Part shown: piece after piece, positions 1 to 34,400 of the stretch
How the letters are laid out: each line of letters opens with the position of its first letter
How positions within the stretch are numbered: position 1 is the stretch's first letter
NCBI GenBank assembly: GCA_013152755.1
Contig: JAADFR010000058.1
Span: 1-34,400 of the forward strand
DNA: 34,400 bases
Source: Alphaproteobacteria bacterium
GTDB lineage: Bacteria; Pseudomonadota; Alphaproteobacteria; Sphingomonadales; Emcibacteraceae
Reading direction: 5' to 3'
Position numbers and translations under genes: made by a program
Notes under the pieces: model-generated
Seen by the model: only the letters and a program-made list of their open reading frames with translations
What the model was told of the DNA's origin: nothing
Database searches by the model: none

Positions 1-1563
1 TCAGTTCACCAACCGCTCGCCTTCGGGCCAAAAGGGTTTTCTAAGGTCCATTTTCAGGGTTTTTCCTGCCGCCGACAACGGAAATTCTGTGCGGAACTCC
101 ACCCGCCGGGGGCATTTATAATCGGCAATCCTGTCTTTGCAATGGCGGATAATATCCTGTTCCGTGACGGACGCCCCGGCCTTCAGGATCACCAATGCAT
201 GGACCGCCTCGCCCCATTCGGCGTCCGGAATGCCGATAACCGCCACATCCAAAACGCCGGGAATAAGCGATATGACACTTTCAACCTCGGCAGAATAAAC
301 ATTCTCCGCACCGGTAATGATCATATCTTTGAGCCGGTCCACCAGATACAGATAACCATCCCGGTCCAGATAGCCTGCATCCCCCGTATGAACCCAGCCG
401 TCTTTCAAAGTTTCCGCCGTTACCTCCGGCTTATTCCAGTACCCCAGCATCACATTGGGGCCATGGACTACCACCTGCCCCACCTCACCCGTAGGCAGGA
501 TATTGCCCGCCGCATCTTCTATGCGCAAAGACACGCATAAGCCCGACCGACCCGCAGAACGCAGATGCTTGCTGCCCGGTCTATGGTCCGATGGGAGCAG
601 TACAGTGGCCAATGGCGACAGTTCCGTCTGACCATAAACCTGAATCAGGTCCACCCCAACCATACGTTCCATACAATCCACCAACAGGCCCTCGGGCATG
701 GGGGATGCCCCGTAAACCAATTGCCGCAGACTGCTCATATCGGCGCTTGCGGTCTTTTCATCGGCCAGCAACATCTTGACCATGGTTGGCACCAGTAAAC
801 ATGTGGTCACATGATGACTGGAAATCGCGTCCAGCACCCCGTCAACACTGAACCGCCGGATCATGACCTGTGTCGCCCCGCCAACCACCGTCGCCATGGA
901 AACGCCGAAATCCCCGGCATGAAACATGGGGGCAGCATGCAGATATATATCGTCTTTGCGGATTCCCATATCATGGGACGCGCTCATGATGCTGGACCAT
1001 ATCCCCATATGAGACAACATCACCCCCTTGGGCGTGCCCGTGGTCCCCCCGGTGTACATAAGAGCCGCCATCTCATCCCCCCTGGTCTTAACCTGCCCGG
1101 CTGGCGGATGGTTCTGGTTAAGCTGTTCCTAATCCTGCGCCCAGGCCGGACAATCTTTTTCACCCATATAGATAAATGTTTCAATGGCATGGTCATTGTT
1201 GTCCCGCAATTGTCCGGCTATGGTGATAAAACTGTCATCAAAAAACAGGATCTTCGCCCCGCTGTCCTGCAGGGCATAAAGATTTTCCCCGTATGACCAG
1301 CGGGTATTTAGCGGCGTCAAAACCGCCCCGATCCATGCCGGGGTAAAATAAAGCTCAAAAAAGCGGTCCGAATTTTCCGCCAGCACCGCGACGAAATCCC
1401 GCCGCTCCACACCGCACGTCAAAAGGCCGCCTGCAAGCCGGGTTACCCGGTCCTGAAAGTCGCGCCACGTCTGCTTCCGCCCCTCAAATATGGTGGCAAT
1501 ATTATCGCCCTGAACCAAGGCCAGACGTTCCGGAATATACGACAGATTAAAATAGTCACTCAT
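1..1563 (-). pseudogene. Acyl-CoA synthetase (AMP-forming), interrupted by an in-frame amber codon
   Basis: Class I adenylate-forming ligase that would activate a carboxylic acid to its CoA thioester. The reading frame starts at the ATG at 1563, preceded by a GGGAGG Shine-Dalgarno, and runs 520 codons to a TGA at 1-3, the usual family length. It is broken once: a TAG at 1129-1131, codon 145. The reading frame is the same on both sides, so this is a nonsense change, not a frameshift. Both halves look intact: N-terminal domain to residue 144, then the P-loop YTGGTTGTPKG (about 170-180), a hinge region with TGDAGY and DRLKDMI, and the C-terminal catalytic lysine in AAGKTLK (about 501). It lies 32 bp after the acyl-CoA dehydrogenase, so the two probably share a transcript. 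Substrate is unknown; the sequence resembles medium/long-chain or aromatic-acid ligases generally. The amber codon may be a real inactivation or a sequence error. Confidence 0.85.
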
Positions 1564-1595
1564 ATATGGCCCTCCCCGGCCTTTTTATCGTCAAA

Positions 1596-3284
1596 TCATT
1601 GTATTTTTGGGGTGGCCCGTTCAATCAGAGCCGCACAATCTATTCCCGCTGGTAACGTCCCGTAAACCCAGCCGGCATTCTCTCCTGACAAGCGTGCAGC
1701 GCAAAAGGCCTCTGCCACCTTGGGGTCGCCGTACTGTATCAGGCTTGCCCCCTGAATGGCCAGCGCCATTTTTTCCACAATGGTCCGCGCCCGGTATTCC
1801 ATGTCATTCTGACTTCTGAAATAACCACCCAGATCATTAATCGCCCGGTCAAGATGGGCGTCCTGTCCTCTGGCCCCGTCCAGTTCGCTCATAAAAGCAT
1901 CAAACGAGCCAGGATTTTTCCGCATGGCCCGCAACATGTCAAGGCACTGCACATTACCGCTACCTTCCCAGATAGAATTAACCGGCGATTCCCGGAACAG
2001 GCGCGGCATGATGGTGTCTTCCATAACCCCGGTGCCGCCGATACATTCCATGGCCTCATAAGCATGCCCCGGCCCGCGCTTGCATATCCAGTATTTACCC
2101 ACCGCCGTTGTCATACGCACCAAAAGCTTTTCCCCCTCGTCACTGTCGCTATTGTCCAGCGCCCGGGCGATGCGCATGGTCAGGGCCAAGGCCGCCTCAT
2201 TCTCCAAAATCAGGTCGGCCAGAACATTCTGCATCAACGGCTGTTTCGTCAGCAGATTGCCAAAGGCACTGCGCTGACTGCAATGATGGGTGACCTGAGC
2301 CACCGCTTGCCGCATACCGGATGCCGATCCGATCATACAGTCAAAACGGGTCATGGACACCATATTGAGGATCGCGGCCACCCCGCGCCCGTCCTCACCT
2401 ACCATCCAGCCCACGGCCCCGCGTAATTCGGTTTCGCTGGAGGCATTGGACACATTGCCCATTTTATTTTTCAGCTTCTGAATCTGGATTGGATTCTTGC
2501 TGCCGTCAGGCCGCCAGCGCGGCACAATGAAACAGGACACCCCCTTTTCCGTTTGGGCCAGCATCAGAAAGGCATCGCACATGGGGGCGGACACGAAATA
2601 TTTATGACCGACCAGCTCATAAGCCTGTCCCGGCCCGCTCTGCCCGATGGCATAGGCTTGCGTGCTATTGCTGCGCACATCGGAGCCGCCCTGTTTTTCG
2701 GTCATGGCCATGCCAATGGTCAGCCCCGCCTTGTCGCCGTCCGGCACATTGCGCGGGTCATACACGCCAGCCATAATTTTTGGTGCCCATAATTTATATA
2801 AGTCAGGCTGATTTTTCAGGGCCGGGATCGCCGCAGAGGTCATGGTTATGGGACAGCAATGACCGATCTCCACCTGTGACATCATATAATATTTTGCCGC
2901 CCGGGCCACATGAGCCCCGGCCTTTGGGTTTTGCCAATGAGCCGCATGCAACCCCTCACTAATGGACATATCCATCAGGTGATGATAGGCGGGATGAAAG
3001 CGCACCTCATCCACGCGCCGACCATGACGATCATGGGTATGGAGAACAGGCTTGTTTTCATTGGCCTGAAAGCCCCATTCAATCACTTTGGCGCTGCCCG
3101 TGACAGTTCCGAAATTTTTCAAATCTGCTTCTGCCCATCCGGCGCCGTTAACGTCAACAGCTTCCTGCAAAGCTATATCCTGTTCGTAACAATTATAATT
3201 TTCCAGCGCCGGGGGCTGGTTAATCACCTCATGGGTTTCGGGCCAATAGGCATTGGTGGGGACATAGGGTTTCTGCTGGGTCAT
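1596..3284 (-). CDS. AidB-type acyl-CoA dehydrogenase
   Basis: Flavoprotein of the acyl-CoA dehydrogenase superfamily, AidB subgroup. The start is set at the ATG at 3284 because GGAG sits 7 nt upstream; the ATG at 3290 is too close to it, and the longer open frame to 3383 runs through the promoter and operators. This gives 562 residues (E. coli AidB is about 540). Stretches recognisable from AidB include THEVINQPP near the N-terminus, MTEKQGGSDVRSN, MGNVSNASSE, MTRFDCMIGSA and PVNSIWEGSGN. AidB proteins bind FAD and, in E. coli, DNA; most relatives beside an acyl-CoA synthetase and a TetR gene are more plausibly acyl-CoA oxidising enzymes, but the substrate cannot be read from sequence. It is divergent from the TetR gene and is probably its target. 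Confidence 0.9.
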   Translation of the reverse strand: MTQQKPYVPTNAYWPETHEVINQPPALENYNCYEQDIALQEAVDVNGAGWAEADLKNFGTVTGSAKVIEWGFQANENKPVLHTHDRHGRRVDEVRFHPAYHHLMDMSISEGLHAAHWQNPKAGAHVARAAKYYMMSQVEIGHCCPITMTSAAIPALKNQPDLYKLWAPKIMAGVYDPRNVPDGDKAGLTIGMAMTEKQGGSDVRSNSTQAYAIGQSGPGQAYELVGHKYFVSAPMCDAFLMLAQTEKGVSCFIVPRWRPDGSKNPIQIQKLKNKMGNVSNASSETELRGAVGWMVGEDGRGVAAILNMVSMTRFDCMIGSASGMRQAVAQVTHHCSQRSAFGNLLTKQPLMQNVLADLILENEAALALTMRIARALDNSDSDEGEKLLVRMTTAVGKYWICKRGPGHAYEAMECIGGTGVMEDTIMPRLFRESPVNSIWEGSGNVQCLDMLRAMRKNPGSFDAFMSELDGARGQDAHLDRAINDLGGYFRSQNDMEYRARTIVEKMALAIQGASLIQYGDPKVAEAFCAARLSGENAGWVYGTLPAGIDCAALIERATPKIQ

Positions 3285-3301
3285 GGTCATTCTCCAAAAT
3301 A

Positions 3302-3342
3302 TGAATATTGATTCATTTCTTAAAGAAGTGAACCATGATTCA
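3302..3342. promoter_or_regulatory. Paired TetR-family operators (TGAA-N6-TTCA twice)
   Basis: Two 14-bp palindromes lie in the divergent intergenic region: TGAATATTGATTCA at 3302-3315 and TGAACCATGATTCA at 3329-3342. They share TGAA-N6-TTCA and are 27 bp apart centre to centre. They fall where the acyl-CoA dehydrogenase promoter should be, and just upstream of the likely TetR promoter. Repression by the adjacent TetR protein is inferred from this arrangement. Confidence 0.7.
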
Positions 3343-3348
3343 CATCTA

Positions 3349-3377
3349 TTGTCAAGCTGGAAATAAAGCGTTACACT
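3349..3377 (+). promoter_or_regulatory. Predicted sigma-70-type promoter of the TetR gene
   Basis: TTGTCA (3349-3354), a 17-bp spacer and TACACT (3372-3377) match a housekeeping promoter and would start transcription about 23 bp before the TetR ATG. This is a motif match only. Confidence 0.45.
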
Positions 3378-3406
3378 GGCCATAGTTTACATCAAGAAAG
3401 CCGAAT

Positions 3407-4027
3407 ATGTCCTATCGCCCCACCGCCAAAACCCGCGCCCGTCAAAAGGCCCAGCATGAAAGCCTGTTGAAAACGGCGGTTTCCATTGTTGCCCGTGACG
3501 GCTTCCACGGCCTGACCATTAGCCGTCTGGCCCGTGAAACCGGGATTGCCACCGGCACGGTCTATAAATATTTTGACTCAAAAGCCCATCTTTGTGCAGA
3601 GGTTTTTCGGCGCGCCACCGAAAGAGAGGTTGACATGGTCCGGGCCGCCAGCTTTCCGGACCAACCCGCCCCCTGCCGACAACGGCTGACCGATGCGGTG
3701 ACGATTTTTGCCGAACGGGCCATCCTTGGCGGGCGGCTGGCCTATGCCCTAATTGCTGAACCGGTCGCCCCCGCCGTGGAACAGGAACGGCTCATCTACC
3801 GCAAAGCCTATGCCGGTATTTTTGAGCAGCTCATCGAGGAAGGGGTAGAAACAAACGAATTTCCAGACCAGTCACCGAGCGTCAGCGCGGCGGCTTTGGT
3901 GGGTATATTGGCCGAAGTCCTCGTCGCCCCATTGGGCCGGGGCGATGCCGCAACCGATCAAAGCCTACTTATAGACCCCATCAGAAAATTTTGCTTGCGG
4001 GCCATAGCGCTTCGGGAAACCGCATAG
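3407..4027 (+). CDS. TetR/AcrR-family transcriptional regulator
   Basis: A 206-residue one-domain repressor. The N-terminal DNA-binding domain is clear: the helix-turn-helix core lies at about residues 36-56 (LTISRLARETGIATGTVYKYF), followed by DSKAHL, the usual end of the TetR HTH domain. The C-terminal ligand-binding part is divergent, as is normal. It is transcribed away from the acyl-CoA dehydrogenase/acyl-CoA synthetase pair, and two matching palindromes lie between them, so it most likely controls that pair in response to an acyl-CoA or fatty/aromatic acid (inference). No strong ribosome binding site precedes the ATG. Its stop codon is 2 bp from the convergent transporter gene. Confidence 0.88.
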   Translation: MSYRPTAKTRARQKAQHESLLKTAVSIVARDGFHGLTISRLARETGIATGTVYKYFDSKAHLCAEVFRRATEREVDMVRAASFPDQPAPCRQRLTDAVTIFAERAILGGRLAYALIAEPVAPAVEQERLIYRKAYAGIFEQLIEEGVETNEFPDQSPSVSAAALVGILAEVLVAPLGRGDAATDQSLLIDPIRKFCLRAIALRETA

Positions 4028-4029
4028 GG

Positions 4030-5343
4030 TCAAACCTGCTCATCGGTGATATGAATATGTAACCAGGCATATATAGGCATCCCGATAAGCAACAGAATAA
4101 AGCCCCAAAAAACCGCCTGATCACCCGCGCCAATGATGACCCAAACTGAATAGGCAAAGGCCGCAAGCGAAAGAGCCATCGTTTGTCGGGGCGCAGACTT
4201 ACCGACTTTCTTCAACAATACCATTTCGGCCACCGCAGAGAAGGCATAGGGAATTAAAACCGAAAGGGTTGAGAGCAGTATCAGAAATTCGAAAGCGCCT
4301 CTCATCCCCTTGGTATAATTCATAACCAATAATATAGATGATAGCGCCCCCATCACTATGAGAGAAAATACGGGTGTGCCATTTTTTGACATTTTGGCAA
4401 AACTGAGGAGAAATAATTTATCCCGCGCGGCAGCCATGGGGGTTTGTGCCCCAATAAAGACCACCGCATTCAACGCACCAACCATTGAAACCATCGCGCC
4501 AACGGCAATAAATTTTGCTCCGACGGGTCCCATAACAATCGTTGCGGCATCAGAAAAAGGGCTTGTAGAAGTTTCCAGTACATGGGGTGGAACCATGAGC
4601 ATCACCCCAAGCGTGGATAATAAATAAATCAAAATAACTGTAATTGCGCCCCAAAACATGGCTTTTGGTATTGTCTTTTCCGGCCTTATCACATCATCGG
4701 TGGGAATAGTTGCCGCTTCAATGCCCAGAAAAGCCCACATACTCAGGGCTGCTGCCGCCGTTAATCCAGATAAAGTACCACCTTCTATGGGTTTAATATC
4801 CATAACATGGCTTTCCCCAGTATAAAATAAACCAACCACGCCAATCAAAAGCAACGGCAATATTTTTAGAAAAGTCGTAATAAGCTGAAAGATACTCGCT
4901 TCCTGAACGCCGCGAATGTTAAGCGCCACCAACAACCAGATCACCGAAAGGCTAACCCCCAAAGAACCAACGGGATTCTCAGACAACCCCGGTATAAAAA
5001 TATCCACATATCCCACAAGAGCCACGGCTATTGCCGCCGCCGATGTCCAGTTAGATATAGAATATCCCCACATTGTAAGGAAGCCCGCAAAATCCCCCAG
5101 CCCTTCCCGGGCATAAGCATATGGCCCCCCGACTTTCGGAATGGCTTTGGTCAGGCGGGACAGCATGAGCGCCACCAGTAATGTACCACCTCCCGTGAGA
5201 AGAATGCTAAGCAAGCCCAAACTGCCATAGGGTGCCAACAGAGCAGGTAACATAAAAATTCCGGACCCAATCATTATCCCAACGACAAGTGCCCATGTGC
5301 GCCAAAACCCCATTGACGGCTTTACATACGTATCCCTACCCAT
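4030..5343 (-). CDS. APC-superfamily amino acid/polyamine transporter
   Basis: Integral membrane protein of 437 residues with about twelve hydrophobic segments. The first segment carries the APC signature GSGIFMLPA (about residues 22-30), which lies in the substrate-binding unwound helix of AdiC/ApcT-like transporters. The closest broad class is the basic amino acid/polyamine antiporter group, but the substrate is not readable. GAGG precedes the ATG at 5343. By eye the gene is richer in A+T than the catabolic operon beside it, which hints at a different origin. It lies 94 bp after the meta-pathway operon on the same strand; whether it is co-transcribed is uncertain. Confidence 0.88.
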   Translation of the reverse strand: MGRDTYVKPSMGFWRTWALVVGIMIGSGIFMLPALLAPYGSLGLLSILLTGGGTLLVALMLSRLTKAIPKVGGPYAYAREGLGDFAGFLTMWGYSISNWTSAAAIAVALVGYVDIFIPGLSENPVGSLGVSLSVIWLLVALNIRGVQEASIFQLITTFLKILPLLLIGVVGLFYTGESHVMDIKPIEGGTLSGLTAAAALSMWAFLGIEAATIPTDDVIRPEKTIPKAMFWGAITVILIYLLSTLGVMLMVPPHVLETSTSPFSDAATIVMGPVGAKFIAVGAMVSMVGALNAVVFIGAQTPMAAARDKLFLLSFAKMSKNGTPVFSLIVMGALSSILLVMNYTKGMRGAFEFLILLSTLSVLIPYAFSAVAEMVLLKKVGKSAPRQTMALSLAAFAYSVWVIIGAGDQAVFWGFILLLIGMPIYAWLHIHITDEQV

Positions 5344-5375
5344 AGTATTTCCCTCACATTCCTCAGAGAAATACT
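5344..5375 (-). promoter_or_regulatory. Inverted repeat over the transporter ribosome binding site
   Basis: AGTATTTC (5344-5351) and GAAATACT (5368-5375) form a perfect 8-bp inverted repeat with a 16-nt loop. In the transporter mRNA the downstream arm ends directly before the ATG and the Shine-Dalgarno (GAGG) lies in the loop and stem edge. It could be an operator or a translation-modulating hairpin. Confidence 0.4.
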
Positions 5376-5398
5376 ACAGATATTAAGTGTAAAAGATA

Positions 5399-5428
5399 GT
5401 TTTATTAGTAAAACAATGGCCTATGGCC
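5399..5428 (-). terminator. Possible weak terminator after the meta-pathway operon
   Basis: Reading the minus strand after the decarboxylase stop, a short GGCC-N3-GGCC hairpin (5418-5428) is followed by TTGTTTT, and the next 16 bp form a second small hairpin GTTTTA-N4-TAAAAC (5399-5414). Both stems are weak, so termination here is only possible. Confidence 0.25.
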
Positions 5429-5437
5429 TGTTGGCAA

Positions 5438-6205
5438 TCAGCTCACATCAAAACTGACTGATCCCATATTCTGAGCCTCAAGGCGCACATGAAGGCCGGA
5501 TGTGAGGGCCTCGGCCGCCGTCGCGCCGCCCGCCATCACCGTCCAGCCGGCTTCCAGCCGTCCGCCGTCCTCGCCAACAAGCCGCGCCGCGCCCACAAGA
5601 GCGCGCAGCGGATGACCCAGAACCGCCGCCGATGATCCGATCTGTACGGGCCTGCCGTCAAAGCTCATCACCATACCAAGGTTGGTGAAATCAATATCCG
5701 GCTTGACCCACGGCCCCACCACATAGGCAGAGGTCGAGGTATTATCGGCCACCACATCGGGCAAATTGAATTTGAAATTCTCATAACGGCTGTCAATGAT
5801 TTCCAGTGCCGGGGCAATGGCTTCCACCGCCAGCATGGCCTGCGCCGGACTGACCAGTCCTTCCAACGGTTTGTTCAGCAGGAACGCAATTTCCGGCTCA
5901 ACCCGGGGGTGGACAAAATCTTTCAAATCAATCTCGCCGCCGTCTTCCACCAACATTGTGTTGGTCAAGCGGCCCCAGATCATTTCATCAAGGCCCATCT
6001 GAATCATCTTGGCGCGGGAGGTAAAGCCCATCTTGACGCCCACTTGGACCTGCCCACGATCATATCGACGCTGTACGGACAGGCGTTGCACTTCATAAGC
6101 CTGTTCCAAAGTCAGGTCTTTGCCACTTTCCGATAATTGGGGGATAGCATTGGCATAGCGGGATGCATCATCCACAAATTCCGCAATGGCGTTTAAATCA
6201 GTCAT
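5438..6205 (-). CDS. dmpH: 4-oxalocrotonate (2-oxo-3-hexenedioate) decarboxylase
   Basis: Catalyses decarboxylation of 2-oxo-3-hexenedioate to 2-hydroxypenta-2,4-dienoate in the dehydrogenase branch of catechol meta-cleavage (DmpH/XylI/NahK family). It has 255 residues, close to the family's usual 260-264. Visible family features are [16 protein letters not shown] (about 56-71) and the metal-binding RVEPEIAF (101-108, Glu103 and Glu105) with a further Glu in ALEIIDSR (about 135). In known systems this enzyme forms a complex with the hydratase, which is also encoded in this operon. Its start overlaps the aldolase stop by 4 bp (ATGA), and it is the last gene of the operon. Confidence 0.95.
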
Positions 6206-7227
6206 GCTGCATTTCCTTTTTCTTTGAGTATATCGAGGGCCACATCAACAATCATGTCCTCCTGACCGCCAACCATTTTGCGCGCGCCCAGTTCAACCAG
6301 TATTTCCCTGACGTCCAGCCCATATGTCTCCGCCGCCGTTTCCGCATGGCGCAGGAAGGAGCTATAGACCCCCGCATAGCCCAGGCTCAGCGTTTCCCGG
6401 TCCACCCGCACCGGGCGGTCCTGAAGCGGCCTGACCAGATTTTCGGCGGCATCCATCAGCTTGTATAGATCACAGCCATGGTTCCAGCCCATACGGTCCG
6501 CCGCCGCGATAAAGACTTCCAGCGGCGCATTGCCCGCCCCGGCCCCCATGCCAGTGAGGCTTGCGTCCACCCGAATGGCCCCGTTCTGTACGGCAGCAAT
6601 GGAATTGGCCACCCCGAGACTCAGGTTATGATGGGCATGAACACCGCGCTGTGTTTCCGGCTTCAGCACCTTGTCAAAGGCCTGCAAACGTGCCGCCACA
6701 TCGTCCATATTCTGCGCCCCGCCGCTGTCCACCACATAGACCGTGGTCGCGCCGTAGCCTTCCATAAGCTTGGCCTGCTGTGCCAGATGTTCGGGCGTAA
6801 TCATATGGGACATCATCAGGAATCCGATAGTGTCCATACCCATTTCGCGGGCTTTTTCAATATGCTGTCTTGAGACATCGGCTTCGGTACAGTGGGTGGC
6901 AATACGCACTGACCTGACGCCAAGATCATAGGCATGGCGCAGGTCTGTCACCGTCCCGATCCCCGGCAGCAACAGCGTGGTCAATACGGCATTATTCAAT
7001 ACCTCTGCCACAGCTTCCAGCCATTCCCAATCCGTGTGAGCGCCAAAGCCATAATTAAAGCTCGAGCCGTTAAGACCGTCACCGTGAGCCACCTCAATGG
7101 CATCCACGCCTGCCTCATCAAGGGCGCGGGCAATATCACGCACATGGTCAATACCATACATATGACGGATGGCATGCATGCCGTCGCGCAGGGTAACGTC
7201 CTGAATATAGAGTTTTTGATCGGTCAT
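6202..7227 (-). CDS. dmpG: 4-hydroxy-2-oxovalerate aldolase
   Basis: Cleaves 4-hydroxy-2-oxovalerate to pyruvate and acetaldehyde; the acetaldehyde is channelled to the partner dehydrogenase (DmpG/BphI family, HMGL-like TIM barrel). The protein has 341 residues (DmpG 345). The active-site motif [12 protein letters not shown] gives Arg14, Asp15 and His18, and HAHH gives His197 and His199; these correspond at a constant offset of three to DmpG Arg17, Asp18, His21, His200 and His202, so the metal site is complete. It overlaps both neighbours by 4 bp, as expected for translational coupling of the aldolase-dehydrogenase complex. Confidence 0.97.
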
Positions 7228-8159
7228 GCGGCTGCTCCAAATTTAAGAGTGGCAATTTTCTCACCGGTTCCCATGGCAGCGGAGGTCATAATATCCAGAT
7301 TACCCGCATAGGCTGGCAGATAATGGGCCGCGCCCTCTACCTCCAGATAAACCGACGTTTTAATGCCTTCAAATTCACCATAACCGGGAATTTTCAAGGG
7401 GTTGTTAGAGCCGAAACGCTCAAATTGCACCTTTTGCTTCAAACGGTAACCGGGCACATAGGATTGTACCTGCGCCACCATATCCTCAATGGATTTTTCA
7501 ATTTCCGCCTCGTCCGCCATCTCGCACAGGGTAAAGACCGTATCCCGCATCAGCAAAGGCGGTTCGGCAGGATTCAGGATGATAATCGCCTTGCCCTTGC
7601 CCGCGCCGCCGACTTCTTCGATAGCGCGCCGGGTGGTTTCGGTGAATTCATCAATATTGGCCCGGGTGCCTGGCCCCGCCGATTTGGACGAGATACTGGC
7701 AATGATTTCCGCATAATGGACCTTGGCCACCTTGCTGACCGCCGCCACGATGGGGATTGTCGCCTGCCCGCCGCACGTGACCATATTCACATTGGGCTGA
7801 TCCAGATTGGCTTCCATATTCACCACCGGCACCGTATAGGGGCCAATGGCCGCCGGGGTCAGGTCAACGATGACTTTACCCGCCGCGCGGCAAACCTCAT
7901 CATGATGTTTATGGGCATAGGCCGATGTGGCATCAAAGACGATTTTAATATCGTCCCATACGCTGAGCTTTTGCAAACCCTCTATCCCGTCAGAGGTGAT
8001 CGCCACCCCCAAGCGGTCCGCCCGGGCAAGACCGTCCGAAGCCGGGTCCACCCCGACCATGGCGCCCATTTCCAGAATATCGCTGGTGCGCATGATCTTG
8101 ATCATCAAATCGGTGCCGATATTGCCCGACCCGATAATCGCTACTTTAACCTTCGTCAT
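7224..8159 (-). CDS. dmpF: Acetaldehyde dehydrogenase (acylating)
   Basis: Converts acetaldehyde, NAD+ and CoA to acetyl-CoA, the last step of the meta pathway, in complex with the aldolase encoded next (DmpF/BphJ family). It has 311 residues, the normal size. The N-terminal Rossmann motif GSGNIGTD lies at 10-17, and the catalytic cysteine is Cys129 in [10 protein letters not shown] (Cys132 in DmpF). The C-terminal [10 protein letters not shown] is also family-typical. It overlaps the HbpS-like gene upstream and the aldolase downstream by 4 bp each. Confidence 0.97.
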
Positions 8160-8599
8160 TTGTCTGTTTTCCTATTGCCAAAAACTGTATCTATTGCCGC
8201 AACAGCGCAGGCCTCGTCCCCGGCCTCGCTGCTGCCGGATATGCCCACCGCGCCCACGGCTTCGCCGTCGATGATCACCGGCATGCCGCCGCCAAAAAAA
8301 GACAGACGGTCATATGCGGTCAAGCCATCCAGAACGCGCGGGGCCTCATGGCCCAGATTTTCGGCCATCTCGCGGGTTCCTGTGCTGAAACTCACCGCCG
8401 TGAAGGCCTTGTCCTGCGCAATGACGCCACAAGCGGCTGGCGTACCGTCCACCCGGGCAAAGGCCAGCAGATCGCCGGACTGATCCACCACCGCAATGGC
8501 TGTCTTCCAACCTTGAGCGATGGCATAATCCCGCGCCGCTTTGGCCAGCCGCAGAGCGGTGTCTGAATCTATGGTTGAGCGTGTAATAATACCCGTCAT
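8156..8599 (-). CDS. HbpS/GlcG-like (DUF336) protein
   Basis: Small protein of 147 residues in the HbpS/GlcG (DUF336) family. The start is placed at the ATG at 8599 because the protein similarity begins there ([13 protein letters not shown]); an open frame runs further upstream but overlaps the hydratase gene. Family features are [30 protein letters not shown], a central GGGMPV and the glycine-rich GAVGISG. HbpS from Streptomyces binds haem, and members of unknown function occur in other aromatic operons (for example nahX). Here the gene replaces the position between hydratase and acetaldehyde dehydrogenase and overlaps the latter by 4 bp. Its role in the pathway is not known; redox or iron-related protection is a guess. 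Confidence 0.85.
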
Positions 8600-8633
8600 G
8601 CTATTCTCATTCCTTAATCCGTAAGAGGTCCGG

Positions 8634-9425
8634 TCACACAAAGGCGGCCCGAACCGAGCCCAGACCGGAGATGCGAAGCTCATACACGCCGGGACCAGGT
8701 ACCGCGACCATAGGGCCAAGGGCGCCGGACAGAATGGTATCACCCGCCTTAAGCGGACGCCCGACCTCAACCATGGTTTTAGCCAGCCACAGGGTCGCAT
8801 TCAGGGGGTTGCCAAGGCAGGCCGCGCCAGCACCAGTGGATACCGGCTCGCCCTGATGTTCAATCACCATGCCACAAAGATGCAGATCAAGTTCCGACAA
8901 GGCGCGCGGTTCCGTACCCAGCACATAAAGGCCAGATGAGGCATTATCCGCCACCGTATCCATAATTTTAATGTCCCAGTCGGCAATGCGGCTATCAACA
9001 ATTTCAATGGCCGCCACCGCATAGTCAATGGCCTGCATCACATCGGTGATGGTCATCTGCTCCTGCGTCAGGTCGCTTTTCAGAACAAAGGCTATTTCGC
9101 CTTCGATTTTGGGCTGCATCAGGCGATCCAGCGGCACATCCGCGCCGTCCGCATAGGCCATATCCGCATAAAGCATCCCGAAATCCGGCTGTCCAACGCC
9201 CAGCTGTTTCTGCACCGCACGCGCGGTCAGTCCCGTCTTGCGGCCTACCAGTCGGCGGCCTTGCTTTAGCCAGTGATCCGTATTGACATTCTGGATGGCA
9301 TAGCCCGCCGCAATATCATCGGCCGCGATAAAATCATGGAGAGCGGCGCAGGGTGTCCCGCTGTCATGGGCGGCCCTGATCATTTCTGCGGCTTTTTTTA
9401 TGTCCGCGTCAGTGGTTTTCGTCAT
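8634..9425 (-). CDS. dmpE: 2-hydroxypenta-2,4-dienoate hydratase
   Basis: Adds water to 2-hydroxypenta-2,4-dienoate to give 4-hydroxy-2-oxovalerate (DmpE/XylJ/MhpD family, FAH-like fold). It has 263 residues, the usual size. The metal-binding motif KIEGEIAF (106-113) gives Glu108 and Glu110, and Glu141 in AAIEIVDSR is the expected third ligand; these match MhpD Glu106, Glu108 and Glu139 at a constant offset. It is homologous to the decarboxylase at the end of the operon, but GRKTGLTARAVQKQLGV marks it as the hydratase rather than the decarboxylase. It follows the semialdehyde dehydrogenase by 10 bp. Confidence 0.94.
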   Translation of the reverse strand: MTKTTDADIKKAAEMIRAAHDSGTPCAALHDFIAADDIAAGYAIQNVNTDHWLKQGRRLVGRKTGLTARAVQKQLGVGQPDFGMLYADMAYADGADVPLDRLMQPKIEGEIAFVLKSDLTQEQMTITDVMQAIDYAVAAIEIVDSRIADWDIKIMDTVADNASSGLYVLGTEPRALSELDLHLCGMVIEHQGEPVSTGAGAACLGNPLNATLWLAKTMVEVGRPLKAGDTILSGALGPMVAVPGPGVYELRISGLGSVRAAFV

Positions 9426-9435
9426 TATTCAACCC

Positions 9436-10899
9436 TTAGAGTTTCACGCAGATATTGCGCATTTCCGTATAAAATTCCAGACTGTGAACCCCGCCTTCCC
9501 GGCCAATGCCCGATTGTTTCGAGCCGCCGAAAGGCGTGCGCAGGTCCCGCAGGAACCAGCTATTGACCCAAGTGAGGCCACTTTCGATCTGTCCGGCCAC
9601 CCGATGAGCGCGGGAGAGATTTTCCGTCCAGATGGAGCTGGCCAGCCCATAAACCGTGTCATTGGCCCGCCTGATAACCTCATCCTCATCATCGAATGGG
9701 GAGATATGGCAACAGGGGCCAAAAATTTCTTCGCGCATAATGGGGCTGTCGTCATCAAGGCCGGTCCAGATGGTGGGTTCCACCCATGCCCCACATGAAA
9801 GCGCATCCCCCATGTCCGGCACGCCCCCACCCGTAATGACATTAGCACCTAACTTTTTGGCCAGCGCATAATAGCCCAATACCTTGCCCTGATGCTCCTT
9901 GCTGATCAGGGGTCCCATATTGGCCTCATCATCAGGCGTACCCAGTTTCAGGCCTTCTGCGCCTTCTTTCAGGCGGCTGACGAATTCATCAAATATGGGC
10001 CGTTCCACATAAACCCGTTCGGTACCAAGGCAGACCTGTCCGCAGTTGACAAAGACCGAGCGCATGACGCCCTCTATGGCCTTGTCCATGTCACAATCAG
10101 CAAAGACGATGGCCGGGTTTTTACCACCAAGCTCCATGGATATGTCGCGCATGCCCACGGCGGCGGCCTGCATAATGGCGGTGCCAGTACTGGTTTCCCC
10201 GGTAAAGGTAATGGCATCCACCCCCGGATGCTGGGTAAGGTAAGCCCCCGCACTTTCCGGGCCAAAGCCATTGACCACATTATAGACCCCCGGCGGCATC
10301 CCGGCCTCGTTCATCACCTCCCCCAGCAGGGAAGTAGTCAGCGGTGTTTCCTCGGAAGGTTTCACCACAACCACATTGCCGCAGGCCAGCGCCGGGCCAA
10401 CTTTCCATGTCATAAGCAGCAAGGGCAGGTTCCACGGTGAGATCACCGCAATCACCCCCTTGGGCGCACGAATGGCATAGTTCAAAGCCCCCGCGCCGTC
10501 CGGCGTCGGCATGGTAAAGGCCTCGGTCGGGCTGTTCCTGATCACATCGGCAAAGACCTTGAAATTAGCCGCACCGCGCGGAATATCAATATGGCTGGCC
10601 AGAGATTTGGGCTTGCCCGTATCGCGGCATTCCGCCTCCAGAAATTCATCAAAACGGGCATTGATACCGTCGGCTACCTTATAAAGGATGGCCACCCGTT
10701 CGTCGGTGGTCATCTTGCCCCACGGGCCGGTCAAAGCCGCCTGAGCCGCTGTGACCGCCGCATCCACTTCCGGTTTCAACCCTTCATGCACATCACAGAT
10801 CACAGACCCGTCCACCGGGCTGATATTCTGAAATACCTTGCCCGACGTTCCCGCCGTATAGGCACCGTTAATAAAGTGCATCACTGCCTTTTTTGACAT
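9436..10899 (-). CDS. dmpC: 2-hydroxymuconic semialdehyde dehydrogenase
   Basis: NAD-dependent aldehyde dehydrogenase that oxidises 2-hydroxymuconic semialdehyde, the ring-cleavage product of catechol, to 4-oxalocrotonate (DmpC/XylG family). The 487-residue length is typical. Active-site elements are all present: SPWN (Asn157), MELGGKNPA with general base Glu256, and the catalytic Cys290 in NCGQVCLG. The C-terminal PFGGSKQSGIGREGG is characteristic of this ALDH class. It lies 15 bp after the catechol dioxygenase gene and 10 bp before the hydratase gene. Confidence 0.94.
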   Translation of the reverse strand: MSKKAVMHFINGAYTAGTSGKVFQNISPVDGSVICDVHEGLKPEVDAAVTAAQAALTGPWGKMTTDERVAILYKVADGINARFDEFLEAECRDTGKPKSLASHIDIPRGAANFKVFADVIRNSPTEAFTMPTPDGAGALNYAIRAPKGVIAVISPWNLPLLLMTWKVGPALACGNVVVVKPSEETPLTTSLLGEVMNEAGMPPGVYNVVNGFGPESAGAYLTQHPGVDAITFTGETSTGTAIMQAAAVGMRDISMELGGKNPAIVFADCDMDKAIEGVMRSVFVNCGQVCLGTERVYVERPIFDEFVSRLKEGAEGLKLGTPDDEANMGPLISKEHQGKVLGYYALAKKLGANVITGGGVPDMGDALSCGAWVEPTIWTGLDDDSPIMREEIFGPCCHISPFDDEDEVIRRANDTVYGLASSIWTENLSRAHRVAGQIESGLTWVNSWFLRDLRTPFGGSKQSGIGREGGVHSLEFYTEMRNICVKL

Positions 10900-10914
10900 A
10901 TTTTATCCTAAAGT

Positions 10915-11841
10915 TTAAGTGACGACCGTCATGAAACGGTCATTCAATTCACGCTCATAATAGAAAATGGCCTTGCCAACAGAACTGGCCTTCCAGACCC
11001 TGAGGGGGTTATCAGGATAATAATGATACCCTCCGGCGAAGACTTCATTCCGGTTGCCGCTTGGGTCAAAGAAATAGATGGTCATGCCGCGGGTAATGCC
11101 GTGACGTGTGGGCCCAATATCCCGGGACACATCATAGCGGGTAATGATGTCAGCGGCGGCACCAATAGAACTCCAGTCTTCCACAAGGAAAGACACATGA
11201 TGCAGTTTCCCGTCTTCCTCATGACGAACAAGGGCCAGATCATGGGCCTTGTTAGAGCAGGTCAGGAACAGGGCAATGATCATACCGGTATCATCATCCA
11301 CCACCATTTCAGAAATGCTGAAGCCCAATATTTCCTCAAAGACTTTTTTGGTGCCGTCAATATCGCCGCCATAAAGCAGGCAATGGTCAAAGCGGATCGC
11401 CTTCATACCCTGAGGGTCCAGTTGGGACACATCAGGATTATTGGTCATGGGGCCATTATCGGACAGCTCAATTTCCGCATAAAGGTCAAAGCGGTGACCC
11501 GTGGGGGCCATAAAGCTGATCCGGCGACCAACACCGGGCTGCTCCCCGGCCGCGACAGTGGTTACTTCATAACCGCCCGCCGCAAGTTTGGTTGCAAAAT
11601 CATCAAGGCTTGCTTCGCTGCACACTTTAAAGGCCATAAGGTCAAGGCCCGCCTCATCACATTCGCGAAGCACAATACTATGCCGGTCAAATTCATCATA
11701 GGCTTTCATATATACCCGGCCATCGCTTTCGGTACTGACCAACGTCAGGCCGATCCGGTCCCGGTAATGCACGATTGCCTCTGCCATATCCAGCACACGG
11801 ACTTGAACAAATCCGGGCCGTAAAACACCATTTAACGCCAT
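10915..11841 (-). CDS. dmpB: Catechol 2,3-dioxygenase
   Basis: Extradiol Fe(II) dioxygenase that cleaves catechol to 2-hydroxymuconic semialdehyde (XylE/DmpB family, type I vicinal oxygen chelate fold). It has 308 residues against 307 for XylE, and the key residues align almost one to one: iron ligands His153, His214 and Glu266 (XylE 153, 214, 265), with His200, His247 and Tyr256 in the pocket (XylE 199, 246, 255). The C-terminal signature TIYFFDPSGNRNEVF is present. It starts 3 bp after the ferredoxin gene whose product is expected to reactivate it. Confidence 0.97.
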   Translation of the reverse strand: MALNGVLRPGFVQVRVLDMAEAIVHYRDRIGLTLVSTESDGRVYMKAYDEFDRHSIVLRECDEAGLDLMAFKVCSEASLDDFATKLAAGGYEVTTVAAGEQPGVGRRISFMAPTGHRFDLYAEIELSDNGPMTNNPDVSQLDPQGMKAIRFDHCLLYGGDIDGTKKVFEEILGFSISEMVVDDDTGMIIALFLTCSNKAHDLALVRHEEDGKLHHVSFLVEDWSSIGAAADIITRYDVSRDIGPTRHGITRGMTIYFFDPSGNRNEVFAGGYHYYPDNPLRVWKASSVGKAIFYYERELNDRFMTVVT

Positions 11842-11844
11842 TTC

Positions 11845-12138
11845 TCACTCCTCATTTTTCACAGTTACGGTCAAATCACTTTTGGGAAACGCTTTGCAGG
11901 CAAGGGCATATCCATCATCCCTTTCCACCTGCGTCACATGCTTGATACTCATCTTCCCGGTTTCATACTCACCTTTGGTCACCCTGATCTTGCAGACCCC
12001 GCAGCCACCATTCCGACAGCCCACGGGAATATTGCTTATTCCCTGCCGCGCCATGGCTTTCAACAAAGTCTCATCCGCAAGACAGGTGATCACCTTGTCA
12101 GAGCCTTCGACACTCACCCGAAACGCGGCCTTGCCCAT
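11845..12138 (-). CDS. dmpQ: XylT/DmpQ-like [2Fe-2S] ferredoxin
   Basis: Plant-type [2Fe-2S] ferredoxin of 97 residues. The cluster ligands are Cys41, Cys46, Cys49 and Cys81 in CRNGGCGVC and LACKAF. In TOL and dmp systems the protein reduces oxidised, inactive iron in catechol 2,3-dioxygenase, and the gene directly precedes the dioxygenase gene as it does here. It is separated by 7 bp from the hydroxylase reductase gene. Function is inferred from sequence class and position together. Confidence 0.94.
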   Translation of the reverse strand: MGKAAFRVSVEGSDKVITCLADETLLKAMARQGISNIPVGCRNGGCGVCKIRVTKGEYETGKMSIKHVTQVERDDGYALACKAFPKSDLTVTVKNEE

Positions 12139-12145
12139 GACGTTC

Positions 12146-13204
12146 TTAAATCCTTTTAAACAGAGGAGAACGCTTGTCCCCGGTTCCGTCCGCCTTGCTC
12201 AGGAATTTCTCACAGTAAATATCATTCTCAAACAGACGGCCCTTCATAAGTGCCCGGATAGAGGCCTCTATCATGGGCGGCGGCCCACAGAGGTAGGCCT
12301 GATGCCCGGCGAAGCTACCGTCAAAAAAGCGCTCCGCAGCCTCATGAACGAAACCTGTTTCCCCGTCCCAGTCATCCCCGTCCTTCTTATCGGACAGAGC
12401 CGGGATATAAGCGAAACTATCATGTTTTTCCGCAAGGGCCGTGAAATAATCCTGATAATACAGATCGGCCTTTGACCGGACCCCGTGGAACAGGGTCAGT
12501 TTTTGCCCGTATCCATCCGCCAGCAATTCGTCAATCATGGCTTTGGGACTGGACAGTCCCGTCCCGCCTGCGATGAATATCATCGGTTTATTCTGTGATT
12601 TCCGGACAAAGAAATGGCCATACGGGGCCGAGAATGACAAGGCATCGCCCTCTGCCAGCTTACCATGCAGATAGCTGGTCCCCTTACCCTCCGGCACCAG
12701 CCGCACATGAAGTTCCACATGATCCGCCTTGTCCGGTGAATTGGCGATAGAAAAGGCGCGGGGGCCATCCACACCGGGAATATTGAGCTGAATATACTGA
12801 CCCGCCTGAAATTCTATTTCCTCGTCCAGCGAGATAATGATCTTTTTCACATCCGAGGTCAGGTCGGTAATTTCAGAGACCGTTCCCGTATAATCACAAA
12901 TGGGCAGATATTCGGCGTCGTCGTCTTCTTCAATATCCGCCTCTATGACCACATCACTTTCCAAAGTGCAGACACAGGCCAATACCTTGCCATCATCCCG
13001 CTCGAAGTCCATGAGGGCAAAAGGAGACGCATCACCAATATCCACATCACCCTCCACCACATCCACCTTACAGGTGCTGCACAGACCGTGATTGCACTGA
13101 TAGGGGATATAGATACCGGCGCGCAGGCAAGCATCCAGAATTGTCTGGCCTTCTTCGACCTCAATCACTTCACCGATGGGTTCTATGGTAAGCTCGTAAC
13201 TCAT
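12146..13204 (-). CDS. dmpP: Phenol hydroxylase reductase component (P5)
   Basis: NADH-dependent reductase that feeds electrons to the di-iron hydroxylase. Domain order is N-terminal [2Fe-2S] ferredoxin (Cys37, Cys42, Cys45 and Cys77), FAD domain with RAFSIAN at 149-155, and NAD domain with AGGTGLSSP (212-220) and CGPPPM (306-311). Length is 352 residues, like DmpP (353). Its ATG overlaps the last base of the preceding DmpO stop codon (TGATG), which indicates translational coupling. Confidence 0.97.
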   Translation of the reverse strand: MSYELTIEPIGEVIEVEEGQTILDACLRAGIYIPYQCNHGLCSTCKVDVVEGDVDIGDASPFALMDFERDDGKVLACVCTLESDVVIEADIEEDDDAEYLPICDYTGTVSEITDLTSDVKKIIISLDEEIEFQAGQYIQLNIPGVDGPRAFSIANSPDKADHVELHVRLVPEGKGTSYLHGKLAEGDALSFSAPYGHFFVRKSQNKPMIFIAGGTGLSSPKAMIDELLADGYGQKLTLFHGVRSKADLYYQDYFTALAEKHDSFAYIPALSDKKDGDDWDGETGFVHEAAERFFDGSFAGHQAYLCGPPPMIEASIRALMKGRLFENDIYCEKFLSKADGTGDKRSPLFKRI

Positions 13205-13563
13205 CAGCTGTGAGAGCCCGCGATACCTTCAAGCCCCGGCGTCCAGAAACGGATCAGGGATTTATGGCCAAGGCCGTTATCGGCAAGGCTTTTGCCCAAG
13301 TCCGGGGTAAGATCCGCCCCGTCCAGCGTCCATTTCACCGCGTCCCAGTCAATTTTCTCAAAATCCGGGTGCTTGTTATATACGCCGGGCAAAACCTCCT
13401 GCACCAATGCAGCGAACGGCATTTCAGGAGGCAGAGGCAGGCAGACCGGGGCGCAGAACAGCAGATGCTGTTCCCAGTTAATATAGGTCAGTTGATTGCC
13501 GTGGAAATTTTCCACTTTGTCCAGTGGCTCAAATTCATATTTCCCGATGGAAGTTACAGACAT
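13204..13563 (-). CDS. dmpO: Phenol hydroxylase P4 component
   Basis: Small subunit (119 residues) of the multicomponent phenol hydroxylase oligomer. The family-typical YINWEQHLLFCAPVCLPLPP segment lies in the first half (about residues 27-46). In the crystallised relatives this gamma subunit completes the (alpha-beta-gamma)2 hydroxylase. It overlaps the reductase gene by 1 bp and follows the large subunit gene by 33 bp. Confidence 0.96.
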   Translation of the reverse strand: MSVTSIGKYEFEPLDKVENFHGNQLTYINWEQHLLFCAPVCLPLPPEMPFAALVQEVLPGVYNKHPDFEKIDWDAVKWTLDGADLTPDLGKSLADNGLGHKSLIRFWTPGLEGIAGSHS

Positions 13564-13596
13564 CTCATCAATCCTTATTCTAAAAATGTGTTATAT

Positions 13597-15114
13597 TCAG
13601 GCTTTCTTGCGATGGGCTTGCCATTCGTCCCAAAGCTTCTGATCGGGCGAGCCCTTATATTCCATATTGTCCGCGCCCAGATTGAAGTTGTACCACTTGA
13701 GGACATCCGGCACCTCGGCCCCGCCGCAATTGCCCTGATAAATCTGATGAACCGGCAACCAGGCCTGAACATATTTTTCAGGTTCGTAATCAAAGATGTC
13801 CTTACAACCGAGGGAACAAGTGTGATATTTATCGTCCTTATATTCAGAGACTTCAAAGGATATGGTTGTCGGATCGTCCATATCGGTAAAGCCCATGGGA
13901 ATTTGGCAAACCTGACACAGCATGGGCAGGGTATCATTGTAAAAACGCCGCCCGGCCTTTTCTTCCTTATCAAGATACTCAAGGCGTGGCCGATAATATT
14001 TATCGAAAGTATTCGGATATTTCTCTGACAGCCAGTCCAGCTCTTCCTTCTCCGGAATCCATGTATGGAAGGCCGCCGCATGGGTATAGTTATAGAAAAT
14101 ATGCCATGCCTGATGGCTGAGATGTTCAGCTTCCTTGGTGGCAATATCGGCATATTTCGGCGGCTTGATACCATAACGGGCTAGATCCGCAAACAAGGCA
14201 CCGCCCGCCTCGGTAAAGTAAATGTCCCATGCCTCACGCCATGACATCACCCGCTTGGGCAACATATAGTCCATCATCATGGCCACAAGGGTCAGCATAC
14301 GGGTCCCGCGCCAGAACCATTTATCCATCCAGCGCTGAACGATAGGAATATTACGTTCGTCCTGCTCCAGCATGAATTTAATCACTTCCAGCCCAAGGGT
14401 CATATGACGGGCTTCATCGGACTGGGCCGAGAAACCAAAGGTCACCGTTGCCATATCCCCGTTAAAGGCCGCGCCGGACATGAACGGCACAAACAACAGA
14501 TTGGTCAGCACATATTCAAAGGCAAATGAAATAGAGGTCAGAAACTCAAACGGTCCGGCAGTCCGAGCATCATCAAAGAATGATTTTGGCACCGACAGAT
14601 ACCATACCCGGTCATGCATATGAGGGGCGCTGTGCAACCCATCAAAATATTTATTGTAATGGCTCATGGAATGAACCTGAGTCTGTACGTGGCGCAATTC
14701 ATCAATGGCCTGCATCTGACAGGCAACCCGGGGACCAACGCCGCGGAATTGGCGGCCCACATGAGTAAACCCGCGCGCGGCCTGATATTCCAGCGGCGAG
14801 ACACCAGTCAAGAACAGCTTGATCGCATTCACATAGCGCGCATCAGTGATACCCAGATGCCCGTTATTCTGGGCAAAGCTGTCAATCACCGCATAGAGCT
14901 TTTTCTCTTTTTCCGACTGGAACTTCCAATAGGCATCCATGGTCAGGCGAAAGGGGTCTTCCCAGCCTTCCCAGTCATGAATGATAATGCCCTCATAATT
15001 GTCATAGGGAAAAACCTTATCCATGGGTTGATAGGTGGTATCCCAGCCAAGCCCACGGGTGAGCATGGAATAACGTTGTTTGATCCCCAGTTTCTTTTTT
15101 CTCTTCTCGGCCAT
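13597..15114 (-). CDS. dmpN: Phenol hydroxylase large (di-iron, P3) subunit
   Basis: Catalytic subunit of the soluble di-iron monooxygenase that converts phenol (and methylphenols) to catechols. It has 505 residues (DmpN 517). The carboxylate-bridged di-iron ligands are complete: Glu109, Glu139 and His142 (DELRH) in the first half, Glu200, Glu234 and His237 (DEARH) in the second. A C-terminal cysteine-rich segment (CQVC and CSLGC, about 399-435) is the metal-binding domain typical of phenol hydroxylase alpha subunits. Its position between M and O keeps the canonical gene order. Confidence 0.98.
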   Translation of the reverse strand: MAEKRKKKLGIKQRYSMLTRGLGWDTTYQPMDKVFPYDNYEGIIIHDWEGWEDPFRLTMDAYWKFQSEKEKKLYAVIDSFAQNNGHLGITDARYVNAIKLFLTGVSPLEYQAARGFTHVGRQFRGVGPRVACQMQAIDELRHVQTQVHSMSHYNKYFDGLHSAPHMHDRVWYLSVPKSFFDDARTAGPFEFLTSISFAFEYVLTNLLFVPFMSGAAFNGDMATVTFGFSAQSDEARHMTLGLEVIKFMLEQDERNIPIVQRWMDKWFWRGTRMLTLVAMMMDYMLPKRVMSWREAWDIYFTEAGGALFADLARYGIKPPKYADIATKEAEHLSHQAWHIFYNYTHAAAFHTWIPEKEELDWLSEKYPNTFDKYYRPRLEYLDKEEKAGRRFYNDTLPMLCQVCQIPMGFTDMDDPTTISFEVSEYKDDKYHTCSLGCKDIFDYEPEKYVQAWLPVHQIYQGNCGGAEVPDVLKWYNFNLGADNMEYKGSPDQKLWDEWQAHRKKA

Positions 15115-15127
15115 GATCTTCTCCCTG

Positions 15128-15400
15128 CTATATGTTCCAGCTCAATTCAAAATAATCATCTTCCTCATCGACATTTCCGGCGATACTGATGATGCTCAAA
15201 TGCAATTCCTGTACGTCCCACTCCCGGCCAAGCAATTCCTCCACCGTTTCCTGTTTGACAATCAGGCGGCCATCACAGTCAATTTTGACCATGGCCGGAT
15301 AGAGGTTAATGGTGGCCTTCGGATTATCTTTTTCGATGGCGTCTATGATGGGGCGGGCGTCGTCGTTATTCTGTAATGTTATTGATACGGTTCTGCTCAT
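15128..15400 (-). CDS. dmpM: Phenol hydroxylase coupling/regulatory protein (P2)
   Basis: Cofactor-free effector protein (90 residues, same as DmpM) that binds the hydroxylase and couples electron transfer to substrate oxidation. The ORF matches the MmoB/DmpM family in its TVSITLQNNDDARPIIDAI start and in an acidic C-terminus ending ELSWNI. It is located between the L and N subunit genes with gaps of 9 and 13 bp. Confidence 0.95.
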   Translation of the reverse strand: MSRTVSITLQNNDDARPIIDAIEKDNPKATINLYPAMVKIDCDGRLIVKQETVEELLGREWDVQELHLSIISIAGNVDEEDDYFELSWNI

Positions 15401-15409
15401 GACAGTCTC

Positions 15410-16408
15410 CTATATTTCCAAACCGGACTTTTTGGCCCGTTGTGTTATCTCTGTGCGAATTGACGTCATGGCTTCATCGGCCTTGTCCCCCAAAACATGG
15501 TGGGCAATGGGTGTGAAGGCCTCAATGGCAAGATCGGTCCATTTAACGGCCCATCCTGATAAAAGCGCCGCATTCTCGGCACTTTCCGCCGCCGTCACTT
15601 TCAACAGATGGTCCATCCAGCGTTTTTCATCCTTGCCCCAGTCCTGCATAAATTCATTCAGCATGGACATGGCGGACCCGCCGTGAGCCTGTCCGGCCTC
15701 ATCAAAATGCTGATAGAAAAGCGGGAAAACCACGCCGTCCATGCATAAGTTCTGGGCCACCAGAAGCTCAAACCAATCCTCTACCACAAAGCTGTCTTCA
15801 AGCATTTTACGCACGCCCTGCCAGCGGTCACTGTCCAGCCAGTCCGCTTTGGCCTGATCCAGACTTTTACCCGTACTGTCATCCAGAAGCAGCCCAACCC
15901 GGCTGATGATCTGGGCGATTCCCAGACGGTCCATGGCGGCGAACAAAGCGACCTGACTGATCGCGGTGCCATAGGCCTTGTCCGAACAATCGCAATTGTT
16001 CATATTGGCGCCCCATTCAAAATGCCTGAGCGGGAGGATAAAATCCCTGACCATCTGCTGCCACTCAGCATCCATGAGGGTCATCATGTTGCTCTTGTCG
16101 ATAAATTTGAAATGACTTTCCTCAGCCTCCATCATTTTATGGCGGGCCATGGTATAGGTGCCATAATAAAGCTGACGCGGGTCATTAAAGCTGTACCAGT
16201 CTTCCATCTTGATGGCGGTAAGCGACTTGTCATATATTTCGCGCTCTGGATTCCAGGTCGGGCGATAATGGAAATTTACCGTTGGCTGAAGATCCCAGGT
16301 TCCCTCCTGATAGCGGGTTGCCGGTTTATCACCGCCAAGCCGTTTGGCAATATGGGCATAGGTATGCCGCCGAGGTTGAATAACATTCGTTTTAATATCA
16401 AAACTCAC
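15410..16408 (-). CDS. dmpL: Phenol hydroxylase P1 (beta) subunit
   Basis: Beta subunit (332 residues) of the di-iron hydroxylase; structurally ferritin-like but without iron ligands. Family features include RRHTYAHIAKRLG near the N-terminus, YDKSLTAIKMEDWYSFNDPRQ and WGANMNNCDCS in the middle. It overlaps the K gene by 4 bp (ATGA). Confidence 0.96.
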   Translation of the reverse strand: MSFDIKTNVIQPRRHTYAHIAKRLGGDKPATRYQEGTWDLQPTVNFHYRPTWNPEREIYDKSLTAIKMEDWYSFNDPRQLYYGTYTMARHKMMEAEESHFKFIDKSNMMTLMDAEWQQMVRDFILPLRHFEWGANMNNCDCSDKAYGTAISQVALFAAMDRLGIAQIISRVGLLLDDSTGKSLDQAKADWLDSDRWQGVRKMLEDSFVVEDWFELLVAQNLCMDGVVFPLFYQHFDEAGQAHGGSAMSMLNEFMQDWGKDEKRWMDHLLKVTAAESAENAALLSGWAVKWTDLAIEAFTPIAHHVLGDKADEAMTSIRTEITQRAKKSGLEI

Positions 16409-16701
16409 TTGAAGTCTCCCAACTGAATAATATTTGTTTTCTCGTGTAATTTGGGCTTCTCACCCCCGGATAGCCGATTATATTCATACCGTATTTGCGG
16501 CACGCATATGATTTCCGCCACGTGGTTAGTTTCGCAAAATTCCTTGAATGCCGGATAAGGCATGACCAGCTCGATGGTCAGTTCCTCACAGCCCAGCGTA
16601 TAATCAAATTCCAGAAATTTAGCCTTTCGTATGCCAAACACGCGAACCGTCTTGCGGTATTTTTGCAACCGGTCAAGGTCATGTTGTTTGTTATGTGCCA
16701 T
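16405..16701 (-). CDS. dmpK: Phenol hydroxylase assembly protein (P0)
   Basis: First gene of the phenol hydroxylase operon. DmpK-type proteins are not part of the active enzyme but help assemble the di-iron hydroxylase. The 98-residue product starts at the ATG at 16701 (MAHNKQHD), preceded by GAGGAAAG; family features are KTVRVFGIRKAKFLEFDY and a C-terminal NRLSGGEKP. An in-frame ATG at 16731, created by a tandem repeat in the leader, would add ten residues, and the open frame continues to 16788 through the promoter. Confidence 0.93.
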   Translation of the reverse strand: MAHNKQHDLDRLQKYRKTVRVFGIRKAKFLEFDYTLGCEELTIELVMPYPAFKEFCETNHVAEIICVPQIRYEYNRLSGGEKPKLHEKTNIIQLGDFK

Positions 16702-16713
16702 ACAGTCTTTCCT

Positions 16714-16752
16714 CACCTTACCTCTAGTCATGAGCACCTTACCTCTAGTCAT
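16714..16752 (-). repeat. Two-copy tandem repeat in the dmpK leader
   Basis: An 18-bp unit, minus-strand ATGACTAGAGGTAAGGTG, occurs exactly twice (16714-16731 and 16735-16752) with a 3-bp spacer, a 21-bp period. It lies immediately downstream of the sigma-54 promoter, in the first transcribed bases. Each copy holds Shine-Dalgarno-like AGAGG/AAGG, and the promoter-distal copy supplies an in-frame ATG for dmpK. Confidence 0.9.
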
Positions 16753-16753
16753 T

Positions 16754-16769
16754 AGCAAAGAGCGTGCCA
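16754..16769 (-). promoter_or_regulatory. Sigma-54 promoter of the phenol hydroxylase/meta operon
   Basis: On the minus strand TGGCAC-N5-TTGCT matches the sigma-54 consensus, with GG at 16768-16767 and GC at 16756-16755. Transcription would start near 16743, about 40 nt before dmpK. Sigma-54 dependence fits the DmpR-type activator encoded at 25443-27230. Confidence 0.88.
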
Positions 16770-16772
16770 AGC

Positions 16773-16788
16773 TTGATGAAATCATCAA
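16773..16788. promoter_or_regulatory. Promoter-proximal TTGAT-N6-ATCAA box
   Basis: TTGATGAAATCATCAA is a near-perfect palindrome with the core spacing of the DmpR/XylR upstream activating sequence. It sits directly behind the -24 element (about -30 to -45), much closer than normal enhancers, so it may act negatively or be used by another factor. Confidence 0.6.
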
Positions 16789-16892
16789 ATAAACTTATAA
16801 CTAGTTGTTTTTAAATAATAAAAATAATCTTTAGCATGTTAGTTTAATATTCTTCACGGGACTCATTTCACATATTTATTAAATTATTAAGG

Positions 16893-17525
16893 TTATAAAA
16901 TTTCCAATTTGATCATTTCATCAATACCAGGAAAACTTGCGGGCAAAACTGTCGCAAATGAAGAACGCCGCTTACATCTCTCAAACCAGTTTTTTAACTT
17001 TCCATATGTCTTCCCAAGGGTCAGACCATAAACCAATGCAAGGGTGAATCGGGGAATGAGCGCGCAGTCGGCCACAGAAAAATCCGGACCGAAATAATCC
17101 TGATCCCCAAGCTGTAATGTGAGCATATCCAGTTCCGCCTGCCATGCTTTATCTATGGTATGTTGCAGGTCACCATCCGCTTTGCCGTCCCGAACCTGTT
17201 TGATATAGGGGAATAAAATTTTCCCCAGTCGATTATCGCTATAGCTGTGAATTTGACGGATTTTTGCCCTTTGCTCCGGTGTGCCCGTCATAAGGCTGGT
17301 CTCAGGAAATTTATCGGCCAGATATTCGACAATCACCGCAGATTCCCACAGCACCATATCCCCATCAATCAGCACCGGCACTGTACCATTAGGATTTAAG
17401 GCCACCACATCGGGATGTTTTTCGCCCAACTTTACCGAAATCTCCGACACCTCAACGCCCGCTTCCCGCAGGAAAAGGCGTACTTTCCAGCAAAAGGGGC
17501 AATCCGGGCGGTGATAGAGTTTCAT
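16893..17525 (-). CDS. Glutathione S-transferase family protein
   Basis: Cytosolic GST of 210 residues. The N-terminal thioredoxin-fold domain (about 1-78) begins MKLYHRPDCPFCWKV, with CPFC at 9-12 as in glutaredoxin-like and omega/beta GSTs, then NPNGTVPVLIDGD and WESAVIVEYLADKFP, the glutathione-binding segments. The helical domain carries FSVADCALIPR. It starts 10 bp after the HCCA-isomerase-like gene and is likely co-transcribed with it. The substrate is unknown; detoxification of reactive quinones or semialdehydes, or thiol maintenance, would suit the setting. Its last codons carry an enhancer-like box for the next operon. Confidence 0.92.
   Translation of the reverse strand: MKLYHRPDCPFCWKVRLFLREAGVEVSEISVKLGEKHPDVVALNPNGTVPVLIDGDMVLWESAVIVEYLADKFPETSLMTGTPEQRAKIRQIHSYSDNRLGKILFPYIKQVRDGKADGDLQHTIDKAWQAELDMLTLQLGDQDYFGPDFSVADCALIPRFTLALVYGLTLGKTYGKLKNWFERCKRRSSFATVLPASFPGIDEMIKLEIL
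16909..16924. promoter_or_regulatory. DmpR/XylR-type upstream activating sequence
   Basis: TTGATCATTTCATCAA keeps the TTGAT-N6-ATCAA core of DmpR/XylR enhancer sites and is centred about 173 bp upstream of the predicted start, the usual distance. It lies inside the 3' end of the GST gene. The AT-rich DNA between it and the promoter (16789-16908) could be bent, for instance by IHF, although no clear IHF match was identified. Confidence 0.65.
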
Positions 17526-17535
17526 GGCACGGCCC

Positions 17536-18141
17536 CTATATCTTCCGCAATCTTAAATCATGGAGATGATCTCTCAGGCTGTCTATGCGGTCATTGCCCC
17601 AGAAAATCTGATCATCCACCACAAAGGTTGGCACGCCGAACACGCCCTTGACCTGAGCCTCTGCCCAATTCAGCGCCATCTGTTTCAACAGGGCCTCATT
17701 ATTACAGGCCCGGCTGATGGCACCCCGGCCAAGGCCAATTTCTTCCCCTACTTCCAGTAAGACCTCAAGCTCGCCAATGTTGCGCCCTTCGGCCCATTCC
17801 TTGCGCATCACTTCCACCACAAAGGGTTGAAGCAGGCCTTCTTCCTCGGCCACCAGTGAAATGGCCCCGGCCAATGAAGGGTCCGTATCAATGGGCGGCG
17901 GAACAAAGGGAATGCCCATCTGCCGACAATGGCGGGAGACATCCTGACGCACCAATGGAATTTTGATTTTCGCCCGCTCCGGCGCAGACCGTCCGGACCA
18001 GCCCCCAAAGGGCTTCCAGATCATTTTGGTATGATAGTCCTCAAAAATGGCAAACATCCGTTTGGAGGCCAGATAGCAATAGGGGCTTCTGAAATTAAAG
18101 AACAGATTAATTTCTGCGGGAACCAGTGGGGTGCTTGTCAT
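17536..18141 (-). CDS. 2-hydroxychromene-2-carboxylate isomerase/kappa-GST family (DsbA-like)
   Basis: Protein of 201 residues in the DsbA-like HCCA isomerase/kappa-class GST family. The start is taken at the ATG at 18141 (AGGA 8 nt upstream); a longer frame would run through the terminator. Family features are FFNFRSPYCYLASKRM at the N-terminus (Cys22 where many members have Ser) and GVFGVPTFVVDDQIFWGNDR near the C-terminus. NahD acts in naphthalene breakdown, but no naphthalene genes are here, so a glutathione-linked isomerase or redox role is as likely. It is paired with the GST gene downstream. Confidence 0.88.
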   Translation of the reverse strand: MTSTPLVPAEINLFFNFRSPYCYLASKRMFAIFEDYHTKMIWKPFGGWSGRSAPERAKIKIPLVRQDVSRHCRQMGIPFVPPPIDTDPSLAGAISLVAEEEGLLQPFVVEVMRKEWAEGRNIGELEVLLEVGEEIGLGRGAISRACNNEALLKQMALNWAEAQVKGVFGVPTFVVDDQIFWGNDRIDSLRDHLHDLRLRKI

Positions 18142-18159
18142 TTTTGATGTCCTGTTGTT

Positions 18160-18193
18160 AAAAAAACCGGGGGCGGAAGAACCCAACCCCCGG
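18160..18193 (-). terminator. Intrinsic terminator after the DUF1329 gene
   Basis: On the minus strand CCGGGGG, a 13-nt loop and CCCCCGG are followed by seven T residues. The 7-bp all-G/C stem plus U tract is a textbook Rho-independent terminator, placed 16 bp after the DUF1329 stop and before the HCCA-isomerase-like start. Confidence 0.88.
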
Positions 18194-18209
18194 CAAGTGC
18201 AAAGGAACT

Positions 18210-19520
18210 TTATTTACCCGTCACGCGCATATTCTGTACGGTGAATTTCTTGCGCGGGCTGAGCTTGCTATCAATCTGGCCCTTGAACTGGCCCGTGGTG
18301 CAATGGGCACCCTGAACATCCAGCATCATGAAGGAATCATCGATGGATACTCCGGAGCCTTTGTTCTTGGCCAAGTGATAATCAGGATGGGCCTGACCAA
18401 TGATAAAGGTTTTCCACAGCTCACCCTTGCGGTCATAAATAACCGTCCGGGGCAAAGTGAAGGTTTCCGCATCCACATAATGAATCCGCTTGCTGATGGG
18501 ATGGTTCGGATCCACAGGAACCGATTCCAGCACATAAACCTTGCGCAACTGCCAGTCCACATTGGGGAAACAACCGCCCTTGCCCCCATACTCGACAAAC
18601 TGATAGCCATCGGACATTTTATATTCAGTGCTGAGTTCCTGCTCATTATGCTTATAGAAAGGCATCATGACATTTTTGGTGCCTTTATAGGTCCAGGTCA
18701 TATCGGAAATCCGGCCATTATAGCCTTCGAAATCTTCAATCATCAGGTCAGAGCCCAGGAAGCTGTCGGTGATCTGACCCGTGGCCAGCCGCCGCACCCG
18801 GCGCTGAAAGCCCAGATACAGCCACGCATTGTCCCGCTTCAGATCATCTTCATAACGATGGATCAACAACTGGGTATTCTTCACATCGAACGGTTCCAGA
18901 ACCTGCACATAAATCGCCCGGAACAGGTTGGCCGGATTTTTCGGCAGGTCGGGCAGGGGCTCATCATTCACCCGATGCTTTAGATTGAGGAAATGGAAGT
19001 TGAACTTCAACGTCCGCTCAACCTTGGCCGAATTCAGATCACGGAATTTCCAGTAGAAAGGATAAACCGCCCCGCTATCGCCCCAGTTATAGCCGTATTT
19101 ATAATTCCAGGCTAGTTTTTCACCGGCTTTGGGATCATCAAGACTTGGTTCCGCCGGAAAAGGACGGCCAGAGATAAAGCCTTTGATGTCACCGGTTTTA
19201 TCGCCCAGAACAGCCTTGTTCAGATTGGCTTTTGTGGCTTCGATATAGGCCTTGTTCAATTCAAAGGCCATGGTGTCGGTCACTTTCATTTCCGTCCAGC
19301 CATCCTTGATGAACTGATACATGCCTTCATCCAGAATATCCTTGAATTGCTCCACATTGGACTGGTTGATGGTCATGCCGCTTTTCAGACCTTCATGCTG
19401 TGGAACGGACGCCTTATAGGGATAAAAGGAATTTTCCACATCCTTCAGATCGGCGGCGGAAGCCGTGGAAACAATTCCCATAGCCACACCTGTTAACATA
19501 TATGTCAGTAATTTTCTCAT
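18210..19520 (-). CDS. DUF1329 envelope protein
   Basis: Exported protein of 436 residues. A signal peptide is evident (MRKLLTYMLT..., likely cleaved after ASA at residue 22). The rest matches the DUF1329 family, including the WNYKYGYNWGDSGA segment and aromatic-rich beta-strand regions. DUF1329 genes regularly sit beside DUF1302 genes in proteobacterial clusters for hydrophobic compounds, as here; the biochemical role is unknown, with outer-membrane or periplasmic handling of a lipid-like or aromatic substrate being the usual suggestion. It is the last gene before the terminator and follows DUF1302 by 26 bp. Confidence 0.9.
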   Translation of the reverse strand: MRKLLTYMLTGVAMGIVSTASAADLKDVENSFYPYKASVPQHEGLKSGMTINQSNVEQFKDILDEGMYQFIKDGWTEMKVTDTMAFELNKAYIEATKANLNKAVLGDKTGDIKGFISGRPFPAEPSLDDPKAGEKLAWNYKYGYNWGDSGAVYPFYWKFRDLNSAKVERTLKFNFHFLNLKHRVNDEPLPDLPKNPANLFRAIYVQVLEPFDVKNTQLLIHRYEDDLKRDNAWLYLGFQRRVRRLATGQITDSFLGSDLMIEDFEGYNGRISDMTWTYKGTKNVMMPFYKHNEQELSTEYKMSDGYQFVEYGGKGGCFPNVDWQLRKVYVLESVPVDPNHPISKRIHYVDAETFTLPRTVIYDRKGELWKTFIIGQAHPDYHLAKNKGSGVSIDDSFMMLDVQGAHCTTGQFKGQIDSKLSPRKKFTVQNMRVTGK

Positions 19521-19546
19521 TGTATAATCCTTCGTTAAATCAGTTC

Positions 19547-21523
19547 TTAGAAGCGATAGCGCAAAGTGACTTGAATTTCGTCTTCACGGCTGGCCATACC
19601 AATCGGCCCGGCCCGGAAACGTCCCAGTGGTTCAAACCCGCCAAGGCCTACAGAGCCAGCGGCAAAGGGGTTGGCGTGAAAAGGTGTCGCCGTAAACGGA
19701 CCCCAGGGGTTACAGGACCGGCAGTCATCAAACTTGCGCGGGCCTTTACCAAATTTAAAGTTGGCCGCCACAATCAGACGCCAGCTGTCACTGATCAACC
19801 AGTCCACAGACGGCGATATAACCGCCGATCCCGCCCGGAAGTCATAGGCAGACAGAATTTGTGGGCTGAGCCGGTTTTGCATGTACCAGCCCTTGAACAG
19901 GAACGTCATGATCCAGTTTGATTTCCAGTCCGGAATACCGGCCTTGGTAAAACCCGGAACGCCCGCCAATGTGGCCGGTGTATCTTGCAGCTCATGGTTC
20001 AGGATATGCTGACCAAATAACTGAGCCGACAAGAGGAAGGCTTTGTCCTTGTTCAGGAAGGGAATGAAGGTATCCCGGTCCCAACCGATGACATAACGAA
20101 CGACATCATTCTTGGAAAACAGCTCTGGCCGCAGGGTATTGGCAAATTCCTCACCGGTGGTATAGGCCGCTTCAACCCGGAAAACGGATTTGATGCTGTC
20201 AACATAGAAATCTGCAGACCCGCCAAACAGATGTATGCGCGGAAAGGCTATATCAAAGGCGATGAGATAAGGCCAGGGCTTTACCTCGCCGGTAAAGTTA
20301 TTCAGGGCCGCCGGTCCGGCGCTGCCGCCGCGCAATGACGGCAACTGACTTAGATAAGTCAGATAGTTCAGGGAGAAACCGACACCATTCTTGACGCCTT
20401 CAACCTTGAAGCCGATCTGGGTATTGCCAATTTTCCATTTTGGCATTTGAGCACTGCGGATACCAATGGACCCCGGCGCGAAGTCCGTGGCCGCAAGACC
20501 CGTGGTCCCCGGCACCGGAAGCCCGGCAAAGTTGGCCACAGTACAGCCATTATCCCAACAGTTTTTCATGCCGCGAAAGAAACCGCCCGCGCCAAGTATC
20601 TGATAAGGCGTACCGCCCTGACCCAGTGAATTGGGCCGGAATTTATCAAAATTCCACACCAGATTCAGGTTCAGGTCATCAAAGCTGCCCACGGCACCCA
20701 TACGATAATCCATATTCAATATCCATTGGGGAATCCGGATGTCTTCCAATTCGTCATAGATATTCTGGCGCGAGAAATCCACCGGATTGATCACATCCAG
20801 AACCCGGAACAGATCTGTACGGCCCCAGACGACTTGCTGGCGGCCCAGACGGATATTCAGCTCATGGCCATTTGAAAAAGGAATACTGCCATCAATATAA
20901 GCTTCACGCAGGAAATCCATACGGCTGTTAAATTCCGGAAAGCGCAGATTATCAAGGCTCAGGTCCAAATAGCCCGGAATACAACCGCGATTATCAATAT
21001 CGCAGGGACGAACCGGCACTCCGAAGGACACACCGCCCTGATCATTGGCATGGGAATCACTGCCCAGAACGATCAGCCCGCTGTTGGGGTTGGCCGCCGT
21101 ATCAAAGCCAAAGAAGAAAGCGCCTGTAGACACCAGACCACCGCCGTGCGGCACAGAGGGCGGGCCAGCGGAAAAGGTACTTTGCAGGTTGATCGCGCCG
21201 CCCGCATTGCGGCCAAAGTCACGCTTATTCAGGTCATAGACCCCGTCATAAGACCCGCGAAAAGTCACATTGAAAGACAATTCGGAAAAGGTGTTTCCTG
21301 TATTGAATTGCTTGACCAGTTCAAGCTGTACCGTGTTGCGGAATTTTACCAGCCCCACATCTTTACGCAGGAAAGTGGCATTTTCCAGAAAGCCGCTCCA
21401 TTCCAGCGTGCCGTCCGCAGACGTTCCGGCATAGGCGCCGGACAATCCGGTGACCGACAAAGCCGCCGCCATGGACAAGGCCGCAGCCTTTGATCCCAGT
21501 TTTAAATATTTTTTCTTAGTCAT
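19547..21523 (-). CDS. DUF1302 outer-membrane beta-barrel protein
   Basis: Protein of 658 residues with a signal peptide (MTKKKYLKLG..., cleavage near AYA at 32) and a C-terminal LRYRF ending in phenylalanine, the mark of BAM-inserted outer-membrane barrels. The body has many alternating strands and the DUF1302-type GRQQVVWGRTDLFRVLDVINPVD stretch (about 230-255). Likely a porin-like channel for a hydrophobic compound (inference). AGGGAGG precedes its ATG, the strongest ribosome binding site in the cassette. It lies 55 bp after the RND transporter gene. Confidence 0.92.
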   Translation of the reverse strand: MTKKKYLKLGSKAAALSMAAALSVTGLSGAYAGTSADGTLEWSGFLENATFLRKDVGLVKFRNTVQLELVKQFNTGNTFSELSFNVTFRGSYDGVYDLNKRDFGRNAGGAINLQSTFSAGPPSVPHGGGLVSTGAFFFGFDTAANPNSGLIVLGSDSHANDQGGVSFGVPVRPCDIDNRGCIPGYLDLSLDNLRFPEFNSRMDFLREAYIDGSIPFSNGHELNIRLGRQQVVWGRTDLFRVLDVINPVDFSRQNIYDELEDIRIPQWILNMDYRMGAVGSFDDLNLNLVWNFDKFRPNSLGQGGTPYQILGAGGFFRGMKNCWDNGCTVANFAGLPVPGTTGLAATDFAPGSIGIRSAQMPKWKIGNTQIGFKVEGVKNGVGFSLNYLTYLSQLPSLRGGSAGPAALNNFTGEVKPWPYLIAFDIAFPRIHLFGGSADFYVDSIKSVFRVEAAYTTGEEFANTLRPELFSKNDVVRYVIGWDRDTFIPFLNKDKAFLLSAQLFGQHILNHELQDTPATLAGVPGFTKAGIPDWKSNWIMTFLFKGWYMQNRLSPQILSAYDFRAGSAVISPSVDWLISDSWRLIVAANFKFGKGPRKFDDCRSCNPWGPFTATPFHANPFAAGSVGLGGFEPLGRFRAGPIGMASREDEIQVTLRYRF

Positions 21524-21578
21524 ATAGTCCTCCCTGTTATGGTTGTAACGAACTTATTTCGCTCCGAAATCGGAGCCA

Positions 21579-23969
21579 TCAAGCTGCCGACTTTGCGTGT
21601 TTTTCTTCAATCACGCCGTCAACAACTTCAATGTCAGTGATAAATTTTGGTTTAAAGATTGTGATCCAGCTGGGCACCACGAACAGCGCCGCCGCCATGT
21701 TAAAGACCAGCATCACAACCAGAAGCAGAGCCGCATCGGACTGGAAACGCAAGTCCGACAGGAACACCCACATAATCACCCCAAGGATCAAGGCCCCTGC
21801 GGTTACACAGACCGCAAGGCCCGTGGTACTGATGGCGCGGATAACCGCTGCCTGAAGCGTATCGGTTTTGAGAATTTCTTCCCGGATACGGTCCATAATA
21901 TAAATAGAATAATCAATACCAACCCCGATCCCGACCGCAATGATCGGCACCGTATTGACATTGATGCCAATTTTCATGAAACCCATATAGCCATAGCTGA
22001 GGATGGTCGCAAAAGACATGGCCAGAAACATCATCCAACCCGCATGAAACGATCCATAAAAGAAGGTCACGAACAGGAAAATCAGGAGTAGGACAGATGG
22101 CACAACGATGGCATTGGTTTTGAACACGGCCTCATTAATGGCCGCCGTAACGCCGATGATGCCCCCCGCCAGATGAAAGCTTAAGCCCTCCACCGTATCG
22201 CCCTTTTCCGCGATCCAGCTTTTGATCATATGAATGGCTCGGCGAATGGTCTCACCCTGATGGTTCTTGTAATAAAACACCATATTGGCGTCGGTTTCTT
22301 CCGGATTGACAAATTCCTTGAGCGCACCGGGGATCGGGCTAGAGGCCATATAGGCGAACATCAACCCGCCCACATAAAATTCATCGTGCGGCACCTGATA
22401 AAAACGCGGGTCATTGTTATGGAGCAGGCGATTAACCTGCTTCACCAGATCGGGCAGGCCCTTTGCCCCGCCCAATTCCGGGTCATCAAGCATATAATTC
22501 TGAAAATCTTCCAGCGCCTTAATCACTTCCGGTTTTTTCAAACCGCCCTTTTCCTCTGTTCGGGCGATGATATAAAGCTCCTCTGACCCGGGAAAGCTGG
22601 TGTTAATGGCGGTGGAGGACAGATTATAATCATGGTCGGGATAGAGCAGAGGACTGCCGGGTTCCGCCTCACCAATCTGAACTGACGAACTGAAATAACC
22701 GCCAATGGCAAACAAGCCAATCGTTGCGATCAATACGCGCCGCGCACTTTTAGGGTTGGCCACCAAGGCTCCAATCTTGGGCAGAAATCTCCGGATCCAG
22801 CCATGGCGGATTTCCGCCCGCTTTGGCTGTGGTAAAATCGACAGCAACATGGGCACTAAAATCAGCACATTCAGGATCACACATATGGCCCACAAGGACG
22901 CATAATAGGATAATTTGGTATTAATGGGTATCGAACCCAGCGAAATCAGCAACAGACCCACCGCGTCCGATATAACCCCCAGTGATCCGGGGCGGAACAG
23001 ACTATCAAAGGTGGTGCGCGCCGCCTGACGGCCACTGCCGCATTTGACGAACTCATCATAATAACGTTCCACAAGCTGAATACCGTGGGACATGGCCCGC
23101 GCCGAGATCAGGAAGGGGATCACTAAGGTCAGCGGATCAAGGTTATAGCCCAGCAATGACAAAATCCCGATGCCCCATATTGACGATATGGCAATACCCA
23201 TCATGGGGATCAACACCCCATATAGCCGCCGGAAATATATCAGCAACAGGGCGAACATAAAGACGATGGTGAACATGAAAATCTGAATGATCTGCTGAAT
23301 ATAGGTATAGACCCAGCCAACCAGCATGGGCTGTCCGGTCACATGGATTTTAACCCCCGGCACCTGCTCCTTGGCCCGGAAAGCCTGAATCTCGTTAAAG
23401 GTCTTTTCATAATCCAGCGCCCCCTCATTAAGCTGTCCCTTGATCAGGGCAGACTTCAGGTCAGGCGACACCATCAGGCCATAAACCCGCGGATTGGCCA
23501 AAACCGCATCCCGCATCTCGGCCATTTCAGCATCGCTCAAAATGGGCTTTTTGGTCGGATCATAATAGGGCTCTGAAACAATGGAGCCTTCCTCGGACAG
23601 CCATGTCTTGCGGGACGTGCGGTGGGTAAGGCTGGTCACCAGGTTATGGTTGATCGCCGGCAGGCTGTCCACATCCTGTGTCAGACGATGAATAAGGGCC
23701 AGAATATCATTATTAAAGATAGTCCCCTCTTCCACCTCAACCCCGACAATCACCACATTGGCCCCGCCAAATGTATCGCGGATCTCGTTATGAAGCTGAA
23801 TATAGGGATGTTCCTGCGGCAAGAGGTCGGCGAAGTCGGAATACATTTTAACGCCCGGGATCTGCGCGGCAAAAAAGATGGTAATGACCAGCATTAATCC
23901 CAAAAAAAGCTTCGGGTAAGCAAATAGATGGTCATCTATACCTTTAAGAAAATGGGTGAATTTCGACAT
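21579..23969 (-). CDS. RND-superfamily (MMPL-type) transporter
   Basis: Inner-membrane transporter of 796 residues with the RND layout: one N-terminal membrane helix, a large periplasmic loop starting with YSDFADLLPQEHPY, a group of helices, then the same pattern repeated. The second membrane block holds GIGVGIDYSIYIMDRIREE, typical of MMPL/HAE3-type exporters. It is about 250 residues shorter than drug-efflux AcrB-type pumps, fitting the MMPL class. Its neighbours (YCF48-like lipoprotein, DUF1302, DUF1329) form a recurring envelope cassette thought to move lipids or hydrophobic molecules between membranes; the substrate and direction are not known. Confidence 0.93.
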   Translation of the reverse strand: MSKFTHFLKGIDDHLFAYPKLFLGLMLVITIFFAAQIPGVKMYSDFADLLPQEHPYIQLHNEIRDTFGGANVVIVGVEVEEGTIFNNDILALIHRLTQDVDSLPAINHNLVTSLTHRTSRKTWLSEEGSIVSEPYYDPTKKPILSDAEMAEMRDAVLANPRVYGLMVSPDLKSALIKGQLNEGALDYEKTFNEIQAFRAKEQVPGVKIHVTGQPMLVGWVYTYIQQIIQIFMFTIVFMFALLLIYFRRLYGVLIPMMGIAISSIWGIGILSLLGYNLDPLTLVIPFLISARAMSHGIQLVERYYDEFVKCGSGRQAARTTFDSLFRPGSLGVISDAVGLLLISLGSIPINTKLSYYASLWAICVILNVLILVPMLLSILPQPKRAEIRHGWIRRFLPKIGALVANPKSARRVLIATIGLFAIGGYFSSSVQIGEAEPGSPLLYPDHDYNLSSTAINTSFPGSEELYIIARTEEKGGLKKPEVIKALEDFQNYMLDDPELGGAKGLPDLVKQVNRLLHNNDPRFYQVPHDEFYVGGLMFAYMASSPIPGALKEFVNPEETDANMVFYYKNHQGETIRRAIHMIKSWIAEKGDTVEGLSFHLAGGIIGVTAAINEAVFKTNAIVVPSVLLLIFLFVTFFYGSFHAGWMMFLAMSFATILSYGYMGFMKIGINVNTVPIIAVGIGVGIDYSIYIMDRIREEILKTDTLQAAVIRAISTTGLAVCVTAGALILGVIMWVFLSDLRFQSDAALLLVVMLVFNMAAALFVVPSWITIFKPKFITDIEVVDGVIEEKHAKSAA

Positions 23970-24024
23970 TTACAAAGTCCCTAAATACTATATATGATTT
24001 ATTCTTTTACCGTTCTCAGGCGTT

Positions 24025-25014
24025 CTAATTCTTGAGGTCCTGCGGGCTGAGCATCCGCACCAAGCCGCCGCCGCCCGCCACCAGAAGCTTGCCATCCGCC
24101 ATGGGCAAAAGAGCCCGCAGATAGCCAAAACCCAGTTTGGTATCAACCGGTTTCCACGCGTTGCCCGTAAGAACAAGGATTGTCCCCTGCTCCCCCACGG
24201 CATAGGTTTCTCCATTCACCACACAAATGTTATAGATCGGCGCCTTGGTGCCTGTTTCCTGACGCTGCCAGTTGCGGCCGCCGTCTGTTGTATGAAAGAT
24301 AATGCCCTGAAGTCCGCCAACCCAGCCTTCGTCAGCAGAAGCGAAATAGGACGCCATGGGATAAAATTCATTGGGAATTGCCCCGCCCATCTCCCAGCTC
24401 TTGCCGCCATCACCGGTTTGATAAACTGTCCCGAACTCTCCGGTTACGATAGCCCGGTCACGATCAATGAATTGTATGCGGCTGAACATGGCATCTTCTG
24501 CGATGGATTTATCGGCCCAGCTTTCACCACCGTCACGGCTTTCCATAATCAGGGTGAAGCTGCCCACAACCCAAAGGGTGCCATTTTGATCACAGGTGAG
24601 GTCCAGAACATCCTCTTCGGTCGGGATCGCCTTTGATGTCCAGTTTTCCGCATTAAGGTCTGAGAACCAGACCTTTCGATCCGCATCAAGCGCCACAAAA
24701 CGCCCATCAGGGCAAACATCAATATCAACCAATGTGGGATAGGATACAGCAGTATTACCGGGTAGCGTTTGCCGGTTCCAGCTTTCGCCAATATCATGAG
24801 AGATCAACATAACCCCACGATTACCAACAATGACCATGGCTCTGTCTGATTTCGCCGCAGCCTGATATTGGTCATAGCGGGCCTGTGGTTTGGTCTTGGA
24901 CTCTGTCACACCCGACAGATCCAGTTTCGCCTCACATCCCGTGACCAACAGCATAAGCCCGATCAGTGAAAGCACATGAATCTTCCGATTCCCAAAAGTT
25001 AATCCTGCAAACAA
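24025..25014 (-). CDS. YCF48/BNR-repeat lipoprotein
   Basis: Predicted lipoprotein with a beta-propeller. The frame starts with TTG at 25014, preceded by GGGAG, and gives an n-region with Arg and Lys, a hydrophobic stretch and the lipobox LVTGC (Cys27). A GTG at 24975 with GGAAG upstream is an alternative start but would leave no positive n-region. The mature part has several YCF48/BNR-type blades with GESWNR, GGESWAD, GGKSWEM and GGRNWQR. YCF48-like proteins of this type accompany MMPL transporters and DUF1302/DUF1329 genes. It is the first gene of the cassette. Confidence 0.88.
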   Translation of the reverse strand: MFAGLTFGNRKIHVLSLIGLMLLVTGCEAKLDLSGVTESKTKPQARYDQYQAAAKSDRAMVIVGNRGVMLISHDIGESWNRQTLPGNTAVSYPTLVDIDVCPDGRFVALDADRKVWFSDLNAENWTSKAIPTEEDVLDLTCDQNGTLWVVGSFTLIMESRDGGESWADKSIAEDAMFSRIQFIDRDRAIVTGEFGTVYQTGDGGKSWEMGGAIPNEFYPMASYFASADEGWVGGLQGIIFHTTDGGRNWQRQETGTKAPIYNICVVNGETYAVGEQGTILVLTGNAWKPVDTKLGFGYLRALLPMADGKLLVAGGGGLVRMLSPQDLKN

Positions 25015-25087
25015 TTTCTATACTCCCATAGTCAATAGCGCCTGTTATTTGTGATCAATTTTTTTTCAGGCGTGTTGAGAGCATCAT

Positions 25088-25103
25088 TGCAAAAGCTATG
25101 CCA
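25088..25103 (-). promoter_or_regulatory. Sigma-54 promoter of the envelope cassette
   Basis: The minus strand reads TGGCAT-N5-TTGCA with GG and GC correctly spaced (GG at 25102-25101, GC at 25090-25089). Transcription would begin near 25077, about 60 nt before the TTG start of the YCF48-like gene. Confidence 0.78.
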
Positions 25104-25168
25104 AGAAATTTATTTCATATATAAAGCTTAATTTCTGGTTAAAAACGATTGTTTTACTTGTTAACCTT

Positions 25169-25184
25169 CTGATCGGTTTTTCAA
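25169..25184. promoter_or_regulatory. Weak DmpR-type enhancer candidate
   Basis: The minus strand reads TTGAAAAACCGATCAG, 8 of 10 positions of the TTGAT-N6-ATCAA core, centred about 100 bp upstream of the predicted sigma-54 start. It is degenerate and the distance is short, so it is a candidate only. Confidence 0.3.
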
Positions 25185-25442
25185 GGGTTTAAGCATGTTA
25201 TTGCTTCATACCAATGGCGAAACCTGATCTTGATAATGGATAAGAATAGAGGGCCATACAGAACTTCTCATATGATAAAATTCTAAAATATTTTATTTAT
25301 TAAATTGATTAAATCATAAAATTTTAAAAAATAAATCTTGTAATATTCTGTATTAAATGGCTTATTCTATGTATTAGAAACACATAAAATACGTAATTTT
25401 TTAGCATCCTGCCCAACAAGACAAATGGTGAAGGCCCCTAAC

Positions 25443-27230
25443 ATGCCCAATTCCCATAACAGTTCAGGCCGAGCATCTTTTGGTCAGCCTGAGGATATTA
25501 ACGATAAAATTGACATAATTCCCGGCTTACCGGATTTTCATGATCTGTCTGAACGACTGAAGTTTTCGCCCAAAGATGGCCGTATCTGGCTGGATGATAT
25601 TCGCATGATGATGCTCCATGCCAGTTCCATGGGCGCGTTACGATCCGAGCTTATTGAATCTCTTGGTGTCAACAAGGCCCGCGCCCTCCTGACCCGAACC
25701 GGCTATGTCTCCGGCGCACAGGATGCGGAGCTGGCCTCAAAATTGCGCCCCGGCGCAGACTTTTTTGATGTTTTTTCTGTTGGTCCCCAGCTTCATGCTC
25801 TGGAAGGCATTGTCTCCGTGGAACCCGTCCGGCTGGAAGCCGATGTGGCCAAGGGTAAATTTTACGGCGAATTCCTGTGGCATGACAGTATCGAAGATGA
25901 AATTCATATTGAAAAATACGGCATCGGCACCGAACCCGTCTGCTGGATGCAAATCGGTTATGCCAGTGGTTATACCTCGGTTTTTCTGGGGCGGCCCATT
26001 GTCTATCAAGAAGTTGAATGCCGGGCTATGGGTCATGCCCATTGCCGAATTATCGGCAAGCCCATGGAAGAATGGGACGATATTGAAGAAGATATGGCCT
26101 TCATGCAGCCACAGGCCTTTGCCAATGCGGACACCATATTGAAACCCCGGGAACAGATTACCGTTCTCGACACCCCCCCGCATTCCACCGCAAAAACAGA
26201 ATTTCATACTAAAATTTCCACCAATATGGTTGGCGCTTCTGCGGCCTTCAATGTGGCCTGTCACATGCTGGACAAGGTTGCCAAAACAGAAGCCACCGTA
26301 TTATTCCTCGGCGAATCCGGTGTCGGCAAGGAGATGTTCGCCCGCACCCTTCATCAAATCAGCCACCGCAAGGACGGCCCCTATATTGCTGTGAATTGCG
26401 CGGCTATTCCCGACAACCTGCTGGAATCAGAATTATTCGGCGTTGAAAAAGGGGCTTATACCGGGGCCATTGAATCCCGGGCCGGACGGTTCGAGCGCGC
26501 CGATACCGGCACCATTTTTCTGGATGAGATTGGCACGTTATCTCTGGCCGCACAGGGTAAACTGCTCCGTGTTTTGCAAGAGCATCAGGTGGAGCGGGTT
26601 GGCGGCAAGAAAACCATCGAAATCGACATCCGGGTAATCGCAGCCACTAATGTGAAGCTTAAAGAAGAGGTCAAAGAGGGTCGTTTCCGGGAAGACCTGT
26701 ATTTCCGGCTGAATGTTTTTCCCATTCATATCCCGCCACTGAGAGAGCGCAAGGCGGACATCCCGCTTCTGATCAACCATTTTCTGAAGAAATATGGCAC
26801 CAGCTACCGGAAGAATATCACCGGTTTTACCTCGCGCGCCATCAATGGCTTTCTGAATTACGACTGGCCCGGAAATATCCGGGAATTAGAAAACCTTATT
26901 GAGCGCGGCGTTATCCTTGCCCCCAATGACGGGGCCATTGACCTGTGCCATCTGTTTACTTTTGGTGAGGAAATCACCATCCCGATTTTGGGCATTACCA
27001 AAGACGGAACGGTGAATGATTCCCTAAATGCGCAAGGCGGTGAGAATGCTGCTGACCTGCACCCGGTTGATATAATTGTCGACAGCCTGATCGAACAGAA
27101 TGTCGGGTTAGAGGAACTGGAGAAAAACCTGATTGAAACGGCGGTTAAAAAATCCGGCGGCAATCTGTCTGCGGCGGCCCGCATATTAGGTATAAGCCGA
27201 CCACAGCTAGCCTATCGGTTAAAGAAATAG
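25443..27230 (+). CDS. dmpR: DmpR/MopR-type phenol-responsive sigma-54 activator
   Basis: Enhancer-binding protein of the XylR/DmpR group. The start at 25443 is preferred over 25425 because GAAGG lies 8 nt upstream; this gives 595 residues. Order: N-terminal sensor (XylR_N plus V4R, to about 210), linker, AAA+ sigma-54 interaction domain (about 255-490), Fis-type HTH (572-595, [24 protein letters not shown]). Walker A is GESGVGKE (290-297), Walker B TIFLDEIG, and the sigma-54 contact loop reads GAYTGA (337-342) instead of GAFTGA. With a constant offset of 12, MopR's phenol-binding His106 and Trp134 appear as His118 and Trp146, and its zinc ligands Cys155, Glu178, Cys181 and Cys189 as Cys167, Glu190, Cys193 and Cys201. 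Phenol sensing is therefore well supported. Likely targets are the sigma-54 promoters at 16754 and 25088. Confidence 0.93.
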
Positions 27231-27234
27231 TGCC

Positions 27235-27704
27235 CTAACTCTCGATGCCCGCAAGGTCTTTTTTAAAGCCACTGAAGATCTCAATCAGATCGTCAATTTT
27301 ATCGGCGGCTATATGGCCCAGCAATTCATCCACCCAGCCTTTGTGAATGGCAATGGCATGTTTCAGGATTTTACGGCCCTCGCTTGTCATGGCCACGCTA
27401 TAGACACGGCGGTCCGTGGGCAAGGCCCCCATTTTTCCACCATACCGTCTTTCATCAGACGGCTGACCATGCCCGTGGTATTGGCGTTGGATACCAGCAA
27501 CATCCGGGAAAGCTCGCTCATGGTGATCACCCCGCCCGGTGCCCGGTCAATGGCCACAAGCACATCAAATTTTGCCAGCGTAAGCGGCGTATGTTCCTTC
27601 ATACGTTTATTTAAAATCTGAACAACCCGTGTGGAGCTCCCCAACATTCTGACCCAAAGTTTCAAATACTTTTGATCGCCTTCTGCCATATTAACCTTTG
27701 TCAT
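27235..27704 (-). pseudogene. MarR-family regulator, frameshifted
   Basis: A MarR-type winged-helix regulator (about 156 residues when joined) split over two frames. The first frame (27704 to about 27430) encodes the N-terminal helices and the recognition region LTLAKFDVLVAIDRAPGG...SELSRMLLVSNANTTGMVSRLMKDGMVEK. The second frame continues with ALPTDRRVYSVAMTSEGRKIL, the wing and C-terminal helix. The switch lies at a run of five G (minus strand) near 27429-27433; one missing G would explain it. Such proteins (BadR, for example) control benzoyl-CoA genes, and this gene lies beside them. Whether the frameshift is real or a sequence error cannot be decided. It is convergent with the DmpR-type gene, 4 bp apart. 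Confidence 0.85.
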
Positions 27705-27860
27705 ATCGGCACCATCCTTTGTTCTAATATGTAAAAAAATATCTTAATATGAGGGGCAGGGTAATAGTTTAGGCATAGAATAAATTGTTATATGTCAAGT
27801 TTTCCCATTAATTTAACATAATAACCAACGCCCATCTGCCATATAAGCTAAGAACGCATC

Positions 27861-27900
27861 TAGTTTAACATATGAAATATTTTCTTTTAAGCTTAAACTA
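27861..27900. promoter_or_regulatory. Inverted repeat upstream of the OYE-like gene
   Basis: TAGTTTAA (27861-27868) and TTAAACTA (27893-27900) form perfect 8-bp arms 24 bp apart, and the right arm overlaps a 12-bp perfect palindrome TTTAAGCTTAAA (27886-27897). It lies 36-76 bp before the ATG in a 232-bp divergent, A+T-rich region. A regulator site, perhaps for the MarR protein, is inferred. Confidence 0.45.
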
Positions 27901-27936
27901 TGTATGCTAGAGTTTATTGAACCACAGGAATAATAT

Positions 27937-29367
27937 ATGCGCAGCCACATTTTAGACCCCATCACCATCAACGGCATGCAGGTCCCAAACCGGACCGTGG
28001 TCCCCGCCATGGTGACCCGCCTGTCCGGTGAAGACGGCTTTGTCAATCAGGCGATTATCGACCGTTATGTGAGCTATGCAAAGGGGAATGTGGGCCTGAT
28101 TATTGTGGAAGCCATGGCCATCCATAACTCTAAATCCGGCCCTCTGCTACGCATTTCCGATGACAGTTTTATGGAAGGGCACAGGAAACTTGCCCGTGCC
28201 GTTCATGCGGCCAGCGACTCCAAAGTGGTGCCCCAGATCATTCATTTTATGAAGGTGGCCCGTTCCGGCTGGCGTCAAACCATTGACATGCTGTCAGAAG
28301 ACGACATCAAAGGCATTATCCGGGATTTTGGTGCCGCCGCCAAGCGGGCCAAGGATGCCGGATATGACGGTGTTGAGCTTCATTCCGCCCATGCCTATAC
28401 TCTGTCCTCTTTCCTGTCGCGCCACAACAAACGCCGGGACCGTTATGACGGGCGCAGCCTTGAAGGACGGCTCAGGATGTTTGGCGATGTGATGGCAGAG
28501 GTCCGGGCCAATGTGGGCGATGATTTCCCGGTCGGGGTGCGCTTCCTTGCCGATGAAATGATCAAGGATGGCTATACATTGGAAGACAGCCGCCTGATCG
28601 CCCTGCGCATGGCCCAACTGGGGGTGGATTATATCTCCCTGTCCGTTGGCGGAAAATTCGAGGATGCTATTCTCCAGGAAGGCCTGCCGCCCTATCCCTA
28701 TACCGGCTATTCCGGTGAACGCTGTATGCCCGGCGCATCTTTTCCCAAGATGCCCCATGTGCATTATGCCGCCGCCATCAAGGAAATGATCAACCGTAAG
28801 GGCTATGACATTCCCGTAATCTCAGCCGGTAAAATCAATGCCCCCGCGGATGCGGAACAGCTATTGAAAGAAGGCAAGGCCGACATGATCGGTATGGCAC
28901 GGCAGCTGCTTGTCGATCCCAACTGGCCCAAAAAAGTAATGGCGGAGCGGGAGGATGATATTGTCCCCTGCGTTTATTGCAATGTATGCAAACAGCTGGA
29001 TGAAAATTTCAAGGAAGTTACCTGCTTCCTGTGGCCCAAGGGCTACAAACAGGCCCCCGCCTATGATCCGGCCCTGACCCCGCCCACATGGGACAGCGAA
29101 ATACCCTTACAGGCCGAATATGCGGACGGCATCGTAAAACTGAAATGGCAGCGGGCCACGGGGGATGTTTCCGGCTATGACCTCTATCGGGCAGAGGATA
29201 ATGGTGACGTTAAAATTATTCAGGCCAAAAAAGGCGGTAAATTTGATGACAAATCCGTCCTTGGCGGCCTGAAATACAGCTATTACATCCGGGCCTATGG
29301 TAAATCAGGCCAGAGCAGCGCCCCGTCCAACATGGTCGAACTTGACCTGCCCTTTAGCGTATCCTGA
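27937..29367 (+). CDS. Old Yellow Enzyme-like FMN reductase with C-terminal FN3-like domain
   Basis: Protein of 476 residues. The first ~365 are an FMN-binding TIM barrel of the OYE/2,4-dienoyl-CoA reductase type: LDPITINGMQVPNR start, ELHSAHAYTLSSFLSRHNKRRD (147-168) at the active site, GMARQLLVDPNW (319-330) at the phosphate site. A Cys345-x2-Cys348-x2-Cys351-x11-Cys363 cluster resembles the [4Fe-4S] motif of dienoyl-CoA reductase, with one spacing shortened. The FAD/NAD domain that normally follows in dienoyl-CoA reductase is missing. In its place residues ~382-476 look like a fibronectin type III domain (VKLKWQRATGDVSGYDLYR... YSYYIRAYG). No signal peptide is seen. AGGA precedes the ATG. 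It lies beside benzoyl-CoA genes, so reduction of a cyclic enoyl-CoA is possible, but the substrate is unknown. Confidence 0.85.
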   Translation: MRSHILDPITINGMQVPNRTVVPAMVTRLSGEDGFVNQAIIDRYVSYAKGNVGLIIVEAMAIHNSKSGPLLRISDDSFMEGHRKLARAVHAASDSKVVPQIIHFMKVARSGWRQTIDMLSEDDIKGIIRDFGAAAKRAKDAGYDGVELHSAHAYTLSSFLSRHNKRRDRYDGRSLEGRLRMFGDVMAEVRANVGDDFPVGVRFLADEMIKDGYTLEDSRLIALRMAQLGVDYISLSVGGKFEDAILQEGLPPYPYTGYSGERCMPGASFPKMPHVHYAAAIKEMINRKGYDIPVISAGKINAPADAEQLLKEGKADMIGMARQLLVDPNWPKKVMAEREDDIVPCVYCNVCKQLDENFKEVTCFLWPKGYKQAPAYDPALTPPTWDSEIPLQAEYADGIVKLKWQRATGDVSGYDLYRAEDNGDVKIIQAKKGGKFDDKSVLGGLKYSYYIRAYGKSGQSSAPSNMVELDLPFSVS

Positions 29368-29369
29368 CC

Positions 29370-29756
29370 CTAAACAACGGCCGTAGCTTCGATCTCCACC
29401 TTGCCGCCTTCTTCAATCAGGCCGGAAATATGGATCAGGGACATGACCGGATAAGTTTGGCCCATGACCTCACGGTAAACCGCCCCGATTTCCTTCTGCT
29501 TGTCCAGATATTCCTGCTTGTGGGTCACAAACCATGTCATGCGCACAATATGTTCCGCCCCGGCGTCACATTCCTTCAGGATGGCCAGAATATTCTGCAA
29601 TGCCTGCCGGACTTGATCCTCTAATTTATCGGATTCAAATTCTTCCCTCTCGTTCCAGCCTACCTGACCGGCGACAAAAACCATATCGCCGCTGGCCTTG
29701 ATACCATTAGAATAGCCCTTGGGCCGAGGCCAGCTTGGCGGTTGTAAAATTTCCAT
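29370..29756 (-). CDS. RidA/YjgF-family protein without the usual arginine
   Basis: A 128-residue trimer-forming RidA/YjgF/UK114 family protein. Typical elements are GDMVFVAGQVGWN near the N-terminus, a QVRQALQNILAILKECDA helix and a VEIEATAVV end. Deaminase members have a conserved arginine in a PAR motif before the last strands; here the equivalent position reads PVM, so imine/enamine deaminase activity is doubtful. It starts 2 bp after the korB stop codon and so is probably the third gene of a korA-korB-ridA operon. RidA-like genes occur in other aromatic clusters, with no agreed role. Confidence 0.88.
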   Translation of the reverse strand: MEILQPPSWPRPKGYSNGIKASGDMVFVAGQVGWNEREEFESDKLEDQVRQALQNILAILKECDAGAEHIVRMTWFVTHKQEYLDKQKEIGAVYREVMGQTYPVMSLIHISGLIEEGGKVEIEATAVV

Positions 29757-29758
29757 TT

Positions 29759-30592
29759 TTATACCTCGAATTGTTTCTGAATTTCCATAATATCACCCTT
29801 TTCCTCGCCGCAGGAGAAGCGATAAGGTTCCCGGTGACCCCGGTAGAGGACTCCGGTGTTAAACCCGTCATCGGACATGAGCCGCCGGGCGGCCCGGGCC
29901 GGATCATCGGTTTCATTAACCACGGCCTTATGCACCTGTTCTTTCCAGACTTTCTGGTCCGGGCGGAAAGTTACGCAAGGGCTTAATATCTGAACGAAGG
30001 AGAAACCGGGATGCACAATAGCGTCGGCAATTATGCTCGCCGTTCCCTTCACGTCGCCGGAAAAGGTCCGGGCAATGAAATTAGCCCCGGACGCCAGCGC
30101 AATCACCAGCGGATGGAAAGGCGACAAGCCCGTTCCCCCCGGTGACAGGGCACTGTCCCATTCAGGGTCGGTGGTTGGGGAGGGCTGACCCTTGGTCATG
30201 CCGTAAACCTCGTTATCCATCACGATATAGGTCATATCCGTATTGCGCCGGCAAGCATGGAGGAAATGGTTTCCGCCGATGGAAAACCCGTCACCATCGC
30301 CGCCTGCGGCCACGACCGTAAGCTCTGGCCGCGCCACCTTGACCCCGGTTGCCACCGTCAGGCCCCGGCCATGAATAGAATGGAAACCATATGTATTGGT
30401 ATAGGCCGGTATGCGCGATGAACAACCAATGCCTGAGATAACCGCAATATTTTCCGGCTCCAGTTTCAGCTTGGCAAAGGCCTGGGTTACTGACAGCAAC
30501 ACATGATAATCACCGCACCCCGGACACCAGACCGGCTTCAGGTTGGACTTGTAATCACTGGCTTTTAATTTCTTTGGCGCTAACTCGTTCAT
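29759..30592 (-). CDS. korB: 2-oxoacid:ferredoxin oxidoreductase, beta subunit
   Basis: Beta (thiamine diphosphate and [4Fe-4S]) subunit of 277 residues. CPGCGDYH gives Cys23 and Cys26, with Cys57 and Cys206 completing the expected cluster; GGDGDGFSIGGNH (97-109) and MDNEVYGMTKGQ (125-136) form the ThDP/Mg site. Together with korA it oxidises a 2-oxoacid, most likely 2-oxoglutarate, to acyl-CoA and CO2 and reduces ferredoxin. In Thauera aromatica such genes accompany the bcr cluster, where the enzyme regenerates the ferredoxin that feeds benzoyl-CoA reductase. Its start overlaps the korA stop by 4 bp. Confidence 0.93.
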   Translation of the reverse strand: MNELAPKKLKASDYKSNLKPVWCPGCGDYHVLLSVTQAFAKLKLEPENIAVISGIGCSSRIPAYTNTYGFHSIHGRGLTVATGVKVARPELTVVAAGGDGDGFSIGGNHFLHACRRNTDMTYIVMDNEVYGMTKGQPSPTTDPEWDSALSPGGTGLSPFHPLVIALASGANFIARTFSGDVKGTASIIADAIVHPGFSFVQILSPCVTFRPDQKVWKEQVHKAVVNETDDPARAARRLMSDDGFNTGVLYRGHREPYRFSCGEEKGDIMEIQKQFEV

Positions 30593-32328
30593 TGGTCTCT
30601 CCAGTCTTTAATAGTATCAACAATTTCGCCCGGCCTGATAATCAATGGCCCCGGTCGCCGGAAGGATTTGATCTCTCCGGGCATATCGTAATTGGCCCTG
30701 AGCAGTTTCAGGAACTGACCGGAGTGACTTTGTTCCACCACCAGAATGCGCTTGGCGCCCTTCACGGCCTGATCAAAGTAATCCGGTAACGCCGGGGACA
30801 GCAGACGCATGGCCACCAGCTTGCAGGACACGCCCTCTGCCCGCAGGCGTTCAATTCCTTCCCGCACCGCGTTGGTGGTAGACCCCCATGTGAGGACCAC
30901 AAGTTCGCTGTCCGCATCGCCCTCCACATCGGCCCAATGGTCGCCGTAATTAAATTCCGCGACCTTGCGGTCCCGCTTGTCCATCTGGTCCCGATGGTCC
31001 TCCATCAGGGTAGACGGTAGGCCTTTGGGGTTATGCTCCAGCCCGTCTGCGGTATATTGTCCGCCTGGCGTTCCCGGCAGGGTCATGGGCGATACCCCGT
31101 CCGCCGTCACCGCATAACGTCTGTAATCTTCTGTGGGGGCTTCCTCCACAAGGCGCTGGGCTATGAAGGAAATATTGGCCGGTGGGTCAATAATAGTACT
31201 GGCCTGTCCCATAAATTGGTCAGACAGCACTATGACCGCTGTTTGCATGGCCTCGGCCAAGTGAACACTCCACTGTGCGGTAAAGATACAATCCTCAACC
31301 GAGGTTGCCGCTGTCACCACATGGGGCGCATCCCCGTGCAAGCCATAAACCGCTATATTCAGATCAGTCTGTTCCGACTTGGTTGGCACGCCCGTAGATG
31401 GCCCGCCGCGCATAACATTAACAATCACTACCGGCGTTTCCGATGACACTGCAAGGCCAATGCCTTCCATCATCAGGGACAGCCCCGGGCCAGAAGTAGC
31501 GGTCAAGGATGGCCGCCCGCCAAATGACGCGCCAATAGCCATATTGATCGACGCCAGTTCATCCTCAGCCTGTACCAAAGTCCCGCCCATTTTAGGCAGA
31601 TTCGGTGACATCCATTCCAATACCTCGGTCGCCGGGGTAATGGGATAGGCAGCAACGAATCGGATACCACCGCGCAAGGCGCCGAAACCAGCAGCCTGAT
31701 TACCGCTGATTAACCAGCGACCTGTACCATCCCCCACCGCATCGGATACGGTAACCGGAGATGTTAGTCCAGCCGTTGCTTTATAGCCCGCGCTGACCGC
31801 CTGCCTGCTCGCCAATACCGCCGCGTCCCCTTTTTTGCCCAGCTTCTTGGCAATGATTTTATTGATGGGTTCTTCGGGCAGGCCGATCAGGGACGCGACA
31901 AGGCCCAGAATCACCATATTAGGTCGACCGCCGTCCACAGCATTGGCCAGCTCCCCGATGGGAACTTCCACAATTCGCGCGCCGGACGCCGCCAGAATTT
32001 CCGGCACCTCCCCGGTTTCAGGATCAGTGATGATCAGGCTTTGCGGGCCAAGAGGGACTTCTGCGGCGAAGCGTTCAGCCCCTTTCCAGTCCACCGCCAC
32101 CAGAATATCAAAGTGATCATCCACACAATGTACCGGCTTTGCCGACAGACGCACCAGCGCCGCCGCCTCGCCGCCGCGAATCTGCGGGCCAACCGTGCGG
32201 GTCATCAGGCCATAAAGCCCGGCCTTGGTCGCGGCCTCCAATAACATATTGCCGGACGTCATCACACCAGCGCCGCCGCTGCCAACCATGGCAACGGACA
32301 CGGATGTATTATTATTGTCATCACTCAT
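30589..32328 (-). CDS. korA: 2-oxoacid:ferredoxin oxidoreductase, fused gamma-alpha subunit
   Basis: Protein of 579 residues. The N-terminal gamma domain (about 1-195) has GSGGAGVMTSGNML and GPQIRGGEA (47-55), involved in CoA-dependent chemistry; the alpha domain follows (from about GRWLISGNQAAGFGALRGG), with AAYPITPATEVLEW, QAEDELASINMAIGAS and GGPSTGVPTKSEQTDL. The gamma-alpha fusion is the KorA type. No ferredoxin-like 4Fe-4S domain is present, so a separate ferredoxin must accept electrons. It is transcribed divergently from oah and bcrC. Specificity for 2-oxoglutarate over pyruvate or branched 2-oxoacids is inferred from context. Confidence 0.93.
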   Translation of the reverse strand: MSDDNNNTSVSVAMVGSGGAGVMTSGNMLLEAATKAGLYGLMTRTVGPQIRGGEAAALVRLSAKPVHCVDDHFDILVAVDWKGAERFAAEVPLGPQSLIITDPETGEVPEILAASGARIVEVPIGELANAVDGGRPNMVILGLVASLIGLPEEPINKIIAKKLGKKGDAAVLASRQAVSAGYKATAGLTSPVTVSDAVGDGTGRWLISGNQAAGFGALRGGIRFVAAYPITPATEVLEWMSPNLPKMGGTLVQAEDELASINMAIGASFGGRPSLTATSGPGLSLMMEGIGLAVSSETPVVIVNVMRGGPSTGVPTKSEQTDLNIAVYGLHGDAPHVVTAATSVEDCIFTAQWSVHLAEAMQTAVIVLSDQFMGQASTIIDPPANISFIAQRLVEEAPTEDYRRYAVTADGVSPMTLPGTPGGQYTADGLEHNPKGLPSTLMEDHRDQMDKRDRKVAEFNYGDHWADVEGDADSELVVLTWGSTTNAVREGIERLRAEGVSCKLVAMRLLSPALPDYFDQAVKGAKRILVVEQSHSGQFLKLLRANYDMPGEIKSFRRPGPLIIRPGEIVDTIKDWRDQ

Positions 32329-32421
32329 ATCTGTTTTCCTTTCTTAACCAAATGTCCGGCCAATTGAGATTTACATAAAAAATTTATTTATTAATTATTT
32401 ATGTATTCTGGCCTTGACCTT

Positions 32422-32447
32422 TAATTAGGTATTGTGGTACTTAATTA
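32422..32447. promoter_or_regulatory. 26-bp palindrome between korA and oah
   Basis: TAATTAGGTA (32422-32431) and TACTTAATTA (32438-32447) are inverted copies (9 of 10 matching) around a 6-bp spacer. It lies in the middle of the divergent korA-oah intergenic region, 93 bp from the korA start and 95 bp from the oah start, as expected for one operator controlling both directions. The binding protein is unknown. Confidence 0.6.
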
Positions 32448-32542
32448 CTACTTTAATGAGTCTTTGCCTCTCCGTCAACCATAGAAACGGATAAAATGTG
32501 AGAGGCGGATTTGAGATAACTGGAATGAAGGAGCCCATTGAT

Positions 32543-33655
32543 ATGTCACCAATCGACCTGGTCAACCATAATCTGGTAAGCGAGATAAATACGCCGGGGG
32601 TTATCATCGAAAAACGCCCCGCCAAGACCCCAGACGGGGAAATCGTCGACGGGCTATATAACTATTGGATCATTCTGGATAACCCAAGTCAGTATAATTC
32701 CTATACAACAGATATGGTCAAGGCCGTAATACTGGCCTTCCGCGAGGCCAGCAATGCCCGCGATGTGGTCGCAGTCGTCTTTACCGGTGTTGGGGACAAG
32801 GCTTTTTGTACTGGCGGCAACACCAAAGAATACGCCGAATATTATGCCGGAAACCCACAGGAATATCGCCAGTATATGCGTCTGTTCAATGATATGGTAT
32901 CTGCCATTCTGGGCTGTGACAAACCGGTAATCTGCCGGGTGAACGGCATGCGCATTGGCGGCGGACAGGAAATCGGCATGGCGTGCGATTTCTCCATCAC
33001 CCATGATCTGGCAAAATTCGGTCAAGCCGGTCCAAAACATGGCTCCGCCCCCATTGGCGGCGCCACGGACTTCCTGCCGATTATGATTGGTTGCGAGCAG
33101 GCAATGGTCTCCGGCACCCTGTGCGAGCCATGGTCCGCCCATAAGGCCTACCGTATGGGCATCGTGGCCGATATTGTTCCGGCCCTGAAAGTAGACGGGG
33201 AATTTGTCGCTAACCCAACTGTCATTACCGATCAATATATAGACGGGTTCGGCAAGATCATTCTGGGCGAAAGCAAAAGCGGTGACGCACTGGCCGAAGG
33301 TAAAACCACCCTGAAAGGCGGTGAGGTTGACCTGAGCCTGCTGGACGCCAAGGTTGAGGAGTTTTGTGCAAAATTTGTTGGCACCTTCCCCGACTGCATG
33401 ACCAAAACCCTTGAAGAATTACGCAAGCCGAAAATCAACGCCTGGAATGCCAACAAGGAAAATTCCCGCGCATGGCTTGCCCTGAATATGATGACGGAGG
33501 CCCGCGCTGGTTTCCGTGCCTTTAACGAACCCGTAGGGCGTGACCGCGAAATTGATTTCGTCGCCCTGCGTCAGGCATTAGCCGCCGGACAACCCTGGAC
33601 CGATGAGTTCACGGAAAGCCTGATGCCTGCGGCAAGAGCAAATAAGGAGACTTGA
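32543..33655 (+). CDS. oah: 6-oxocyclohex-1-ene-1-carbonyl-CoA hydrolase
   Basis: Crotonase-superfamily enzyme that hydrates and opens the ring of 6-oxocyclohex-1-ene-1-carbonyl-CoA to 3-hydroxypimelyl-CoA, the ring-cleaving step of the benzoyl-CoA pathway (Oah/BamA). The start at 32543 is chosen for AAGGAG 9 nt upstream; the frame extends to 32498 without a ribosome binding site. The product has 370 residues, long for a crotonase, as Oah/BamA are. Recognisable stretches are DKAFCTGGNTKEYAEYYAG, VNGMRIGGGQEIGMACDF and GQAGPKHGSAPIGGATDF, which mark this subfamily. It is 3 bp upstream of bcrC. Confidence 0.94.
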   Translation: MSPIDLVNHNLVSEINTPGVIIEKRPAKTPDGEIVDGLYNYWIILDNPSQYNSYTTDMVKAVILAFREASNARDVVAVVFTGVGDKAFCTGGNTKEYAEYYAGNPQEYRQYMRLFNDMVSAILGCDKPVICRVNGMRIGGGQEIGMACDFSITHDLAKFGQAGPKHGSAPIGGATDFLPIMIGCEQAMVSGTLCEPWSAHKAYRMGIVADIVPALKVDGEFVANPTVITDQYIDGFGKIILGESKSGDALAEGKTTLKGGEVDLSLLDAKVEEFCAKFVGTFPDCMTKTLEELRKPKINAWNANKENSRAWLALNMMTEARAGFRAFNEPVGRDREIDFVALRQALAAGQPWTDEFTESLMPAARANKET

Positions 33656-33658
33656 GAT

Positions 33659-34400
33659 ATGGCTACCAGAGAAGATATTATTGACCGCTGTCAGGCCCTC
33701 TATGACGATCTGAGCTTTACGGCAGCCCGCGAATGGAAAGACGCCAAAGAAGGCCGTCATGTCATTGGCTTCATGCCCATGTATGTGCCGCGTGAGATCA
33801 TCCATGCGGCAGGTATGATGCCCCTTGGCATCCTCGGCGGCGGCGATCAACTGGAAGTTATTCAGGGTGATGCCTATTACCAGAGCTATATCTGCCGCAT
33901 TCCGCGCTCCACCATTGAGCTTCTGCTCACCGACCGGCTGGATTTTGTCGATGGCATGCTGTTCCCCAGCATTTGCGATGTGATTCGCAACCTGTCGGGC
34001 ATGTGGAAGCTGTTACGCCCCGAAGTATATTCCCATTATTTCGACGTACCGCAGAACTACATGAAAGAAGTTGGCGGCGAGTTCTATATGCATGAGCTGA
34101 ATGTTCTGAGGCATGATTTGGAAAAAATCGGTGGTGTCACCATTACCGAAGATGCCCTGAGGAATTCCATCGCGGTGTATAACGAAAACCGCAGATTAAC
34201 CCGCGAGCTCTATAAATTCCGCTCTGACAAGCCATGGCTGGCCCCGTCTTCGGAAGTTTACCTCATTAACCGCGCGGGCATGTTGATTCCGGTGGAAGAC
34301 CATAACCAGCTGATCAAGGACTATATCGAGGCCGCATCAGCGGAAGATCGTCCAAAACGTGATAACAGCCGTGTGGTGATTTCCGGTTCATTCTGTGAGC
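33659..34400 (+). CDS. bcrC: Benzoyl-CoA reductase subunit C (partial, continues beyond window)
   Basis: The frame opens at the ATG at 33659 (AAGGAG 10 nt upstream) and stays open to the window end, covering 247 codons of an expected ~380. It belongs to the benzoyl-CoA reductase/2-hydroxyglutaryl-CoA dehydratase D-component family: VIGFMPMYVPREIIHAAGMMPLGILGGGD, AYYQSYICRIPRS and MLFPSICDVIRN. Cysteines at 79, 106 and about 246 (SGSFC) are the likely [4Fe-4S] ligands. The class I ATP-dependent reductase has C, B, A and D subunits encoded in that order in Thauera; this is the C (BadD-like) subunit by its position directly after oah and by sequence, though the B subunit is a homologue and the assignment rests on a partial protein. 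Confidence 0.85.
   Translation, partial: MATREDIIDRCQALYDDLSFTAAREWKDAKEGRHVIGFMPMYVPREIIHAAGMMPLGILGGGDQLEVIQGDAYYQSYICRIPRSTIELLLTDRLDFVDGMLFPSICDVIRNLSGMWKLLRPEVYSHYFDVPQNYMKEVGGEFYMHELNVLRHDLEKIGGVTITEDALRNSIAVYNENRRLTRELYKFRSDKPWLAPSSEVYLINRAGMLIPVEDHNQLIKDYIEAASAEDRPKRDNSRVVISGSFCE

Follow-up and report, generated by a model that had tools for sequence, protein, structure and literature searches.

A conserved sigma-54 promoter probably joins an envelope transport cassette to the phenol regulon in Emcibacteraceae

A regulator of the DmpR/MopR type, predicted to respond to phenol, very probably drives a six-gene envelope operon through a sigma-54 promoter, alongside the dmpK operon for a multicomponent phenol hydroxylase, and the encoded cassette probably clears phenolics or other hydrophobic compounds. 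Both operons and the regulator gene lie in the window, the whole stretch of 34,400 nucleotides that was analysed (Table 1). A first-pass annotation had read TGGCAT-N5-TTGCA before a YCF48-MMPL-DUF1302-DUF1329 operon divergent from a DmpR-type gene, and had held it plausible that this operon shares a phenol-responsive regulon with phenol hydroxylase. The analysis supports this. The box is present, perfect and in the right direction, and the divergent regulator has its full domain set. Further support comes from a UAS-like palindrome common to the dmpK promoter, from conservation in relatives and from co-occurrence in other proteobacteria.

The explanation is built on the box, the palindromes, synteny, conservation, protein domains and sensor residues; its predicted parts are binding, looping, phenol induction and the direction of transport. 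Phenol or a similar compound would bind the sensor domain of the divergent activator. The activator would engage the palindromes at 25320..25264, reach RNA polymerase-sigma54 at 25103..25088 via a DNA loop and open the promoter. It would also work at the dmpK promoter, so that the transporter would be made together with phenol hydroxylase.

Table 1. Coordinates of genes and regulatory sites in the window
Feature	Position	Strand	Evidence and remarks
Multicomponent phenol hydroxylase dmpKLMNOP	12146..16701	-	Catechol 2,3-dioxygenase and meta pathway genes come next
Sigma-54 promoter of phenol hydroxylase operon, TGGCACGCTCTTTGCT	16754..16769	-	Present in 7/7 orthologous loci examined
Third perfect palindrome at dmpK, TTGATGATTTCATCAA	16773..16788	-	Touches the -24 element; among 7 loci only in own genome and G011
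UAS2 of dmpK promoter, TTAATAATTTAATAAA	16875..16890	-	Weak; 34 bp after UAS1, a spacing also found in several relatives
Glutathione S-transferase (GST)-like protein	16893..17525	-	PF13417 2.1e-20; last gene before dmpK promoter; order kept
UAS1 of dmpK promoter, TTGATGAAATGATCAA	16909..16924	-	
DSBA-like thioredoxin-fold protein	17536..18186	-	PF01323 2.7e-31; 23 bp downstream of DUF1329; relatives share the order
DUF1329, LolA-like periplasmic protein	18210..19520	-	PF07044 1.2e-75, PF17131 1.6e-19
DUF1302 outer-membrane beta-barrel	19547..21523	-	PF06980 2.8e-50; AlphaFold model pLDDT 80.8
MMPL/HAE3-like RND inner-membrane transporter	21579..23969	-	PF03176 5.7e-30
YCF48-like (COG4447 type) beta-propeller lipoprotein	24025..25014	-	PF14870 2.8e-24; first cassette gene, TTG start
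Sigma-54 (-24/-12) promoter of envelope cassette, TGGCATAGCTTTTGCA	25088..25103	-	Perfect consensus match and conservation
Candidate UAS2 of cassette, TTTATCATATGAGAAG	25264..25279	-	Weak; 41 bp after UAS1; own-genome site matches 8/12 positions
Candidate UAS1 of cassette, TTTATGATTTAATCAA	25305..25320	-	Centre ~221 bp from -12 GC of cassette box
DmpR/MopR-type sigma-54 activator	25425..27230	+	XylR_N, V4R, AAA+ and Fis-HTH domains; divergent

The minus-strand gene order is YCF48-like, MMPL/HAE3-like RND, DUF1302, DUF1329, DSBA-like and GST-like, with gaps of 10-55 bp. The four genes of the earlier operon are there in order; the operon is longer than was proposed, as the DSBA-like and GST-like genes also precede the next promoter. 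The DSBA-like gene is probably co-transcribed with the cassette. The TTG start of the YCF48-like gene is backed by a GGGAG Shine-Dalgarno sequence and a lipobox (LVTGC), and relatives have TTG or GTG in the corresponding position. For the MMPL protein, the best NCBIfam match was TIGR00921 HAE3 (1.2e-41, below the curated cutoff). A fold search with the DUF1302 model returned generic barrels only (porins, AlgE; query TM-scores 0.25-0.36), so the model supports an outer-membrane barrel and nothing finer.

Twelve genomes (own, genus, family, order) had a true orthologue of the YCF48-like gene. Its neighbours are the same wherever the contig is long enough. A perfect TGGCAYR-N4-TTGCW box stands in the corresponding place and orientation in 10 of the 12 orthologous loci, kept amid intergenic sequence that is otherwise mostly diverged. 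The two loci without a box belong to G001 and G015, which group as sisters in the MMPL tree (L083, L081).

Probably the four proteins make up one path across the envelope, with an inner-membrane RND pump, a LolA-like carrier and a propeller in the periplasm, and an outer-membrane barrel. Most likely, this path rids the membrane of phenolics or other hydrophobic compounds. Export of phenolics or membrane protection is the preferred reading, and export seems likelier than uptake. Phenol crosses membranes unaided, so a dedicated uptake seems less needed. In Castellaniella defragrans, deletion of ameABCD lowered monoterpene tolerance and increased Nile Red accumulation (PMC6394551), which argues against the main alternative: a real box in front of a cassette for the uptake of a hydrophobic substrate or for lipid or membrane remodelling. 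We consider this alternative possible but doubtful. It can draw on Pseudomonas putida, where growth on Tween 20 depends on the homologues PP_0765/PP_0766 and PP_2018/PP_2019, modelled as a substrate transport path (PMC10866462), a phenotype equally in line with uptake and with export. Hopanoid transporters are among the HAE3 relatives (PMC6394551), with a weak HpnN match here, and the predicted outer-membrane barrel of DUF1302 would also suit uptake.

The regulator matched the MobR model with 1.4e-183, below the cutoff of that model. It aligns to the solved sensors CapR/DmpR, PoxR and MopR, and the zinc cysteines are aligned. Cysteine numbers in the DmpR structure paper (PMC7264223) are offset by two from the alignment count; for this reason, only aligned residues are claimed for the pocket. 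In the alignment, His and Trp are kept at DmpR positions 100 and 128, the phenol contacts. These two residues position phenol in DmpR, and the toluene-responsive XylR has a Tyr in place of the His (PMC7264223). Judged by the alignment, the regulator carries a phenol-type sensor pocket with His, not Tyr. The loop that contacts sigma-54 reads GAYTGA instead of GAFTGA, also in the G015 orthologue.

The dmpK promoter provided the model for the binding sites. Upstream regions of dmpK have TTGATNAWWTNATCAA-like palindromes in common, usually two, 34 bp apart. Perfect copies of this type occur only twice in the own genome, both upstream of dmpK. At the additional palindrome TTGATGATTTCATCAA beside the -24 element, the regulator could block or tune the promoter. 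The catechol 2,3-dioxygenase encoded after dmpKLMNOP scored above the cutoff of TIGR03211.

A UAS matrix was built from the dmpK sites alone and scanned over the cassette intergenic regions against 300 shuffles. It finds the cassette UAS1 at 25320..25305; in the own genome, one of the 300 shuffles was as good. Over the ten genomes with a box, the best cassette UAS was equalled by 0-1 of 300 shuffles. The best score was weaker in G001 and G015, with 3 and 11 of 300 shuffles as good. For the second site, an offset of +41 ranks top of 104 offsets over the ten genomes (8.0 versus a mean of 3.5, sd 0.9). XylR/DmpR-type regulators reportedly use paired palindromes at a spacing of 29-42 nt, which equals three or four turns of the helix (PMC6449761). 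The cassette UAS1 lies at about -235, beyond the 100-200 bp usual for such pairs of 16-20 bp palindromes, and UAS2 at about -194, weak in the own genome. A functional enhancer had been suggested between 25160 and 25260. This interval holds no UAS match of 12/16 or better; with the candidate sites at 25320..25264, about 220 bp upstream of the box, the enhancer would lie outside it. A second conserved palindrome is present at ~25150-25165, about 50 bp upstream of the cassette -24 element. It is also found in G006, G008, G011 and G013 and reads GTTTAACTAGTTAAAC in G006 and G008.

The candidate palindromes are also located 100-160 bp before the regulator start, and in G001 and G015, where the cassette box is lost, a degenerate UAS1-like site persists beside the regulator. 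This would suit an autoregulation of the regulator's own promoter, with another bacterial enhancer-binding protein driving the cassette through a real box. We regard this as improbable. A sigma-54 box facing the regulator was present in none of 32 upstream regions, 8 of 10 genomes place UAS1 at 208-221 bp from the cassette box, and the same palindrome precedes dmpK. Activation of the cassette by the divergent regulator is the better reading.

On the minus strand, TGGCAT-AGCTT-TTGCA at 25103..25088 is an exact GG-N10-GC element with no mismatch to TGGCAYR-N4-TTGCW. It is oriented toward the YCF48-like gene, 73 bp upstream of the TTG start (25014), and predicts a transcription start at about 25078. 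In the window, perfect boxes occur only here and at the dmpK site (16769..16754). With two mismatches allowed, the window has 18 boxes versus 22.5 expected, no excess over chance; the weight therefore lies on the exact match, and only exact matches were used. The own genome (2.9 Mb) has 20 perfect boxes versus one for a reversed-pattern control. Nearly all 20 are intergenic, most of them 20-80 bp before an ORF. The genome encodes rpoN, the gene for sigma-54 (E 3.8e-69). A scan of 24900-25500 for sigma-70 promoters found no sigma-70-like site. The cassette box is most probably a true sigma-54 promoter of the six-gene operon. It is hardly credible that the box matches by chance and that some unrecognised promoter serves the cassette instead: the promoter evidence is a consensus and the scan covers limited promoter types, but the 20:1 enrichment, the retention in related loci, the lack of a sigma-70-like site in the scanned region and the recurrence in gammaproteobacteria all oppose it.

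Secreted proteins with PEP-CTERM-like tails, for example VPEPAPLALLGLGLLGLGIMRKRQK, are encoded 28-80 bp downstream of about 8 of the 20 perfect boxes (own-genome loci L049, L054, L059, L060, L061, L064, L065 and L068). This suggests a sigma-54-driven PEP-CTERM regulon.

The least expected detail of the case is a replacement of the cassette promoter in one branch. In G015, a 321-aa LysR-type gene (L040:2442-3407) lies between the regulator and the cassette; its product is closest to the AlsR/BenM/CatM models, below their cutoffs. G001 has a closely similar insert in L039. Both genomes have ATACCCTAAAGGTAT before the cassette in place of a sigma-54 box, which we take to fit the ATAC-N7-GTAT site of CatR/BenM-type regulators. 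At dmpK, by comparison, G015 retains both the sigma-54 box and the palindromes. The LysR form appears as a replacement of the sigma-54 promoter of the cassette.

A broader survey covered 80 MMPL loci from named genomes, with a box test over 73 proteobacterial loci. YCF48-MMPL-DUF1302-DUF1329 is a stable unit across the 80 loci. Where both regulator and phenol hydroxylase are present, 22 of 24 loci had a box scoring at least 11/12 within -400..-40 of YCF48, versus 8 of 49 others. Upstream of the three inner cassette genes, boxes were found in 0/79, 2/78 and 0/73 cases. Carriers include Pseudomonas, Stutzerimonas, Marinobacter, Alteromonas and Paraglaciecola. Fisher tests on the 73 loci gave p-values near 1e-8 to 1e-10. 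In a tree-aware check the box trait was clustered, with only 6 changes, and independent pairs had no power and gave no significance; the Fisher values are therefore not relied on, and the counts are read as breadth of conservation, not as independent proof.

A wider reading stands at about even chances. A DmpR-type activator would co-induce an AmeABCD-like transporter and phenol hydroxylase widely in Alpha- and Gammaproteobacteria, with a distinct spacing of the enhancer sites (41 bp before the cassette, 34 bp before dmpK), and one Emcibacter lineage would have swapped the cassette promoter for a LysR-type switch. Since dmpK kept its own promoter, transporter and enzyme would be uncoupled in that lineage. 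The genomes with and without the sigma-54 switch are a clean set for studying whether and how the cassette contributes to phenol tolerance.

The cassette had been called uncharacterised, which does not hold in view of known systems. In its four domain types it matches the tetrapartite HAE3-RND exporter AmeABCD of C. defragrans (PMC6394551): a DUF1302 outer-membrane protein, DUF1329, a COG4447/YCF48-like protein and an HAE3-type RND transporter, here also encoded together. The likeness is one of domain type. In both cases the genes are linked to a catabolic island that deals with toxic hydrophobic compounds. They differ in gene order, which is DUF1302-DUF1329-YCF48-RND in ameABCD, and in the neighbouring genes, which are for monoterpenes there and for phenol here. 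In P. putida, DUF1302 and DUF1329 proteins likewise act jointly with a periplasmic protein and an efflux-type transporter, but they are encoded in two separate loci and have a Tween 20 phenotype with no phenol link stated (PMC10866462). A dmp cluster with DUF1302 and DUF1329 has been described in Zoogloea (PMC7012976).

In regulation, the sensor shares the XylR_N, V4R, AAA+ and Fis-HTH architecture, the His/Trp phenol contacts and the aligned zinc cysteines with DmpR, PoxR and MopR; it differs by GAYTGA for GAFTGA. In Aromatoleum aromaticum EbN1, the regulator gene likewise lies between a catabolic cluster and the EtpR-controlled efflux cluster ebA326-ebA335. Each of the two has sigma-54 motifs and depends on the NtrC-type regulator together with a phenolic inducer (PMC4630880). 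That system belongs to an anaerobic p-ethylphenol pathway and its control was proven by deletion, whereas control is predicted from sequence here; the likeness is one of arrangement and predicted control. In the phenol regulons of Betaproteobacteria, genes for COG4447, COG1033, PF07044 and DUF1302 are predicted members, under the XylR/DmpR-type AphR in Burkholderia sp. 383 and under AphT (LysR-type) or AphS in others (PMC6449761). Their UAS pairs have the 29-42 nt spacing mentioned above; the present host is a marine member of the Emcibacteraceae (Alphaproteobacteria). LysR control of the AphT type has an apparent counterpart in the two sister genomes, where the LysR form seems to replace the sigma-54 promoter. 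The pairing recurs in related bacteria and has parallels elsewhere, and is therefore real but fairly ordinary. Phenol-type regulators are already on record as controlling such cassettes, and the present case is a well-supported member in another lineage. Through it, a transporter family whose direction and substrate are unsettled gains a defined, predicted inducer, and the reported AphR- and EtpR-type control would extend to Emcibacteraceae and many gammaproteobacteria.
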